Source of the DNA: Flavobacterium johnsoniae
GTDB lineage: Bacteria > Bacteroidota > Bacteroidia > Flavobacteriales > Flavobacteriaceae
Length of the DNA stretch: 64,000 nt
Direction of reading: 5' to 3'
Assembly (NCBI RefSeq): GCF_030388325.1
Contig: NZ_CP103794.1
Coordinates: forward strand, 4,030,001-4,094,000
The notes beneath the pieces are model-generated. The model saw nothing but the letters and a program-made list of their open reading frames with translations, was not told the origin of the DNA and did no database searches. Of the stretch, positions 1-64,000 are shown in pieces. Position 1 is the first letter of the stretch. Each line of letters begins with the position of its first letter. The position numbers were made by a program, and so were the translations under genes.

Positions 1-15
1 TAATTATATGTTTTT

Positions 16-240
16 ATGAATGCTGTATTGATATCTCTATGTGCATTAACGACATTTTCTTTATTTTTATCTTTTCGTTCGTTTAAGAAAGTTACAACAT
101 CATTAAATACTGTCCATAATATTGTAATATCAAAAATTTGTGCCATATTTTTATTTTCTATTTTAAGTTTGATGCTCTTTAATTATTACTCTAAAATTCG
201 CATACCTTTTACTGGTTTCTCGATATCCAAAGCCCTGTAG
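16..240 (+). CDS. Possible small membrane protein
   Basis: A 74-residue reading frame with two hydrophobic segments, at about residues 3-18 and 37-57, separated by a short basic stretch. An in-frame stop lies at bases 1-3, so it is not obviously the tail of a longer gene. It converges with the PIN_8 gene. I recognise no family. It may be a real small two-helix protein or a chance frame in AT-rich DNA; only its hydrophobic pattern supports it. Confidence 0.3.
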   Translation: MNAVLISLCALTTFSLFLSFRSFKKVTTSLNTVHNIVISKICAIFLFSILSLMLFNYYSKIRIPFTGFSISKAL

Positions 241-283
241 ATTTACATTTTTTCTAGTAATCGCTTTTCCTATACATTGCAAA

Positions 284-1564
284 TCATTTTTTTAAATAAT
301 TCTTCTTTATGATTTCATAATTGTCTAAAATTCTCATTCTTTTTAACTCCAATAATTTGAGTTCTTTAATAAGTTTTTCTTTTTCATCTTCTAGGCCAGC
401 CTCCAAATAACCTAAATTATGAGCGTATTCCCTTATATCATCTTTTGAATCACTCGTCTCATATAAATGATTTCGATATCTAGAAACCTTTTCATATTCA
501 CTATCATTAAAATCTATCTTTTCAATTACTGCATTTATATCATTTTCTACATGTTTAATATCTAAATTGAATTTTTCTGCAATATCGTAATCTCTGTATC
601 TTTGATAGTTTTCATCAATTAAGTTCTGAGCCTCTGTAATTGAGGTTTCTCTAATTTTATCATCTAATTCTTGTTTCGCATATTTTAAAAATGTGGATGT
701 ATTATAAATGTGAAATCTCTTTAATTTTTCACAATGATTATAGATTTCATTAAGTAATTCTTTTCTTGGCCCTAATTTTCTGCCTCTTTTTTCTTCCCAC
801 CAATCTTCTTTTACGTCACCAGTCACTAAAATAACATACTCATAATCAGTTTCTTTTGCAAATTTAATTATCTCTTTCCATAAATATAAATCTCCAAATC
901 TTCTTGTAAAAATTAAATCTTTATAAAAATGAGAACCTTCTTTTTTAATATCTTTATAACCTGGTGGAATATTATTTTTATATCTATTTTCTCCTTCCTT
1001 ATTTATAATATCAATCTCTTCTTTGGTGAATTCTTTTCCAATTTTATCTTTAAAAATATCAAGTAAAACATCTTTTATATTATCAATATTGTTTACGTCC
1101 AAATGTTCAGCTTCCGATTTTCTTAGATATTTTTTAAACTTCTTAAAAATTTTCAATGTATTCGTAAGTTCCCCATCATTAATATACTTAGAAGGATCAA
1201 TTTTGGAATGTCTTTGTGCTAGATTGAGTTTCTTAATTTCATCATGATAAGAATTATTAAGTTCAGTAATTTTACAGACATGTTCTTCGGTTAAATTCAT
1301 AACTTTAGAATACATACTTTTTTGTTCACCGATGATGTTTAACCTATTATTTAAAAATTCAAGTGCTACTTGAAAACCAATCCAAATTCTAGAATTGATA
1401 ATTGGATTTTGCAACACACCTAATAAATCATCTTTAGCTTGTAGAGGTAGTCTATACAAATCTAAAAGAACATTTGAATCAAAGATAAAAATACCTTTTT
1501 CCCAAATTTCCTTCACTTCATCTTCATTAATTTCTTTGTGTATTTTTTTTAAGTGTTCTATCAT
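284..1564 (-). CDS. PIN_8-type nuclease-like protein
   Basis: A 426-residue protein that looks like the 'PIN like domain' family (PIN_8, formerly DUF4935), a predicted metal-dependent ribonuclease fold. Acidic residues fit a PIN site: D29 and D35 in the FDSNVLLDLY motif, E69 in VALEF, D225 in FGDLYLW, and D250 and D254 in LVTGDVKEDWW. Residues 90-215 are a charged helical insert and the last 130 residues are mostly coiled coil. It lies downstream of the HigA-like gene on the same strand, 151 bases away, with a 21-base palindrome in that gap, so it may have its own regulated promoter. Members of this family occur in defence islands; the toxin or effector role here is inferred from context. Family assignment is fairly secure, function is not. 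Confidence 0.75.
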   Translation of the reverse strand: MIEHLKKIHKEINEDEVKEIWEKGIFIFDSNVLLDLYRLPLQAKDDLLGVLQNPIINSRIWIGFQVALEFLNNRLNIIGEQKSMYSKVMNLTEEHVCKITELNNSYHDEIKKLNLAQRHSKIDPSKYINDGELTNTLKIFKKFKKYLRKSEAEHLDVNNIDNIKDVLLDIFKDKIGKEFTKEEIDIINKEGENRYKNNIPPGYKDIKKEGSHFYKDLIFTRRFGDLYLWKEIIKFAKETDYEYVILVTGDVKEDWWEEKRGRKLGPRKELLNEIYNHCEKLKRFHIYNTSTFLKYAKQELDDKIRETSITEAQNLIDENYQRYRDYDIAEKFNLDIKHVENDINAVIEKIDFNDSEYEKVSRYRNHLYETSDSKDDIREYAHNLGYLEAGLEDEKEKLIKELKLLELKRMRILDNYEIIKKNYLKK

Positions 1565-1619
1565 TTGTTAATTGAGTATAAAGTAATTATAATTGCCATA
1601 GAATATTTTTCTAACATGC

Positions 1620-1640
1620 ATAAAATTCACTGAATTTTAT
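1620..1640. promoter_or_regulatory. 21-base palindrome upstream of the PIN_8 gene
   Basis: Two perfect 10-base arms, ATAAAATTCA and TGAATTTTAT, flank one central C. The site is 56 bases upstream of the PIN_8 start, in the only sizeable gap between consecutive genes of the operon-like cluster. Its size and symmetry suit a dimeric helix-turn-helix repressor, and the adjacent HigA-like protein is the obvious candidate. Binding is inference. Confidence 0.4.
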
Positions 1641-1715
1641 AAATCAGCTTCTTATATATGATAAAAAACATAGTAAATTGTATTCTGAATAAACTAATTT
1701 AATAAATCCTGATTT

Positions 1716-1970
1716 TCAACTATTTTTTCTCTCTTGTAAATCATATTTATCCTGTAAACGTAAAAATAAATCAGCAGTACCCCCAAATACAGTTTCTAAT
1801 TTTGAGGCTAAATCAGGAGATATTTTTGCGTGCCCATTTAAGACATTGTTAATATCTAGTAAACTATAATCTAACAATTTAGCAATTTTACTAACAGAAA
1901 GCTTTCTTCCTTCAACCAATTCCATTTTTAAAATTTCTCCTGGATGAACGTTTCTCATTTTTCTTTCCAT
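1716..1970 (-). CDS. HigA-like XRE antitoxin, no adjacent HigB
   Basis: An 84-residue single-domain helix-turn-helix protein of the HigA addiction-module family. The hallmarks are the NVHPGEIL start, the helix-turn-helix at about residues 24-50 with NGHAKISPDLA, and a final LFLRLQDKYDLQE matching the family's usual 'W/F-L-x-LQ-x-x-YDL' end. HigA proteins normally bind both the HigB toxin and DNA. The gene immediately upstream (5 bases) is an AAA+ ATPase rather than higB, and the next downstream gene is a PIN_8 nuclease. It may therefore act as an operon repressor or as the antidote to an unrelated partner. The family call is strong; the role is inferred. Confidence 0.8.
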   Translation of the reverse strand: MERKMRNVHPGEILKMELVEGRKLSVSKIAKLLDYSLLDINNVLNGHAKISPDLASKLETVFGGTADLFLRLQDKYDLQERKNS

Positions 1971-1975
1971 AATAT

Positions 1976-3145
1976 TTATAAATTTCGTGGCTTAACTAAA
2001 CATTCAACAAATGCGTTCTTTATACTTTTGTTTAAATCACGCATGTTTTTAAATTGACTAACATTAACTTTTTCAAGAATTTCTTCTTGAATGCTTTCCG
2101 GTAAACTTTTTTCAAAGTGTTTTTCAAATTTTTCAACTATCGATTTTATTCTAAAATCTACAAATTTTTGTTTATCGCGATGAAATAAAAGAGTAAAATA
2201 TCCTTTGTAATCAAAACGCGATCTTAACTCAGGAGAAATTATTTCAGTGAAATCTTGTTTACTAATATTAGAGGTAAAAATTATAATAAAGCCATTTAAG
2301 TCAATTTCTTCAGTTAAAGAACTTGACATTTTTCCATTTTCAAGAACGTCTAAAAAATAGTTAAAAAGTGTAGAATTAGATTTTTCAAACTCATCAATCA
2401 AAATTAAACCAATATCTGAGTTTTTAACACGTATAAATATTTCACCTTCCTCACTTCCGATATATCCTCTAGGACTTCCTATTAAGGAATTCAAAGAATT
2501 ATCACTACTATAATTACCAAAGTTGATTTTTGCTAATTTTCCTTTTCCTCCCAAACATCTATGAATTGCTCTAGCGACCTCAGTTTTACCAACACCAGAA
2601 TCACCCATTAAAAATAGAGACAAAATTTTATGTTCTCCAAGCTTATTAAATACTCTAAAATTTGTTATTAATTTATTAAAATCATCTTTAAATTTTTCGT
2701 GACCATATAATTCAGAAGAAAATGCTTTTAAAAAATCATAGACCTCTTCATTACTTAAATCGATAATTTTTCTATGTTCTAAAGGTTTAACAAATTTTAC
2801 TTCAGAAGCATCATTTACAATTATTCCTTCAACAACTTCTAAATCATTAAATTCATAAAAGCAAAATCTCAGTTCATATTCAAAAAGTTCTCTATGTTCT
2901 TTATCAGAAATAAAAATTATATTTTCGTCAAAAAAAGGAAAAAGACTTTCTGCGTTGTATTGTAAAGAATTGAGACCTGCAATTGAAGAAATGTCAATTA
3001 TCTGGCTATATTCATCTGCGTCATGCGCAAGCTCAAAATTACGCATGAAGTCAGTAACAGTTATTATTTTAAAACCTTCTTCTTCTTTACTTTTTTTATA
3101 ATAATCGAAATAGTTTTTATCGTAAAATAAAAGTTCTTGTATCAT
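1976..3145 (-). CDS. ClpB-type AAA+ ATPase with unique N-terminal region
   Basis: A 389-residue protein. Residues 1-150 match nothing I know. Residues 165-380 form an AAA+ module of the AAA_2/ClpA-ClpB second-domain type: Walker A GDSGVGKT at 181-188, a pore-loop-like GYIG at 227-230 within GSPRGYIGSEEGE, Walker B LILIDE at 247-252, sensor TSN at 291-293, and arginine-finger candidates R308 and R310 in SPELRSRFD. It has one ATPase ring domain and lacks the ClpB middle domain and first ring, so it is not a housekeeping disaggregase. It sits 5 bases from both neighbours in a tight operon. A remodelling or switch role in a defence module is inferred. Confidence 0.8.
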   Translation of the reverse strand: MIQELLFYDKNYFDYYKKSKEEEGFKIITVTDFMRNFELAHDADEYSQIIDISSIAGLNSLQYNAESLFPFFDENIIFISDKEHRELFEYELRFCFYEFNDLEVVEGIIVNDASEVKFVKPLEHRKIIDLSNEEVYDFLKAFSSELYGHEKFKDDFNKLITNFRVFNKLGEHKILSLFLMGDSGVGKTEVARAIHRCLGGKGKLAKINFGNYSSDNSLNSLIGSPRGYIGSEEGEIFIRVKNSDIGLILIDEFEKSNSTLFNYFLDVLENGKMSSSLTEEIDLNGFIIIFTSNISKQDFTEIISPELRSRFDYKGYFTLLFHRDKQKFVDFRIKSIVEKFEKHFEKSLPESIQEEILEKVNVSQFKNMRDLNKSIKNAFVECLVKPRNL

Positions 3146-3150
3146 TGTAA

Positions 3151-4005
3151 TTATTTAGGAAATGTCACATTCTGAACAATAGCTAATAAATCGATATAAT
3201 GAAACTCTTTATTACTTTGCGCAGTACTTGCAAACCAAAAATTATTGTTTGTTTCACTTTGATATTGGCTATCTTGAATCTCTTCATTAACTGGGCTATT
3301 CAAAAGATTTTGCATAGACCCTAGTTCTTGAAAAAACTCTAAAGAATTTTTTAACGCCTCAATCTTAATTTTTCCTTTGTACAGGCCAACTATCGAAACT
3401 TTTCCGATAAACAAATCATCTACACTATAAGAACTCTCGAATTCACTTTCGAAAGTAAGAGGTATTTTCACTAAAATAGCTTCTTCACTACCTTCTAACA
3501 TTCCCTTCATTTTATAAGCGTAATCTTTAAACATTGAATTAAAAAGATTGTTGATATCAAAACCATTTGCTCCTGGAACACTCATTCCTTTGAATGATCC
3601 GCTGGTAAATAGTTTTACAGTTCTTAATTCAGGCTCATTTTCGAGAGATAAAGTAACATTTTCAATTTTAACCAATTGACCTTCTTTTAGATTGTTAAAA
3701 TTATTTGTCCGTTCACTACGTTCTATTATCTCACTCAAAATGATAGATTTCGTAGTTTTTATTTCAAATGTTTCTAGAACTTTTTGTGAGTCAGATTTAG
3801 AATTTTTATGAGAAGCTTCGGCATTAATTCCAATACCAGTGTTGAAAAAATTTAAAAAATTAACTCCAAGTTTAGCTTTATAATCAATTTGTGTTTGATC
3901 AGCCGAATCTGTTTGTTTTTCACGATTCAACGTTATAACATTACTCAACATCATCTTGATTTCGTAAACTTTAGGGAAATTTATATAGTAAATGTTAAAT
4001 ATCAT
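3151..4005 (-). CDS. Unknown protein, possibly DUF6414-like
   Basis: A 284-residue soluble protein with no signal peptide or membrane segment. After a short N-terminal strand region (FNIYYINFPKVYEIKMML), residues 45-75 hold a glycine- and serine-rich LGVNFLNFF...GIGINAEAS stretch, then TFEIKTTKSIILSEII and an alternating strand pattern around LVKIENVTLSLENEPEL. This order recalls DUF6414 proteins, but from memory and without alignment, so it is a weak call. It starts 1 base after the upstream stop and ends 5 bases before the AAA+ gene, so translational coupling is likely and a shared function with the ATPase is plausible. Confidence 0.6.
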   Translation of the reverse strand: MIFNIYYINFPKVYEIKMMLSNVITLNREKQTDSADQTQIDYKAKLGVNFLNFFNTGIGINAEASHKNSKSDSQKVLETFEIKTTKSIILSEIIERSERTNNFNNLKEGQLVKIENVTLSLENEPELRTVKLFTSGSFKGMSVPGANGFDINNLFNSMFKDYAYKMKGMLEGSEEAILVKIPLTFESEFESSYSVDDLFIGKVSIVGLYKGKIKIEALKNSLEFFQELGSMQNLLNSPVNEEIQDSQYQSETNNNFWFASTAQSNKEFHYIDLLAIVQNVTFPK

Positions 4006-4006
4006 A

Positions 4007-4825
4007 TTAAATTATTTTATTTGAAAATTCCTTACATATCATTCCTAACCTATTTATTAGTTCATTGCTAACCATACTCAATTGATTAGTATGTATTAAC
4101 AATCTTGTAGGTTTTTCTAAATTATCAAAATGAATATTAATATATTCGTTTTGCAGTCGCTCTGAATATTTTTGGGAGAGGTCTTCATTAAAGTTAATTT
4201 GGAAAACATTTTCCAAATCAATTTTAAAATCTCTCACATAATGTCCCACAGCAAGAATTATGATAGGAAAATCTCTAAAGAAATTAGAATTAAATAATTC
4301 TTTTCGAAGTTCAATACTAGCTGCTCTTTTATTCTTTGGAACATCTTTACTGTAACTTCCTGTTTCCTGATTTAATTCTGAACAAAAAGATAGTTCATGA
4401 AAATTAATGAACTCGCTCGGAACACCGTTAAAGTAAATCGAATCAATAATTTTTTGGTAATTATACCATGTCTTGCTAGTACCACAATGACCACTGATGA
4501 TTTTACCACTTTTATCTCTTCTTTCTACTTTATTGATTTGTCCTTTATAAGGATATAAACTATTAAATATTGGTTTTCTATCTTTTATAAACCAATTATC
4601 TACATCATTAAGTTGTTTATTTGTACTGCAATTTAGATTCCAGTCAATAGTATTTTTAGAATATTCTTCTTCATATTGACCTGCTGATTTTTCTTTATCA
4701 ATAGCAGCTTCCTTACCTATAAATAGAATTTTTGAATTTGGATTACCTGAACCTATAAATAATCTCTTATTTTTTGCTAGCTGAATTACTTCCTTAAAAT
4801 TAGAATTATAAACTACTTCGTTCAT
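4007..4825 (-). CDS. Uracil-DNA-glycosylase-fold-like protein
   Basis: A 272-residue protein with features of the uracil-DNA glycosylase superfamily. The N-terminal GNPNSKILFIGKEAA (about residues 27-41) sits where the family has its 'P-x-x-xILxVGxxP' strand and catalytic loop, and the C-terminal LLIHTNQLSM (about residues 243-252) resembles the HPSxxS DNA-intercalation loop. Between them IIILAVGHYVRD matches the central strand. The usual catalytic Asp or Asn motif is replaced by GKEAAID, so the activity may be altered or lost. Its start overlaps the preceding coiled-coil gene by 4 bases (ATGA). It could be a base-modification sensor or nuclease in a defence context; the fold call is moderate and the function unknown. 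Confidence 0.6.
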   Translation of the reverse strand: MNEVVYNSNFKEVIQLAKNKRLFIGSGNPNSKILFIGKEAAIDKEKSAGQYEEEYSKNTIDWNLNCSTNKQLNDVDNWFIKDRKPIFNSLYPYKGQINKVERRDKSGKIISGHCGTSKTWYNYQKIIDSIYFNGVPSEFINFHELSFCSELNQETGSYSKDVPKNKRAASIELRKELFNSNFFRDFPIIILAVGHYVRDFKIDLENVFQINFNEDLSQKYSERLQNEYINIHFDNLEKPTRLLIHTNQLSMVSNELINRLGMICKEFSNKII

Positions 4826-5037
4826 TTTTTCAAATTTGAAATTTTTTCTTTCTCTTTTTTAATTTGGTATTTCAATGTATCTATCTTCTCCTTAGCACTT
4901 TTTCTATAATGAGCTTGTGTCTTGTTGACATTATTTTTCTTTATAGTTTCAATTTGCTTTTGAAAATTTTCTATTCGCTTTTTACAATTCTCTATTTCTA
5001 ACTTAGAATCTGATGAAAATAATGAAAATAATCCCAT
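4822..5037 (-). CDS. Small coiled-coil protein, first gene of operon
   Basis: A 71-residue protein. The start MGLFSLFSSDSK is followed from residue 14 to the end by charged heptad-like helix rich in K, E, I and L, with no other domain. It overlaps the downstream UDG-like gene by 4 bases, which supports it being translated. It may be an oligomerisation or scaffold subunit. MGLFS-type starts are common in small Bacteroidota membrane-edge proteins, but no clear membrane segment is present. Confidence 0.55.
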   Translation of the reverse strand: MGLFSLFSSDSKLEIENCKKRIENFQKQIETIKKNNVNKTQAHYRKSAKEKIDTLKYQIKKEKEKISNLKK

Positions 5038-5345
5038 GTTATTTTTGTTTTACTTTTTAATATTTTTCACTTTACTATCTGTTATTTTAAATAACATCAA
5101 TTAATAATTTTTCATTGCTGTTTTTATAAATTTAATTACTGAAAGAAATTCCTATCAATTTAATACTCACAAAAGCTCTCAAACAAAAGTTATAAATCTT
5201 TCTTTATAAAAATTAGAAATGCTAAATATATTTAATATAAACTTAAGCAAAGTACGGAAAACCGTAATATCATTAAAAATATTATTCTTTTAGTTTCTTT
5301 TAATATGCTTTGATTAACAATAATTTATTTGAAAAGAAAATTAAT
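5038..5345. other. Gene-free gap upstream of the operon
   Basis: A 308-base AT-rich stretch between the operon's first gene and the frameshifted gene. It holds the 17-base palindrome at 5080-5096 and a short hairpin TACGG-AAAA-CCGTA at 5253-5266. I found no convincing TAnnTTTG promoter on the minus strand and no plausible reading frame. Confidence 0.5.
5080..5096. promoter_or_regulatory. 17-base palindrome, candidate operator
   Basis: Perfect arms TGTTATTT and AAATAACA flank one central T, 43 bases upstream of the first gene of the defence-like operon. Position and symmetry suit repressor binding, for example by the HigA-like protein of the same operon. It does not share a clear core with the palindrome at 1620-1640, so one protein may not bind both. 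Confidence 0.35.
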
Positions 5346-5761
5346 TTATACAAAGTCGAAAATAACTTTCTCAAGTTCCACATTTAAAAAAGTTTCATAC
5401 AAACAATCATAACTAAAATCAGTCAAATATTCATCTTCGATCTCCTCTTCATATTCAGCAGTAAATTTAACCAATACAAAAGATGAAAATATAAATTGAT
5501 ATTCCATTCTAAAGCGTTCGTAGTCTTCCGCTAAACTTAAATAGATTGTTTTCAAAGATTTTAGATTAAGTTCTCCATTATTTTTTTCCAGGTTACATAA
5601 AGTTAGAAAATCAATACAATGTCTTATGAACTCTAATGAAGTAAAAAACCTAAACCACGATTAGTTTTCCATTCAGGAAAAGACATATCCATAAAATGAA
5701 TTATTTCTGTAAACAATTCTGTTTCTGAATGTTCATTCATCAAATCATAATACTCCATCAT
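5346..5761 (-). pseudogene. Frameshifted hypothetical gene
   Basis: Two same-strand reading frames join at a run of six T on the minus strand (bases 5643-5648). The first half begins with ATG at 5761 and reads MMEYYDLMNEHSETELF and on to GLGF before hitting a stop just past the run. The second half reads on without a start codon of its own as FTSLEFIRHCIDFL, ending FDFV at 5346. One extra T would give a single acidic protein of about 139 residues. The frame from 5555 alone would need a TTG start. This could be a true inactivating mutation, slippage-dependent expression or a sequencing error. I recognise no family. Confidence 0.55.
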
Positions 5762-5791
5762 AAAAAAATATTAAATAGATAATTTTATTAA

Positions 5792-5935
5792 TTAATAAAT
5801 TAAGAAGTATACTTTTATAATATTATAAAAGTATACTTCTTCTGAAAAATTAAACATATTAAAAATTGAATTATTGATTTCTAACGCAGTCTTCAATTTT
5901 AGTGTAGAGCTTTCTCCTTTTCGTTTATAATCCAT
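5792..5935 (-). CDS. Possible 47-residue small protein
   Basis: An ATG-started frame beginning MDYKRKGESSTLKLKTALEI and ending FLIY. Its second half is encoded by the 40-bp palindrome at 5802-5841, which makes the tail look incidental. The N-terminal half is basic and could form a helix. Support is only length and start codon. The rest of the 5762-6085 gap (to base 6085) shows a small TGTG-TAAA-CACA dyad near 6045 and nothing else I can name. Confidence 0.2.
   Translation of the reverse strand: MDYKRKGESSTLKLKTALEINNSIFNMFNFSEEVYFYNIIKVYFLIY
5802..5841. repeat. 40-bp perfect palindrome without a loop
   Basis: Each arm is 20 bases. The left arm is AAGAAGTATACTTTTATAAT and the right arm is its exact reverse complement, with the centre between 5821 and 5822. 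Each arm also contains the smaller palindrome AAGTATACTT. It lies 41 bases upstream of the frameshifted gene at 5761. With no spacer it is a poor Rho-independent terminator and better fits tandem operator half-sites or a cruciform. Its role is unknown. Confidence 0.7.
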
Positions 5936-6085
5936 ATTTTTTTCTTTAAATTAGAAATACGACTTTGGAGTATTTCTTTCCCGATAGGGCGAGATGGTTG
6001 TCCATATAAGAAACTCAAAATCGTAGATTTTTGGTTTTGACATATGTGTAAACACACCTTGCTAAATGAATAAGTAATTATTTTT

Positions 6086-6931
6086 TTATTCCCCTTTGGT
6101 TAACCATTCATTTAAATCTTTATGGTTTTTATACAACTTTCTAAGATCTAAAGAGCCAGGAAATTGCTCCAAAATTATAATAGTATATTTATCTCCCGTT
6201 TGATCATTATCCAAGTACAATTCTATCTTTTCATACTTTTCTAAAAGAGCTATCTTTTTTACTAATAGAGCTGTAGAATTTAAAATCAAATAATCGGATT
6301 GCTCCAGATTTTTACTATGCCTAATTTGGACAAATGATAAGTAATCGAAAAAACCTTCAAAAATCCGTAGTGTTTGAGATTGGTTTGAAATTAGACTGAC
6401 ATCCTTTTTACCAATACATAATTTAGCATACTTAGATCTGATTTCAAAACCACCACTTTTATTTTCAAAACCGATTGCAAAATATTTTTTATCATTGACG
6501 ATATAATGAACTTCTTTCAGATTGTTTTCTTTTTCAAACTTTAAAATATTCCTGCTTGTCAAATATTGAATTAGAGCCAAATGTCGAATTTCAATTACTT
6601 TTTCAATTTTGATATTACTTTCTAAATTTACTGGAGGTTCAAAAATTTGCTTTTGAAAAGAAAAAAAAGTGTCGAACTTCTCAAGATAACTTAAAGCTTC
6701 TGAAACGCTAAAACCAAATTTGAATATTACAAAATCAATCGCATTTCCACCTTTTTGTTCGCCATGATCAAAGAAGCGATTTAGAGTTCTGCTTAGTTTA
6801 AAAGAAGCGGTTTTTTCGACTCTAAAAGGAGACAAATACCAACTTTCATTTTCATTTGATTTTATCGGTTCGTATCCTAAATTTTCAAGTATTTTTTCTA
6901 TCGAAATTTCTCTTGCTTGGGTCGAATTCAT
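6086..6931 (-). CDS. Toprim primase of mobile element
   Basis: A 281-residue DnaG-like primase as found on plasmids and small integrative elements. Residues 1-85 form a degenerate CHC2-type domain (WYLSPFRVEKTASF, then FFDHGEQKGGNAIDFV) that lacks the zinc-binding Cys and His. Residues 185-280 form the Toprim domain with E192 in FEGFFDYLS and D241/D243 in YLDNDQTG. I start at 6931 because AGGAAAA lies 7 bases upstream and because a start further upstream (7030) would run the coding sequence through the iteron repeats. With the helicase gene it should provide replication initiation for the element. Confidence 0.85.
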   Translation of the reverse strand: MNSTQAREISIEKILENLGYEPIKSNENESWYLSPFRVEKTASFKLSRTLNRFFDHGEQKGGNAIDFVIFKFGFSVSEALSYLEKFDTFFSFQKQIFEPPVNLESNIKIEKVIEIRHLALIQYLTSRNILKFEKENNLKEVHYIVNDKKYFAIGFENKSGGFEIRSKYAKLCIGKKDVSLISNQSQTLRIFEGFFDYLSFVQIRHSKNLEQSDYLILNSTALLVKKIALLEKYEKIELYLDNDQTGDKYTIIILEQFPGSLDLRKLYKNHKDLNEWLTKGE

Positions 6932-6969
6932 GTGTTTTCCTGTTTTAGGTTTAAAAAAGTTAAAAAAAA

Positions 6970-7172
6970 TGATGATTTGATGACAATATGCTCTAAAGCT
7001 AATACTGGTAAGAGCTGAGGCTGTCATCAAAATGTCATCAAATCATCAAAATTTGCTACTTTTTTTATCTGTCATCATTTTCTTGTCATCATTTTTATTT
7101 TTGATGATAAAATGATGACAGCTTTAAGTCTTATAAATAAAGGGCTGAACTTATACTGTCATCAAATCATCA
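6970..7172. repeat. Iteron-like TGTCATCA repeats, candidate replication origin
   Basis: The 16-mer TGTCATCAAATCATCA occurs at 7033-7048 and 7157-7172 and as its reverse complement at 6970-6985. The core TGTCATCA occurs also at 7022, 7070 and 7084, and inverted at 7113-7120. That makes at least seven copies in about 200 bases, between the helicase and primase genes, with the last copy overlapping the helicase stop codon. The intervening DNA is very AT-rich, as expected for an unwinding element. Iterons beside replication genes usually bind the initiator. An origin function is inferred from arrangement. Confidence 0.7.
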
Positions 7173-8358
7173 TTTTTTCGACCAAAAAATTTTTTAAAAT
7201 AACATAATGTCTTCCTTTAGCTTGATTTTGATAAATATCCAGGTCATTTGTGACTGTGATTTTTTGATATTTATTAGAGTTTGGAGAAGGGGATAATTTC
7301 CAATTTTCTCGTATGATTTTTTTTATTTCAATAGCATCATATTTTACCTTAAACTTATTTAAAATATTAAGTAAATCGGAGATGCTAAATTCTAATATTT
7401 CAATATCGATACTTTCCATTACGTTCAATAAGGTACTGGCTATTTCATGCTCAATCTTACTTGATTTGTGAAGCACCAACTTTTCCAAAGCTTTAGTTTT
7501 AATTTGTTTTGGAGTAAACCACATTCGAGATTGATTTTCCGTTGATAAATTTCTATTGTTTAGAAAATGTAAAAATGCCGGAATTTCTTCAATTAGTTTT
7601 TTCAATAGATCAACATCTTCTTTTTTGTAACGATTTACTTTAATTATCCAAAATCGAATTTCATCAGCATCAATTTTGATGAATGAAGTTTCATTATTGG
7701 AACATAAGATGAATTTTCCAAAAAAAGGAGCTTCCTTTTTATCCTTTCCTTTGGCTTCAGTCTTATGTGTATTACTCGTAGAAAGGTATTTTATACGTTC
7801 TGTAAGTTCGTCTGTTTTAAATAAAACTTCATCAATAAGAATCAATAATTTTGAACTCCAGTCTGAATTAAAGTTTGATGTAAAATCACTATTAGTTAAG
7901 AAAGTTGCATTATATTCAAAAATCTCTTTTAACCATTTTGGAAAAGTTGATTTTCCTGTAGATCTTTCTTTACTCACTAAGCACAGAATCGGTAAAATTT
8001 GCGTCGGTTTTAAATAAATCAATTGTAGATAATCAATCCCTAACTCTAGCTGATCTCCAAAAATATGAGTTAAAAATAAAAGTGTATTTGAAATATCTCC
8101 TTCTTTTGGAGACTTGCTTATTTGATGATAGGTATTATAATAATCCTGAACTCTTTTTTTAAAGAATTCAGGTCGGTTTTCAGGAATACAAATAAATCCA
8201 TCAAACCTCTCAATTTCTGAAAGTGCATTTTTGCCATGGTCTTGTCTAATCAATTCTGCTGACCAAACAACCAAAATCTCTATAAAATCTCCTGAAGGTA
8301 AAGGGTATAGAGATTTCTTAAAATAGGTAGTTCCTATTCTTAAATACATGTTTTTCAT
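7162..8358 (-). CDS. SF3-type helicase, DUF5906 family
   Basis: A 398-residue protein of the primase-helicase type used by phages, plasmids and satellites. The helicase core has a Walker A KERSTGKST at about 130-138, Walker B LLILIDE at 171-177 and the SF3 motif C FILCSNN at 216-222. The N-terminal 110 residues are unrecognised, and residues 290-398 look like a winged-helix region. It has no primase domain; that function is on the adjacent Toprim gene. A terminator-like hairpin lies upstream at 8411-8456, suggesting transcription independent of the xis-like gene. Expected job: unwinding at the neighbouring iterons. Confidence 0.8.
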   Translation of the reverse strand: MKNMYLRIGTTYFKKSLYPLPSGDFIEILVVWSAELIRQDHGKNALSEIERFDGFICIPENRPEFFKKRVQDYYNTYHQISKSPKEGDISNTLLFLTHIFGDQLELGIDYLQLIYLKPTQILPILCLVSKERSTGKSTFPKWLKEIFEYNATFLTNSDFTSNFNSDWSSKLLILIDEVLFKTDELTERIKYLSTSNTHKTEAKGKDKKEAPFFGKFILCSNNETSFIKIDADEIRFWIIKVNRYKKEDVDLLKKLIEEIPAFLHFLNNRNLSTENQSRMWFTPKQIKTKALEKLVLHKSSKIEHEIASTLLNVMESIDIEILEFSISDLLNILNKFKVKYDAIEIKKIIRENWKLSPSPNSNKYQKITVTNDLDIYQNQAKGRHYVILKNFLVEKMMI

Positions 8359-8410
8359 TATACAATATGGTTTTTATTGTATCTTTGTACGACACAATAC
8401 TGTTAGAACT

Positions 8411-8456
8411 AAAATAAAAGGCGTTACAATTCGGCGGAATTGAACGCTTTTATTTT
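8411..8456 (-). terminator. Long hairpin after the Xis-like gene
   Basis: Arms AAAATAAAA-GCGTT-CAATTC and GAATTG-AACGC-TTTTATTTT surround a GGCG loop, with single bulges at 8420 and 8426. It overlaps the stop of the Xis-like gene and ends in a T-run when read on either strand. A bidirectional terminator is the simplest reading. Confidence 0.65.
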
Positions 8457-8737
8457 TTATTTGAATTAGTGTAGCTAGTAGCCTCTTTCTGAATCTGAGA
8501 AATAGATTTAGACTTATTTTGTAGTAACCATTCGTCGATCTCTGATTTAGTAAAAAAGAGCGTTCTATTGTTTGGTTTTGAATAAGGGAGGATATTCATA
8601 TGCACTAATTTATATACATAACTTTTTGAAAATCCAGTATAGTTTACAACATCGTCAACTGTGAAGATTTGTTTTGTAGTCCCAATTATAAGTTTTTCTA
8701 ATTGAGCTAACTTTTGAAAAATTGCGTTGCTTTCCAT
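8450..8737 (-). CDS. Excisionase/AlpA-like helix-turn-helix protein
   Basis: A 95-residue protein with a MerR/Xis-type helix-turn-helix (HTH_17). The core runs from about residue 22 to 72: FTVDDVVNYTGFSKSYVYKLV, then a wing ending in RTLFFTKSEIDEWL, the usual end of these domains. Proteins of this kind act as recombination directionality factors or as activators of integrase and excision genes. Position between the integrase cluster and the replication genes fits that role. Confidence 0.8.
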   Translation of the reverse strand: MESNAIFQKLAQLEKLIIGTTKQIFTVDDVVNYTGFSKSYVYKLVHMNILPYSKPNNRTLFFTKSEIDEWLLQNKSKSISQIQKEATSYTNSNKK

Positions 8738-8787
8738 ATTTATATTTTTTTAATATTATGGTAGCAAAAGTCAGTAAAGCAAAATGC

Positions 8788-8821
8788 AAAAGGTTAAGGA
8801 GGTTAAGGTCCTTAACCTTTT
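8788..8821 (-). terminator. Hairpin terminator
   Basis: A 12-bp stem, AAAAGGTTAAGG with CCTTAACCTTTT, and a 10-base loop that repeats part of the stem (AGGTTAAGGT). It lies directly beyond the stop of the gene ending at 8822 and separates it from the Xis-like gene. Confidence 0.7.
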
Positions 8822-9808
8822 TTATAATTTTTCAAAAATTGATTTAATTAATTCTAAATCTTTTGTTTTTATAATACTCTTGGAAACAGATGTATATATT
8901 GAATTGGCTTTTATTCTTCCATTTTTATTTTGAATGTTTCCCGAAAGCTCAATAAATGTGAGAGGGATTTTAATACTTAAAAATTGATTAAGGCATTCAA
9001 TGAAGTACTTAAACTGAAGGTTATCCATTTGAAGATATATAACAGAATTATGTTCTTTCCAACCCAATTTTAAAACATCAATAAATTCAGTTAATGAAGT
9101 TTTAGTTTGATCTATATACATGAATTTTTCCAAACCGAAATATAGTTTTCTTAAAATTTCATTATCTGTAGTTATGGTATAATTTTCATTATTGGAAATA
9201 GATCCAGATAAGCCAGAAATTTTACCCTGAATTTCATCATATAATTTTAAAAGATCTTTTTCGTAATCTTCTAAAGCTGTAATTATATCCGCAAAAAAAG
9301 AGACCGTTAAGTCATTATGATGATTTTCTTCTTTTTGAAGATGATTCAGAAAGTAATACTTTATTGTATCTACTTTTTGATATATGTGTTCAAGGATTTT
9401 ATCTGATAGAACTAAAAGCTTAGTTATAAGAGTTTCTTTTGGATATTCTTTTGTCGTTAAGTAATATTCTACTAAATATTTTAGATCTTTTTTAGAATTA
9501 AAAACAACATAAAAACCAGTAATGGGAATGTGTACGAAATCTTTATCATAATCCTGAAATGGCAAATAATCATCTTCATTAATAATTGTTTCCTGACTTT
9601 TAAAAAATAAGCTGATCGTATCAATAGATAAATGCTTAATCGGATGATGATACATTAATTCACTAAGCAAATGAAAAAATTGAAATTCGTTTAGCTTTTT
9701 TATTTTCTTCCCAATTGATAAACTTTTTTCCTGAGAGTTTAAGTTATCTTTTATGAAATCTAAAGTTTTATGATGCTTGTTTTTGATTCTAAAATAAGAA
9801 TATACCAT
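8822..9808 (-). CDS. Unrecognised mobile-element protein
   Basis: A 328-residue soluble, mostly helical protein with no signal peptide. The region at about 235-300 is the most structured-looking (MYIDQTKTSLTEFIDVLKLGW, then VIYLQMDNLQFKYFIECL). It ends 14 bases beyond nothing but the terminator hairpin, and it starts 3 bases from the integrase stop, so the two are almost certainly co-transcribed. Its place next to integrase recalls RteC in Bacteroides elements, but I cannot see the RteC motif pattern, so I leave it unnamed. A role in excision control or replication is a guess from position. Confidence 0.65.
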   Translation of the reverse strand: MVYSYFRIKNKHHKTLDFIKDNLNSQEKSLSIGKKIKKLNEFQFFHLLSELMYHHPIKHLSIDTISLFFKSQETIINEDDYLPFQDYDKDFVHIPITGFYVVFNSKKDLKYLVEYYLTTKEYPKETLITKLLVLSDKILEHIYQKVDTIKYYFLNHLQKEENHHNDLTVSFFADIITALEDYEKDLLKLYDEIQGKISGLSGSISNNENYTITTDNEILRKLYFGLEKFMYIDQTKTSLTEFIDVLKLGWKEHNSVIYLQMDNLQFKYFIECLNQFLSIKIPLTFIELSGNIQNKNGRIKANSIYTSVSKSIIKTKDLELIKSIFEKL

Positions 9809-9811
9809 AAA

Positions 9812-10939
9812 CTAAATATTAATGTTAGGAATTAAGTTAGCAGCCTCTTTCATCTTAGAATCAATGATTTTAGCATAAATTTCTGTTGTTTTTAATTCCT
9901 TGTGACCTAAGCGTTTTGAAACGGTATAAATGTCAGCGCCATTTTCTAATAGCAAAACCGCATTTGTATGTCTGGCACTATGAAATGTAATGTGTTTTGT
10001 TATACCCGCTTTCATACACCACCTTAATATTTCAGCATTAAAATGAGCTCCATATTTTAATCCCTTAAAAACCCTTTCGGTTTGATTTTCTCTTTCTCCA
10101 AGCAGACTTCTTGCTTCTTTAGAGATATATAAATATTCAACACTTTCTGTTTTTTCTTGTCTAAAGTTAACTCTGCTGACTTCGCCCTCGTCTCTTACTT
10201 CACTCCAAACCAAAGTATTGATATCAGACCATCTCAAACCCACTAAACAAGAAAAAATAAATGCTCTTTTCAAAACATCATATTTACAATGAGCTTTGTT
10301 CATTGCTACTAACTCATCGTAGGTTAAATATTCTCGTTGGCTTTCTCCTTGTTCAAATCCCCTTACTTTTTTGACAGGGTTAATTGTAAGATAACCATCC
10401 TCAAATGCTGCACGTATGGCTGCTTTGAATTTATTATAATATGAATACTTAGAATTTTGGGACAAAGGAAGATCACTTTTAGTTCTTGCATCTTTATCCA
10501 GGTAGTTACGATAGGATTTTACAAAATCTTCATCTATCTCATTGAAAGTGACATTTGGATTACAGAATCGTTTTAAATGTAGAAATGAAGCCGTCCAGTT
10601 ACCATAATTCTTAGCAGAATCAATTCGATCTTCAGCCTGATTGCTGTAGTATTCCAAAAATAGTGTTTTAGATTTGGAATTGTTTTTTATATCAAATTTC
10701 CCTTGAAAATATTCAGCTTTTCTGATCGATAGTATCTGCTCAGCTAATACCTCAATTTCTTTATTTTCTTTCTTTTCAGTAGCAGTCTTAGGTTCTTGAT
10801 GAGGATATAATTTTAAATACTCGAAATCTCTTAAATGTACACGCTTTCCGTCTGCGTTAACAGTTGAACCTTTGTAATATTCAAGATATAAACTATACCT
10901 ACCATTTTGTAGTTTTTTCTTCTTCAGACTAATTACCAT
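9812..10939 (-). CDS. Tyrosine recombinase (integrase)
   Basis: A 375-residue phage-type integrase with the Bacteroidota layout: an arm-binding N-terminus (residues 1-90), a SAM-like core-binding domain (90-195) and a catalytic domain (200-375). Catalytic residues are R236 in LVGLRWSDI, a candidate K263, H320 and R323 in HSARHT, H346 in GHKELKTTEIY and nucleophile Y355. I choose the start at 10939 (MVISLKKKK) since the basic strand-rich arm domain begins there; a start at 10993 would add 18 residues crossing the TGTACA repeats. It lies 149 bases from the 3' end of mnmE, which is presumably the integration site. Confidence 0.9.
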   Translation of the reverse strand: MVISLKKKKLQNGRYSLYLEYYKGSTVNADGKRVHLRDFEYLKLYPHQEPKTATEKKENKEIEVLAEQILSIRKAEYFQGKFDIKNNSKSKTLFLEYYSNQAEDRIDSAKNYGNWTASFLHLKRFCNPNVTFNEIDEDFVKSYRNYLDKDARTKSDLPLSQNSKYSYYNKFKAAIRAAFEDGYLTINPVKKVRGFEQGESQREYLTYDELVAMNKAHCKYDVLKRAFIFSCLVGLRWSDINTLVWSEVRDEGEVSRVNFRQEKTESVEYLYISKEARSLLGERENQTERVFKGLKYGAHFNAEILRWCMKAGITKHITFHSARHTNAVLLLENGADIYTVSKRLGHKELKTTEIYAKIIDSKMKEAANLIPNINI

Positions 10940-10943
10940 AAGA

Positions 10944-11000
10944 TGTACATTTTTACACCCTATTTTTACAAAGGTGTACATTGAGTGTAACAAATGTACA
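10944..11000. promoter_or_regulatory. Three TGTACA boxes upstream of integrase
   Basis: TGTACA occurs at 10944-10949, 10975-10980 and 10995-11000, just ahead of the integrase start. CAAATGTA at 10991-10998 reads as a TAnnTTTG -10-like element on the minus strand, though no TTG is found at the usual distance. The boxes could be arm-type integrase sites or operators for autoregulation. Confidence 0.35.
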
Positions 11001-11088
11001 AACTAAAGATATTATAAGAAAGCAAAAAACACGCTAAATCAATGGCAGTCAAGTAAAAGAAAACATTAGAAACTTAAAGAAACAACAA

Positions 11089-12489
11089 TTATTTCCCGAT
11101 GCAAAAGTTGGCAAATATATTCCCCAGCAATTCGTCGTTAGAAACTTGACCAGTGATAAGCCCGAATTGATATAAAGCCTCACGAATATCAAGCGCCATT
11201 AAATCACTTGAAAGTCCAGATTCTAAGCCGAATTTTACTTTCTGAATTTCATCTAAAGCTTTTAATAAAGAATCATAATGTCTTGTATTCGTAACAATTG
11301 TTTCGTTATTACGAAGCGCTCCTGTATTTACAAAAGACAATAATTCATTTTTTAAATCCTCTACTCCAATTTTTTCTTTCGCAGAAATTAAAAGCAATTT
11401 TGCATTTAAATTTTCTAACCTACTCTTAATATTCTGAACTTCATCAGCCGATAAAATATCTTTTTTATTGACAACAATCAGTAAAGGTTTGAGAGGATAT
11501 TTATTTTTTATTTGTTCGATTTCTGAAACAAAATCAGAACTAGAAGCTTGAAATTTCAATCCGTCAAATAAATAAATTACTACTTGCGCTTGTTCTATTT
11601 TTTCGAAAGTTTTTTTAATTCCAATGCTTTCTACAACATCTTTTGTATCACGAATTCCGGCGGTATCAATAAATCTGAATCCGATTCCGCCAATAACTAA
11701 TTCATCTTCAATTGTATCACGAGTTGTTCCCGCAATATCAGAAACAATTGCACGCTCTTCGTTTAATAAAGCATTTAAAAGTGTCGATTTTCCAACATTT
11801 GGTTCACCGACAATCGCAACCGGAATTCCATTTTTGATGACATTTCCAACTGCAAATGAATCAATTAAACGTTTTAAAACAAATTCGATTCGGTTTAATA
11901 ATTCATGAAATTGTGTTCGATCAGCAAATTCCACATCTTCCTCAGCAAAATCTAATTCTAATTCAATTAAAGAAGCAAAATTTAAAAGTTCTTCTCTAAG
12001 TTTTGCAATTTCATTACTAAATCCGCCTCGCATTTGCTGCATCGCAATTTGATGAGAAGCTTCATTATCAGACGAAATCAAATCGGCAACTGCTTCTGCC
12101 TGAGACAAATCTAATTTTCCGTTTAAGAAAGCGCGAAGCGTAAATTCTCCCGCATCTGCCATTCTACAGCCTTTCCTTAACAATAATTGAATAATTTGCT
12201 GTTGAATATAAGTTGATCCGTGGCATGAAATTTCAATCGTATTTTCTCCTGTATAGGAGTTTGGACCTTTAAAAACCGAAACTAAAACTTCATCAAGAGT
12301 TTTATTTCCGTCAAAAATATGTCCTAAGTGTAAAGTATGCGTTTTCTGTTTTGTTAAATCTTTATCTTTAATAGATTTAAAAACCGAATTACCAATTGTA
12401 ATAGCTTCAGCTCCAGAAATTCGAATTATGGCGATAGCTCCAGCGCCCGAAGGTGTAGCCAAAGCAACTATAGAATCTTGATTTATCAT
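11089..12489 (-). CDS. mnmE: tRNA modification GTPase MnmE
   Basis: A 466-residue protein of normal length and organisation. It forms the cmnm5 group on wobble uridine 34 of tRNAs together with MnmG. The N-terminal tetrahydrofolate-binding domain starts MINQDSIVALATPSGAGAI. The inserted G domain shows GEPNVGKST, GTTRDT, DTAG and NKKD. The protein ends in the diagnostic FCIGK with its catalytic Cys. I use the start at 12489; an ATG at 12504 would add five atypical residues and would lie upstream of the TACCTTTG -7-like element (12501-12494). The integrative element abuts its 3' end without damaging the C-terminus. Confidence 0.97.
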   Translation of the reverse strand: MINQDSIVALATPSGAGAIAIIRISGAEAITIGNSVFKSIKDKDLTKQKTHTLHLGHIFDGNKTLDEVLVSVFKGPNSYTGENTIEISCHGSTYIQQQIIQLLLRKGCRMADAGEFTLRAFLNGKLDLSQAEAVADLISSDNEASHQIAMQQMRGGFSNEIAKLREELLNFASLIELELDFAEEDVEFADRTQFHELLNRIEFVLKRLIDSFAVGNVIKNGIPVAIVGEPNVGKSTLLNALLNEERAIVSDIAGTTRDTIEDELVIGGIGFRFIDTAGIRDTKDVVESIGIKKTFEKIEQAQVVIYLFDGLKFQASSSDFVSEIEQIKNKYPLKPLLIVVNKKDILSADEVQNIKSRLENLNAKLLLISAKEKIGVEDLKNELLSFVNTGALRNNETIVTNTRHYDSLLKALDEIQKVKFGLESGLSSDLMALDIREALYQFGLITGQVSNDELLGNIFANFCIGK

Positions 12490-12603
12490 GCGGCAAAGGT
12501 ACAAAAAAAGCCCAAAATCATTTCAAAGAACAAAAATCAAAATTTCCACGAAAATGGACATATTAACAAATTATTAAGTGTTAAAATACTGATAATTATC
12601 AGG

Positions 12604-12632
12604 TTGTTTTCCTTCTAGAATGAGTAAATTTG
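12604..12632 (+). promoter_or_regulatory. Bacteroidota promoter of the stress protein gene
   Basis: TTG at 12604-12606, an 18-base spacer and TAAATTTG at 12625-12632 match the TTG-N17-19-TAnnTTTG consensus. Transcription should start near 12640, so a start codon at 12620 is too early and the ATG at 12659 is preferred. Confidence 0.75.
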
Positions 12633-12658
12633 AGAGACAAACCTTAATTCTAAATACG

Positions 12659-13492
12659 ATGAAAAAGATATTATTCCCTACAGATTTCTCAGATGCAGCC
12701 ACAAATGCATTTATCCACGCTTTAGAATTTGCTAAAGTTGTAAAAGCCGAATTGATCTTGCTTCATACATTTGAAATCCCGGTTTACGACAGCCAATTCT
12801 TTCCTGAGAACTACGCCTCAATATACAGTTCGATTGAACTTGCTAAATTTGAAATGTTTAAAGATGAAATTCCGAAACTTCGAACAATTGCCGCCGAACG
12901 CAAATTAGATGATATTGTAATTAAACACCGATTAATGGATGGTGATTTGATTTATAACCTAAAAAATGCGGTTGAAGAAGACAAAGCCGATTTTGTTATT
13001 ATGGGAACAAATAGCGTTTCTGATTGGACAAAATTCTTTACAGGTTCAAATACAGAATCTGTAATCTCAGGTGTTGAAGTTCCTGTGTTGTGTGTTCCAA
13101 TTGAGGCTAAATACAAAAAAGTAAAAACAATTGGTTTTACAACACGCTATCGTGAAAAAGATAAAAAAGAGCTTAGAAAAATCTTGAAAATCGCTAAAAA
13201 GACTGATGCCAAGGTTAAAAGTTTATATGTAAAAACTTCTAATTCTGATGTTACAGACGAAGCCAGAAAAGAATTTGAAAGAGAATTTGCAGCAGAAAAT
13301 GTAGAATTTTTAGTTCTGCCAAGTGACGACGTAAAAGAGACTATTCTTGATTTTGTTCTTTTTAAAGATATTGATATTCTAACCACAATTACACACAAAC
13401 GTTCTTTCTTTGAAAGCATTTTCGATTCAAGCTTCAGTAAAAAAATAACAAAAGAAGTACCAATTCCGATATTGGTTATGCACGAAGATTAA
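12659..13492 (+). CDS. Tandem universal stress protein
   Basis: A 277-residue cytoplasmic protein with two UspA domains, at about 1-145 and 150-277. The first domain begins MKKILFPTDFSD and ends in the nucleotide-binding pattern MGTNSVSDWTKFFTGSN followed by VPVLCVP. The second domain is degenerate, lacking a clear G-x2-G-x9-G-S/T motif, and ends VPIPILVMHE. The start follows from the promoter position. The gene is monocistronic, with another promoter before mutS-like. Confidence 0.9.
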   Translation: MKKILFPTDFSDAATNAFIHALEFAKVVKAELILLHTFEIPVYDSQFFPENYASIYSSIELAKFEMFKDEIPKLRTIAAERKLDDIVIKHRLMDGDLIYNLKNAVEEDKADFVIMGTNSVSDWTKFFTGSNTESVISGVEVPVLCVPIEAKYKKVKTIGFTTRYREKDKKELRKILKIAKKTDAKVKSLYVKTSNSDVTDEARKEFEREFAAENVEFLVLPSDDVKETILDFVLFKDIDILTTITHKRSFFESIFDSSFSKKITKEVPIPILVMHED

Positions 13493-13504
13493 CGAGAATA
13501 TCTA

Positions 13505-13533
13505 TTGATTTTGTGGCGTAAAAACTATATTTG
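13505..13533 (+). promoter_or_regulatory. Promoter of the MutS-like gene
   Basis: TTG at 13505-13507, an 18-base spacer and TATATTTG at 13526-13533, ending 20 bases before the start codon at 13554. Confidence 0.7.
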
Positions 13534-13553
13534 TATTTCAAGCAAATTTTAGA

Positions 13554-15326
13554 ATGAAAGCATATCAAGACAAAATCAATATCTATTCTGATTTATATCA
13601 TAAAACCAACAAAAAATACAACAGCATTAGCCTTTTGAGGTTATTAAGTATTTTCCTTTTTTTGTTTTTTATGTTTAACTACATTAAAACAGACGAAATA
13701 CTTTATGTAATATTAGCTGTTTTATCTTTTGCTGGTTTTATTGTTTTAATGAAAATTCATTCCAAATTATCATTTCAAAAACTACTAGCAGAAACACTTT
13801 TAAGGATCAACAAAAATGAAATTCTATTTTTAAAAAGAGAAAAAATACCTTTTGAAAATGGAGCTGAATTTATCGATTTTCATCATCCATACGCTTACGA
13901 TTTGGATATTTTTGGAGAACATTCTTTATTTCAAAATTTAAACAGAACGGCTTCTTTTATCGGAAAAAAAACACTTGCAAATTTATTATTGCATACAATT
14001 CCTCAAGATTCAATTTTAGAAAATCAAGAAGCTGTAAACGAATTAAAAAACAAAATAGATTGGAGACAAGAATTTCAAGCTTTAGCAATTATTGGCGAAG
14101 ATTCTAAACAATCTTATGAAGCCATAAAACATTGGATTTCTTTTAAAAACAATACTTTATCTAAAGTTTTAGTTGCACTTTCTATAATTTTTCCTGTACT
14201 CTTCTTTGGACTATTAACTTCCTACTTTATTACTTCGAAAACCATTTTGCTTTCTTATCTGACGTACGTTTTTATTGGCAATATGATTATTTTAGGATTC
14301 GCATCAAAAAGAATTCGATCTGAAATTGCAAAGGCAGATAACATCGATACAATTATCAAGCAATATGGTTTATTGATTGAAAAAATTGAGAATGAATCTT
14401 TTCAGTCCAAAAAACTAATTCGTTTACAAGAACAATTAAATTTCAAGAACGCAAAAGCAAGTCAGCATTTAAAACAGCTTTCAGAATTGTTCTCGAGAAT
14501 GGATACTATAAGTAATTTATTTACAGCTACTTTATTTAACGGAACATTTTTATTTAATCTTCATGTTTTAAGAGCACTTTTAAAATGGAAAGAAAATTAT
14601 GCTTCTGAAATTGATAATTGGATTTCTATTATTGGAGAAATTGAAACCTTAAACTGTCTTGCGAATTTAGCTTACAATAACGAAGATTTTGTTTTTCCAG
14701 AAATTAATTCAGAATATAAAATTGAATTTAAAAATCTTAGTCATCCGTTATTAAATCCAGCAACAAGAGTTGGAAATGACACTCAATTTCATCCACAATC
14801 TTTCGTGATTTTGACAGGTTCAAACATGTCTGGAAAAAGCACGTTTTTACGAAGCTTAGGCATCAATATGGTATTAAGCGGAATTGGTTCAGTAGTTTGT
14901 GCTTCAGAAGCTAAAGTTCATCCACTTCCAGTATTAGTTTCAATGAGATTATCTGATTCTCTCTCAGATTCTGAATCTTATTTTTTTGCTGAAATTAAAC
15001 GTTTAAAACAGATCATGGATACTCTTGAAAATGAGCCTGCTTTTGTTTTATTAGATGAGATTTTAAGAGGTACAAATTCTGATGACAAAAGAAACGGAAC
15101 AATTGAAGTTGTAAAGAAAATAATTTCTAAAAAAGCAATCGGTGCAATCGCCACACATGACATTGAAGTTTGTCTTACTACAAATGAATTTCCCAAAATT
15201 CTAACTAATCAATGTTTCGAAGTTGAGATTCTAAACAACGATTTACATTTCGATTACAAACTCCGAAACGGAATTTGTAAAAATAAAAGTGCTACTTTTT
15301 TAATGCAGAAAATGAACGTAATTTAA
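13554..15326 (+). CDS. Membrane-anchored MutS-family ATPase
   Basis: A 590-residue protein with a MutS-type ATPase domain but no mismatch-recognition (MutS I) domain. It has predicted membrane segments at about 26-42, 49-66, 203-222 and 230-250. After a lever-like helical region (255-350) comes the ATPase domain: Walker A GSNMSGKST at 422-430, the family's DSLSDSESYFFAE signature near 468-480, and Walker B FVLLDE at 497-502 followed by GTNSDDK. This architecture is common in Bacteroidota and distinct from MutS and MutS2; its substrate is unknown. It is probably not a general mismatch repair protein. An AT-rich TTAATTG repeat follows. Confidence 0.85.
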   Translation: MKAYQDKINIYSDLYHKTNKKYNSISLLRLLSIFLFLFFMFNYIKTDEILYVILAVLSFAGFIVLMKIHSKLSFQKLLAETLLRINKNEILFLKREKIPFENGAEFIDFHHPYAYDLDIFGEHSLFQNLNRTASFIGKKTLANLLLHTIPQDSILENQEAVNELKNKIDWRQEFQALAIIGEDSKQSYEAIKHWISFKNNTLSKVLVALSIIFPVLFFGLLTSYFITSKTILLSYLTYVFIGNMIILGFASKRIRSEIAKADNIDTIIKQYGLLIEKIENESFQSKKLIRLQEQLNFKNAKASQHLKQLSELFSRMDTISNLFTATLFNGTFLFNLHVLRALLKWKENYASEIDNWISIIGEIETLNCLANLAYNNEDFVFPEINSEYKIEFKNLSHPLLNPATRVGNDTQFHPQSFVILTGSNMSGKSTFLRSLGINMVLSGIGSVVCASEAKVHPLPVLVSMRLSDSLSDSESYFFAEIKRLKQIMDTLENEPAFVLLDEILRGTNSDDKRNGTIEVVKKIISKKAIGAIATHDIEVCLTTNEFPKILTNQCFEVEILNNDLHFDYKLRNGICKNKSATFLMQKMNVI

Positions 15327-15330
15327 TGGT

Positions 15331-15364
15331 AAATTGATAATTGTTAATTGTTAATTGTTAATTA
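15331..15364. repeat. TTAATTG tandem repeat
   Basis: Repeated TTAATTGT units between the converging MutS-like and HxlR genes. Similar runs occur at about 17175-17228, 28907-28976, 30150-30210 and 30478-30510, always intergenic. They are low-complexity and typical of flavobacterial gene gaps. Confidence 0.5.
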
Positions 15365-15775
15365 CAAACCTTCTTTCATTTTTCTAATTCCTTTTTCTAT
15401 AAAGGCCGTTTTATTCTGTTTTGCTTTTTCGAGCACAATTTTTCTTTCTTCTGGGATTTCGTAATATTTCTCAGCCCACAAACTGATTTCGATTAATACA
15501 GGAAAAAGTTCAATTCCTTTTTCTGTTAATTGATACAATACTTTGGCTTTGCTATCTGGATGCTCTAGCTTAGTGATCAAGTTATTTTCTTCTAAAACCA
15601 AAAGTCTGCTGGCTAAAATATTAGTTGCAATCTTTTCTTCCGATTTTAAAAAGTCGCCGTACGTACATTGTTTTTTAAACATCAAATCTCTGATAATCAA
15701 AAGTGACCATTTATCTCCCCAGATTTCTAAAGACGTATTTATTGGGCAATTTGATCTTTTTTTGGATGCTTTCAT
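15362..15775 (-). CDS. HxlR-family transcriptional regulator
   Basis: A 137-residue winged-helix regulator. The HxlR pattern is clear: CPINTSLEIWGDKWSLLIIRDLMF at the N-terminus with the redox-suspect C10, the helix-turn-helix around IATNILASRLLVLEENNLI, and the wing VLYQLTEKGIELFPVL. I start at 15775 (MKASKKRSN); the longer frame from 15844 would overlap its own operators. It is divergent from the SDR-thioesterase pair, and two matching dyads cover the promoter between them, so it very likely represses that pair and may sense quinones or electrophiles as other HxlR members do. Confidence 0.9.
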   Translation of the reverse strand: MKASKKRSNCPINTSLEIWGDKWSLLIIRDLMFKKQCTYGDFLKSEEKIATNILASRLLVLEENNLITKLEHPDSKAKVLYQLTEKGIELFPVLIEISLWAEKYYEIPEERKIVLEKAKQNKTAFIEKGIRKMKEGL

Positions 15776-15794
15776 AAAATAAATTGAAAAATTA

Positions 15795-15841
15795 CTTGCA
15801 TTTTGCAAGTAATTAATATCTTTGTACTTGCAAAACGCAAG
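15795..15841 (+). promoter_or_regulatory. SDR promoter flanked by two HxlR operator dyads
   Basis: CTTGC-N5-GCAAG occurs at 15795-15809 and 15827-15841, 32 bases apart or about three helical turns. Between and overlapping them is a plus-strand promoter: TTG at 15796-15798, 18 bases, TATCTTTG at 15817-15824. The TTG lies inside the first dyad, so binding should block RNA polymerase. Confidence 0.75.
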
Positions 15842-15897
15842 CAAATTTATTTAATATTCTTAAACAAAGCAAATTATACACTTTAAAATCAAAGAAA

Positions 15898-16665
15898 ATG
15901 GACTTAAAAGGTAAAACAATATTGATCACTGGCGGTGCGTCAGGAATAGGTTTAGAATCTGCAAAACAGTTTTTGGCAGAAGGTGCCAAAGTAATTATTA
16001 CAGGTAGAAATAAAGAAAAATTAGATGCAGCTAAAAGACTTTATCCACAAATCATAGCCATTCAAAATGATGTTGCTGATGCAGATCAAGCGCAACAGCT
16101 TTATGAACAAATTGAAATTTTAGGCGGAATTGATATTCTATACAACAATGCAGGCGTTTCTAATCCAACAAATAATTTAGCCAAAACAAACGATCAGATT
16201 ACAGAAATGGCGGCTTACGAAATGAATATAAACTATTTAGCAATTATAAGATTGAATAATTTATTTCTAAAAATGCTAAAAAGCCGTCCAGAAACTGCGA
16301 TTATAAATACAACATCTGTGTTGAGTTATGTTCCGTCGAATTTGGCTCCAACTTATTCTGCAACAAAAGCCGCACTTCGTTTTTATACCGCTTCTCTTAG
16401 AAGTCATTTAGAAGTGGCTAAAACCAATGTAAAAGTTTTTGAATTATTGCCCCCATTAGTCGATACAGAAATGGCAAAAGGTATTGACGCCAAAAGTATA
16501 AGCCCAGAAATACTTGTAAAAGGTTTAGTAGATGGGATTCATAAAAACAATTACACCATTCGCGTAGGCGATACAAAAGTGATTTATTTCTTAAGTCGAT
16601 TTTTTCCAAAAACAGCTTACAAACTAATTAATCCATTAAAAAACAGCATCAAATTATCTGCATAA
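15898..16665 (+). CDS. SDR-family oxidoreductase, DltE-like
   Basis: A 255-residue classical short-chain dehydrogenase. The cofactor motif TGGASGIG is at 11-18, NNAG at 83-86, and the catalytic S140, Y153 and K157 (YSATK) are all present, so it should be active. R37 after the second strand suggests NADP(H). Sequence around LLPPLVDTEMA recalls the DltE-like subgroup. It is 11 bases upstream of the thioesterase gene and controlled by the divergent HxlR protein. Substrate unknown. Confidence 0.9.
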   Translation: MDLKGKTILITGGASGIGLESAKQFLAEGAKVIITGRNKEKLDAAKRLYPQIIAIQNDVADADQAQQLYEQIEILGGIDILYNNAGVSNPTNNLAKTNDQITEMAAYEMNINYLAIIRLNNLFLKMLKSRPETAIINTTSVLSYVPSNLAPTYSATKAALRFYTASLRSHLEVAKTNVKVFELLPPLVDTEMAKGIDAKSISPEILVKGLVDGIHKNNYTIRVGDTKVIYFLSRFFPKTAYKLINPLKNSIKLSA

Positions 16666-16676
16666 ATAATTTAAAT

Positions 16677-17120
16677 ATGGAAAATAAAAGATTACAATTT
16701 CTTCAAAGTTTTATTGGAAAACATTTTACGGGAAGTCCCTCACCTTTTGCACATTGGCTAAACGGAAAAGTAATTTCTGTTGAAGAAAAAGCAGTTAAAT
16801 TTGAGTTTGAAATCAGGAAAGAAATGACCAATCCAGTTGGAATGCTCCACGGTGGTGTGACGGCAGGAATGATTGACGATTGTATCGGTGTCAATTTTAT
16901 GGTTTTAGGACTTGAAAAATTCTATCCAACCATCAATTTATATATTGATTATTTTAATCCTGTGTTCGAAAATCAAACCGTTATTGTTACCACAAAACTA
17001 GAAAAACTTGGTAAAACGATTATTAATATCAAAGCAGAAGTTACCAATAAAAACACGTCTAAAATTGTTGCGCAAGCAAGTGCGAATTTAGCAATAAGTG
17101 ATGTGAAAATTCCGAATTAA
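16677..17120 (+). CDS. PaaI-like hotdog thioesterase
   Basis: A 147-residue single hotdog domain. The motif NPVGMLHGGVTAGMIDD (HGG at 58-60, acidic pair at 67-68) is the catalytic signature of PaaI/4HBT acyl-CoA thioesterases. It is co-transcribed with the SDR gene, which suggests detoxification or recycling of an acyl or quinone-like compound. The substrate cannot be read from sequence. Confidence 0.85.
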   Translation: MENKRLQFLQSFIGKHFTGSPSPFAHWLNGKVISVEEKAVKFEFEIRKEMTNPVGMLHGGVTAGMIDDCIGVNFMVLGLEKFYPTINLYIDYFNPVFENQTVIVTTKLEKLGKTIINIKAEVTNKNTSKIVAQASANLAISDVKIPN

Positions 17121-17138
17121 AATGTTTAAAAAGAAAAA

Positions 17139-17171
17139 AGCTTTGTCAAAGTTTAGAACTTTGACAAAGCT
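17139..17171. repeat. CTTTGTCAAAG hairpin repeat, copy 1
   Basis: A perfect 15-bp stem, AGCTTTGTCAAAGTT and its complement, with a TAG loop. It lies between the thioesterase and antiporter stops and could end both transcripts. Related copies are at 26659-26690 and 53951-53982. Confidence 0.8.
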
Positions 17172-17230
17172 GAATAAAGTTGAGAATTCACAGTTAACAA
17201 TTAATAATTCACAATTCACAATTAAATAAA

Positions 17231-18832
17231 TTATTCCTCATACATCTCCATCCACAAACGAGTTTCTTCCAAATCCAATTCTTTTTCGATTTTACGGAAG
17301 ATTTCTTCATTTACAGAACCAAACTTGTGCATTGATTCTAATTTCGCTCTTTCAACATTCAAAAGATCAATTTGAATTTTGGTGAATTCATTAAAAATCT
17401 GTCCGCCTAAAACTTTTCCATTCCCGAAAAAGTTAGAAGGAAGTTCTGTTTTTTGCAGTCGATTAAATTTTACTTCATATTTACTTTTAATATTATGGAG
17501 TAATTCATCGTCTAGCAAAGAAAAATTATCTTCAATATGCGCAATTGTTTCAGATACAATTACATTTCGAATATTATATTCTTCGGCAAGTATCGAATAA
17601 CGTTCAATTTTAAGCTTTTTTATAAGCCAAGGAAGTGTCAGACCTTGAATGACTAAAGTTGAAAGTATAACACAGAAAACCAAGTATATAATTAAATTTC
17701 GAAGCGGAAATTCTTCCGTTTTATTCAACATTAACGGAAGTGCCAAAGCTGCTGCCATAGAAACCACACCACGCATTCCTGACCAGCCAAAAATGATCAT
17801 ATTTCGATAATCAAATTCTTCTTTTTCGCGAATTTTTCTACTGAGCATTCTTGGGATCATCGTTGCTGGAATAACCCATAAAAAACGAACCAAAATAACC
17901 ACAACACTAATCACAGCTCCCCAAATAAGTAACGAATTTCCAGAGTAATTACTGATTCCGTCTATAATTTGCCTTAATTGGAGCCCGATTAAAATAAAGA
18001 TTAATCCGTTCAAAATATTATTTAAGACATCCCAAATTGTATTGGTCATAATTCGGCTTTCATGAGAAAAAATAGTTCCAGATCTTGCTGCTAGAAAAAG
18101 TCCCGTTGCTACTACAGCCAAAACTCCTGAACCTTCAAAATGCTCAGCAATTAGATAAGATGCAAATGGTGTTAATAAAGTAAGCGTGACTTCGATAATA
18201 TCATCACAAACAAATCTTTTATGAATGTAGTACATTATAACGCCAACAGCCAAGCCAATTGCTGTACCCAAAACCGACATTAAAACAAAATTTAAACCTG
18301 CCTGCCATAAAACAAAATTTCCAGCCGTAATTGCCATTAGAGCATATTTGTACGCTACAAGACCGCTCGCATCGTTTACTAAACTTTCTCCTTCAAGAAT
18401 AGCAATTAATCTCGGATTAAGTCCTAAACCTTTTGTTATTGCTGTTGCAGAAACTGCATCTGGCGGAGAGACAATTGCGCCTAATAAAAAAGCTAACGGC
18501 CAAGAAATATCATCTATAAGCCAATGCGCTACGACAGCAACTAAACCCGTTGTAAAAAACACTAAACCAACTGCGGCTAAAGTTATTGGTCTAACAGACT
18601 GCTTAAAGTCAGACCAGCTTGTATGCCACGCCGCATGATACAATAATGGCGGCAGAAATATAACAAATACTACTTCTGGACTTAAAGCAATTACCGGAAG
18701 TCCTTCAAAAACACTAATAATAACACCGCACAAAACCAAAACAATCGGAATTGGAAAATTATATTTTTTACTAACAAGGCTAAGAAAAGCTACGCCGAAA
18801 AGCAGCATTATAATTACGGTAATATTCTCCAT
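17231..18832 (-). CDS. CPA1-type Na+(K+)/H+ antiporter
   Basis: A 533-residue NhaP/CPA1 family cation/proton antiporter of the inner membrane. About twelve hydrophobic segments fill residues 1-415. Conserved ion-path residues are D125 in SPPDAVSATAI and N153-D154 in ESLVNDASGLV, followed by a long charged cytoplasmic tail (about 415-533) typical of this family. It is monocistronic. Ion specificity cannot be told from sequence. Confidence 0.92.
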   Translation of the reverse strand: MENITVIIMLLFGVAFLSLVSKKYNFPIPIVLVLCGVIISVFEGLPVIALSPEVVFVIFLPPLLYHAAWHTSWSDFKQSVRPITLAAVGLVFFTTGLVAVVAHWLIDDISWPLAFLLGAIVSPPDAVSATAITKGLGLNPRLIAILEGESLVNDASGLVAYKYALMAITAGNFVLWQAGLNFVLMSVLGTAIGLAVGVIMYYIHKRFVCDDIIEVTLTLLTPFASYLIAEHFEGSGVLAVVATGLFLAARSGTIFSHESRIMTNTIWDVLNNILNGLIFILIGLQLRQIIDGISNYSGNSLLIWGAVISVVVILVRFLWVIPATMIPRMLSRKIREKEEFDYRNMIIFGWSGMRGVVSMAAALALPLMLNKTEEFPLRNLIIYLVFCVILSTLVIQGLTLPWLIKKLKIERYSILAEEYNIRNVIVSETIAHIEDNFSLLDDELLHNIKSKYEVKFNRLQKTELPSNFFGNGKVLGGQIFNEFTKIQIDLLNVERAKLESMHKFGSVNEEIFRKIEKELDLEETRLWMEMYEE

Positions 18833-18980
18833 TTACTGGTGGTATTTATTGATTTTGGATTGTAAATTTTGGCACTAAATTACTATTTTATGGCAATTTA
18901 ATTTTCATAGATTAAAAAAATAGTTGCGAAGATTTGCTCAAATCTTTTTAAATCTGCGTGAAACCTTTTTCTGCAAATAA

Positions 18981-19012
18981 AAAAGCCGAATCTAAATTAA
19001 GATTCGGCTTTT
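18981..19012 (-). terminator. Terminator after nrdA
   Basis: A 13-bp stem AAAAGCCGAATCT / AGATTCGGCTTTT around a 6-base loop, 6 bases beyond the nrdA stop. The A/T ends make it usable on both strands. Confidence 0.85.
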
Positions 19013-19017
19013 GATTT

Positions 19018-20712
19018 TTATGATTCGCAACTGCTGCACGAAACAAGACTTGTTACTAATTCTTTAGAAACACTCTGGCTTCTTTGATAGTATAAACTTT
19101 TAACTCCTTGCTGCCAAGCTTCTATCATTAAACGGTTTACATCTTTAATCGCCAATTCTGCTGGAATATTAAGATTTAAACTTTGTCCTTGATCTACAAA
19201 TTTCTGACGAATTCCAGCTTGTTGCACAATTTCTAACTGACTGATTTCTTTAAATGTTTTAAAAACATCTTTTTCTTCTTGAGTCAATTGTTCCATGTGT
19301 TGAACACTTCCTCCGTTTAGCATAATTCCTCTCCACACTTCTTCATTATCAAGACCTTTTTCTTCTAACAGCTTTTTAAGGTATTTGTTTTTACGCATAA
19401 AATTACCTTTGCTCAATCCAGCTTTGTAATAGTTACTGCTGAAAGGTTCAATTCCTGGCGAAGTTTGTCCTAAAATAGCAGAAGATGAAGTTGTCGGAGC
19501 GATTGCCATTGTTGTAGTATTACGTCTTCCGTAACCTTTAAGCAATTCTGGTTCTCCGTAAATTCTAGCCAAATCCTGACTTGCTTTATCCGCTTTGTCG
19601 CTGATATGTTTGAAAATCTCCGTTGTTTTCATTTTAGCTTCCATTCCTTCAAACGGAATCATATTTTTTTGTAGATAAGAATGCCATCCTAAAACTCCTA
19701 AACCAAGTGCACGGTGTCTTTTAGCAAATTTATTAGCCGCAGAAAGATAATAGTTTCCTTCTGTTTTTTCGATGAATTCTTGTAAAACAGCATCTAAGAA
19801 AAAGATCGCCAATTTTACCGCTTCAGTATCTTTCCATTCGTCATATAATTCTAAATTCATAGAAGAAAGACAGCAGATAAATGATTCATCGTGAGTTGAC
19901 GGAAGCATAATTTCGCTACACAAATTACTAGCGTTAATTCTAAGATTCTGATCTTTATAAACTTGCGGCTTGTTTTTATTTACGTTGTCACTAAAGAAAA
20001 TATATGGAAGTCCTTTTTGCTGACGGCTTTCTAAAACTTTTGCCCAAACTTGTCTTTTTTCTGCATCACCATCAATCATTTCCTGCATCCAATAATCTGG
20101 TACACAGATTCCTGTAAACAAGTTCTGAATTGGGTTTCCGATACTTTTAATTTTCAAAAATTCTTCGATATCTGGGTGATCAATATCTAAATATGCCGCA
20201 AATGCACCACGACGAACTCCACCTTGAGAAATAGTGTCCATTGCCGTGTCAAAAAGTTTCATAAAGCTAACTGCTCCACTACTCTTTCCGTTATCTGTTA
20301 CAGCACTTCCGCGTTCACGCAATTCTCCAAAATAACCAGAAGTTCCTCCTCCAATTTTGGTTTGCATGATAACTTCGCCCAATTTATGTGTAATTCCTTC
20401 AATTTTATCTGGAACGTGAACATTAAAACAAGAAATTGGCAATCCTCTTTCTGTTCCCATATTTGCCCAAACTGGCGAACTGATACTCATCCAGCCTCTT
20501 TCGATCATTTCCATAAAAGACTCTTTCAATTCTGGTTTGTAAAGTCTTTTTGAAGCAGCGGTACAAATTCTATCAATTGCACCTTCTACTGTTTCACCTT
20601 TCAAAAGATAACCGCGGTTTAAAATCTGCTCACTTTCAGAATTTTTCCACCACATTTTGGTATCTATTGCTTGTTCAAAATTATTTGCTGGGTTTGTGTC
20701 TATCGTATTCAT
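19018..20712 (-). CDS. nrdA: Class Ia ribonucleotide reductase, large subunit
   Basis: A 564-residue catalytic subunit that reduces ribonucleoside diphosphates. Active-site residues are C95 (SCFNV), N263, C265 and E267 (NLCSEIML), C280 (ICCLSSMNL), the radical-transfer pair Y541-Y542 (LYYQRSQS) and the C-terminal redox pair C559/C562 (SCSSCES). It starts directly at the catalytic core and lacks an N-terminal ATP-cone, so dATP inhibition of the E. coli type is not expected from this subunit. It lies 18 bases downstream of nrdB in one operon. Confidence 0.97.
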   Translation of the reverse strand: MNTIDTNPANNFEQAIDTKMWWKNSESEQILNRGYLLKGETVEGAIDRICTAASKRLYKPELKESFMEMIERGWMSISSPVWANMGTERGLPISCFNVHVPDKIEGITHKLGEVIMQTKIGGGTSGYFGELRERGSAVTDNGKSSGAVSFMKLFDTAMDTISQGGVRRGAFAAYLDIDHPDIEEFLKIKSIGNPIQNLFTGICVPDYWMQEMIDGDAEKRQVWAKVLESRQQKGLPYIFFSDNVNKNKPQVYKDQNLRINASNLCSEIMLPSTHDESFICCLSSMNLELYDEWKDTEAVKLAIFFLDAVLQEFIEKTEGNYYLSAANKFAKRHRALGLGVLGWHSYLQKNMIPFEGMEAKMKTTEIFKHISDKADKASQDLARIYGEPELLKGYGRRNTTTMAIAPTTSSSAILGQTSPGIEPFSSNYYKAGLSKGNFMRKNKYLKKLLEEKGLDNEEVWRGIMLNGGSVQHMEQLTQEEKDVFKTFKEISQLEIVQQAGIRQKFVDQGQSLNLNIPAELAIKDVNRLMIEAWQQGVKSLYYQRSQSVSKELVTSLVSCSSCES

Positions 20713-20730
20713 ATGTATGCTGGGCTTGTA

Positions 20731-21705
20731 TTAAAAAAGATCGTTTGCTGTGATACTTTTATCGTGTTTTGTATATTCAACTGGACGTTTAGCAAAGAAA
20801 TCGTCTAAACTGTTTGCAAAAACTTCTTCTTCGAACCAAGTCATTTTTGAATATTCGTCTGGAGAAACATTAAAAATAGTTTCGATGTTGATTTGTTTCA
20901 AACTTTCATCAATTCTAAATTTCATAAAGTTTACCAAGTCTTCTTTGTTGATTGTTTCTACTGGACCATTTTCAAAAATCCAATCTAAAATATCTGCTTC
21001 AACCGTAATAGATTCTTTAACCGTTTCTCTAATTAATTCTAAAGTATCGGCATCGAAATATTCTGGAAATTCATCACGGATTTTATTGATAATGTAAATT
21101 CCGCCATTTGCATGAATTTGTTCGTCAATTGAAGTCCACGCGATAATATTGCTCACATTTTTCATATATCCTTTGAATCTTGTGAATGACAATAAAATAG
21201 CAAACTGGCTGAACAACGAAACATTTTCAATCAAAATACTGAACAAAATCAGCGACACCATATATTTTCTGTTGTCCTGAGATTTAGTGTCTTTCAATAC
21301 ATTAGAAAGATAATCTACACGTCTGCGAACTACAGGAACGTCTAATAATCTTTCGAATTCATCATTATATCCTAAAACTTCCAATAAACGAGAATACGCT
21401 TCAGAATGTCTAAATTCACATTCTGCAAAGGTTGTTCCCAATCCGTTGAATTCTGGTTTTGGAAAATGCTCATATATATTGCCCCAAAAACTTTTTACAG
21501 CTACTTCAATTTGTGCAATTGCCAATAAACTATTTTTAATAGCCGTTTTTTCTGCCAAATCTAAATGAGCATGAAAATCTTGCGTATCTGCAGTAAAATC
21601 AACCTCTGTATGAACCCAGTAAGCTTTATTTATTGCTTCAGTAAATTGGAGAACCTCTGGATATTCAAAAGGTTTATAATTGATTCTTTTATCGAAAATT
21701 GACAT
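20731..21705 (-). CDS. nrdB: Class Ia ribonucleotide reductase, small subunit
   Basis: A 324-residue ferritin-like subunit. Iron ligands appear in EKTAIKNSLL, ECEFRHSEAY, ENVSLFSQF and SIDEQIHANGG. The tyrosyl-radical residue is present in the E-x2-H-x3-Y pattern (EFRHSEAY), so this is a Tyr-radical enzyme. The gene order nrdB-nrdA is reversed relative to E. coli but usual in flavobacteria. Four DnaA-box-like sites lie 140-310 bases upstream. Confidence 0.97.
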   Translation of the reverse strand: MSIFDKRINYKPFEYPEVLQFTEAINKAYWVHTEVDFTADTQDFHAHLDLAEKTAIKNSLLAIAQIEVAVKSFWGNIYEHFPKPEFNGLGTTFAECEFRHSEAYSRLLEVLGYNDEFERLLDVPVVRRRVDYLSNVLKDTKSQDNRKYMVSLILFSILIENVSLFSQFAILLSFTRFKGYMKNVSNIIAWTSIDEQIHANGGIYIINKIRDEFPEYFDADTLELIRETVKESITVEADILDWIFENGPVETINKEDLVNFMKFRIDESLKQINIETIFNVSPDEYSKMTWFEEEVFANSLDDFFAKRPVEYTKHDKSITANDLF

Positions 21706-22571
21706 ATATATAGAATTTTAAGTGACATGATTTGAATTGAAAAACCGAGCACTGAATTGTAGGTGGTATTAGCGTGTTTTTCAATTAATACAAATTTAAC
21801 CTACAGTTATTCTTTTGTCCAGTTTTAGATGTTAAAAATCCCACCAATTATCAACAGTTTAAAAACTTCAAAATTGAGCCTTTTTGTAAATTTTATCAAC
21901 ATGAAAATAATATGTTCTAATTCGCAATGAACTAGCATTTTCCCTAAAATTAATTTGAAGTTATCAACATAAAAAAAAGGTGTTTTCTGGAAGAGAATTG
22001 AAAACAGTTATCAACAGTGTCTTTTAAAAAATTGCGATTTCTGATACAATTTAAATTTTAAAAAACGTCTTTTATTAATAATAATTCTAAATAGTGTTTT
22101 GGTAATTTTTTAAAATTTATAAGTTTAACTTTTTTAAAAACAAAACATTACGTTTTGGATGATTTTGACTTTATTTATAAATTTTATTTAAAAACACTAA
22201 ATCCAACTTTTTTAAATGCTAATTTTTAAGAAAATAAATTTAGTCTTATAAAACGTCTGAAAGAGGAAAATCAAATGTTATAATTGACAATTTTTAAAAC
22301 TGAAAATAAGAGAATAATCATTGATTTTAGTATTAAAAAAAATCTTTAAAAATAGCGTAGAAATACCTAAAAAATTATTTTAGGAATAATTTAACTTGCG
22401 TTTATCTTAATTAGAATTTAGCATCTAAAAACATACTAAAAATGGCAGTAAAGACAAAAAAAAATATTTCGTTTCATGTAATTAAAAATCAATACTTTAA
22501 AGCAATTACCAATTCGTAAATATTATTTTTATTAAATTTACTATACAACTTCATCTGCCAAAACAAATTTA
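21706..22571. other. Long gene-free region between nrdB and the TPR gene
   Basis: 866 bases, very AT-rich, with no plausible gene. CAAATTTA at 21791-21798 reads as TAAATTTG on the minus strand and may be the nrdB -7 element, although no matching TTG is found. Four TTATCAACA sites occupy 21848-22016. From 22020 to 22571 I see only poly-A/T tracts and two AAACGTCT words (near 22067 and 22250). Confidence 0.6.
21848..22016 (+). promoter_or_regulatory. Four DnaA-box-like TTATCAACA sites
   Basis: Exact TTATCAACA at 21848-21856, 21893-21901, 21961-21969 and 22008-22016, all in the same orientation, 45-68 bases apart. It differs from the E. coli box TTATCCACA at one base. They lie upstream of nrdBA, whose E. 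coli counterpart is known to be DnaA-regulated. An alternative is a DnaA-titration site or origin-linked cluster. Confidence 0.55.
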
Positions 22572-24272
22572 ATGTCTGCCAAAAAAATATTATTCATTAT
22601 TTTATTCTGTTATTCATTTGCTGCGAATGCACAAAAACTGCAAATTAGTACTTCAAAAAACGAACTCAAGAATATTGAGTCAATTCTGCTTCAAGAAAAG
22701 AATTTTGGCACAGATACAACGGCTTTAAAAGAATATCTTAGTCCATTAAATAAAATAACCAAATATCAGAGCATATATAAAGGTTTACTCGCAAATGGCT
22801 TTAGCAATTATTATACTTCTCGAAACAAAACTTCCGAAAACTATTATCTAAATTCCATTCAAAAAGCAAAGACTTCGCATAATATTTCTTTAGAAATTTG
22901 GGCAAAACTCAACTACATTAATTATTTATATTTCTACAGAGATTACATTAAACTCACGCCTTTTCTATTAGAAATAATGGAAAATCTCGAACCGCTCCGA
23001 GCTGAACAGATTATAAATGCCGATGAAACTTATAAAAGAATTGGATGGATTCTGCACACGTTTGGCGATTATAAAAAATCATTGCATTATTTAAAACTTG
23101 CCGAAAAACAAGCTGTTAAAAACACCTCTGAATATGCTTCTATCATTAATTCTATAGGACTAAACTATCTGTATATTCAAGATTATAAAATGGCTACTTA
23201 TTATTTAAATGAAACTGCAAAAATTTCTTCGCAGATTCATGATGACGTTCGCTATGCCAAAGCTCTGGGAGATTTAGCTATGGTAAGCCAGCATAAAGGC
23301 GATTTTGAGAAAGCTATTACTTATTTGAAAAAAGACATTCAAATTTCTGAACAAAATAAAAGCGATCAGAATACTATGTATGCTTCGATTTTACTGGCAG
23401 AAGTTCTTCTAAAAAATAATCAGATAGAAGAAGCTTTTGATTTTTTGAATAAAGCCGAAAATATTGCGGTTACAAAATCTTATTTTAAAAAATCAGAATT
23501 GGAGATTATTAAATTGAAACTTCAGATTTTAAAGTTAAAGAATTCAACAGAAAACGAATTGAATCTGAGACGCCGAATGGTTGCTATTGAAGAATCTCTT
23601 GAAAATGAAGACGGTGATGAAGCTATTAATCAAGCCAACTGGATTATTGAAAAAAACAATTATCAAGAGAGTATTGATGAGGCAAAAAACAAGTATGAAA
23701 AAACGCTGAAAAAGTTCTATCTTATTATTGCTACAATGGTATTTAGCATTCTTTTACTTGTATTTGTTTATTTTTTAAAAAAGTACAAAGACAGACAGCT
23801 ACAATATGAAGAAAAAGTAAAAGCTCTAGAATCTGAAAAAGTAAAAATAGAGCAAAAGGCTCATGAAGATCTAGAATCTCAAATAGAATATTTAAAGGAG
23901 AAAAATATTCAAATAAAAAATCTAAAAAAAGAGATTGAAAATATTGAGAAATCTTCTTTTTATTATTTAGAAAAAAGAAAAGGAAAACTAAGCAATTTGC
24001 TGCAATCTCATTTAATGACAGAATTGGAATGGAACGCTTTTGAAAGAGAATTCGAAAAAGAATGTTCAAAATTTTACATCTTGCTCAATCAAGATTTTCC
24101 AGAAATGAGCGAGCCTGATAAAAGATTATTACTGTTGCAAAAACTTGATTTTAGCAATAATGAAATTGCCGAACTTTTAGAAATTACAAATGAAAGCGTA
24201 AAAGAATCCAAAGAAAAACTCAAGGAAACGCTCGGAGATAAATTTAAACTCCTTTTTGGTCGTTTCTACTAA
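22572..24272 (+). CDS. TPR signalling protein with C-terminal DNA-binding-like domain
   Basis: A 566-residue Bacteroidota-type protein. A signal peptide (1-20) is followed by tetratricopeptide-like helical repeats to about residue 330, one membrane helix at 382-402, a coiled coil (410-460) and a C-terminal helix-turn-helix-like end (LDFSNNEIAELLEITNESVKESK, about 527-550). The layout puts the TPR sensor in the periplasm and the DNA-binding-like part in the cytosol. Such proteins are thought to be membrane-bound transcription regulators. It is immediately upstream of the iron-locus promoter, but a link to that locus is not shown. Confidence 0.75.
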   Translation: MSAKKILFIILFCYSFAANAQKLQISTSKNELKNIESILLQEKNFGTDTTALKEYLSPLNKITKYQSIYKGLLANGFSNYYTSRNKTSENYYLNSIQKAKTSHNISLEIWAKLNYINYLYFYRDYIKLTPFLLEIMENLEPLRAEQIINADETYKRIGWILHTFGDYKKSLHYLKLAEKQAVKNTSEYASIINSIGLNYLYIQDYKMATYYLNETAKISSQIHDDVRYAKALGDLAMVSQHKGDFEKAITYLKKDIQISEQNKSDQNTMYASILLAEVLLKNNQIEEAFDFLNKAENIAVTKSYFKKSELEIIKLKLQILKLKNSTENELNLRRRMVAIEESLENEDGDEAINQANWIIEKNNYQESIDEAKNKYEKTLKKFYLIIATMVFSILLLVFVYFLKKYKDRQLQYEEKVKALESEKVKIEQKAHEDLESQIEYLKEKNIQIKNLKKEIENIEKSSFYYLEKRKGKLSNLLQSHLMTELEWNAFEREFEKECSKFYILLNQDFPEMSEPDKRLLLLQKLDFSNNEIAELLEITNESVKESKEKLKETLGDKFKLLFGRFY

Positions 24273-24397
24273 CAAGATTTTTCAAAGAATTTGATCTTAG
24301 ATAAGGTGTTGAATTAAAAAAAAATTAAAATCAGCTTAAGGTATTCTTAAATTTTATAAAATCTACACAATAATTCTCTTTTTACGACGAATTATTC

Positions 24398-24427
24398 TTG
24401 ATTTAAAAAGATTAATTTCTACATTTG
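24398..24427 (+). promoter_or_regulatory. Promoter of the ankyrin/iron locus
   Basis: TTG at 24398-24400, a 19-base spacer and TACATTTG at 24420-24427, about 90 bases before the ankyrin start. The long leader leaves room for regulation. I see no obvious Fur box. Confidence 0.6.
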
Positions 24428-24517
24428 CTTTATTTTTATTTATTCTAAATAGATAAAAATAATTTCCTCAAAAATAAATTAATCTTGTACAATTCAATAA
24501 CCATAAATTATCGAAAT

Positions 24518-26008
24518 ATGAAAAAGAATCTTTTCGTTTCTTTTGCATTTGCTGCTAGCTTATTTGTAAGCGCTCAGCAAAAAAACACATTGTTAGATGC
24601 TGAATTTTGGAAAACTTCTCCAACTGTTGAAACTGTTAAGGCAGAAATCGCTAAAGGAAATAATCCATCAGAGGCAAACGCAAACGCATTTGATGTTACC
24701 ACTTTAGCTATTAATAATGATGCTCCTTTTGCTACAATCAAATTTTTAGTTGAACAGCCAGGAAATTCAATTACAAAATTGACTCACGATAATCGTATTT
24801 ACTTACATTGGGCTGCTTACAGAGGCAATACAGAATTAGTGCAATATTTAATTGGTAAAGGTTCTGATGTAAATTTCGAAGATAGTCACGGAACTGCTCC
24901 TGCTGATTTTGCGGCTTCAAACGGACAATCAAATCCAGCCATGTATGATGCGTTTTTTAAAGCCGGCGTAAATCCGACAAAAAAATATGCAAACGGTGCT
25001 AATCTTTTGCTTTTAGCAATCGCTTCTGATAAAGATTTAAAAGCTGCCGAATATTTCTCTACAAAAGGAATGTCTTTAAAAGATGTTGATAATGACGGAA
25101 ATACTGCTTTTTCATACGCTGCTAGATCTGGAAATATTGCTCTTTTGAAAAAACTTCTTGAAAAAGGAATCAAACCAACTGACAATGCACTTTTAATTGC
25201 TGCGCAAGGAAGCCGCAGAGAAACAAATACTTTAGAAACTTATAAATATTTGGTTGAAGAAGCAAAAGTGAAAGCGACAGCTCAAAACAAAGCTGGGCAA
25301 AATGTATTGCATATTTTGGCTGGAAAACCAAATCAGAAAGAAATTATTGAATATTTCTTAGCAAAAGGAGTTGATGTAAACAAAGTTGATAAAGAAGGAA
25401 ATACACCGTTAATGGCGGCTGCATCGGGGAGAGAAACTGCTGCTTTAGAATTATTTCTTCCGAAAGTAAAAAATATTAATGCTCAAAATTTAAAAGGAGA
25501 ATCTGCTTTAACAAGTGCCGTTAGATACGGATCTCCAGAAGCGGTAAGTTTACTTTTATCTAAAGGTGCAGATGTAAATGTAAAAGATAAAGACGGAAAT
25601 AATTTAGGAGTATATTTGGTACAATCTTATCGCCCAGCTGGAAGAGAAAAAGTAACTACAGATCCTTTTGATGCAAAAGCGAAATTACTTCAAGACAAAG
25701 GATTAAACTTAGCAACTGCTCAAAAAGACGGAAACACTTTATATCATTTAGCAATTACAAAAAATGATGTTTCTCTTCTTAAAAAAATCACAGATTTAAA
25801 GGTAGATATTAATGCTAAAAACAAAGACGGTTTAACGGCTTTGCACAGAGCAGCAATGACTTCTAAAGATGATGCAATTTTAAAATATCTTGTTTCTGCT
25901 GGAGCAAAAAAAGAAATCAGCACTGAATTTGACGAAACGGCTTATGCTTTGGCTAAAGAAAATGAACTGCTAAGCAAAAACAACGTTTCTGTTGAATTTT
26001 TAAAATAA
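24518..26008 (+). CDS. Secreted ankyrin-repeat protein
   Basis: A 496-residue protein. A signal peptide (MKKNLFVSFAFAASLFVSAQ) is followed by about ten ankyrin repeats across the whole mature chain, visible as recurring GNTxLxxAA and LLSKGADVNVKDKDGN motifs. Start at 24518 is chosen because the signal peptide begins there. It is first in the run leading to DUF2271, PepSY-reductase, ApbE, TonB receptor and DUF4374 genes. A periplasmic scaffold or partner-binding role is inferred. Exported ankyrin proteins also occur beside catalase genes in other bacteria, so the iron link rests on position. Confidence 0.85.
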   Translation: MKKNLFVSFAFAASLFVSAQQKNTLLDAEFWKTSPTVETVKAEIAKGNNPSEANANAFDVTTLAINNDAPFATIKFLVEQPGNSITKLTHDNRIYLHWAAYRGNTELVQYLIGKGSDVNFEDSHGTAPADFAASNGQSNPAMYDAFFKAGVNPTKKYANGANLLLLAIASDKDLKAAEYFSTKGMSLKDVDNDGNTAFSYAARSGNIALLKKLLEKGIKPTDNALLIAAQGSRRETNTLETYKYLVEEAKVKATAQNKAGQNVLHILAGKPNQKEIIEYFLAKGVDVNKVDKEGNTPLMAAASGRETAALELFLPKVKNINAQNLKGESALTSAVRYGSPEAVSLLLSKGADVNVKDKDGNNLGVYLVQSYRPAGREKVTTDPFDAKAKLLQDKGLNLATAQKDGNTLYHLAITKNDVSLLKKITDLKVDINAKNKDGLTALHRAAMTSKDDAILKYLVSAGAKKEISTEFDETAYALAKENELLSKNNVSVEFLK

Positions 26009-26028
26009 AAAAATAATAAATGAATATT

Positions 26029-26072
26029 TGAAATTCCAAATTCCAAACTTATTTTTGGTCTTTGGGATTTCA
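26029..26072. repeat. Imperfect hairpin between ankyrin and DUF2271 genes
   Basis: TGAAATTCCAAATTCCAAA pairs with most of TTTGGTCTTTGGGATTTCA across a short AT loop. It is in an operon-like gap and may slow or process the transcript. AAATTCCAAATTCCAA-type words are commonly dispersed in flavobacterial gaps. Confidence 0.5.
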
Positions 26073-26102
26073 TGTTAAAATCCACACAAACAAATAATTT
26101 TT

Positions 26103-26588
26103 ATGAAATCAATATTAAAAATTGCTCTTACAAGCGCTTTTATCTTTTTACTTTCTTTTCAAACTCAAGCACAATCTAGCAAATACAAATGCATGCTTCA
26201 AATGAATAATTATATGGGAGAAGGTGCCTATATCGTTGTTTCTTTAGTGAATGCAAGCGGCGAGTATGAAAAAACGCTTTATGTAATGGGCGATGATAAG
26301 AAATGGTACAAATCATTAAAAGAATGGAATAAATTTCACACTGCTCAAAAATCTGATGATATCAGTGCAAAAACAGGTGCTTCTGTTACTGGCGGAGATC
26401 GTAGTGTAACAACTATCGAAATTGAAAATTCTAAAATTAATAAAGGATATAAATTACGTTTTGAATCGGCTGTAGAAGACCAAAAATATTATGTAAGCGA
26501 TCTTGAAATTCCGCTTACAACTGAAGGGCTTGCTGATAAAACAGAAGGTAAAGGTTATATCAAATACGTAAGGCTAAACAAAATATAA
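26103..26588 (+). CDS. DUF2271 periplasmic protein, likely flavinylated
   Basis: A 161-residue exported protein with a signal peptide ending near residue 23. The mature part reads as a small beta-sandwich of the DUF2271 family (predicted). The stretch at D86-T96, DDISAKTGASVT, resembles the [S/T]GA[S/T]x[S/T] acceptor motif at which ApbE attaches FMN through a threonine or serine. ApbE and a PepSY/flavodoxin reductase are encoded next to it. I infer that it carries covalent FMN and relays electrons across the periplasm. Confidence 0.75.
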   Translation: MKSILKIALTSAFIFLLSFQTQAQSSKYKCMLQMNNYMGEGAYIVVSLVNASGEYEKTLYVMGDDKKWYKSLKEWNKFHTAQKSDDISAKTGASVTGGDRSVTTIEIENSKINKGYKLRFESAVEDQKYYVSDLEIPLTTEGLADKTEGKGYIKYVRLNKI

Positions 26589-26658
26589 TATTTAGTATAT
26601 TATTTATTAACTTTCATAGGCATGAATTCTTTTTATTTATGCTTAAAATTGAAATCTG

Positions 26659-26690
26659 AGCTTTGTCAAAGTTGTAGCTTTGACAAAGCT
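26659..26690. repeat. CTTTGTCAAAG hairpin repeat, copy 2
   Basis: AGCTTTGTCAAAG at 26659-26671 and CTTTGACAAAGCT at 26678-26690, a 13-bp stem with a 6-base loop. It lies within the locus between DUF2271 and the PepSY gene, so as a terminator it would be partial. Confidence 0.75.
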
Positions 26691-26724
26691 TTAAATATTT
26701 TAATACATTTCTAGAATAAATTAA

Positions 26725-28908
26725 ATGACTCTTTCTTTTTGGCGTTATGCACACTTGGCTTTGGCCTTATTTTCTTCTATATTTTTACTTTTGGCTTCGG
26801 TAACCGGAATTATTCTCGCTGTAGATGCGGTTCAGGAAAAAACACTTCCTTATAAAGCAGAAAATTTCAGTAAAATAACTTTAGGAGAAACACTTCCTAT
26901 TCTAAAGAAAGCGTATCCTGAAATTACCGAATTGAGTGTAGATTACAACCAATTTGTGACGCTACAAGCAATCGATGCAGACGGAAATGATGTAAATGCA
27001 TACATTGATCCAAAAACGGGAAAAGCATTAGGAACTCCTATAAAAAAGTCAGAATTCATTAAATGGATTACTAGTTTTCACCGTTCGCTATTTCTTCATG
27101 AAGCTGGACGTTTTTTTGTGGGCGTAATTTCTTTTTGTTTGTTATTAATATCAATATCTGGTTTTGTTCTTGTTTTAAAAAGACAACGTGGAATTCGAAA
27201 TTTCTTTTCTAAAATAATCAAAGAATATTTTGCTCAATATTATCACGTGCTTTTAGGAAGATTGGCTTTGATTCCGATTTTAATTATTGCACTTACAGGA
27301 ACTTATTTATCGTTAGAAAGATTCAACTTTTTTATGGGTGAAGAAAAAGCAAAACCTGTAAAAACTGAACTTTCGGCGAAAGCCAAAACCGCTTCTATTT
27401 TTAAAACGACTTTATTATCTGATGTAAAGAAAATCGAGTTTCCATTTACAGATGATCCTGAAGAATATTATATCATTGAATTGAAAGATCGCGAAGTTGA
27501 AGTAAATCAGGTTACTGGAGCTATAATTTCTGAAAAACTTTCGCCAATGACAGCGCAATATGCAGCATTGAGTCTTGATCTGCATACTGGAAGAATAAGC
27601 GGTATTTGGGCTATAATTTTAGCTATTGCTTGTCTTAATATTTTGTTTTTCATTTATTCTGGATTCTCTATCACTCTGAAAAGAAGAGCGAGCCGAATTA
27701 AAAATAAATTTAAAGCTAGCGAAAGTACAATTATACTTTTGGTTGGTTCAGAAAATGGAAGTTCTTTTAGGTTTGCAAATGCAATTCAGAAGCAATTAAT
27801 TAGTCACGGACATAAAGTTTTTATTAGCGAATTGAATAAATTTACAGCTTATCCAAAAGCAGAACATATTATTGTTTTTTCTTCTACGCATGGTTTAGGA
27901 GATGCGCCTTCGAACGGAACGCAATTTAAAACTTTATTAGAAAGGCAAAATCAGAAACAAAAAATCAACTTTTCTGTAGTTGGTTTTGGTTCTAAAGCAT
28001 ATCCAGATTTTTGCGGATTTGCTGTTGAAATCGATCAGCTTTTACAAAATCAAAATTGGACAGAACGTTATTTAGATTTACAAACCGTAAATGATAAATC
28101 GGCGGTAGAATTTGTAGAATGGGCAAAATTGTGGAGTGCTAAAAGCGGAATTCAATTGTCAACAACTCCATCATTATACAACCATGTTCCGAAAGGTTTA
28201 CAAAAATTAATGGTTTTAGATAAAACACCAATTTCTGAAACTGAACATACTTTTATTCTGACTTTAAGAGCAAATTCTAGAGCAAAATTCAGTTCGGGTG
28301 ATTTATTGGCGATTTATCCCGCAAACGATTCGAGAGAGCGCCTCTACTCTATTGGAAATCATTCTGGAAATATTCAATTGGTTGTTAAACTTCATCCTGA
28401 CGGATTAGGTTCTGGATATTTGAATAATCTAGAGCCAGGAAATACAATTAAAGCAAGAATTATTAAAAATCCAGCTTTTCATCTTCCTAAAAAGGCTTCA
28501 AAAGTCGCTTTCATTTCGAACGGTACAGGAATCGCGCCTTTCCTTGGAATGATTGAACAGAATAAAATCAAACAAGAATTGCATTTATACAGCGGTTTTA
28601 GAATGGTAACTCCAACTTTAATGGCTTATAAAAAATTCGCCACTATTATGATTCAAAAAGAGCATTTGGATAATTTTCATGTCGCTTTATCTCGCGAAGC
28701 TGAACATATTTATGTGATGGATTTGATTAAAAGGGATGCGCTGTTTTTTGCTAATTTATTGAAGAGAGGCGGCGTTATTATGATTTGCGGTTCGTTAGCA
28801 ATGCAAAATGATGTCGAAACTATTTTGGAAGAATTACTTTTAGAAAAAGGTTTGAAAACACTCGAAGATTATAAAGCAAATAAGCAATTTTTAACGGACT
28901 GTTATTAA
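26725..28908 (+). CDS. PepSY membrane protein fused to flavodoxin/NADPH reductase
   Basis: A 727-residue inner-membrane reductase. Residues 1-330 form the PepSY_TM part, with membrane helices near 9-32, 133-154, 177-196 and 293-315 and periplasmic PepSY segments. From 333 follows a flavodoxin domain (IILLVGSENGSSFRFANAI). From about 490 comes a ferredoxin-reductase-like module, with the FAD motif RLYSIGNHSG, the NAD(P) motif SNGTGIAPFLG and MICGSLAMQNDVE. It should carry electrons from cytosolic NADPH through FMN/FAD to the periplasm. Position suggests an XusC-like ferric-siderophore reductase with its electron donor fused on. A sulfite reductase flavoprotein label would be misleading. Confidence 0.88.
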   Translation: MTLSFWRYAHLALALFSSIFLLLASVTGIILAVDAVQEKTLPYKAENFSKITLGETLPILKKAYPEITELSVDYNQFVTLQAIDADGNDVNAYIDPKTGKALGTPIKKSEFIKWITSFHRSLFLHEAGRFFVGVISFCLLLISISGFVLVLKRQRGIRNFFSKIIKEYFAQYYHVLLGRLALIPILIIALTGTYLSLERFNFFMGEEKAKPVKTELSAKAKTASIFKTTLLSDVKKIEFPFTDDPEEYYIIELKDREVEVNQVTGAIISEKLSPMTAQYAALSLDLHTGRISGIWAIILAIACLNILFFIYSGFSITLKRRASRIKNKFKASESTIILLVGSENGSSFRFANAIQKQLISHGHKVFISELNKFTAYPKAEHIIVFSSTHGLGDAPSNGTQFKTLLERQNQKQKINFSVVGFGSKAYPDFCGFAVEIDQLLQNQNWTERYLDLQTVNDKSAVEFVEWAKLWSAKSGIQLSTTPSLYNHVPKGLQKLMVLDKTPISETEHTFILTLRANSRAKFSSGDLLAIYPANDSRERLYSIGNHSGNIQLVVKLHPDGLGSGYLNNLEPGNTIKARIIKNPAFHLPKKASKVAFISNGTGIAPFLGMIEQNKIKQELHLYSGFRMVTPTLMAYKKFATIMIQKEHLDNFHVALSREAEHIYVMDLIKRDALFFANLLKRGGVIMICGSLAMQNDVETILEELLLEKGLKTLEDYKANKQFLTDCY

Positions 28909-29140
28909 TGGTTAATTGATAATTATGAATTATCAATTATGAATTATCAATTATCAATTATCAATTATTAATTGTTTGAATCCCGGAGGGATGACATATT
29001 TATAGATTAAATTCAATTCACGTAGAAACAAAGCCCCAACGGGGTGGCATAAATGCTCTAAAATTATATCGCTCCGCTGGAGCTTTATGAATGGTGCTTA
29101 TTTTATTGCTATAAATATATTGCTCCGCTGGAGCATCATT
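28909..29140. repeat. Composite intergenic repeat before apbE
   Basis: First an AT repeat of alternating AATTATCAATTATGAATT-like words (to about 28976). Then CCCGGAGGGATGACATATTT and CAAAGCCCCAACGGGGTGG, each with an internal dyad, then GCTCCGCTGGAGC at 29070-29082 and again at 29121-29133. Such dyads are widespread in Bacteroidota gene gaps. No protein is likely; an in-frame ATG at 29087 lies inside it. Confidence 0.65.
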
Positions 29141-29161
29141 AAATACAATAAACTGATTTTT

Positions 29162-30154
29162 ATGTATAAATCGATTTTATATAAAATTTTATTCTTTTTT
29201 GTGATGACTTGTTGTTTTACAATGAATTCGCAAGTTTTAAGAAAAAGAACAACGCTTTTAATGGGCGGACGATTTGACATTAGCATTGTAGATAAAGATT
29301 CTCTTTCTGCAGAAAAAAATATAAATGAAGTTATTGCCGAAATTACAAGAATTGAAAATTTAATCTCCGACTGGAAACCAACTTCTCAAGTTTCTGAAGT
29401 AAATCAAAATGCGGGAATAAAACCCGTAAAAGTAGATCGTGAAGTTTTTGAATTAGCACAAAGAGCCATAAAACTTTCTGAAATAACCAATGGTGCATTT
29501 GATGTTAGTTTCGCCGCTTTAGATCGCGTTTGGAAATTCGACGGTTCTATGACCGAAATGCCTTCGGCGGAAGCCATAAAAAAATCGGTTGAAAAAGTAG
29601 GTTACAAAAATATTATTCTGGATAGTATCAATTCGACCATTTTTCTAAAACTAAAAGGAATGAAAATTGGTTTTGGCGCTTTGGGCGAAGGTTATGCGAC
29701 CGATAAATGCCGTAAAATGATGCTCGAAAAAGGCATTCAAGCCGGAATTATAAACGGTTCTGGCGATATGAGCACTTGGGGAAAACAGCCCAACGGAAAC
29801 GATTGGAAAATCGGAATTACAAATCCGTTTCATCCTGAAAAATTAATTGGAACTGTTCCATTAAAAGAAGGCGCTGTCACAACTTCTGGTAATTATGAAA
29901 AATTTGTTGTTTTTAATGGAAAACGCTATTCGCATATTATAAATCCCGCAACTGGATATCCTGCAACTGGTTTATGCAGTGTAACCGTTTTTGGTCCAAA
30001 TGCAGAAACTGCCAACGGATTAAGTACTTCTATGATGGTTTTAGGTCAGAAAGATGGTTTGCTTTTACTTCAAAAATTCCCTGAATATAGTTGTCTAATG
30101 ATTACGGATAAAGGAAAAGTTATTAAATCGAAAAACTTTGCTTATAAATTGTAA
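29162..30154 (+). CDS. apbE: FAD:protein FMN transferase ApbE
   Basis: A 330-residue exported protein that transfers FMN from FAD to Thr or Ser residues of extracytosolic proteins. Family motifs are MGGRFDISI near the N-terminus, GALGEGYATDK, NGSGDMSTWG, TTSGNYEKF and HIINPATGYPA. A hydrophobic N-terminus (1-22) acts as the signal. I use the start at 29162 because the earlier in-frame ATG at 29087 lies in repeat DNA. The nearby DUF2271 protein is its most likely target. Confidence 0.93.
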   Translation: MYKSILYKILFFFVMTCCFTMNSQVLRKRTTLLMGGRFDISIVDKDSLSAEKNINEVIAEITRIENLISDWKPTSQVSEVNQNAGIKPVKVDREVFELAQRAIKLSEITNGAFDVSFAALDRVWKFDGSMTEMPSAEAIKKSVEKVGYKNIILDSINSTIFLKLKGMKIGFGALGEGYATDKCRKMMLEKGIQAGIINGSGDMSTWGKQPNGNDWKIGITNPFHPEKLIGTVPLKEGAVTTSGNYEKFVVFNGKRYSHIINPATGYPATGLCSVTVFGPNAETANGLSTSMMVLGQKDGLLLLQKFPEYSCLMITDKGKVIKSKNFAYKL

Positions 30155-30512
30155 ATTATTAATTGTTAATTATTAATTGTTAATTATTAATTTTCAATTG
30201 TTAATTGTGAGTTGTCTTCCTGAGCGAAGTCGAAGGATACGCGCAAAGTGATTCTTTATTTTTACACTATAATAATTTTAATCTCGCAAAGACGCAGAGG
30301 CGCAAAGCTTAAATTTCGAATTGCCTCCAGCTAAAGCTGGAAGCAATTCATTTTATCAAACCAAATTATCAAAACAAACTTTGCGACTTGGCGTCTTTAC
30401 GAGATTAAAAAACAAACTTTAAAATCCGTTGCGAAAATCCTTCGACTTCGCTCAGGAAGACAATTCAGAACTCAAAATTAACAATTAACAATTCACAATT
30501 GACAATTAAAAA
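30155..30512. repeat. Nested inverted repeat upstream of the TonB receptor
   Basis: Outer TTAATTG runs (30155-30208 and 30478-30510) flank a perfect 27-bp inverted pair at 30212-30238 and 30437-30463 (core CCTGAGCGAAGTCGAAGG). Inside is a second, imperfect pair at about 30276-30307 and 30379-30410 (core AATCTCGCAAAGACGC), and in the middle an AATTGC...CCAGCT-AA-AGCTGG...GCAATT hairpin at 30319-30348. No reading frame is credible. The remaining bases to 30631 hold the receptor promoter region, with TAAGTTTG at 30598-30605. Confidence 0.85.
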
Positions 30513-30631
30513 ACACATTAAAAAAACATTAAAATAGTTCCGCGTAATTCTAATAATCTTCTAATTGCTTTATTTAGATTAAATTTAAATTATGATATAA
30601 GTTTGCAGACCAATAATCAGTAAACTAACAT

Positions 30632-33037
30632 ATGAGAATTTTTTACTCTCTTTCTCTCCTTTTAATCATAACTCTTTCAGGTTGGTCTCAAACCGGAAAA
30701 ATTACAGGAAAAGTAACCCTTGGTCATACCGAAAATGCTTTCGGAGCAGCAGTTCAAATTAAAGGAACAAAAATATATGTTGTCGTAGACTCAGACGGAC
30801 AATATGAAATTAAAGGACTTGCTTACGGCAGTTACAAATTAGAAACTTCCTCAATGGAAGCAAAACCTAAAATGATTGATGTTGTTGTAAATAAACCGAC
30901 GCAGCAAATTAACATTGATTTAGAAAAAATTACAGATGCAAAAGCGCTTAAAGAAGTTCGTATTGAAAGAAAAAGCGTCAAACGTGATATTATAGAAAAA
31001 GGCTTTGCTGTAAATGTTATCGAAACACAAGAAGCGGCAAAAAGAAATCTTCAAACCAACGATTTACTAGACCGTTCAGGTGGTGTGAGAATCAGACAAA
31101 ATGGAGGTTTAGGTTCTGCTGTTACGTACAACATCAACGGAATGTCTGGAAACGCTATTAGAATTTTTATTGACGGAGTTCCGATTTCAACCTATGGTGC
31201 TTCATTTAGTTTAAATAGTATTCCGCCTGCTTTAATTGAAAGAATTGAAGTTTTTAAAGGAGTTGTTCCTGCATATTTAGCAGATGATTCTCTTGGTGGA
31301 GCTATCAATGTTGTATTGAAAAAAGGAGCAAAAAATAGTTTAAATGCTTCGGTTTCTTACGGTTCATTCAACACCGTACAATCTAACGTAAATGCAACTT
31401 TCAGAGACAAAAACGGATTTACCATTAAAGCCAATGCTTTTCAAAATTACTCAGACAATGATTACGAAGTTTGGGGAAGATTTGTTTACAATATCGCACC
31501 AAACGGACGTTACGAATATATTAGAGCGAAAAGATTCGAAAGTATGTACCGTTCTTTTGGAGGAAGATTGGAAGCTGGTTTTACCAATGTTGATTGGGCA
31601 GATAACTTTTCTATTAGTTATAATGGTTCTCAAGATTACAATCAGATTCAGCATGGTCAATATATGACTAAACCTTATAAAGGTCGTTTTAGTGAAGCTA
31701 TGGCAAATGTGATTTCATTAAATTATAATAAGAAAGATTTCATTATTAAGAATCTTGACTTTTCTGCTGTAGCGGTTTACAGCCATAGAAATGATGTGAT
31801 TAATGATACTGTAAAATGGAATTATAATTGGAATGGCGAAAAAGCACTTGGTTTATACGGAACACCAATTTTAAGCAATACTGGCGCACAACAAGGAGCT
31901 CCGACGATTAATCACATGAAATCGGACATTTTTAATACTCGTGCAGGTTTAACGTATAACATTACAGAAAATCAAAGAGTAATGGTAAATGTGATGACAT
32001 ATTTTTTAGATCGAAATGATCTGGATGAAATGTTGCCCGAAATTACTAGAAATTTCATTGTTACAAGAGATTTAGCCAAAACAGTTTCTTCTTTTTCTTA
32101 CGAAATATCTGCTTTTAAATCTCGTTTGAGAGCCAATCCTTTTGTCAAAAATTATAGTATGAAAACTGAGCAAACTACTCCAACTGTTGTAACAGAGAAC
32201 GGACAGAGTGTTGTTAAAGAAAATATTCTATCAAAAAGAATTAATTATACAGGTTACGGTTTCGCTGGTTCTTATGCGCTTTTTCGTGACGTAATGTTTA
32301 TGTTTTCTGCTGAAAAAGCAATCAGATTGCCAAATGAAAATGAAATTTTCGGAAGTCCTGGCGAAAACATTATAAGCAATCCTAGTTTAGGTCCGGAACA
32401 AAGCAATAATTTCAATGCAGGTTTCAGATTTGGACCTTACGATCTTAACAATCATAAAATTACTGTTTCAGGAAATGGTTTTTGGAGAAATACAAAAGGT
32501 AAAATTGTACGTCAGATTAGTGACCGTTTAAATGAAGCTATACAGGCATCTCCTTTTGTCAATTTGGGTGAAGCGCAATCTGTTGGTTTTGAAACTTCTA
32601 TTCAATACACATACAACAATCGCTTTTTTGCAGGTATGAATCTTTCAAAATTCAATTCATTATACAAAGACAAATACGATTCAAACGGAAACATATTGGT
32701 TCACTACAACAAACAATTGCCAAACGAGCCTTATTTCACCATCAACGGAAATCTTCAATATAATTTTAGAAATGTAATTCAAAGTAAATCAGAACTTAAT
32801 CTGTATTACTACTGTGGTTATGTAGCGCCATTTTACACTTCTTGGCTAGAAGTGGATAGAACTACAGCGCAATTTCCTCAAGATTTAGGATTAAGCTATG
32901 TTTTTCCAAACAAGCAATTCACGGTAAGTTTTGATGCCCGAAATATTCTAGACGAACAGGTTTACGACAACTTTGCCGCGCAAAAACCGGGAAGAGCTTT
33001 TTACTTGAAAGTTAATTATAACCTTAATAAATTTTAA
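30632..33037 (+). CDS. TonB-dependent receptor, XusA-like
   Basis: An 801-residue outer-membrane receptor. Signal peptide (1-19, ending SQ), a CarboxypepD_reg-like domain (about 22-105), a plug (about 125-235, NGMSGNAIRIFIDGVPISTYG) and a beta barrel to the end, with a final aromatic strand (YLKVNYNLNKF). It is smaller than SusC-type receptors and has no SusD partner. It is followed at 35 bases by a DUF4374 lipoprotein, the pairing seen for XusA and XusB. Ferric siderophore uptake is the best guess; the ligand is unknown. Confidence 0.88.
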   Translation: MRIFYSLSLLLIITLSGWSQTGKITGKVTLGHTENAFGAAVQIKGTKIYVVVDSDGQYEIKGLAYGSYKLETSSMEAKPKMIDVVVNKPTQQINIDLEKITDAKALKEVRIERKSVKRDIIEKGFAVNVIETQEAAKRNLQTNDLLDRSGGVRIRQNGGLGSAVTYNINGMSGNAIRIFIDGVPISTYGASFSLNSIPPALIERIEVFKGVVPAYLADDSLGGAINVVLKKGAKNSLNASVSYGSFNTVQSNVNATFRDKNGFTIKANAFQNYSDNDYEVWGRFVYNIAPNGRYEYIRAKRFESMYRSFGGRLEAGFTNVDWADNFSISYNGSQDYNQIQHGQYMTKPYKGRFSEAMANVISLNYNKKDFIIKNLDFSAVAVYSHRNDVINDTVKWNYNWNGEKALGLYGTPILSNTGAQQGAPTINHMKSDIFNTRAGLTYNITENQRVMVNVMTYFLDRNDLDEMLPEITRNFIVTRDLAKTVSSFSYEISAFKSRLRANPFVKNYSMKTEQTTPTVVTENGQSVVKENILSKRINYTGYGFAGSYALFRDVMFMFSAEKAIRLPNENEIFGSPGENIISNPSLGPEQSNNFNAGFRFGPYDLNNHKITVSGNGFWRNTKGKIVRQISDRLNEAIQASPFVNLGEAQSVGFETSIQYTYNNRFFAGMNLSKFNSLYKDKYDSNGNILVHYNKQLPNEPYFTINGNLQYNFRNVIQSKSELNLYYYCGYVAPFYTSWLEVDRTTAQFPQDLGLSYVFPNKQFTVSFDARNILDEQVYDNFAAQKPGRAFYLKVNYNLNKF

Positions 33038-33072
33038 AATCAATAAATAACTAATTTTTAAATGAAATAAAA

Positions 33073-34404
33073 ATGAAAAAGAACACATTTAAATTATTTA
33101 CCTCAAGCTTATTATTTGGTGCATTAGCGCTAAGTACAGCTTGTAGCAGTGACGATAATAAAAGTGCAGACCCAGTAAATCCAGTAACAGACGGTCGTTG
33201 GATTACTGTAGCTGGAGCTTTAATGCAGACTGATCCAGGTGATGGAAATGGTGGAACAAGAGTTTATGCTATTAGTAAAGAAAACGCTATTGACCCAAAC
33301 TTTTCTGTAGATGTTTATGCAAATGGTTCTCCTGTACAATCAAGCAGAACTGCTCGTTTGCAATCTTCTGTAGACGGAAGCACACTTTTCAATATCACTT
33401 ATACAGGTGCTAACGGAGGTGAATTCATGACTTACAAAGTAAACGGAGGAAACAATTTTGCAGAATCTACAGCAAAGGTTAATATTTCTCAATACGCTGG
33501 AACTTCACCAAGATGGGTAAAACTTTTCGACGGAGATAAAACAGGTGTAGCGGTAAACGTTGCGACTCCAGTTGTAAGCACTAACGAAGATAAAACATAC
33601 AAAAACACAAGAGGTATTGCGACTGTTCTTTCTTTAGATATGCAACAGACTTTAATCTCAGCTTACAAACAATATCAAATTCCTTTGACAGCTGAAGAAG
33701 AAGCACTTGGACACCACATTTTCCGTTTAGATGCTCCAACATTAAACAAAGCTGGAAACAAATTAATTATCGGAACTTGGATGCGTAAATCTAATCCAGC
33801 TAATCCTGCAACAAACGAAAGTTCATTTACTCGTTTAGGATCTAAATCTGTTGTTGTTGATTATCCTTCATTAGAAAATCCAAAAGTGATTACTTCGACT
33901 GTAGGATTTGGTGATACAAGCGGATACAGAAGTTTCAACAGTTTTGTGGCTACAGATGGAAACATTTATCAAGCAACTCAAAGAGATACTCAAAAAGGTT
34001 CTTATATCTTAAAAATTAATCAAAGCAACGAATATGACAACTCTTATGTATTCAGTTTAGATTCAGCTTTAGGAATTAAAGGTTCTTACATCGATGCTTG
34101 GAGATATGTTGGAAACGGAATTGCTTATGCTGTTTATACTCACGAAGGAACTGAGCAAGGTTTCTTAGCAAGATTAGATTTGAATGCAAGAACAGCTCAA
34201 AAAGTACAAGATATTGCTTACGATGCTGATTTAAATTTCGGTCAATATCAAGGTTTTGTTGTTGATGGAAACAACTTCTACATCGCTGTTACTCCAGTTG
34301 GAAAAGACGGTAACATTTATGTAATTGATATTCCAACAGGAAAAGTTACTAAAGGTGCCAAATTGGTTAACAAACCAGGAAACCACTATATTGGTGTATT
34401 CTAA
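33073..34404 (+). CDS. DUF4374 lipoprotein, XusB-like
   Basis: A 443-residue lipoprotein with lipobox LSTAC and acylated C24, followed by SSDDN, which suits export to the outer membrane. The rest resembles a beta-propeller of the DUF4374 family (WITVAGALMQTDPGDGNGGTRVY near residues 42-65 through to KPGNHYIGVF). In Bacteroides thetaiotaomicron the DUF4374 protein XusB is a surface lipoprotein that captures ferric siderophore for the receptor XusA. Same order and spacing here support that role. Confidence 0.85.
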   Translation: MKKNTFKLFTSSLLFGALALSTACSSDDNKSADPVNPVTDGRWITVAGALMQTDPGDGNGGTRVYAISKENAIDPNFSVDVYANGSPVQSSRTARLQSSVDGSTLFNITYTGANGGEFMTYKVNGGNNFAESTAKVNISQYAGTSPRWVKLFDGDKTGVAVNVATPVVSTNEDKTYKNTRGIATVLSLDMQQTLISAYKQYQIPLTAEEEALGHHIFRLDAPTLNKAGNKLIIGTWMRKSNPANPATNESSFTRLGSKSVVVDYPSLENPKVITSTVGFGDTSGYRSFNSFVATDGNIYQATQRDTQKGSYILKINQSNEYDNSYVFSLDSALGIKGSYIDAWRYVGNGIAYAVYTHEGTEQGFLARLDLNARTAQKVQDIAYDADLNFGQYQGFVVDGNNFYIAVTPVGKDGNIYVIDIPTGKVTKGAKLVNKPGNHYIGVF

Positions 34405-34465
34405 AAATTATACAGTTATGATTACAAACTGTATGTAATTCATCACTTGAGTTTTTTTTTAATTG

Positions 34466-34507
34466 AACATTCCGCTTCTATTTATAGTAAGCGGAATGTT
34501 TTTTTTA
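34466..34507. terminator. Bidirectional terminator
   Basis: A 12-bp stem AACATTCCGCTT / AAGCGGAATGTT with an 11-base loop, then a T-run at 34499-34506. It ends the DUF4374 transcript and can serve the converging NmrA gene. Confidence 0.85.
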
Positions 34508-34510
34508 TGA

Positions 34511-35386
34511 TTAGAATTTTGAAGCAAATTCTTTTGCAAAATCCTCTAATTTAATTTTTCCTTCAATATTTCCATCATTACTAAGAAAATCTGCCGCAAT
34601 AGTTTCATTTTTTAAACCTGCTCCCATTTCGGTATATAAACCAGCCATTTCTTCTGGAACTCCAGCTTGTGTCATTCCTTCAAAATATTGTTCATCTGTA
34701 AATTCAACCCAAGGAAGTTCTGGTTTTGAAATAGCGTTTCCAAATGCTTTTACAATTTCTGAAGGAGTTTTAACATCACTAATTATGTAACGAACATTTT
34801 GCCCTTCTTGTGATTTTTGCAATTCTTCGGCTGCAGCCCAAGCAATATCTTCTGGATGCACTAACGGAATTCGGTTTGATACTGGAAAATTAGCTCCCAT
34901 AATCCCTGCTCCTTTTATCATCGGAATATCGTTAAAGAAATTAAAGTAGAAATAACCCGCTCTTAAAAACGTAATAGAAGTGTCTAATTTCTCATAAATC
35001 TTCTCGATGTTATACAAACCCGCAATTGGTCCATTTCCTGTTGGTAAATCGGCGCCAATACTGCTTAACATAACTACTCTTTTAATTTTGGCAGCTTGAA
35101 TCGCTTTCGCGAAAGCGTAGCCAGCATCTGTAGTATTTTGAATGATATTTACGCCACCCATATTTGGAGGCGTCATAGCAAAAATCGCATCTGCATTTTC
35201 GAAAGTTTTAGAAAGAAAATCAGCATCACTTACTGATCCAATTGCAGCTTTTGCGCCTAAGTTTTCGATTGCCTCTTTACGATCTGCATTGCTGCTAATA
35301 ACCGTTACATCGTGTCCCGATTTAACTAATTGAGCCGTTAAAGGCTTTCCGATATTTCCTAATGAACCTGAAATTATAATTTTCAT
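34511..35386 (-). CDS. NmrA-type NAD(P)-binding oxidoreductase
   Basis: A 291-residue Rossmann protein of the NmrA/QorB atypical SDR group. The motif ISGSLGNIGKPL (5-16) binds the dinucleotide; there is no classical YxxxK catalytic pair at the usual place. Members act as NAD(P)H quinone reductases or redox sensors. It is divergent from the second HxlR regulator, sharing a promoter region. Together with the earlier HxlR-SDR pair this repeats the same arrangement. Confidence 0.88.
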   Translation of the reverse strand: MKIIISGSLGNIGKPLTAQLVKSGHDVTVISSNADRKEAIENLGAKAAIGSVSDADFLSKTFENADAIFAMTPPNMGGVNIIQNTTDAGYAFAKAIQAAKIKRVVMLSSIGADLPTGNGPIAGLYNIEKIYEKLDTSITFLRAGYFYFNFFNDIPMIKGAGIMGANFPVSNRIPLVHPEDIAWAAAEELQKSQEGQNVRYIISDVKTPSEIVKAFGNAISKPELPWVEFTDEQYFEGMTQAGVPEEMAGLYTEMGAGLKNETIAADFLSNDGNIEGKIKLEDFAKEFASKF

Positions 35387-35413
35387 CTTTAAATGTTTTT
35401 TTATTTAACATTA

Positions 35414-35452
35414 CAAAGGTATCTTTGTACTTACTTTTATACAAGTACTTAC
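35414..35452. promoter_or_regulatory. Divergent promoters and HxlR-like repeats
   Basis: TACCTTTG on the minus strand (35421-35414) and TATCTTTG on the plus strand (35420-35427) overlap by two bases. GTACTTAC occurs twice, at 35427-35434 and 35445-35452, and GTACTT/AAGTAC form an inverted pair. This arrangement would let the HxlR protein control both genes. Confidence 0.5.
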
Positions 35453-35467
35453 CCTAAAGTATGTATT

Positions 35468-35833
35468 ATGACAGCAATTAAAGAATCGTCTACTATTCAG
35501 GAAAACAAGCAATATGCTTTAGAAAAATGTCCTGTAACTTTTGTTATGGAGAAAATTGGAGGTTATTGGAAACCTATTATTCTCTATCATTTATCGACTG
35601 GAGATAAACGTTATAGCGAATTAAAAAGAGCTATTCCGGCAGTTACAGAAAAAATGCTCATTCAGCATTTAAAACAATTAGAAGCAGATGGTTTGGTTAT
35701 ACGTGAAGCGAAACCTGTTGTGCCACCTTTTGTAACTTATAGATTAAGCAATGCGGGAACAGGACTTTTACCCGTAATTGATGCAATGGCTTCATGGGCT
35801 TTTAAAGTAAAAGACGGTATCTATAACATTTAA
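35468..35833 (+). CDS. HxlR-family transcriptional regulator
   Basis: A 121-residue winged-helix protein. KCPVTFVMEKIGGYWKPIIL carries the conserved Cys and W-K, and the wing segment reads VTYRLSNAGTGLLPVIDAMASW. Start 35468 is used because upstream in-frame ATG at 35393 overlaps the promoter elements. It probably controls the divergent NmrA-type gene, and is a paralogue of the regulator at 15362-15775. Confidence 0.9.
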   Translation: MTAIKESSTIQENKQYALEKCPVTFVMEKIGGYWKPIILYHLSTGDKRYSELKRAIPAVTEKMLIQHLKQLEADGLVIREAKPVVPPFVTYRLSNAGTGLLPVIDAMASWAFKVKDGIYNI

Positions 35834-35847
35834 TAGATACCGCCTTT
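35815..35847 (+). terminator. Terminator overlapping the HxlR stop
   Basis: CGGTATCTAT (35815-35824) pairs with ATAGATACCG (35833-35842) and is followed by CCTTTTT. The left arm is inside the last codons of the gene. Confidence 0.75.
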
Positions 35848-35896
35848 TTCAAACAAAACTCAACTAACTTATTTTTGACTGAAAATCACTTTGTTT

Positions 35897-36850
35897 TTAA
35901 TTTTGTTTAATGAAAAACAAAGCATCTTCGTAATTGGCAATTTGTGTGAGTGCATTATAAATATATTTTGACACTAATGCTCCTCCATCTGAATTAATCA
36001 GATTGATATCGTCATCGGGAGTATGATATTGCGTATGCCCGCCTGTGTGAAAACCAACCGCAGAAATGGATTCTTTATAAAAAGAAACATGATCTGAACC
36101 GCCAACATCACCAGCATGAATTACTGGATTTAATCCGCTGTTTTCTTTTAATTTTTGCATCAGTTCAACTCCGTTCGGGAAAGTTCCTGCACCGCCCATA
36201 TAAAGCTCTTTTTTATCATTTAGTCTTCCGACCATATCCATATTCAACATTACTTTTACAGCTTCTTTTGGAACTGGCAAATGATTGATGAAATACTTCG
36301 ATCCCAATAATCCTTCTTCTTCTCCACTAAACGAAATAAAAATAATACTGCGTTTAGTTTTTATTTTTTGCTTTGAAATTTCTTCTAAAATGCAAAGCAA
36401 AGCCGAAACTCCCGAAGCATTGTCATCGGCACCGTTATGAATCGCAAACGCATCTTTCTTTTTACTTCCTGAACCTTGTCCGCCCCAACCCCAATGATCG
36501 TAATGTGCTCCGATTACGATATATTCATTTTTCAGTTTTGGATCTAAACCTTCTACAAAACCTAAAACATTTTGAGTCGAAACGCTATCGGATTTCATCT
36601 TATTGATTCCTTCTTTTACAAAAATTTTGAAAGGCTGATAATAGGAATTGCTGAATTCTTTTAAACCATATTTTTTAAAGTACTTCTGAATATAAGCCGC
36701 CGCTTCATTATTTCCTTTTGTTCCAGGAAAACGACCTTCTAATTTATCTGAAGACAAATATTTATCGTGTTTGTAAAAGGTCTTCGCCTTTTGTGCATTC
36801 ACGAAAGTGCAATAAAAAAATACTGTTGCAAAAAGAAGTTTTAATTTCAT
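35897..36850 (-). CDS. M28-family zinc aminopeptidase
   Basis: A 317-residue exported peptidase with signal peptide MKLKLLFATVFFYCTFVNAQ. Zinc-site residues appear in order: H in GAHYDHWG, D in NGADDNASG, the catalytic EE in FSGEEEGLLGS, D in LNMDMVGRL and H in HTQYHTPDDD. It is expected to be secreted and to trim peptides. It follows the sialidase gene on the same strand after a repeat-filled gap. Release of amino acids from the glycopeptides handled by the PUL is possible but unproven. Confidence 0.92.
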   Translation of the reverse strand: MKLKLLFATVFFYCTFVNAQKAKTFYKHDKYLSSDKLEGRFPGTKGNNEAAAYIQKYFKKYGLKEFSNSYYQPFKIFVKEGINKMKSDSVSTQNVLGFVEGLDPKLKNEYIVIGAHYDHWGWGGQGSGSKKKDAFAIHNGADDNASGVSALLCILEEISKQKIKTKRSIIFISFSGEEEGLLGSKYFINHLPVPKEAVKVMLNMDMVGRLNDKKELYMGGAGTFPNGVELMQKLKENSGLNPVIHAGDVGGSDHVSFYKESISAVGFHTGGHTQYHTPDDDINLINSDGGALVSKYIYNALTQIANYEDALFFIKQN

Positions 36851-36861
36851 AATTGTATTCT

Positions 36862-36992
36862 AGAAATGAGACACGGATGAAACGGATTTGCTTTGCAAAG
36901 ACGCGGATGAACACGGATTTTTTTTTAAAAAAAATAGAATAAAAAAATCCGTAAAAATCAGCGTTTTCATGAAGTGAATCCGTTTTATCAGC
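36862..36992. repeat. Inverted repeat with CACGGAT words
   Basis: ACACGGATGAAACGGATT (36871-36888) pairs imperfectly with AATCCGTTTTATCAGCGT (36977-36994 region), and AACACGGATTTTTT pairs with AAAAAATCCGT inside it. It contains no credible gene and may be a mobile or transcript-end repeat. Confidence 0.6.
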
Positions 36993-37003
36993 GTACTATT
37001 ATC

Positions 37004-38047
37004 TTATAAATCAAAAGAAGTATGTTTAATATATTTTCTATCGTAAGTATATAAAACATGTATTCTTTTGTCTGTTGTTTGGATAATGGCAGGATAACTA
37101 AATTCGCCTTTTTCTTCTTTTTCTAAATCAAATAATTTAGACCAGTTTAAACCATCTTTAGAGTATTCAACATCTAAAATATTTCGTCCGTTAAACCAGT
37201 CTTTTCCAATTGGAAGCGGATTGTTTACTAATAAAAATAAGTTCTTATTGATTGTTAAGGCATCGATTCCTGAATTGGAATTGACAACGTTTATTTTGCT
37301 GGTTCTAATCCAGCTTTTTCCGTTATCTCCAGACCAGCTCGAAACTACTCTATTGTGTTTGCTGCGTGATAACATTTGAATATCGCTCGTACCATGAATT
37401 AGAAATGTTGGCTGAATAATATCAAAGTTTTGATTGTTTTCTACTTTAATTTTTTTCCAAGAATCAGTTGCTTCGGTATATTCTTCAACATGTACGCGCC
37501 ATTCGTCTGTATTGACACTTTCTGTGCTACTTCCGCATAAAATTACGCCTGGAGTAGTTTCGATTGGTTTGTTTCTAATTGGACCTAAAATGCCATCCGG
37601 AAGATATTTAGGTTCTCCCCAGGTTGTTCCATTATCTTTTGAAACAATCATAGCGCCAAACCATTCTCTCGGATTTTTTCCAATTTTATAAAACAAATAC
37701 AAATTCTGACTTTTACTTTTGAATAATACAGGATTCCAACACGGCAAAGTATCTCCGTTTTTAATTAAAGGTTGAATCAATTCTTTTGGTGCAGACCATT
37801 TTTTTTCTTTATAAGCTGAAATGTAAATTCCGACATCTTTTGCACCTTCATATTTTCCGCCAAACCAAGCTGCTAAAATTTCGTTTGGTTTGTATTCTAC
37901 TAAAGTTGAAGCGTGGCTATTAGTCGTTACTGGCGGATCTGCGATATAACTGCTTTCTATATTAACCGCTTTTTGAGCTTTAATTGCATTCGAAAAAAGA
38001 AAAACAACTATTAAAACTGCTTTAGTATATTTTGTTTTTAAAATCAT
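37004..38047 (-). CDS. Sialidase-like BNR protein
   Basis: A 347-residue secreted protein with signal peptide (1-24) and a six-bladed propeller of the BNR_2/exo-alpha-sialidase type. Asp-box motifs are SKDNGTTW and SGDNGKSW. NSHASTLVEY and AAWFGGKYEGAKDVGIY are the conserved first blades, and ILGPIRNKPIE the central loop. Classical GH33 sialidases carry an Arg triad that I cannot assign confidently here, and some proteins of this group act on other sugars. Within a locus of N-glycan enzymes, removal of terminal sialic acid is a reasonable expectation. Confidence 0.75.
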   Translation of the reverse strand: MILKTKYTKAVLIVVFLFSNAIKAQKAVNIESSYIADPPVTTNSHASTLVEYKPNEILAAWFGGKYEGAKDVGIYISAYKEKKWSAPKELIQPLIKNGDTLPCWNPVLFKSKSQNLYLFYKIGKNPREWFGAMIVSKDNGTTWGEPKYLPDGILGPIRNKPIETTPGVILCGSSTESVNTDEWRVHVEEYTEATDSWKKIKVENNQNFDIIQPTFLIHGTSDIQMLSRSKHNRVVSSWSGDNGKSWIRTSKINVVNSNSGIDALTINKNLFLLVNNPLPIGKDWFNGRNILDVEYSKDGLNWSKLFDLEKEEKGEFSYPAIIQTTDKRIHVLYTYDRKYIKHTSFDL

Positions 38048-38126
38048 TTTATTGTCCTGAAAATTAATATTGTTTTGTTATGAATTAAAGTTGGGGCAAA
38101 AATTCACTGACTTCTATATAAAACAA

Positions 38127-38146
38127 AAGGAGAGTTACCTCTCCTT
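38127..38146 (-). terminator. Terminator after susD
   Basis: AAGGAGAG and CTCTCCTT around a four-base loop, followed on the minus strand by TTTGTTTT. It lies 46 bases beyond the susD stop. Confidence 0.7.
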
Positions 38147-38191
38147 CTGCTCAAGTAATAAATCTATTGATCTTTTACTTTACCAAATTAA

Positions 38192-39778
38192 TTATTTTGT
38201 GTCCCACCAAAGTCTAGTTCCACCTGAATCTGCACCGCCTAATTTCACGATACCGTCATCAACTGCCTCTTTGTTTGATGAGTACTCATTTGTTGTGTAA
38301 ATAATTCTTTTCATTAAAGACTTACCAACTCCAGCATCCGTATTATCTGTATTTAAAACTGGGTAGATAACTTTAGCATCACTTCTACGTAAATCAGCCC
38401 AAGCTTCCCAAGATTCTGGGAAAATTGCTAGGTATTTCTGAACCGCAATCTGCGTACGTTGGTTAGCAACTGAAGCAGACCAAGCAACTGGCAATTTAAC
38501 TGGGATATCTCTTAAATCTAATGTTGGGTAAACTGTTAAAATGTTTGGTAATGTTGGTAATGTAGATCCGTTGATATAAGCGTTAACTACAGCAACATCA
38601 GTAATTCCCCATTGTGCAAGAGATAATCTAATACCTGTTTCGTATAAAGTTTTAGCATCTCCGCCCATGTTCCATCCATTTAAAGCTCCTTCTGCTCTAC
38701 TCAAGTAGTTTTCAGAAGCCATAAAGATTTCGATGTTTTTAGTTTCACTAACTGTATTAGCAGAACCATTACCCATAATCTCATTATTGAATTTAGAGAA
38801 TTCTGTAGTTCCAAACTGATCTTCTAAACCTCCAACTGGATTACCTCTATAAACTCCAGTAGCAATTGGCGCAAACCATTTTGATAAACGTGGATCTTGG
38901 TATCCAACTAAAATACTTTCCATAGAAGAAGTCATTACATAACCCCAGCTATTCACAATCATATTTAAATTGTTTGGAGTAATGTTACTTGCTTTAAAGA
39001 ATGCACTTTGATCATTTGTTTGCATAACTCCTGCAGCTACAGCAGCTTCTGCTTGAGTTTTAGCTTTAGCTGGATCTTTATCAGAAATTCTTAAAGCTAG
39101 ACGTAATCTTAAACTGTTTCCGAAAACTCTCCATTTGTCAACACTTCCAGCATAAACTCTATCGTTTGGAGAAAGAGAAGCTACAGTAGCTGTTGAAGAA
39201 GAAGATAATGTAGCATTTGCTTCATCTAACAATTTGAAGAAATCTTCGTAAATAAATTCTACGCTATCGTAAGGAACTTTTTCTTTTCCGTTTCCTGCTT
39301 CTGTGTAAGGAATTGGTCCGTAAGCATCAACCATTTGGTTGTACATAAAAACTTTCCAGATTTTAAGAACAGCCGTAGCTTCCGCATTTCCTTCAGATGC
39401 TACTAAAGCATTTTTCAAAGCTGGTACAGCAACTGTATAAAATCTTAACCATCCTCTACCTTCGTAACCATTCACAAAAGCATTTCTTTCTGTTCCGTAT
39501 CCACAGTTTAAGTAGTGAATAAAAGTTGAAGACAAAATACCTGTAGCAATACCCCAAGTACCTTGATCATCTACACCTGGAGAAGAATAAGATCCGTTGT
39601 GAATACCTGCATACAATGCAGATGCAAATGAAGGACCAGCCAATGTAGCATCTAACTGATCTTCAGTCAATGAATTAGGATCTTTGTTTATTTCATCAAA
39701 ATCGCCAGTACAGCTTGATAAAATCGAAACTGCCATTAATGCAACTCCTAATGTTTTTATTTTAAAACTATATTTCAT
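38192..39778 (-). CDS. SusD-like surface glycan-binding lipoprotein
   Basis: A 528-residue SusD/RagB-family lipoprotein (SusD-like_2 type). Signal peptide with lipobox ILSSC, acylated C23, followed by TGDFDEINKDPN. Helical TPR-like glycan-binding body throughout, ending RLWWDTK. It starts 16 bases after susC and forms the lid of the receptor. Loss of long serine/threonine linkers suggests a soluble-oligosaccharide ligand, though the ligand cannot be read directly. Confidence 0.93.
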   Translation of the reverse strand: MKYSFKIKTLGVALMAVSILSSCTGDFDEINKDPNSLTEDQLDATLAGPSFASALYAGIHNGSYSSPGVDDQGTWGIATGILSSTFIHYLNCGYGTERNAFVNGYEGRGWLRFYTVAVPALKNALVASEGNAEATAVLKIWKVFMYNQMVDAYGPIPYTEAGNGKEKVPYDSVEFIYEDFFKLLDEANATLSSSSTATVASLSPNDRVYAGSVDKWRVFGNSLRLRLALRISDKDPAKAKTQAEAAVAAGVMQTNDQSAFFKASNITPNNLNMIVNSWGYVMTSSMESILVGYQDPRLSKWFAPIATGVYRGNPVGGLEDQFGTTEFSKFNNEIMGNGSANTVSETKNIEIFMASENYLSRAEGALNGWNMGGDAKTLYETGIRLSLAQWGITDVAVVNAYINGSTLPTLPNILTVYPTLDLRDIPVKLPVAWSASVANQRTQIAVQKYLAIFPESWEAWADLRRSDAKVIYPVLNTDNTDAGVGKSLMKRIIYTTNEYSSNKEAVDDGIVKLGGADSGGTRLWWDTK

Positions 39779-39794
39779 GATGTCTCTTTTTTAA

Positions 39795-42700
39795 TTAAAA
39801 TCCAAATTTAACATTAACTCCGTAATCTCTTGTTGAAGGAATGTTGAAAGATTCAATACCTTGTAAGTTACCTGTACCTGCTCCTGCTTCTGGATCAAAG
39901 TGTTCAGCTTTGTTTAAGAAGAAGAATAAGTTTCTACCAACTAAAGAGAAGTCAATACTTGTAAAACCTGAATTATTTAACATACGTTTTGGCAATGAAT
40001 AACCAAAAACAAGTTCTCTTAATCTGATGTTTGTAGCATCATAAATAAATGGCTCTGCAATTGGAGTTCTTTGTCCGATAGCTGTCCAATATTGTTCTGC
40101 GTTAATGCTTACTGTATTTGGAGAGTAAGTACCATTTCCGTTAGAAACAACACCATCAACAATTATTCCACCTTGTCTTCCTGCTAAAGTAATATCGCTT
40201 ACCCCTAAACCTGCTTGTCTAGCTTGAGTGTATGAAATAACTTCACCACCAATTCTGAAATCAACTAAGAAGCTTAAAGAGAAATCTTTGTATTTGAAAT
40301 TGTTTTTAAAACCTGCTGTCCAGTCTGGGTTAAAGTTACCAGCACGAACATCAAATCCGTTTGTTGCTAATGGAATACCGGCGCTACTTACGATAATATT
40401 ACCATTTGGATCTCTTTGGAAACCTTTAGTATATAAGTCACCATATTCTCCACCTTGAACAACTTTACTTCTAACTAAACGTCCTTCACCTAAAACTAAC
40501 TCATCTCTTCCATCATAAATAGATTTTACTTTAGATTTATAAGAAGCGTAGTTTGCTGTAATATCCCAAGTAAAGTTTTCTGTTTGAATTGGAGTTGCTG
40601 TTAAAGTAAGCTCGATACCTTTATTTTGAATATCACCACCATTTACAACTGCTCTTGAATACCCAGAAGACTCAGGTGTATTGATGTAGAAAATTTGGTT
40701 TTTAGTTAATGAATTGAAATACGTGAAATCTAATCCTAAACGGTTGTTGAAGAATCTAATATCAGCACCAAACTCTGTAGAAGAAGAAATCTCTGGTTTT
40801 AAGTTTGGATTTGCTTTTGTGCTTTGTCCATATAACATACCACCGTTTCCTCCAATGTAAGAGAATCTTTGTTGTGTTTGATAAGGATCTGTATCGTTAC
40901 CAACTTCAGCGTAAGAAGCTCTAACTTTTGCAAAACTGATTACTTCTGGCAATGTAAACATATCTGAAAGAACTCCAGAAAGACCAAAAGATGGGTAGAA
41001 ATAATCTGTTGGTAAAGTAGAAGACCAGTCATTTCTAGCTGTTACATCTAAGAATAAATAGTTTCTGAAACCAAGTTGACCAAATCCGTAAACTGAATTG
41101 ATTCTTTTATTTGAAGCTGTAGAACTAGCCGTAATTGTCTGAACATTTGATAATGCGAAGTAGTTTCTTTTACTTAACACACCACCAGAACCTAAAGCTG
41201 AACTATTTTGTTGCAATGCATTCGCACCAGCATTAAGTCCAACAGAAAAATCTCCAAATTTCTCGTTATAAGAAAGTAAAGCATCAACGTTTAATTCGCT
41301 AACAGTTTCGTAAGATTCGCTATAAGAACCCATGTTACTGTTGAATGCATTTGTAGCGTATCTGTTTCTTACGTTTCTGTTTGTCATTTGGTCTAAACCA
41401 GCTCTACCTTGTAAGCTTAATGTTTTTGTGATCTCATATTTAAGAGACGCTAAACCAATAAATCTGTTTCTTTTGTCTGTACGAGCATCATCTCTTAAAG
41501 CAGACCAGAATGGGTTTCCACCAGGAGCTCCAGTTTCATCAAGGAAATAGTTTACTTGTCTTTGTCCAGCAGCATCAAAATATTCGAAGTTTTTATAATC
41601 GTTATATGCAATACTACGAGGTAATAAATATGCAGATGTTCCGATAGACTCTTCACCAGTTCTCAATAAGTTATCTATATCTTGAACGATGTAGTTTGTT
41701 TTTACATCTAAAGATAATTTATCAGAGATTTTGCTTGTCAATCTTAAGTTAAGATTGTGTCTATCCATTTTGTTTCCTCCAACAATACCTTCAGCACGAG
41801 TGTTAGTATATGAGAAATAACCTTGTGCTTTTTCGTTACCAGCAGTAACTGTTAAAGTGTTTGCTAAGTTATAACCTGTTTTGTAGAAATCAATAACGTT
41901 GTTTGGCTGTGGAGAATAGCTTTGTGTAGCTGGTCCAGCGTAATTTGGATTACGAACCAACTGCCAGTTAGAAACTTGACTTCCGTCTAATCTACCTCCC
42001 CAACTTGAAGAAGAGTTTGCAACATAAGCTCCGTTTGTTCCTTGTCCGTATTCGTTTTGTAAATTCATCAAGTTATAAGCTGAAGAAGCCATAAAGTTAG
42101 ATGATAACGAAACTGAAGTTTTTCCAGCTTTACCAGATTTAGTTGTAATAACGATTACACCATTTGATGCTCTAGATCCGTAAAGAGCCGCAGCAGATGG
42201 TCCTTTAAGAACTGTCATCGAAGCAATATCTTCAGGGTTAATGTTAGAAATACCATCTGGCTGTGTAGTACCTCCTGTATCAATATCAGGATTAGATGTT
42301 GTTGTTCCGTTACTAATTGGCACACCATCTACTACATATAAAGGTTGGTTGTTTCCGTTAAGAGATCTATTACCTCTTAAAGTAATTCTAGAAGAAGAAC
42401 CAACACCATTTGAAGTTGTAGAGAAGTTAAGACCTGCCACTTTACCAGAAAGTGAGTTGGCAACGTTTAATGATCTTGCTTCTGACAATTCGTCTACTGA
42501 AACGTTTTGTGCAGAATAAGTAATTGCTTTTTTCTCTCTTTTAATACCAAGAGCAGTAACAACTACCTCTCCTAATTGTTGTGTGTCTGCACCTAAAGAC
42601 ACGTTGATTGTAGTTTGAGATCCAACAGCAACTTCTTTTGTAGCAGATCCTACATAAGTAAATACTAAAACTGAAGATTGATTTGGAACACTGATGCTGT

Positions 42701-42881
42701 ATTTTCCATCAAAATCTGACGAAGCACTTGTTTTAGTTCCTTTAACAATAATATTTGCTCCAGGAATCGGAATTCCACTTTGAGCATCTGTTATCGTTCC
42801 TTTTACTGTTGTCTGCGCTTCCAGGCTTTGGAACCCGAAAAGGCAAATGACAAACAGTAACTTTAGTACGTTTTTAATCAT
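39795..42881 (-). CDS. SusC-like TonB-dependent transporter
   Basis: A 1028-residue outer-membrane transporter of the SusC/RagA family. Signal peptide (1-22), CarboxypepD_reg-like domain (25-100), plug (about 115-230, VVVTALGIKREKKAITYS and GSAALYGSRASNGVIVITTK) and a 22-strand barrel ending DYGVNVKFGF. It should import oligosaccharides released at the surface, with the SusD partner encoded next. Its promoter region holds a GAAAACGTTTTC palindrome. Confidence 0.96.
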   Translation of the reverse strand: MIKNVLKLLFVICLFGFQSLEAQTTVKGTITDAQSGIPIPGANIIVKGTKTSASSDFDGKYSISVPNQSSVLVFTYVGSATKEVAVGSQTTINVSLGADTQQLGEVVVTALGIKREKKAITYSAQNVSVDELSEARSLNVANSLSGKVAGLNFSTTSNGVGSSSRITLRGNRSLNGNNQPLYVVDGVPISNGTTTSNPDIDTGGTTQPDGISNINPEDIASMTVLKGPSAAALYGSRASNGVIVITTKSGKAGKTSVSLSSNFMASSAYNLMNLQNEYGQGTNGAYVANSSSSWGGRLDGSQVSNWQLVRNPNYAGPATQSYSPQPNNVIDFYKTGYNLANTLTVTAGNEKAQGYFSYTNTRAEGIVGGNKMDRHNLNLRLTSKISDKLSLDVKTNYIVQDIDNLLRTGEESIGTSAYLLPRSIAYNDYKNFEYFDAAGQRQVNYFLDETGAPGGNPFWSALRDDARTDKRNRFIGLASLKYEITKTLSLQGRAGLDQMTNRNVRNRYATNAFNSNMGSYSESYETVSELNVDALLSYNEKFGDFSVGLNAGANALQQNSSALGSGGVLSKRNYFALSNVQTITASSTASNKRINSVYGFGQLGFRNYLFLDVTARNDWSSTLPTDYFYPSFGLSGVLSDMFTLPEVISFAKVRASYAEVGNDTDPYQTQQRFSYIGGNGGMLYGQSTKANPNLKPEISSSTEFGADIRFFNNRLGLDFTYFNSLTKNQIFYINTPESSGYSRAVVNGGDIQNKGIELTLTATPIQTENFTWDITANYASYKSKVKSIYDGRDELVLGEGRLVRSKVVQGGEYGDLYTKGFQRDPNGNIIVSSAGIPLATNGFDVRAGNFNPDWTAGFKNNFKYKDFSLSFLVDFRIGGEVISYTQARQAGLGVSDITLAGRQGGIIVDGVVSNGNGTYSPNTVSINAEQYWTAIGQRTPIAEPFIYDATNIRLRELVFGYSLPKRMLNNSGFTSIDFSLVGRNLFFFLNKAEHFDPEAGAGTGNLQGIESFNIPSTRDYGVNVKFGF

Positions 42882-43004
42882 ATTAGTTGTTTTTTTAGAG
42901 TTAATAACATGTTAAATTTAAGAATACGTTTTGTTAACAATACATTATTTCGACAAATGACAATTTTGAAAAGGTGTTGGTGAAAGTTTGGTCGAAAATT
43001 GAAA

Positions 43005-43016
43005 GAAAACGTTTTC
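43005..43016. promoter_or_regulatory. GAAAACGTTTTC palindrome, LacI-type operator candidate
   Basis: A perfect 12-base palindrome 124 bases upstream of susC and centred on CG, the typical form of LacI-family operators. No LacI-family gene is present in this window, so a regulator would have to be encoded elsewhere. Confidence 0.4.
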
Positions 43017-43110
43017 ATTTGTAATCCAACTCTGCCTTATTTTAAAGACCAAAACTCTATTTATCTAATAGATTTTGACCTTTTATAATTGTATTCATTT
43101 TTTTAAAGCA

Positions 43111-43137
43111 AAAACGCCGAAAAATCTTCGGCGTTTT
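43111..43137 (-). terminator. Terminator after the GH3 gene
   Basis: An 11-bp stem AAAACGCCGAA / TTCGGCGTTTT with a 5-base loop, 8 bases beyond the GH3 stop. It separates the enzyme operon from susCD, so susCD is probably driven by its own promoter. Confidence 0.85.
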
Positions 43138-43144
43138 TGGGTTT

Positions 43145-45790
43145 TTAGTTCAAAACCTTGAATTTAGTTTTAAGTAAATCGGTCGAATTTCCTCCTACCA
43201 TAACTTCAAAATCTCCAGGCTCTACAACGCGCTTCATTTCTCTGTTCCAAAGAGATAGCTCATCTTTTGTAAGTGTAAATTCAACATTTTTAGTTTCGCC
43301 TTTTTTGATATTTAATCTTTTGAATCCTTTTAATGTTTTTTCTGGCGTAGTTGTGCTGCTGTAAACATCATTAATGTATAATTGTACCACTTCATCCCCA
43401 TCTCTGTCACCAACATTTTTAACATCAACAGAAACTTTTACTTCTCCGTTTGGTTTAATTTCAGTAGTATTCAGTTTTAAATTAGAATATTCAAACTTCG
43501 TATAACTTAATCCGTAACCGAACGAATATAAAGGATGCTCGCTTTCTGCTACATATTTATGAATAGCTGATGGTTTTTGATTATAATATATAGGTAACTG
43601 TCCAACTGATTTTGGAACTGTAATTGGCAATCTTCCAGCCGGATTGTAATCTCCAAATAAAACATCAGCCACTGCTCTTCCTCCAAATTCCCCTGGGAAC
43701 CATCCTTCTAGAACCGCAGGAATATTTTCAGCAATCCAGTTAGTAGAAAGCGGACGACCGTTTAATAATACGCAAACTACTGGAGTTCCTGTTTTCTTGA
43801 TCTCTTCAATCAATTGCTGCTGGATTCCGAATAAGTCTAAAGAAGCAACATCTCTATTTTCTTCTACCAATTCGTTAGATTCTCCTAAAACTACAATCGC
43901 AACATCTGCTTTTTTAGCTGCTTCTATTGCTGGCTGTAAGTTTACTTTTTCTAAGTTCCAACGGAAATGAGCTCTGGCTCCCCAGCCTCCTTCCCACATT
44001 TCAATGCGGACTTTGTATTTCTTCCCTTTTTCGATGTTTTTTGGAACTGTCACCATACTTGTCGCTCCTTTTGTCCAGTTATCAATAACCAATTGGTCAT
44101 CAATATACATTCTGATTCCGTCATCAGAACTTAAACCTAACCATCCGTCAAGTGCTTGATCTGATTTTAAGAATCCTGTCCATCTGATAGAAAAATCATC
44201 TACGTTAACACCATCACCAGGAGCCCAAGGCCAGTCAAACTCTAATTGACTGTCGATACGAGTCAACGCTGGAGTTCCTTCTAATTCTCTATTATTGAAA
44301 TATTCTCCTTTTAATCCGTTTTGAGATTCGTCTGGAGTAAATAAATATTTAGATGGAATAATTTGTCCTTTTACAATTAATGGAACACCTTCCTCATAAA
44401 CTACATTAGCTGTTTTTCCAACCAATTCTTTAACTCCCTCAAAAACAGTTACTCCAACACTATTTTTAGGAGCATAACCTCCCATTCTTGAAGCATTTGC
44501 ATTTGGTCCGATAACCGCAATATTTTTCAAGTTTTTGCTTAAAGGCAAAGTGTTGTTTTCATTTTTCAATAAAACCATCGATTTCTGAGCAGCCTCTAAA
44601 GCAACTGCTTGATTTTCTTTAGTATGAAAACGCTCTTTAATTAGATTTTTATCTGTGTACGGATTTTCAAATAATCCTAATAAGAATTTCAAACGTAAAA
44701 CTGCTCCCGCCGCACGGTCAATATTTTCCATTGTCAATTTCTTTTCATTAACTAATTCAATAACTGTACTTTGCCAGAATTCGTTTGAAAAATCATAAAA
44801 CTGCATATCAACACCAGCCGAAACCGCTTCTCTAATAGCATCTTTTGGGGAATCTGCCACTTTGTGAGTTGTTTGAATGTATTTAATAGCTCCCAAATCT
44901 GAAACTACAAGACCTTTAAAACCCCATTCGTTTCTCAAAACATCAGTCAATAACCAATGATTTGCTGCACAAGGAATTCCGTCTAACTCAGAATAAGCAC
45001 ACATTGTTCCTAAAGCACCGCCTTTTGTAAATGCTTTTTCGAAAGATGGCAAATGATCTTCTCTTGCAGAACGTTCTCCAACCAAAATCGGAGAAGAATT
45101 TCCTCCCGCTTGTGGAATACCATGAACTGCAAAGTGTTTTGGTTCTGCAATAATAGAACGATCTGATTTTAAATCGTCTCCTTGTAATCCTTTAATGAAA
45201 GCCAAACCAATTTCGCTATTCAGGAAAGCATCTTCACCAAAAGTTTCAGCAACACGTCCCCATCTTGGCTCGCGTCCTAAATCTAGGTTTGGTCCAAAAC
45301 CAAAATGAACGCCATGAGCACGGGCTTCCATACCAATTACTTTACCCACTTTGTCCATCGTAGCAATATCCCAAGTTGCTCCAAGTCCAATATTCATTGG
45401 AAAAGCGGTACTTCCTTCGTCTAAATAGCCGTGAAGCATTTCACACATAATCAGCGCCGGAATTCCCCAACGGTTTCCTTTAATTACATTCGTTTGTAAA
45501 TCATTGATCATTTTCGCTGAACGTGGATAAAGATCATGAATTGCTCCAATTCCTAACTTCCCGATTTTTTCTGCCGATTTAGATTTTGCAAAATCTTCTT
45601 TATCTTTAAAAAAATCTCCTCTGTACATATCCATCTGACGCACTTTTTCTTCAAGCGTCATACGGCTTAGCAAGTCTTGAACTCTCTCTTCTACTGGTAA
45701 TTTCGCATCCTGATACGGATACTTTTTCTGGGCGTGGGTTTGGTTTAAAAAACCAACAGCCATTACAAAAATAATGGCCGTTTTCCTCAT
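43145..45790 (-). CDS. GH3 beta-glycosidase with PA14 insert
   Basis: An 881-residue secreted protein with a signal peptide ending NQTHAQ. GH3 N-terminal barrel with the KHFAVHG motif and nucleophile Asp in VVSDLGAIK. A PA14 domain (about 455-590; GLKGEYFNNRELEG...WDGVSSDDGIRMYIDD-like) sits inside the C-terminal GH3 region, and a fibronectin-III-like domain ends the chain. I prefer 45790 (MRKTAIIFV) over the ATG at 45805. Substrate could be beta-glucoside, xyloside or GlcNAc; the NagZ KH(F/I)PGHG signature is absent. Confidence 0.9.
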   Translation of the reverse strand: MRKTAIIFVMAVGFLNQTHAQKKYPYQDAKLPVEERVQDLLSRMTLEEKVRQMDMYRGDFFKDKEDFAKSKSAEKIGKLGIGAIHDLYPRSAKMINDLQTNVIKGNRWGIPALIMCEMLHGYLDEGSTAFPMNIGLGATWDIATMDKVGKVIGMEARAHGVHFGFGPNLDLGREPRWGRVAETFGEDAFLNSEIGLAFIKGLQGDDLKSDRSIIAEPKHFAVHGIPQAGGNSSPILVGERSAREDHLPSFEKAFTKGGALGTMCAYSELDGIPCAANHWLLTDVLRNEWGFKGLVVSDLGAIKYIQTTHKVADSPKDAIREAVSAGVDMQFYDFSNEFWQSTVIELVNEKKLTMENIDRAAGAVLRLKFLLGLFENPYTDKNLIKERFHTKENQAVALEAAQKSMVLLKNENNTLPLSKNLKNIAVIGPNANASRMGGYAPKNSVGVTVFEGVKELVGKTANVVYEEGVPLIVKGQIIPSKYLFTPDESQNGLKGEYFNNRELEGTPALTRIDSQLEFDWPWAPGDGVNVDDFSIRWTGFLKSDQALDGWLGLSSDDGIRMYIDDQLVIDNWTKGATSMVTVPKNIEKGKKYKVRIEMWEGGWGARAHFRWNLEKVNLQPAIEAAKKADVAIVVLGESNELVEENRDVASLDLFGIQQQLIEEIKKTGTPVVCVLLNGRPLSTNWIAENIPAVLEGWFPGEFGGRAVADVLFGDYNPAGRLPITVPKSVGQLPIYYNQKPSAIHKYVAESEHPLYSFGYGLSYTKFEYSNLKLNTTEIKPNGEVKVSVDVKNVGDRDGDEVVQLYINDVYSSTTTPEKTLKGFKRLNIKKGETKNVEFTLTKDELSLWNREMKRVVEPGDFEVMVGGNSTDLLKTKFKVLN

Positions 45791-45817
45791 TCTTAATTGT
45801 AACATTGTTGTGTGTGT

Positions 45818-48070
45818 TTAGTTTTGAATCACTTTAAGTTTAGTTCCATTCACAAAAGCATCGTGCGAAATAAAAAAAGTATTAAGTGATTTTTCGTTTA
45901 GCTCAATCGAATTGATTTTTCCACCATTATTTTCTTGTCTTTCAATGATGATGCTTTCTTTTTTATAATATCTTGGATCTAATTTGATTGTCACTCTATG
46001 AAACATTGGCGTTGTAATGGTATAAATTGGATCCCCCGGCGATATTGGATAAATTCCCATCATCGAATACACCAACCAGGCCGACATGGTTCCGGTATCA
46101 TCATTTCCTGGCAATCCTTTTGGTTCATTTTTGAAATATTCGCGAACCAATTTCTTTACCATATCCTGCGCTTTATATTCTTCGCCTTTCACATAATTAA
46201 ATAAATACGGATTGGCAATGTCTGGTTCGTTTGCCATATCAAATTGTTTACTATCGAAGATTTTCTGCAATTGTGCCGAAAATGGTATATCACCGCCCAT
46301 TAATTTTTTCAATCCGATAATGTCGTGAGGAACCATAAAAGCATATTGACATGCATTTCCTTCGATAAAACCAACATTTTCTTCAAAATTAGCTCCTGAA
46401 TTTGGATCAAAAGGCTCGTACCATTTTCCGTCTGGCGTTCTTGGACGAAGTAAATTCAGATTTTTATCAAATAATTTTCTGTAGGATAAAGAACGTTCTT
46501 TAAAACGTTTTACATTGTCTTTATCCCCAAATTCGTTGGCCATAAGCGAAATAGAATAATCTGAAATATTGTATTCCTGAGTTGTAGAAACTGGGCCTTT
46601 GTTGTCGGTTGTTAAATATCCTTTTTTTATGTAATCTTTCAATCCAGGACGAAGCGGGTTATTTTCAATATTATCTGCGCCTTTCAACATCGCATAATAG
46701 GCTTTATTAACATCATAATCACGAATTCCTCTCATATAAGTATCTGTAATTACAATACTTGCAGGATCTCCAACCATAGTAAAAGTTTCAGTCGAATTCA
46801 GTTCCCATTTGGGTAACCAGCCGTTTTCATCAAACATATCCAACATACTTTTTACCATATCCGATTGCTGTTTTGGATAAACCAAAGACATTAACGGATG
46901 GACATTTCTATACGTGTCCCACAAAGAAAATACGGTATAACGAGTATCTTTGGTTTTAGCAATTTTAGTTCTTTTGATTACTGGATATTCTCCGTTAATA
47001 TCATTTAAAGTGTTTGGGTGAATTAAAGTATGATACAAAGCCGTGTAGAAAATAGTGTTATCCTCTTTTGAACCGCCTTCAACCAAAATTTTAGAAAGTT
47101 CTTCGTTCCATTCGTTGTATGTTTCTTTGTAAATTGCGTCAAAAGATCTGTTACCCACTTCTTTTGCTAAGTTTTCTCGAGCATTTTCGATACTTACGTA
47201 CGAAATTCCAATCTTCACTTCAACCGTTTCTTGTTTGTCGAATTTATATGTAAAATAACTTCCAATACTATCACCTACTACGGTTTTAATGGTATTTTCC
47301 ATTATTCTCGCTTTTCCGTTGTAGCCCATCCATTGTGCTTCGACACCGTTGTATTTCGCAGGTTTTTTCCAAACCCCGAATTTATCGGCAGGTTTAGAAA
47401 ATTGAGCCACAAAATAAACTGGGTAAGCATCTTCTGGACTGTTGTAACAAAATGAACCAACTGAACGCATTCCTTCAATTTCTGTAGAAGAAACGACTTT
47501 TACCATCGCGCCTTCTTCATTCGTTAATCCTAAACCAAGATTTAGCAAAATATTAGATTGCCCTTTCGGGAAAGTGAACCTGCTAATCCCAACTCGTTTT
47601 GAAGCAGTGAATTCTCCTTTTACTTTGTACTTGTCGATGTTTACGCTATAATAAGCAGCTTTTGCAACTTCATTCGAATAACTAGAACCGTATTTTAAAT
47701 GATCGATTTCTACTGCTCCAGTCGTTGGCATCAATAAAATAACGCCTAATTCCGGACAGCCAACACCGCTTAAATTCACCTGACTAAATCCAGTCAAGAA
47801 AGTATTCTCATTCACATACGGATTCGAAAGCCATTGACTGTCTTTTTCCATTGGAGTATTTTTTACTCCAGCCACATTAAACGGACTAATACTTGCCATT
47901 CCGCGCGGTGCAATTGGACCCGGATATGCTGCCCCATAATTGGAAGTTCCAATAAACGGATTAACGAAATCGGCAGGTTCCTGCGCAAAAATCGTAATGC
48001 TAAAAAACAGCATGTATAGAATACATGCTGTTTTCATTTTATTTTTAATATTTAAAACCATAGGCTTCAT
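45818..48070 (-). CDS. GH92 alpha-mannosidase (copy 1)
   Basis: A 750-residue secreted member of GH92, a family of calcium-dependent exo-alpha-mannosidases active on N-glycans. Conserved blocks: VNPFIGTSNYGAAYPGPIAP near the N-terminus, FIEGNACQYAFMVPHD and LPGNDDTGTMSAWLVYSMMGIYP, the last carrying the acidic residues of the active site. I use the start at 48070, just after the upstream gene's stop; the signal peptide proper begins at MKTACILYM (48037). Linkage preference (alpha-1,2, -1,3, -1,6) cannot be read. Confidence 0.92.
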   Translation of the reverse strand: MKPMVLNIKNKMKTACILYMLFFSITIFAQEPADFVNPFIGTSNYGAAYPGPIAPRGMASISPFNVAGVKNTPMEKDSQWLSNPYVNENTFLTGFSQVNLSGVGCPELGVILLMPTTGAVEIDHLKYGSSYSNEVAKAAYYSVNIDKYKVKGEFTASKRVGISRFTFPKGQSNILLNLGLGLTNEEGAMVKVVSSTEIEGMRSVGSFCYNSPEDAYPVYFVAQFSKPADKFGVWKKPAKYNGVEAQWMGYNGKARIMENTIKTVVGDSIGSYFTYKFDKQETVEVKIGISYVSIENARENLAKEVGNRSFDAIYKETYNEWNEELSKILVEGGSKEDNTIFYTALYHTLIHPNTLNDINGEYPVIKRTKIAKTKDTRYTVFSLWDTYRNVHPLMSLVYPKQQSDMVKSMLDMFDENGWLPKWELNSTETFTMVGDPASIVITDTYMRGIRDYDVNKAYYAMLKGADNIENNPLRPGLKDYIKKGYLTTDNKGPVSTTQEYNISDYSISLMANEFGDKDNVKRFKERSLSYRKLFDKNLNLLRPRTPDGKWYEPFDPNSGANFEENVGFIEGNACQYAFMVPHDIIGLKKLMGGDIPFSAQLQKIFDSKQFDMANEPDIANPYLFNYVKGEEYKAQDMVKKLVREYFKNEPKGLPGNDDTGTMSAWLVYSMMGIYPISPGDPIYTITTPMFHRVTIKLDPRYYKKESIIIERQENNGGKINSIELNEKSLNTFFISHDAFVNGTKLKVIQN

Positions 48071-48072
48071 TT

Positions 48073-49557
48073 TTATCTGTTGATCGCTTCGATTTTTAAA
48101 GCCCACGCTTCTTTTGCAGGAAGATTATTTCTTAAACTTTCCGGAATAATTACTTTAAATCCGTTTCCTTCTTTAGTCCATTTTAAAGAAGTTTTAGAAC
48201 CTAACATCGTAATTTTTGTTCCTTTTTTAGGACTGATAGCTTTTACCGTAACTTCAGCAGGAATTTTATCTTCTCCTTCTTTAGCTAAATAAAATGCAAA
48301 TACATTTCCAGCTTTATTTTGTGTAAAACAAATATTTTCTTCTTTATAAGGTTCGATTGGTTTTGTGTTGTAAATCGCTGTGCTGTTTACTTTCATCCAG
48401 TCACCGTAAGCTTGCAATAAATCGTAAGCTCCCTTATCCCATTCTCCTTCTGGACTTGGAGCAACGTTTAATAATAAGTTTCCACCTTTAGCCACAATAT
48501 CAATCAATAAATGAATTCCTTGTCTTCCTGTCATGTACTGAGCCCCTGGAGAATAAGACCATCCGCCGCCAGCTGGAATACAAGATTCCCAAGGATAAGG
48601 CAAAGTTTTAGCAGGAACACGTCCTTCTGGAGTTAAATAGTTTTGGTTTTTACCGTGAACAGCTCTATCTACAACAATTAAACCTGGTTGTTTTTGACGC
48701 GCTTTAATTACCAATTCATCCATTTTTGGATCTTGATCTACCACTCTGTGTTTGATAAAACCATTTTTAGATTCGTTTTCAGTAAACTTCTCGTCGTAGT
48801 TTTCTTTGATGTTCACTTGGTCTCTTTTTCTAACCCATCCACCATCTAACCATAAAATATCAACTTTACCGTAGTTTGTTAAGATTTCTAAGATTTGGTT
48901 ATGAGTGAAATCTACATATTTCTGCCATTTTTCTGGGTATAATGACGGATCGTAATTTACGTTTCTGTCGAATGGAGGAAAATAAGGATCCCAGTAGTTT
49001 TCGTTGTGCCAGTCTGGTTTAGAGAAATAAGCTCCTGTTGAAATACCTTCTCCTCTAAATGAGTTGAAAATTTCTTTTAAAACGTCAGCTTTAGGGTTGG
49101 TATGAAAAGGAACATCGTTACTAGTAATCTTGTAATCAGAATATTTAGTATCATACATATTGAATCCGTCATGGTGTTTTGTAGTGAAAACCATGTATTT
49201 CATTCCAGCATATTTAGCCGCTTTAGCCCATTTTGCAGGATCAAATTTCACAGGATTAAAAGTCTTTCTTAAACCTTCGTAATCTTTAATATAATCATTA
49301 TAATTAGATGGATTACTTCCTTTTTTACGTTCACACCATCCGTAATCTTCAGGGCAGATAGACCAAGATTCTACAATTCCCCATTGGCTGTAAGTTCCCC
49401 AGTGCATTAGCAAACCAAATTTTTTGCCTTGCCATTCGTCTAAGTTTTTTAACACCAACGGATCTGTTTCTGGTACGTATCTTTCATCTTCATAAATCGC
49501 CTGAGCGAATATCTGAGCTGAAAATAAAAGGGCGATTATGAATATTCCTTTTTTCAT
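48073..49557 (-). CDS. GH29 alpha-L-fucosidase
   Basis: A 494-residue secreted GH29 enzyme with signal peptide ending IFAQ. LLMHWGTYSQWG, TKHHDGFNMYDT (HHD at 128-130) and the nucleophile D238 in VDILWLDGGW are clear. It should remove fucose from glycan antennae or core. It is 3 bases from the GH92 gene downstream. Confidence 0.94.
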   Translation of the reverse strand: MKKGIFIIALLFSAQIFAQAIYEDERYVPETDPLVLKNLDEWQGKKFGLLMHWGTYSQWGIVESWSICPEDYGWCERKKGSNPSNYNDYIKDYEGLRKTFNPVKFDPAKWAKAAKYAGMKYMVFTTKHHDGFNMYDTKYSDYKITSNDVPFHTNPKADVLKEIFNSFRGEGISTGAYFSKPDWHNENYWDPYFPPFDRNVNYDPSLYPEKWQKYVDFTHNQILEILTNYGKVDILWLDGGWVRKRDQVNIKENYDEKFTENESKNGFIKHRVVDQDPKMDELVIKARQKQPGLIVVDRAVHGKNQNYLTPEGRVPAKTLPYPWESCIPAGGGWSYSPGAQYMTGRQGIHLLIDIVAKGGNLLLNVAPSPEGEWDKGAYDLLQAYGDWMKVNSTAIYNTKPIEPYKEENICFTQNKAGNVFAFYLAKEGEDKIPAEVTVKAISPKKGTKITMLGSKTSLKWTKEGNGFKVIIPESLRNNLPAKEAWALKIEAINR

Positions 49558-49593
49558 CTTTAATCTAATTTATAATTTATTATTCTTTGTTTT

Positions 49594-51444
49594 TTAGTTT
49601 AGTTTATCCAATATCGGTTGATCTGTAAAAGTTAATTCTTTTGGAGTGTTTTCGTTAAGTTGCTCCAATACAACAAACTTATTTTCACCTTTGTTCAACC
49701 AACAGCCTGGTACATAAAGTGTTTGTTGTGGTCCCACTTTCCAGTAACGACCAAGATTGTGTCCGTTAACAAATACAATTCCTTTTCCCCAATTGGTCAT
49801 ATCTAGAAAAGTATCGGCTGGCTTGTCAATGTTTACTGTAGCTTCATGTAAAACTGGGCGTCCAGGTTTTACCGTTTCAGTTTTAAGAACTGGAACTTCA
49901 CTCATCGGCATTTTATACATTTCCCATCCACCACTAATTTCATATTCATTAATGAATACTGGAGAAATAATTCCTTTCGTATTATGTACAATTTCAGCTC
50001 CGTAATTGATACGTCCCATGTTTTCAACCAGAATTTCTAAAATACCGTTAAAAGGAATAGAAACGGTCAACTCGTAATTTTTGAAAACTCTATTCAATTC
50101 TCCCGCCTTAACTCCATTTACATAAACGGTAGCAAAGTCTCTTAATCCTTGTATTTTTAATTGACCTGAAATGGGTTGAGTAAATCGTTTACGATACAAA
50201 ACATATCCATGTCCCTGACCTAACTTTTCAAAAGTTAAAGGTTGATCATTTACAACTGCTTTTTCTTTTTTAATCCAACTTAAAACATCCATGCTTGATT
50301 TTACAGGCTGATTAGGATATTTTGCAACTGGTATTTTCTCAGGAATCGGTGCTAATTTTGTTTTAGAATACTTTTGCATTACTTCGCGAATAGCCATGAA
50401 TTTTGGTGTTGCCCAACCTGCTTCGCTAATAGGCGCATCATAGTCATAACTTGTAATATCAGGCTGAATATCACTTTCTTCGTTGTAATTTGCTCCAGAG
50501 GTAAATCCAAAATTAGTACCACCGTGTACCATATAATAATTAAAAGAAACACCTGCATCAAGATACTTTTTAGTCTGACTTGCAATCTCTTCAGATCCAA
50601 TTTTAATAAATGGTTCTGCCCAATGATCTAACCAGCCAGAATAAAACTCTGCCACCATGTAAGGTCCTTGTCCTTTATGGAATTTATCAACCTGTTTTTT
50701 TAAATTTTCTATATTTGATTCTCCATTTGCGGTTGGTAACACGCCTTCAACAGCACCACCTTCAAACAACCAAGTACCATCAGAAGTGAAAAAAGGCTCT
50801 GGAAACCCAGTTTCTTTAAGCATATTATAAATGGCAGTTTTGTATGCTTTATGATCTTCAGCACTAATATCGGTTCTTTGAGAAACATAAGAACCAAATT
50901 CATTTTCAGCCTGAACCATAATAATAGGTCCACCCTGATTTGCAAAATTTCCCTTTACCACTGCATACAAATGTTCCAAATATGTTTTACAAGCTTCCAA
51001 AAATGCTTTGTTATTGGTACGAATTACCAAATCTTTATTATTCTGTAACCACCAAGGATAACCTCCAAATTCCCATTCACCACAGGCATAAGGACCTGGT
51101 CTAAGAATTACATATAATCCTTCACTTTTAGCAATTCTTAAAAACTCTGCTAAATCTTTATTTCCTGTTTTAAAATCCCATACACCCGGCTCAATTTCAT
51201 GATAATTCCAAAACACATAAGTAGCCACGGTATTCAATCCCATCGCTTTAAGCATTTGCAATCGATGTCTCCAATACTCTTTAGGAATACGCTCATAGTG
51301 CATTTCTCCCGAATGTATTTTTATAGTTTTTCCATCTTTTTGAAATTCTCCATTAGCTATAGAAAATCCTTTTGTTTGAGCGTTTGTAAAAAACGGCATC
51401 AAACAAATCAATAATACTCCGAGATTAAATAATATCTTATTCAT
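49594..51444 (-). CDS. GH35 beta-galactosidase
   Basis: A 616-residue secreted enzyme of GH35. The acid/base E182 is in QAENEFGSY, the nucleophile E266 in MVAEFYSGW, and HYERIPKEYWRHRL and FWNYHEIEPG are standard. C-terminal jelly-roll domains follow (about 430-600). It should trim terminal beta-galactose, leaving GlcNAc for the GH20 gene just upstream (12 bases). Confidence 0.94.
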   Translation of the reverse strand: MNKILFNLGVLLICLMPFFTNAQTKGFSIANGEFQKDGKTIKIHSGEMHYERIPKEYWRHRLQMLKAMGLNTVATYVFWNYHEIEPGVWDFKTGNKDLAEFLRIAKSEGLYVILRPGPYACGEWEFGGYPWWLQNNKDLVIRTNNKAFLEACKTYLEHLYAVVKGNFANQGGPIIMVQAENEFGSYVSQRTDISAEDHKAYKTAIYNMLKETGFPEPFFTSDGTWLFEGGAVEGVLPTANGESNIENLKKQVDKFHKGQGPYMVAEFYSGWLDHWAEPFIKIGSEEIASQTKKYLDAGVSFNYYMVHGGTNFGFTSGANYNEESDIQPDITSYDYDAPISEAGWATPKFMAIREVMQKYSKTKLAPIPEKIPVAKYPNQPVKSSMDVLSWIKKEKAVVNDQPLTFEKLGQGHGYVLYRKRFTQPISGQLKIQGLRDFATVYVNGVKAGELNRVFKNYELTVSIPFNGILEILVENMGRINYGAEIVHNTKGIISPVFINEYEISGGWEMYKMPMSEVPVLKTETVKPGRPVLHEATVNIDKPADTFLDMTNWGKGIVFVNGHNLGRYWKVGPQQTLYVPGCWLNKGENKFVVLEQLNENTPKELTFTDQPILDKLN

Positions 51445-51456
51445 TTTTTAAAACAT

Positions 51457-53769
51457 TTAATTCACCAAAATCTCATCCACAAACAACCAAGAGCTTTCTC
51501 CTTTCGGGCTTTTCTTTAAGTTGCCTCCAATTACTTTCACAAAACGTGCATTTTGTTTTTGGAAATTGATTTTGAAATCTTTCAACTCCGGAACTGGATT
51601 TGCTGCATATGGACGTGTTATTTTTCCAACTTGCGTGTATTTAACTCCATCATTAGAAATCAATACTTTCACCTGAATTGGGAAATTAACTCCTGCGCCT
51701 TGACTTTCTAAAGCTCCAACTGTAACTTGCTCAATACTTTCTACTTTTTCAAGATCAATTACCAATTCCATATCGTTAACCAGCCAAGCCTGCCATTGTC
51801 CGTCATGGAAATTTTTGCTTCCGCGAATGGCATTTACCATAGTATTAGCATCTCCTTTATAATTATCATTAAAAGGCGTTAAGTATTTCACTTTTTTCGC
51901 AAATCCCTTATGGAAAACAATAGTATCTGTAAATGTTTTTCCAACTGGTTTTTCATCCTGAAATAAAGAAGATTTTAAAACTGTTGTTTCTTTGATTTCA
52001 ATTGGACTAGTATATTTTATCGCATGATGTTCAATGTTTTGATTTCCTAAAACATATCGGATATCCGGATTTGGAAACTCATTTTTCAATTCTACTTTGA
52101 TTTGTTTATTCCCCAAATCGGCTGTAGAAGAAGCCGTTACCAAATAAGCGCTTTTCGCATAATTTAATCCCTGATAATCGTAACGCTTGAACATTGAGAA
52201 TAATCTGGATGTAAAATCGTTCCAGTTACGTTTCTCTTTCGGGCTCCATAATGTTTCAGATAAAGCCGCTAATCTTGGGAAAATCATATATTCAGAATCT
52301 TTTGGACCAGCGATATGTTCTGCCCATAAATTGGCTTGTCCTCCTAAAATATGTGAAGCATCTTCTGGTGTCATTCCCTGCACAACCGGATCAAACTGAT
52401 ATACTTTATTTAACGGATTATAAGCATCAAAAGCCAAAGGTTCTTCATTTTGAGGTCCTTGATAGAAGTTAAAATAGCAAGGAGATTCTGGAGACATAAT
52501 TACATCGTGGCCTTGTTTAGCCGCTTCCGCACCTATTTTCTCTCCTCTCCAGCACATAATTGTTGCACTAGGATTTAGTCCGCCTTCTAATACTTCGTCC
52601 CAGCCAATTAGCTTTTTACCTTTAGAATTCACATATTTTTCAATGCGTTTTACGAAATAGCTTTGTAATTGTTCTACACTTTTTAAGCGCTCGTCTTTAA
52701 TTCTTTTTTGACAGTGCGGACATTTTGCCCAATTGGTTTTAGTTGCTTCATCACCTCCAATATGAACATATTTAGAAGGGAAAATTGCCATTACTTCATC
52801 CAAAACATTTTGTAAAAACTCAAACGTAGTTTCTTTTCCAGCACAGTAAATATCTGTTAAAGGCCAAACGCCTCCAGAAGGAACTCCAATTCTCTGATCA
52901 AAACAAGCCAATTCTGGATAAGATGCAATCGCACTGCTTACGTGAGCTGGCATCTCGATTTCTGGAATAATTTCAACTCCTTTTGTTGCTGCGTATTTTA
53001 CGATTTCTTTTAATTCTTCTTGCGTGAAGAATCCGCCGTAAGTTCCTTTTTCGTCAGGATTTGTAGTCAATCTGGCATTCCAGCTTCTATTTTCCTGATC
53101 TACTCTCCAAGCACCAACTTCAGTTAGCTTTGGATATTTTTTAATTTCAATTCTCCAACCTTGATCGTCAACTAAATGCATATGCAAAACATTCATTTTA
53201 TGCGCTGCTAAACGATCGATTGTTGCTAAAACATAATTTTTATCAAAAAAATGACGTGAAAAATCTAGCATTAAACCTCTCCATTTAAAACGAGGTTCAT
53301 CATTTATTGTCAAACTTGGAATCTCCCATTTTGCAGAAGTTACCGCAAACTTGCTTTCAATTGCTTCAGGAAGTAATTGTCTGATACTCTCCAAAGCATA
53401 TAAAAATCCATTATTTCCTTTTGCAGAAATAACAATATTAGTCGGATTTACATCTAAAACGTAAGCTTCGTTTTTTAAGTTTGAATCTGTTTTCAATAAA
53501 ACATAATTACTTGCAGGAGCTTTTGTAGTAACTTCTGGTTTCCATCCTGCCGCAGTTTCAAATTTAGAAGCCAAAGCATTTGCAGCACTTTTCTGAAAAT
53601 CTCCGTTTACTACAAATTTTGTGTCTTTTGTAAATTCAAAAACACCTGTTTTAATCAGAGTCTGACTCGGTTTTGGAATAATACGAATATCATTTTCCGT
53701 ATATATTTTCTGTGCGTTAGCTGAGAAAATTGAAGTGATTACGGTTAATAGAAATAATAATTTTTTCAT
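51457..53769 (-). CDS. GH20 beta-N-acetylhexosaminidase
   Basis: A 770-residue secreted GH20 enzyme. Signal peptide (1-20), a GH20b domain (25-155), the catalytic barrel with the essential D340-E341 pair in YVHIGGDEATKTNW, then beta-sandwich domains, the last resembling a discoidin/F5-F8 carbohydrate-binding fold (about 630-770). It removes terminal GlcNAc or GalNAc. The CPHCQK pair after the active site is unusual and could be a disulfide or metal site. Confidence 0.95.
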   Translation of the reverse strand: MKKLLFLLTVITSIFSANAQKIYTENDIRIIPKPSQTLIKTGVFEFTKDTKFVVNGDFQKSAANALASKFETAAGWKPEVTTKAPASNYVLLKTDSNLKNEAYVLDVNPTNIVISAKGNNGFLYALESIRQLLPEAIESKFAVTSAKWEIPSLTINDEPRFKWRGLMLDFSRHFFDKNYVLATIDRLAAHKMNVLHMHLVDDQGWRIEIKKYPKLTEVGAWRVDQENRSWNARLTTNPDEKGTYGGFFTQEELKEIVKYAATKGVEIIPEIEMPAHVSSAIASYPELACFDQRIGVPSGGVWPLTDIYCAGKETTFEFLQNVLDEVMAIFPSKYVHIGGDEATKTNWAKCPHCQKRIKDERLKSVEQLQSYFVKRIEKYVNSKGKKLIGWDEVLEGGLNPSATIMCWRGEKIGAEAAKQGHDVIMSPESPCYFNFYQGPQNEEPLAFDAYNPLNKVYQFDPVVQGMTPEDASHILGGQANLWAEHIAGPKDSEYMIFPRLAALSETLWSPKEKRNWNDFTSRLFSMFKRYDYQGLNYAKSAYLVTASSTADLGNKQIKVELKNEFPNPDIRYVLGNQNIEHHAIKYTSPIEIKETTVLKSSLFQDEKPVGKTFTDTIVFHKGFAKKVKYLTPFNDNYKGDANTMVNAIRGSKNFHDGQWQAWLVNDMELVIDLEKVESIEQVTVGALESQGAGVNFPIQVKVLISNDGVKYTQVGKITRPYAANPVPELKDFKINFQKQNARFVKVIGGNLKKSPKGESSWLFVDEILVN

Positions 53770-53832
53770 TCTTTATTTTTTGGTTTCTTTAATTGTTTGT
53801 TCAAACATTTAAAGATGTAGTTTTTAGGTTTC

Positions 53833-53982
53833 GTTTGTCATTTCGACTGAAAGGAGAAATCACACTAGAGACTCCTCACAGAATGTCGCCAATCTTTGTC
53901 GAATCCCGAGTGTGATTTCTCGTTCCTCGAAATGACAAACTGTTATGTAAAACTTTGTCAAAGTTTCAAACTTTGACAAAGT
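53833..53982. repeat. Terminal-inverted-repeat element plus CTTTGTCAAAG hairpin, copy 3
   Basis: GTTTGTCATTTCGA (53833-53846) pairs with TCGAAATGACAAAC (53927-53940), and GAGAAATCACACT (53854-53866) with AGTGTGATTTCTC (53909-53921). Centre contains AATCTTTGTCGAATCC. Immediately after it, AACTTTGTCAAAGTTT and its complement span 53951-53982. It lies inside the enzyme gene run and has no reading frame. Confidence 0.8.
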
Positions 53983-53996
53983 TGTAAACGTGATAA

Positions 53997-55022
53997 TTAT
54001 TTATCCCAAGACATTTTAAACTTCGCGTCTTCCATTCTGTGGCCTTTTGCATCATCAGAAACGGCAAAATTAAATCCAGATCTTAGACTGTAACCTGCAT
54101 ATTCGCCGTTTTTATTTAAAGCAATAAAACCAACTTGGAGATATTCCATGTCTTTGTGGTTTTTATGTTTGTTGTAAATACGTTCCGTAATTTCTTTACA
54201 AGCATCATAAGGAGATTTTCCCTGACGCATTAACTCGACAACCATGGCGCTTCCAGCTGTTCTAATAACCGCTTCACCCAAACCAGTTGCTGCGGCTGCT
54301 CCCACTTCGTTGTCCAAGAAAAGACCCGCGCCGATTATTGGGGAGTCACCGACGCGTCCGTGCATTTTCCAAGCCGCACCGCTCGTGGTACATCCGCCCG
54401 AAAGATTGCCATCTTGGTCTAACATTAGCATGCTTATGGTATCGTGATTTTCTATATTAATAACTGGTTTGTATTTTGAATCTTCCAGCCATTTTTTCCA
54501 GTCTTTTTCAGATTCTGGAGTCAATAAATTTTCTTCTTTAAAACCTTCAGATAAAGCAAACTGCAATGCGCCTTGTCCCGCTAACATAACATGCGGTGTA
54601 TTTTGCAACACTCTTTTTGCAACAGAAATTGGATGCATAATTCCTTGTAAAAAACAAACAGAACCGCAATTACTGTTGTGATCCATTATACAGGCATCAA
54701 GCGTAACTTTTCCCTCGCGATCTGGATAACCTCCATAACCCACACTACGAACAGTTGGATCGGCTTCAGGTATTTTCATTCCGGCTTCGATAGCATCTAA
54801 AGCCGATTTTCCTTCTTTTAAATTCTTCCAAGATTCTTTATTCGCAGGCAGACCATGATTCCATGTCGAAATAATAACTGGTTTCTGCTGCTTTTTCTCT
54901 TTTGGTTGCACAGCCGTTTCTTCATTTTCAGGAGTAGCAGCAAATCCGCTTACGCCCAAAACAGAACTTATGACTAAGGTGCCTAAAGTGGTTTTCTTAA
55001 TAAAATCTCTTCTATTTGACAT
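53997..55022 (-). CDS. N4-(beta-N-acetylglucosaminyl)-L-asparaginase
   Basis: A 341-residue Ntn-hydrolase that splits GlcNAc from Asn once a glycan is trimmed. The autocleavage site is HDT at 193-195 (ENHDTISML), so T195 becomes the catalytic N-terminal residue of the beta subunit; RVGDSPIIGAG (223-233) and ATGLGE (245-250) form the substrate site. A twin-arginine-like leader (MSNRRDFIKKTTLGTL) suggests Tat export of a folded protein. Start 55022 is chosen because the leader begins there. Confidence 0.93.
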   Translation of the reverse strand: MSNRRDFIKKTTLGTLVISSVLGVSGFAATPENEETAVQPKEKKQQKPVIISTWNHGLPANKESWKNLKEGKSALDAIEAGMKIPEADPTVRSVGYGGYPDREGKVTLDACIMDHNSNCGSVCFLQGIMHPISVAKRVLQNTPHVMLAGQGALQFALSEGFKEENLLTPESEKDWKKWLEDSKYKPVINIENHDTISMLMLDQDGNLSGGCTTSGAAWKMHGRVGDSPIIGAGLFLDNEVGAAAATGLGEAVIRTAGSAMVVELMRQGKSPYDACKEITERIYNKHKNHKDMEYLQVGFIALNKNGEYAGYSLRSGFNFAVSDDAKGHRMEDAKFKMSWDK

Positions 55023-55112
55023 GTCTTTTGGTTTTAATTCAACATTCAAAAACAAAATGTTCTTAATGTTGCTAAATTAATCAGTAATAATTTTTAATCC
55101 GAGTAAAATCGA

Positions 55113-56231
55113 CTACAAAGCTGATTTTACCTCCTTAATTGTTTTCAAATTACTATCTGATAAGGCATTTCCGTCAAAAAATGAAACTCCTGTTGCGCCA
55201 TTTTTCTTCGCTTGCAAAATCGCTTCTTTTAATTCTGCATCCGATTTTAATCCTGGAATATAAATTCCTGTATTTACTTTCGTTGGCTTTCCTTCCAAAT
55301 CGGCTACACCTTGTTTCGTTGCGTAACCTACCCAGTCAATTTCTTCATCATAAAAACTATGATAAATCATTGGATATACTTCGTCAATATTCCATTTATC
55401 CCAACGCTGACGTACCATGTGGTCTGCCATTTCCGGATAAGGAAATACTGCTGCCGTTAATTTTTTGTTGTGTTTATGAGCAATTTTATAAGCATCGTCA
55501 ACCACAGCTTTTACTGCATTTAATCTGAAAATTTTCCATTCCATATCAATTGAAGTATTGTGGCTTTGTTTTGGATTTTTGTGATGTTCTTTCTCGAATT
55601 TGCTTACGCAGGCATCGCAATAACAGAAATCAAATTGTGGTAATTCTACATCCTGAACCAAATTGTATTTTGGTAACAAACTGATTGGCAGGAAGATATC
55701 TGGAAAACGAATATAATCTAAATGTACACTTTCGATTCCTTCTACTTTTGCCAATCCTTCAACTAAACCTAAAACGTGATTTCTAGATTCTTCTTTAGTT
55801 GGGCAAAGCCATTGGTAATAATCTACATACGGACGGTTATCAAAACAAGATTTTCCTTCTTTACTTACTTGGTACCAATCTGGATGCTGTAAAGCAACTG
55901 AATCATTCGGACGGTTCATTGCCATAATCCAAGCGTGCACTTTCAGACCTTCTTTTTTGGCAAGAGGTACTAATCTTGCTAATAGTTTTGGGTCGGTTTG
56001 CGTGTTAATTAAAACTTCGTCAATTCCGCCGTCTTTATATTTTTTGAATTCTTTCGAATAATCTGCATCCGATTTTTTAGCATCAGCAGTTGTCCAGACT
56101 CCAAAAGTGAATTTTCCATTTTCTTGATCTTTATTTTCTTTTTGTCCGCAAGAGAATAAACTCAGCGAAAGCGCAAGAATTAAAATCCTTGAAAAGTTCT
56201 GTAATTTATTCGTTCGTAATAATTTTACCAT
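55113..56231 (-). CDS. GHL10-like lipoprotein, putative glycosidase
   Basis: A 372-residue lipoprotein (lipobox SLFSCGQ, C28) with a TIM-barrel pattern like the GHL10 (DUF187-type) putative glycosyl hydrolases. VHLDYIRFPDI is the diagnostic motif with Asp near the active site; KVHAWIMAMNRPN and DEVYPMIYHSFYDEEIDW fit later strands. A CYCDACVSKFE cluster of Cys may hold a metal or disulfide. Its start overlaps the preceding gene by 26 bases. Substrate unknown. Confidence 0.75.
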   Translation of the reverse strand: MVKLLRTNKLQNFSRILILALSLSLFSCGQKENKDQENGKFTFGVWTTADAKKSDADYSKEFKKYKDGGIDEVLINTQTDPKLLARLVPLAKKEGLKVHAWIMAMNRPNDSVALQHPDWYQVSKEGKSCFDNRPYVDYYQWLCPTKEESRNHVLGLVEGLAKVEGIESVHLDYIRFPDIFLPISLLPKYNLVQDVELPQFDFCYCDACVSKFEKEHHKNPKQSHNTSIDMEWKIFRLNAVKAVVDDAYKIAHKHNKKLTAAVFPYPEMADHMVRQRWDKWNIDEVYPMIYHSFYDEEIDWVGYATKQGVADLEGKPTKVNTGIYIPGLKSDAELKEAILQAKKNGATGVSFFDGNALSDSNLKTIKEVKSAL

Positions 56232-57273
56232 CTTCTTTAATTATTAAGGTTTTGTTTGAAAAAGGACTCTTTACCAAGATATTAAATCCTGATGAATGAT
56301 TTTCTAAAACTGGTTTCAAAGTCTTTCCGTCCACAACTATATTTTTTTTACTGATACTTTGCAGTGATTTTGCCCAAGATTTATTCTTTTCGAAATATCT
56401 TTTTTGAGCGCGATACAACGTATACAGTTCCCATTTTACTTTTTCTTCCTGTGGAATTGTAAATTTATCATCGCTTTCTTTTGAAGAAAAGTATACATAA
56501 GCCCATTTTTCGGGCTCATGCATATTGATGACTCCCATAGGCGACCAAACCCAATTGTATTCTGGGAGAAACTTTCCTTCTGAATCTTTTTTTCGTTCGT
56601 ACTTTCCGTCGATAACAGAATGCTGCCAATTTACCCGAGAGAAATTAACCTTCCAAAATTTATCTTTCGGAACAATATTATCGTGATAAGATGTTTTATA
56701 AACCGACCACGGAATGGCAATTTCTAATGTCCAGCCTTTATCAATATCTGAAGCATTATTTAAAGTTCCATCCACTTTTACCGCCGATTTTAATCCGTCA
56801 ATATTCCAGTCGTTTAAAACTGTATTTTTTTCTCGGTACGGTTTATTGATAAATAAATCCCAAGCAGTATTCAGCGCATTAATTTCTAATTCATAATAAT
56901 TATGAGTATCATTATCTGGATCGATAAAAACTTCAAAATCATTATTATAGAAAATAATAGTGTCACGCTGTTTTAGATTTGCCCAAACATGAGGCTCCTC
57001 CATTTTTGCCAGAATATAGTAGTATTTATCGTCCCAAAGCATTTTTACCCGAGTCTTGTATTTTGGAGTTTCAACGCCTTCTATGTCGACAAAAGGCGTT
57101 GTCCAAGATGCTTTTTCCCAAGCTTTATCTGCTCCGTCTCCGTCAATAACAATTTCGCTTGACGTTTTATAGGCAATATAACTTTTCGGTGTAACCGGTT
57201 TTTCAGATTGCGCATAACTCATCAATCCAACAAAAAAAACGGCAAGGGACAATAAATTACTTCTACTATGCAT
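56206..57273 (-). CDS. CBM9-like carbohydrate-binding protein
   Basis: A 355-residue secreted protein. Signal peptide MHSRSNLLSLAVFFVGLMSYAQ, then a CBM9/DOMON-like beta-sandwich (about 35-265): IDGDGADKAWEKASW, YYYILAKMEEPHVWA, FYNNDFEVFIDPDND and NVNFSRVNW-type strands. No catalytic motif is visible. Start at 57273 is preferred since the signal peptide begins there. It may help bind the glycan or present glycopeptides. Confidence 0.8.
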   Translation of the reverse strand: MHSRSNLLSLAVFFVGLMSYAQSEKPVTPKSYIAYKTSSEIVIDGDGADKAWEKASWTTPFVDIEGVETPKYKTRVKMLWDDKYYYILAKMEEPHVWANLKQRDTIIFYNNDFEVFIDPDNDTHNYYELEINALNTAWDLFINKPYREKNTVLNDWNIDGLKSAVKVDGTLNNASDIDKGWTLEIAIPWSVYKTSYHDNIVPKDKFWKVNFSRVNWQHSVIDGKYERKKDSEGKFLPEYNWVWSPMGVINMHEPEKWAYVYFSSKESDDKFTIPQEEKVKWELYTLYRAQKRYFEKNKSWAKSLQSISKKNIVVDGKTLKPVLENHSSGFNILVKSPFSNKTLIIKEDGKIITNE

Positions 57274-57280
57274 CTTTATA

Positions 57281-58246
57281 TTATAAACTATTATTTTTTG
57301 TAAACTCAATTACCTCGCTCAGTTTTCCGAAAGCGATAGCTACGTGAGTATCTGCAGCACCATAATAAACCGCCAATTTATCTTCTTCAATATCGTGTAA
57401 AGCCGCACATGGGAAAACTACGTTTGGTACATCTCCAACCATTTCATAAGTCTCAGCTGGTCCTAATAAATAAGGCTGTGTTCTGTATTTTACCTGATCT
57501 GGCGAATCAACATCTAAAAGTGCTGAACCCATTGCATAACGGAAACCGTTGCAAGTATTGATAACTCCGTGGTAAATCATTAACCATCCTTCGTCTGTCA
57601 AGATTGGAATTGGTCCTGCACCCACTTTTGTACATTGCCAAGCACTTTGCTCAAACGGACTTGGTTTCATCACCAATCTGTGTTCTCCCCAATATTTCAT
57701 ATCTGGACTATAGCTAATCCAAATATCTCCGAATGGTGTGTGTCCGTTATCACTTGGACGGCTTAACATTGCATATTTACCGTTGATTTTTTGTGGGAAT
57801 AAAACTCCGTTTCTGTTGAATGGCAAGAAGGCATTTTCGCATTGGAAAAATTCTTTAAAATCGAAAGTATAACCAATACCAATTGTTGGTCCGTTGTAAC
57901 CGTTACACCAAGTAATCCAGTAACGGTCTTCGATCCAAACCACGCGCGGATCATATTTATAAGCAGATTCGATCATTTCTGTATTTCCAGATTTCATCTC
58001 AATTGGTTCATGGTTAATATCCCAGTTGATACCATCTTTACTGAAACCAGCAAAAATATTCATTTGAACTGCTTTATTATCACATCTGAAAACCCCAGCA
58101 TATCCGTCTCCAAAAGGTACAACTGCACTATTGAATATACTGTTTGATGAAGGAATCGAATATCTGTCGATAATTGGATTCTCAGAATATCTCCACATTA
58201 CATCTTTACTGTTTTCGGGTCTGTCTTGCCAAGGAATAGTACTCAT
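57281..58246 (-). CDS. GH130-type glycoside phosphorylase
   Basis: A 321-residue protein without a signal peptide, so cytosolic. It is a five-bladed propeller of GH130: SENPIID near the start, [17 protein letters not shown] (D99-R101 and D107) in the conserved central part, and [16 protein letters not shown] and LIYHGVINT later. GH130 enzymes phosphorolyse beta-mannosides, including Man-beta-1,4-GlcNAc from the N-glycan core. It is next to a symporter and GH92 genes, which suits processing of the imported core disaccharide. Confidence 0.88.
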
Positions 58247-58297
58247 TTTTTGTTTTTTTTATTTATTAGTTTTTTTATTCTTTTATTCTAAAGCTTC

Positions 58298-58472
58298 GTT
58301 TTGTCATCCTGACGAAGGAAGGATCACACTAGAAGCTCCGCAATCTATATTGCCAATCTTTGTAGATTTCCTATGCGTTCCCATAGTTGAAACTATGGGC
58401 TATGTTGCAATCTTTGTCGCCAATCTTTGTAGAGTTTCGAGTGTGATTCCTCGTTCCTCGGAATGACAAACT
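58298..58472. repeat. Terminal-inverted-repeat element, second copy
   Basis: TTTTGTCATCCTGACGAAGG, GGATCACACT at the left pairs with AGTGTGATTCC and CGGAATGACAAAC at the right. A central CCCATAGTTGAAACTATGGG hairpin (58380-58399) and two AATCTTTGT words are present. It matches the ends of the element at 53833-53940 but has a longer interior. No gene. Confidence 0.75.
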
Positions 58473-58517
58473 CTGGAGAAAATCTTGCTTCTTTAATCTT
58501 GCTTCTACAAAATCTTT

Positions 58518-60395
58518 CTACTCTTCAATCTTACGAACTCGATCCAGCCAAGTAAACTTCAAAATCGTAGTCGTCACTAAGAAAACTACCAAAGCCACAC
58601 CCGCTTTTGGATAATCTCTAATGATGAAATAAATTGGAAGCAGAATCATGCTTGATTGCCAAATAATTCCGATTACGCAATTCATCATATCTAAATAGAA
58701 ATCATTATTTTTTTGGAAAGACTGATCTTCTGCTTTTAATTGTTTGTAAACTGGATTCCAGAATCCCCAAGGCCTTACATTTGAGTAGAACGATTTTAAA
58801 ACCTCCATATCGGTTGGTTTACTTAGGTAAGTTCCTAAAAGGCACCCTAAAATTGACATTCCGAAAATTAATGGGAATAAATAAATTGATGGCACTTGCG
58901 AAAGATCATGCAAGAACGTTCCTGCTTCTAAACTTCCTTTACTTTGATCTAAAATGAATTGAAGAGAAGCAGCGATTAATCCGCCGACCATTCCCCAGAA
59001 ATAACCCCATCCGTTAAAACGCCACCAAATCCATTTTAAGAAGTTCGCCGCAACATAACCTCCGTATAAAGCACTTGTGATCCAAAGTGTTAGTGAGTTG
59101 ATCGAATCTGCGAAGAATCCCATAAAAACTCCCAAACCTACTACTAAGAAAGATGAAATCTGACTTACTTTGATATAGTGTTGATTCGAAGCAACTGGTT
59201 TAAAGTATTTTTTATAAATATCATTTACAATATAAGCTGGTCCTGCATTTACGAAAGCTGAGAATCCAGACATGAAAGCCGCTAATAATCCTGCTAGAAG
59301 AATTCCTTTAATTCCAACCGGGATATAAAGATTAACCACTTTTGGCATTAATAATTCTAAATCTGCGCCCGTTAAATTTACGTTTGCGTTTAATTCAGGA
59401 GCTAAATTCACTAAAGCAATAACCACAATTCCTGTGATTAATAAATATCTAGGAATGAATAAAATCAAATTGGTAAAACCACTCATATAAGCTGCTTCTT
59501 TTACCGATTTTGTAGAAAGAACACGCTGTAAATCGTAACTTGGAGTTGGACCTGCCACACTCGCGAAGAAACCTTTAAACAAAGTCATTCCGATGAAAGC
59601 GCCAAACATTTTATAACCTTCCGTATCAATTAATCTGTTGAAAGTTTCGAATTTATCGCTCCATTGTGTTTCAAATTCCCATCCGAAGAAAACATTTTTC
59701 CATTCTGGCGTAATTACCGAATTGATCTGAATATCAGTATAATTAATGAATGCATAACCAGCGATTAAAACTCCGGCAACAATCATGATAATATATTGTA
59801 CAACTTCTGTAGCAACTACAGAAAACATTCCACCTTTTACGGTATAAATCGTAGTTAAGAAAATGATTAACAATGCATAAGCTTGTTCTGAAGTTAAGAA
59901 AACTCCGCCATTCATGTGAACTGTCAAATCCCAAGGAAGAATAATCGTTACAAATTTTCCGATTCCGACGAAGAAATACGCGATGAAACCAATTGTAGAA
60001 ATAATAGCAAAAATGGCAACAATAATATGCGATGCTTTTCCTGCTTTGTCGCTTCCAAAACGAGTCAGAATCCATTCGGAACCCGTCATTACTTTTGATC
60101 TTCTAATCCAGACCGCGAGGAACATCATGACAAAAATCTGATTCCAAATTGGCCAAAGCCACATAAACATGAAGCTTTTTACTCCATATAAAAATAAAAC
60201 GCCAATCATCCAGGAAGTTCCCGAAACATCAAACATTCCAGAGCCGTTACTTAAACCTAGAAAATACCATTTAATAGATTTTCCTCCCAAGAAATAGTCA
60301 TCTAAACCTTTGGATGCTTTTCTTGAAATCCAGATTCCTATACCGACCGACATTACGATATAGATTAAAATGATTGATACGTCAATAATGTTCAT
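58518..60395 (-). CDS. SSS-family sodium/solute symporter
   Basis: A 625-residue inner-membrane transporter with about 14 hydrophobic segments and the SSS-family start DYFLGGKSIKWYFLGLSNGSGMFDVSGTSW. It is likely sodium-coupled sugar import. It lies between the second GH92 and GH130 genes, so it may bring in the product of the outer enzymes, such as mannose or a Man-GlcNAc disaccharide. Substrate not readable from sequence. Confidence 0.92.
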   Translation of the reverse strand: MNIIDVSIILIYIVMSVGIGIWISRKASKGLDDYFLGGKSIKWYFLGLSNGSGMFDVSGTSWMIGVLFLYGVKSFMFMWLWPIWNQIFVMMFLAVWIRRSKVMTGSEWILTRFGSDKAGKASHIIVAIFAIISTIGFIAYFFVGIGKFVTIILPWDLTVHMNGGVFLTSEQAYALLIIFLTTIYTVKGGMFSVVATEVVQYIIMIVAGVLIAGYAFINYTDIQINSVITPEWKNVFFGWEFETQWSDKFETFNRLIDTEGYKMFGAFIGMTLFKGFFASVAGPTPSYDLQRVLSTKSVKEAAYMSGFTNLILFIPRYLLITGIVVIALVNLAPELNANVNLTGADLELLMPKVVNLYIPVGIKGILLAGLLAAFMSGFSAFVNAGPAYIVNDIYKKYFKPVASNQHYIKVSQISSFLVVGLGVFMGFFADSINSLTLWITSALYGGYVAANFLKWIWWRFNGWGYFWGMVGGLIAASLQFILDQSKGSLEAGTFLHDLSQVPSIYLFPLIFGMSILGCLLGTYLSKPTDMEVLKSFYSNVRPWGFWNPVYKQLKAEDQSFQKNNDFYLDMMNCVIGIIWQSSMILLPIYFIIRDYPKAGVALVVFLVTTTILKFTWLDRVRKIEE

Positions 60396-60417
60396 TAAAT
60401 TATTTATTTTGAATTAG

Positions 60418-62658
60418 TTAGTTTAGACCCCAATTTTTGTTTGGCTGTGCTCCCATTACAAAATGAAGTACACCGCCATTTAGCATTTCTTGGTGAGAGA
60501 TTGCTGTTTTATTAAATGCTTTTCCGTTTAAAGTAGCCGATTGGATGTAGAAATTTTGCTTAGAAACATTTTCAGCTTCTATCACAAAAGTTTTTCCGTT
60601 TGGAAGATTTAAAGTCGATTTCTCAAAAATCGGACTTCCAATTTCGTATTCTCCAGAAGCTGGATTCATTGGGTATAATCCCATTGAGCTAAATACATAC
60701 CAAGCTGACATTTGTCCGCAATCTTCGTTTCCGCTCAAACCATTTGCTGTTGTATTGTATTGCGTATCTAAAATATGACGTACCCAATATTGCGTTCTCC
60801 AAGGCTGTTTTGCATGGTTAAACATGTAAGCAATATGGTGGCTTGGCTCGTTTCCGTGTGCATATTGTCCGATCAAACCAGAAATATCTGCAGAAACGTT
60901 GTTTCCTGTAATTTCAGAACTCTCTGTAAATAATTGCTCTAAACGTTTTGTAAAAATGTCATTTCCTCCGTGAAGTGAAATAAAATTATCTACATTATGA
61001 GGTACAAACCAACTGTGCTGCCAAGCATTTCCTTCTGTGTAATCTGTATGTTCTCTGTGGTTTGAATGTTTTGGGTCGAAAGGTTCGTTCCACGATTTTC
61101 CATCTTCCGATTTTCCTCTCATGAAACCAGATTTGGCATCAAATAAATATTCGTAAGCTTTTGCACGTTTTGAGAAAAACTCATAATCAGCTGTTTTTCC
61201 TAAAGCTTTGGCCATTTGTGCTACACACCAGTCGTCGTAAGCATATTCTAAAGTAATCGTAACTGATTCATCTAATAAGTTGTACGGAATGTAACCGTAT
61301 TTTTTGTAGAAATTCAATCCGCGTTCGTCCTGCATCATTGTTGCTTTCATGGCTTCGAAAGCTTTTTCTGCATCAAAACCTTTAATGCCTTTCATATAAG
61401 CATCCACAATAACCGGAATCGAATGATATCCTGTCATTGTATTGGTTTCATTTGCGTATAAAGTCCAAACCGGAAGTATTTTTTTAGTTTCATAATACGC
61501 TAACATCGAGTTTACTAAGTCTGAAACTTTTGTTGGTTCTAATATCGTCAACAATGGGTTCTCTGCTCTAAACGTATCCCAAAGTGACAATGTAGAATAA
61601 GCTGTATAATCTTTAGCGGTAATAATTTTATCGTCTTCTCTTCTAAACTGACCATTTTTATCACTGTAGGTTACAGGCGCCACTTGTGCGTGATATAAAG
61701 CGGTGTAGAAAATTGTTTTTAAAGAATCAATCGGAGTTTCAACTGTAATTTTACTTAAAGCTTTATTCCATTCTAAAGTAGCATCAGCTTTTGTTTTTTC
61801 AAAACTCTGACTTTCAGCATCTAAATTACCTTTTGCATTTTCAACACTTACAGAAGAAAGCGCTACTTTTACTCTTAATTCTTTGGAGTTTTTAGAATCG
61901 AAAAACAATTGTAAAGCTGTATTTTCTCCTTCGGCACTTTTGCCAGAAACTACTTTTTTATCAGCAGTAATAATAGATTCCGTTATTGGCTTAGAAAATT
62001 TGGCAACAAAAAATACTTTCTGATTTTTTGCCCAACCTGTACTATAACGGTAACCGCTGATAGTATTGGCATCTTCAATTTTGATAGACGTTTTTAGCTC
62101 CTTATCCCAGTTAATCGCAAAACCAAGATCTACAACAACCGACTGAACGTCGTTATTATTATAGGTATATTTATGGTATGCGGTTCTTTGCGTAGAAGTT
62201 AATTCTACATTGATCTTAGGATCTTCAAGAAAAACTTGGTAAGAACCCGGTGTTGCTTTTTCGTTAACATGATTATATTTTGATTTATACGGAAGGAAAT
62301 CGCGTGAAGCGGCTTTGGCGGTTAAGTCTAATTTTTTGTTTGTCGGCATAAATAAAATATCTGCCAAATCACCGATTCCTGTCCCGCTTAAGTGTAAGTG
62401 ACTAAATCCAGAAACTATGGAGTCAGAATAATGATAACCAGAACACCAATCCCAGCTTGAAATTCCATTATCCGGACTCACTTGCAGCATCCCAAACGGA
62501 ACTGTTGCGCCAGGATACGTATGTCCGTGACCTCCAGTACCAATAAATGGATCTACATAATTTGTTGCAAAATTTTTGTGATCTGTATTTTTATCTACTT
62601 TTATTTTGCAACTTGCAATAAAAATTACCGTTAAAGAGAGCAGAGTAATTTTCTTCAT
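60418..62658 (-). CDS. GH92 alpha-mannosidase (copy 2), lipoprotein
   Basis: A 746-residue GH92 enzyme with a lipobox (IFIASC, C17), so likely anchored to the surface, unlike copy 1. Blocks: VDPFIGTGGHGHTYPGATVP, YTEGNAWQHSWFVPHN and LSGNEDCGQMSAWYVFSSMGLYP. The acid pair in the last block is NEDCG, against NDDTG in copy 1. In known GH92 enzymes the residue here influences alpha-1,2 versus other linkages, so different specificities are plausible. It begins the enzyme run and is divergent from the sensor kinase. Confidence 0.92.
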   Translation of the reverse strand: MKKITLLSLTVIFIASCKIKVDKNTDHKNFATNYVDPFIGTGGHGHTYPGATVPFGMLQVSPDNGISSWDWCSGYHYSDSIVSGFSHLHLSGTGIGDLADILFMPTNKKLDLTAKAASRDFLPYKSKYNHVNEKATPGSYQVFLEDPKINVELTSTQRTAYHKYTYNNNDVQSVVVDLGFAINWDKELKTSIKIEDANTISGYRYSTGWAKNQKVFFVAKFSKPITESIITADKKVVSGKSAEGENTALQLFFDSKNSKELRVKVALSSVSVENAKGNLDAESQSFEKTKADATLEWNKALSKITVETPIDSLKTIFYTALYHAQVAPVTYSDKNGQFRREDDKIITAKDYTAYSTLSLWDTFRAENPLLTILEPTKVSDLVNSMLAYYETKKILPVWTLYANETNTMTGYHSIPVIVDAYMKGIKGFDAEKAFEAMKATMMQDERGLNFYKKYGYIPYNLLDESVTITLEYAYDDWCVAQMAKALGKTADYEFFSKRAKAYEYLFDAKSGFMRGKSEDGKSWNEPFDPKHSNHREHTDYTEGNAWQHSWFVPHNVDNFISLHGGNDIFTKRLEQLFTESSEITGNNVSADISGLIGQYAHGNEPSHHIAYMFNHAKQPWRTQYWVRHILDTQYNTTANGLSGNEDCGQMSAWYVFSSMGLYPMNPASGEYEIGSPIFEKSTLNLPNGKTFVIEAENVSKQNFYIQSATLNGKAFNKTAISHQEMLNGGVLHFVMGAQPNKNWGLN

Positions 62659-62788
62659 ATCAAAACAATATTAATTTAACTTTAAATTTAGATAAATTCA
62701 ACTTTTACCAAAATAATTTTAGACGGACGACATTTAAACGGCTCTAAACATCAAAAAATACTAACAAACGACATTCTAAATTATCCAT

Positions 62789-63847
62789 ATGATTTTTAAT
62801 TCAAGCAAGCTTTATAGGTTACCAATTCGCTATCATGTTTACTTCTGGCTGACGTATTTTGTATTCAATACATTCCGCTGGGGAAGTTATTTTAACGATT
62901 ATGTTTACTCTTTAAAAACAACTTTGCTCGGTTTCCCAATTCACATGGCTTTATGTTATCTTAATATTTTGGTATTGATGCCGCATTTGGTTTATCGCAA
63001 AAAATACTTCCTATATATTATAAGTGTACTTTCTGCCATTTTTGTCATGGTCGTCATAAAATTCAATTTGACTTATTTGCTGATTACGCACAATGTCTGG
63101 CCAGAAGGTCCGCAAACTATTAATACGCTTACGCTAAATTATACAATTGATATGATGATGGGCGAATTATATGTTATGACTTTTGTTACGGCTATTAAAA
63201 TTACCCTAGATTTATTGCAAGAACAAAAACGTGTAACCGACTTAGAAAAATCGCAATTGGAAACTGAATTATTGTTTTTAAAATCTCAGATTTCACCGCA
63301 CTTTTTCTTTAACACCTTAAATAATATTTATTCGCTTTCTGTAGAGAAATCAAATAAAACGCCAAAAATAGTTTTAAAGCTTTCCGAATTAATGCGTTAT
63401 ATGCTTTATGAAACAAAAGAAAAGAAACAGTCTCTGGAAAATGAAATTCTTTGCATTCAGAATTATCTTGATTTGGAAAGAATTAGAAACGGAGAACGCT
63501 TAGAAGTCAATATGTATATTTCTGGAGATATTCATGATAAAGAAATTTCCCCCGTTCTACTTCTGACTTTCGTCGAAAATGCCTTTAAACATGGAGTAAA
63601 CAAAAACACAGGAAATGTTGTTATTGATATTAATTTCAAAGTAAAAGGAGATTATCTCTATTTTATTATTTCAAACCCAATGCCTGAAATTACCGTACAT
63701 AAAGATAATTTTAACAAGTCAAGTGGTATAGGTATTGAAAACGTGAAAAAAAGACTTGAATTAGGATATAATAAAAGTGACTATAAGCTTTCATTTAAAA
63801 ATAAAAAGAATATTTTTGTCGTTAAACTAGTTATAAAAGTCACATAG
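62789..63847 (+). CDS. LytS/YehU-type sensor histidine kinase
   Basis: A 352-residue membrane kinase. Four hydrophobic segments in residues 12-140, a short coiled coil, then the His_kinase domain: phospho-acceptor H171 in LKSQISPHFFFNTLNNIYSL, an N-box FVENAFKHGVN and G-box GIGIENVKKRLELGY. It pairs with the LytTR-type regulator starting 71 bases downstream. It is divergent from the PUL, so it may sense its products or have an unrelated role. Confidence 0.92.
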   Translation: MIFNSSKLYRLPIRYHVYFWLTYFVFNTFRWGSYFNDYVYSLKTTLLGFPIHMALCYLNILVLMPHLVYRKKYFLYIISVLSAIFVMVVIKFNLTYLLITHNVWPEGPQTINTLTLNYTIDMMMGELYVMTFVTAIKITLDLLQEQKRVTDLEKSQLETELLFLKSQISPHFFFNTLNNIYSLSVEKSNKTPKIVLKLSELMRYMLYETKEKKQSLENEILCIQNYLDLERIRNGERLEVNMYISGDIHDKEISPVLLLTFVENAFKHGVNKNTGNVVIDINFKVKGDYLYFIISNPMPEITVHKDNFNKSSGIGIENVKKRLELGYNKSDYKLSFKNKKNIFVVKLVIKVT

Positions 63848-63918
63848 CCCACACTTTTAGAAGTTTAGAAAACTATACCTACAAAAAACCACATATAGGC
63901 CTAAATAATATTTTGCAA

Positions 63919-64000
63919 ATGAAAATAAAGTGTTTAATTATCGATGATGAGCCATTGGCAATAAACGTTATTAAGAATTATATTGAACAAATTGAAGATT
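63919..64000 (+). CDS. Response regulator, LytTR-type (truncated by window)
   Basis: Only the first 27 codons are in the window, starting MKIKCLIIDDEPLAINVIKN. IIDDEPLA is the receiver-domain acidic pocket typical of LytR/AlgR regulators and differs little between members. The partner is the LytS-type kinase just upstream, so a C-terminal LytTR DNA-binding domain is expected but not visible. Confidence 0.85.
   Translation, partial: MKIKCLIIDDEPLAINVIKNYIEQIED

Follow-up and report, generated by a model that had tools for sequence, protein, structure and literature searches.

A tightly packed run of candidate defence genes beside mnmE in Flavobacterium johnsoniae: probable mosaic cargo of an integrase element

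Do six genes packed almost without gaps on one strand act as a single defence system, or are they separate passengers of the element that carries them? The question is raised by the left end of a 64,000-nucleotide stretch of Flavobacterium johnsoniae DNA (contig NZ_CP103794.1; hereafter the window), where an earlier note, made from the letters alone, described six minus-strand genes at 284-5037 and proposed that they form one coordinated, new system. The open reading frame (ORF) list confirms the coordinates. Read from 5037 to 284, the genes are spaced by -4, 1, 5, 5 and 151 bases, which also bears out the 4-base overlap, the gaps of 1-5 bases and the final wider gap given in the note. The run continues to the left of the window with two further minus-strand genes of 124 and 450 aa. 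Part of the 124-aa gene lies at 1..146 and the rest beyond the left edge (L003:15772-16146); its product has no Pfam family above its cut-off and no PADLOC match. The six genes have a G+C content of 23.6-29.4%, against 33.7% over window positions 12620-64000.

The defence setting of the run is upheld. The best explanation, to which we assign a probability of roughly 0.77, is that an integrase element inserted at mnmE carries the cluster as defence cargo, and that this cargo is a mosaic, made up of three or more modules that move separately, instead of one system. The six genes would probably still be read as one transcript. A search of the element for a Bacteroidetes-type promoter motif found no complete match, and the partial ones all lie within genes.

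The element at the mnmE end

The genes to the right of the run, all on the minus strand, resemble the core of an integrative element. A tyrosine integrase (9812..10993; Pfam Phage_integrase 2.5e-19, with Phage_int_SAM_5 and Arm-DNA-bind_5) is followed by a 328-aa core protein of unassigned function (8822..9808; relatives in L094, L096 and L097), a DUF5906/VapE-like protein (7162..8358; Pfam DUF5906 5.8e-20; relative in L096, 45% identity) and a primase-like protein with Zn_ribbon_DnaG and Toprim_2 domains (6086..7030; Toprim_2 4e-14; relatives in L094, L096 and L102). Last comes a gene remnant at 5352..5761, split over two frames (tblastn, frames -1 and -2; identities of 64 and 77%; E 1.8e-43) and whole in L094, where it encodes 137 aa. 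At its right end, the element borders a host gene (11089..12504, minus strand, from its ORF translation) that we take to be mnmE (trmE).

Integrases related to this one adjoin mnmE in 11 of 11 loci, which were picked by integrase similarity, with one small ORF in between in L103 and L104. Other defence genes occur near the kin integrases in five of the six mnmE loci whose proteins were scanned, the PADLOC scans covering chosen neighbours only. These genes presumably lie inside the kin elements. The 3′ end of mnmE is thereby marked as a settling site, in this group, of integrases with differing defence neighbours. The same gene end is given as the insertion target of genomic islands such as SGI1 (PMC8409611). 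SGI1-type islands are likened to the present element by this shared target and not by sequence; they differ in belonging to another phylum, and the core here consists of primase-like and DUF5906 proteins.

The right end of the element would coincide with the 3′ end of mnmE. DNA similarity to mnmE stops at 11089-11090 in all eight relatives, and one copy of a 16-bp direct repeat lies at the mnmE stop codon (11089..11104). An exact left copy lies 13,031 bp away (L003:14058-14073), and this repeat, 13.0 kb distant, is probably the left end. At two or fewer substitutions in 11 kin loci, the repeat is found, besides the mnmE ends, once, inside an ORF of L103 that was left uncounted; the mnmE-end copy is unmatched at this threshold in L095, L100 and L104. 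Against this left boundary, six relatives have the left flank, but in none of the stretches retrieved does mnmE adjoin it: the two are 0.94 Mb apart in G780 and 0.81 Mb apart in G794, and lie on different contigs in G755, G158, G746 and G791. No empty mnmE site was found among the relatives examined. Another integrase follows mnmE in six of eight relatives, and the genes after mnmE in L127 and L129, the two with no integrase there, were not found at positions 3,994,001-4,094,000 of the genome that contains the window, which also counts against the left boundary. A mobile element probably brought the gene run to mnmE.

A phage origin was considered and rejected: the ATPase, the UDG-like protein, the integrase and the A protein (all but the integrase described below) have no confirmed relative in viral contigs, where some single-protein queries reach close relatives only, and the A and UDG-like proteins have no match in phage records.

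The broken backbone gene at 5352..5761 could also mark a relic element with a decaying operon that has no defence role. This is the least probable reading of all, since none of the six ORFs is interrupted, the Walker and PIN motifs are preserved, two of the proteins have matches to a defence candidate (E 1e-110 or better), and the kin integrases sit near known defence systems.

A Dodola-type pair

Two adjacent genes can be assigned to a candidate system already described. The 284-aa product of 3151..4005 (minus strand), which the earlier note listed as unknown, is identified by PADLOC as PDC-M37A (PDLC04602, 3.3e-111, residues 1-282). Directly after it, at a gap of five bases, lies the gene for a 389-aa ClpB-type AAA+ ATPase (1976..3145, minus strand) that matches PDC-M37B (PDLC04606, 1.2e-152), so both PDC-M37 components are present. 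The ATPase also matches Pfam AAA_2 (1.7e-21) and the PADLOC DolB model (PDLC03838, 2.1e-29, residues 123-385), and contains a Walker A motif (GDSGVGKT, from residue 181), a Walker B-like ILIDEF and an SRF motif. Judged by sequence, the ATPase and its partner are an already described candidate defence pair of the Dodola type. Both proteins match the PDC-M37 models over nearly their full length, and the pair itself shows no difference from the candidate, to which only the neighbouring genes are foreign.

In one case, the PDC-M37 and Dodola labels are given to the same proteins (PMC11811056). As in Dodola, two genes are adjacent, a protein in the DolA position preceding a ClpB-type AAA+ protein. 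The differences from Dodola are that the PADLOC DolA model finds no match in the A protein at E 1 and that four additional genes are packed around the pair. One of three plasmid relatives of the A protein scanned (L061) has a weak DolA match (6.4e-6), and it aligns with the A-protein family of the window at an hhalign E of 5.6e-33. A Streptococcus Dodola is reported to protect against all streptococcal phages tested (PMC12322248). As the first module of the cargo, the PDC-M37 A and B pair would stop phage growth, by a mechanism that the literature gives as unknown; the ATPase is most likely a hexameric unfoldase or remodeller, and the A partner probably senses or presents an infection signal.

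At E 1e-3 or better, the A-protein family numbers 963 database proteins, the query counted. A phylum-wide search found the A protein in two of 395 genomes, both already known, and added none. Of the 14 control genomes included in the family searches, one, that of Methanocaldococcus jannaschii, was matched by the A model. For the A protein, AF2 gave a low-quality model (mean pLDDT 50.4).

Linkage of the six genes was assessed with phmmer (threshold E 1e-2), taking every ORF of at least 40 aa; earlier scans on a non-overlapping ORF pick had an identical outcome. Initial relative loci, besides that of the window, spanned about 2-4 kb, and wider stretches were used for six places in five of seven genomes. 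The other four genes (coiled coil, UDG-like, HigA and PIN_8) are absent from all eight other pair loci (10.6-15.5 kb each), a sample that mostly excludes the nearest A-gene relatives (P0122-P0144, 84-93% identity). The pair stands without them in four of four other genomes in which it was found (L041, L042, L043 and L132) and in four of four plasmid records with the A gene. The pair remains as a testable Dodola relative of the Flavobacterium type in its natural surroundings.

A UDG-fold protein beside unrelated defence systems

The 272-aa product of 4007..4825 (minus strand) has the UDG superfamily fold in its predicted structure, and its motifs GKE-A-I and HTNQLS are invariant across 26 aligned sequences. 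The predicted fold supports its description as UDG-like, though neither Pfam nor NCBIfam gives it a match at E 1; its PDB sequence matches at E 10 include no UDG. It is not a recognised housekeeping UDG. The gene start is overlapped by four bases by a small minus-strand ORF (4822..5037) encoding a 71-aa coiled-coil-like protein, which has no Pfam or NCBIfam family above curated cut-off and no relative in the 54 loci scanned.

Elsewhere, the UDG-like gene keeps other company. It adjoins type I restriction genes in five loci (L017, L018, L019, L021 and L022) and in L044 it precedes a Gabija pair by 17 bases; the protein has no match in plasmid records. The pair, HigA, PIN_8 and coiled-coil genes are absent from all 26 other UDG-like loci. 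The neighbourhood listing covers 18 of 20 UDG-like loci, as the partial matches L035 and L036 were omitted from it, yet scanned for linkage; L023, L024, L026, L031, L035 and L049 end at contig ends, leaving one side partly unseen.

These neighbourhoods bear on an extended Dodola-type system, in which, in this lineage, the UDG-fold and coiled-coil proteins would have turned into a DNA-sensing subunit of the A-B pair, HigA would act as repressor and PIN_8 would add a further effector. The very tight spacing (-4, 1, 5 and 5 bases), the position of the UDG-like gene directly upstream of the pair and the single strand shared by all genes speak for it. Its additional genes occur in none of the eight other pair loci, however, and the UDG-like gene elsewhere adjoins type I restriction and Gabija genes, which makes such a system unlikely.

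In the mosaic reading, the UDG-fold protein and the coiled-coil gene overlapping its start constitute the second module. By analogy with Brig proteins, the most likely activity of the UDG-fold protein is to bind, or cut out, a modified or unusual base of incoming DNA, and it would thereby back up whatever DNA-targeting system accompanies it. Brig1 and Brig3 likewise belong to the UDG superfamily and have a defence-island setting, and Brig3 is a member of a two-gene operon (PMC11078745, PMC13160076). Brig3 inserts Asn into DNA, and the HTNQLS motif of the UDG-fold protein has an invariant Asn. In contrast to Brig, the first motif here is GKEAA and the neighbours are restriction systems, Gabija or a Dodola-type pair; the likeness is drawn from descriptions of Brig and not from Brig sequences. 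Tentatively, and with the odds against it, the UDG-fold protein may found an unnamed Bacteroidota family of defence glycosylases, an add-on to type I restriction, Gabija and the Dodola-type pair that destroys those phage genomes which escape the main system under the cover of modified bases. Whatever its activity, the family recurs beside unrelated defence systems; if it excises modified bases, glycosylases would be a general back-up to restriction.

The HigA-like and PIN_8 genes

The 84-aa helix-turn-helix protein encoded at 1716..1970 (minus strand) resembles HigA-family antitoxins and scores 72.2 bits with NCBIfam TIGR02607, whose cut-off is 47.7. A HigBA toxin-antitoxin pair was rejected because HigB is absent: no other minus-strand ORF of at least 50 aa lies between the ATPase and PIN_8 genes, and HigA is flanked by the DolB-like ATPase on one side and by PIN_8 on the other. 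Most likely, this orphan HigA represses the operon.

The last gene of the run (284..1564, minus strand) encodes a 426-aa PIN_8 nuclease-like protein (PF18476, 1.1e-52) that covers positions 1-227 of the 227-position profile and retains the motifs FDSN (D29), ALEF and TGDV. The family calls made beforehand for PIN_8, HigA and the ClpB-type AAA+ protein thus hold. As the third module, PIN_8 is probably a solo RNase effector kept inactive until infection. It recalls DS-3 from DefensePredictor, described as a stand-alone PIN nuclease without an antitoxin (PMC13092281), a likeness of description and not of sequence.

Since HigA lies directly upstream of PIN_8 and a HigB-like ORF is absent, the two might instead form a new toxin-antitoxin pair, HigA neutralising PIN_8 in place of HigB. 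The 151-base gap argues against this, as does the published single-protein DS-3. This HigA has no match within 1.5 kb of PIN_8 relatives in eight other genomes, and no antitoxin is annotated beside PIN_8 in one plasmid locus, where a "transcriptional regulator" gene lies about 460 bases on. Such a pair is thus highly unlikely, though slightly less so than the relic element.

The other five genes are absent from nine PIN_8-relative loci in eight other genomes (1.5 kb flank). Because the genes separate in these and in the eight pair and 26 UDG-like loci, a single six-gene system is rejected; co-occurrence across genomes, which the earlier note had itself named as decisive, went against it, and a false new system is struck from the list. 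Even so, spacings of -4 to 5 bases across five genes are closer than loosely stacked cargo needs, and a local functional link is therefore possible. Apart from this spacing, nothing was found to indicate control of the nuclease by HigA or input from the UDG-like protein to the ATPase, though either may occur. Two genomes, G231 and G343, contain the pair as well as a PIN_8 relative on a single contig, with about 2.3 and 2.1 Mb between them; the PIN_8 match in G231 is weak (2.2e-6).

Gene content and linkage of the run

Six minus-strand genes were confirmed in the window with spacings of -4, 1, 5, 5 and 151 bases, encoding a coiled-coil protein (4822-5037), a protein with a uracil-DNA glycosylase (UDG) fold (4007-4825), the A and B proteins (3151-4005 and 1976-3145), HigA (1716-1970) and a PIN_8 protein (284-1564). 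The assignments of PIN_8 (1.1e-52), the ClpB-type AAA+ ATPase B (AAA_2, 1.7e-21) and HigA (72.2 bits) made in the earlier note are sound. Left of the window, two further minus-strand genes of 450 aa (L003:14272-15624, in the genome's own locus) and 124 aa (L003:15772-16146) continue the run between PIN_8 and the left repeat described below; neither has a Pfam family above cut-off or a matching PADLOC model. A gene remnant split across two frames lies at 5352-5761, and an intact homologue is present in L094, a locus with a related integrase.

The A and B proteins are PDC-M37A (PADLOC, 3.3e-111) and PDC-M37B (1.2e-152), the latter also matching DolB (2.1e-29). The window's A protein gives no DolA hit at E 1. 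Among three plasmid relatives of A scanned, one from Halobacillus (L061) matches DolA (6.4e-6), and it aligns with the window's A family with an hhalign probability of 99.9. A Bacillus cereus group survey includes one case in which Dodola and PDC-M37 are assigned to the same proteins (PMC11811056). A study of Streptococcus Dodola reports protection against all streptococcal phages tested, no resistance on one vector, and a mechanism listed as unknown (PMC12322248). The PDC-M37A model also matches Methanocaldococcus jannaschii, a control genome, so relatives of A may extend into archaea.

The A protein is found in 4/395 order genomes (including the window's own), in 2/395 phylum genomes, both already known from the order search, and in 2/204 genus genomes, one of them new; these genome sets overlap. 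It is also encoded in 4 of 72,556 plasmid records. At the four other A-bearing genomes (L041, L042, L043 and L132, 15.5 kb opened at each) and all four plasmid loci, A and B are adjacent in 8/8 cases. Relatives of the UDG-like, coiled-coil, HigA and PIN_8 proteins occur in none of the eight (phmmer, E 1e-2, all ORFs of at least 40 aa). The proposal of a single six-gene unit, with the UDG-like or A protein sensing DNA, the ATPase as switch and the nuclease under HigA control, is therefore not borne out. In L041, a small gene with a weak HTH match (8125-8532) lies just upstream of the pair. A small gene convergent with the pair in L043 (5521-5913) looks HTH-like by eye only, and in L132 (G904) a 749-aa gene with an ATPase-like P-loop, also by eye, follows on the same strand (3742-5991).

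PIN_8 matches occur in nine of the 395 order genomes, counting the window's own; the other eight include one split gene and two weak matches (1.4e-8 and 2.2e-6). None of the other five genes was found within 1.5 kb of these relatives. Two genomes (G343 and G231) carry a PIN_8 match and an A-B pair on the same contig, about 2.1 and 2.3 Mb apart. Sixty plasmid records have a PIN_8 match. In the one locus opened, neighbours of the PIN-like gene include a type II restriction-modification pair and a SIR2 gene, and an annotated transcriptional regulator follows about 460 bases on. DS-3, a system consisting of a single PIN protein and lacking an antitoxin, has been shown to defend (PMC13092281) and is a possible parallel to the window's PIN_8 protein.

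As a system, the cluster is ordinary, a mosaic of defence genes with a Dodola-type core. What was observed is the gene content, the family matches, the UDG fold and the absence of linkage elsewhere; the functions are inferred from these. Every module would work alone or within its own pair, probably from a single transcript across the run. HigA would be a repressor and PIN_8 an RNase effector. The A-B pair would halt phage growth in the manner of Dodola, and the UDG-fold protein would be a back-up that excises or senses bases.

The UDG-fold family

The UDG-fold family is a lead worth testing. Brig1 and Brig3 demonstrate that UDG-superfamily proteins can defend through base excision, and Brig3 inserts an Asn into the DNA helix (PMC11078745, PMC13160076). 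Going by the motif only, a similar insertion could be made by the invariant HTNQLS Asn. A Gabija pair (GajA and GajB) follows the UDG-like gene after 17 bases in L044 (G266:C22, 7527-12387). L102 and L021 belong to the same Myroides indicus contig, which puts its UDG-like gene roughly 20 kb away from an integrase beside mnmE. Open-licence literature, searched largely short of full texts, yielded no prior account of the family; on uracil-DNA glycosylases with type I restriction it included a paper on base-excision restriction enzymes. A UDG named in the DefensePredictor legend among predicted, unvalidated systems could be related (PMC13092281).

In three Prevotella-type loci, a protein of 171-172 aa is encoded directly upstream of the UDG-like gene (L028 8433-8948, L029 8419-8937 and L031 2020-2535). 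These proteins carry a GNPNAKIL-like or GNPDAKIL stretch and are possibly a second, shorter UDG-like protein; the single one scanned had no Pfam match.

The probable integrase element beside mnmE

The run is probably mosaic defence cargo on an integrase element inserted beside mnmE (11089-12504, minus). A tyrosine integrase (9812-10993) sits between the cargo and mnmE, and a 16-bp exact repeat links the mnmE stop (11089-11104) with L003:14058-14073, 13,031 bp apart. By rough arithmetic, chance would give about 0.001 such matches in the stretches compared, a figure that rises where the DNA is A+T-rich. Compared with the mnmE genes of 8/8 relatives, similarity at the DNA level ends at 11089-11090, which the end of the gene alone could also explain. 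Six of eight other relatives carry a different integrase after mnmE, suggesting that the site is a hotspot.

The left boundary meets contrary evidence. G755 has the left flank at 89% identity up to a point 37 bases short of the repeat, and five further relatives have a smaller part of it. In all six, mnmE is absent from the fetched stretches; it lies 0.94 Mb away in G780 and 0.81 Mb in G794, and on a different contig in the other four. Either a later rearrangement joined the two, or the true end lies somewhere other than the left repeat. This evidence lowers our probability for the mosaic-cargo reading as a whole from 0.80 to 0.77.

Integrase matches at 1e-60 occur in 74/199 genus genomes. Eleven loci were opened; nine of them rank next in similarity behind the window itself, and the remaining two have about 49% identity. 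In 11/11 the integrase lies beside mnmE (one small ORF intervenes in two), and the six genes are absent from all 11 stretches. Open-licence literature, searched largely short of full texts, gave no prior account of this element family, and its papers on integrases and defense islands in Flavobacterium did not name mnmE. PADLOC was run on 12 proteins from six of the 11 loci, identifying type IIG restriction in L094 and L097, type I restriction in L099 and L102, and Cas12a with Cas1 in L096; the single L104 protein scanned had no match. These genes lie near the integrases and may belong to their elements. In L096 (G838:C153, 11329-17054), small genes stand, by eye, where Cas4 and Cas2 would be expected, followed by a repeat-rich stretch resembling a CRISPR array.
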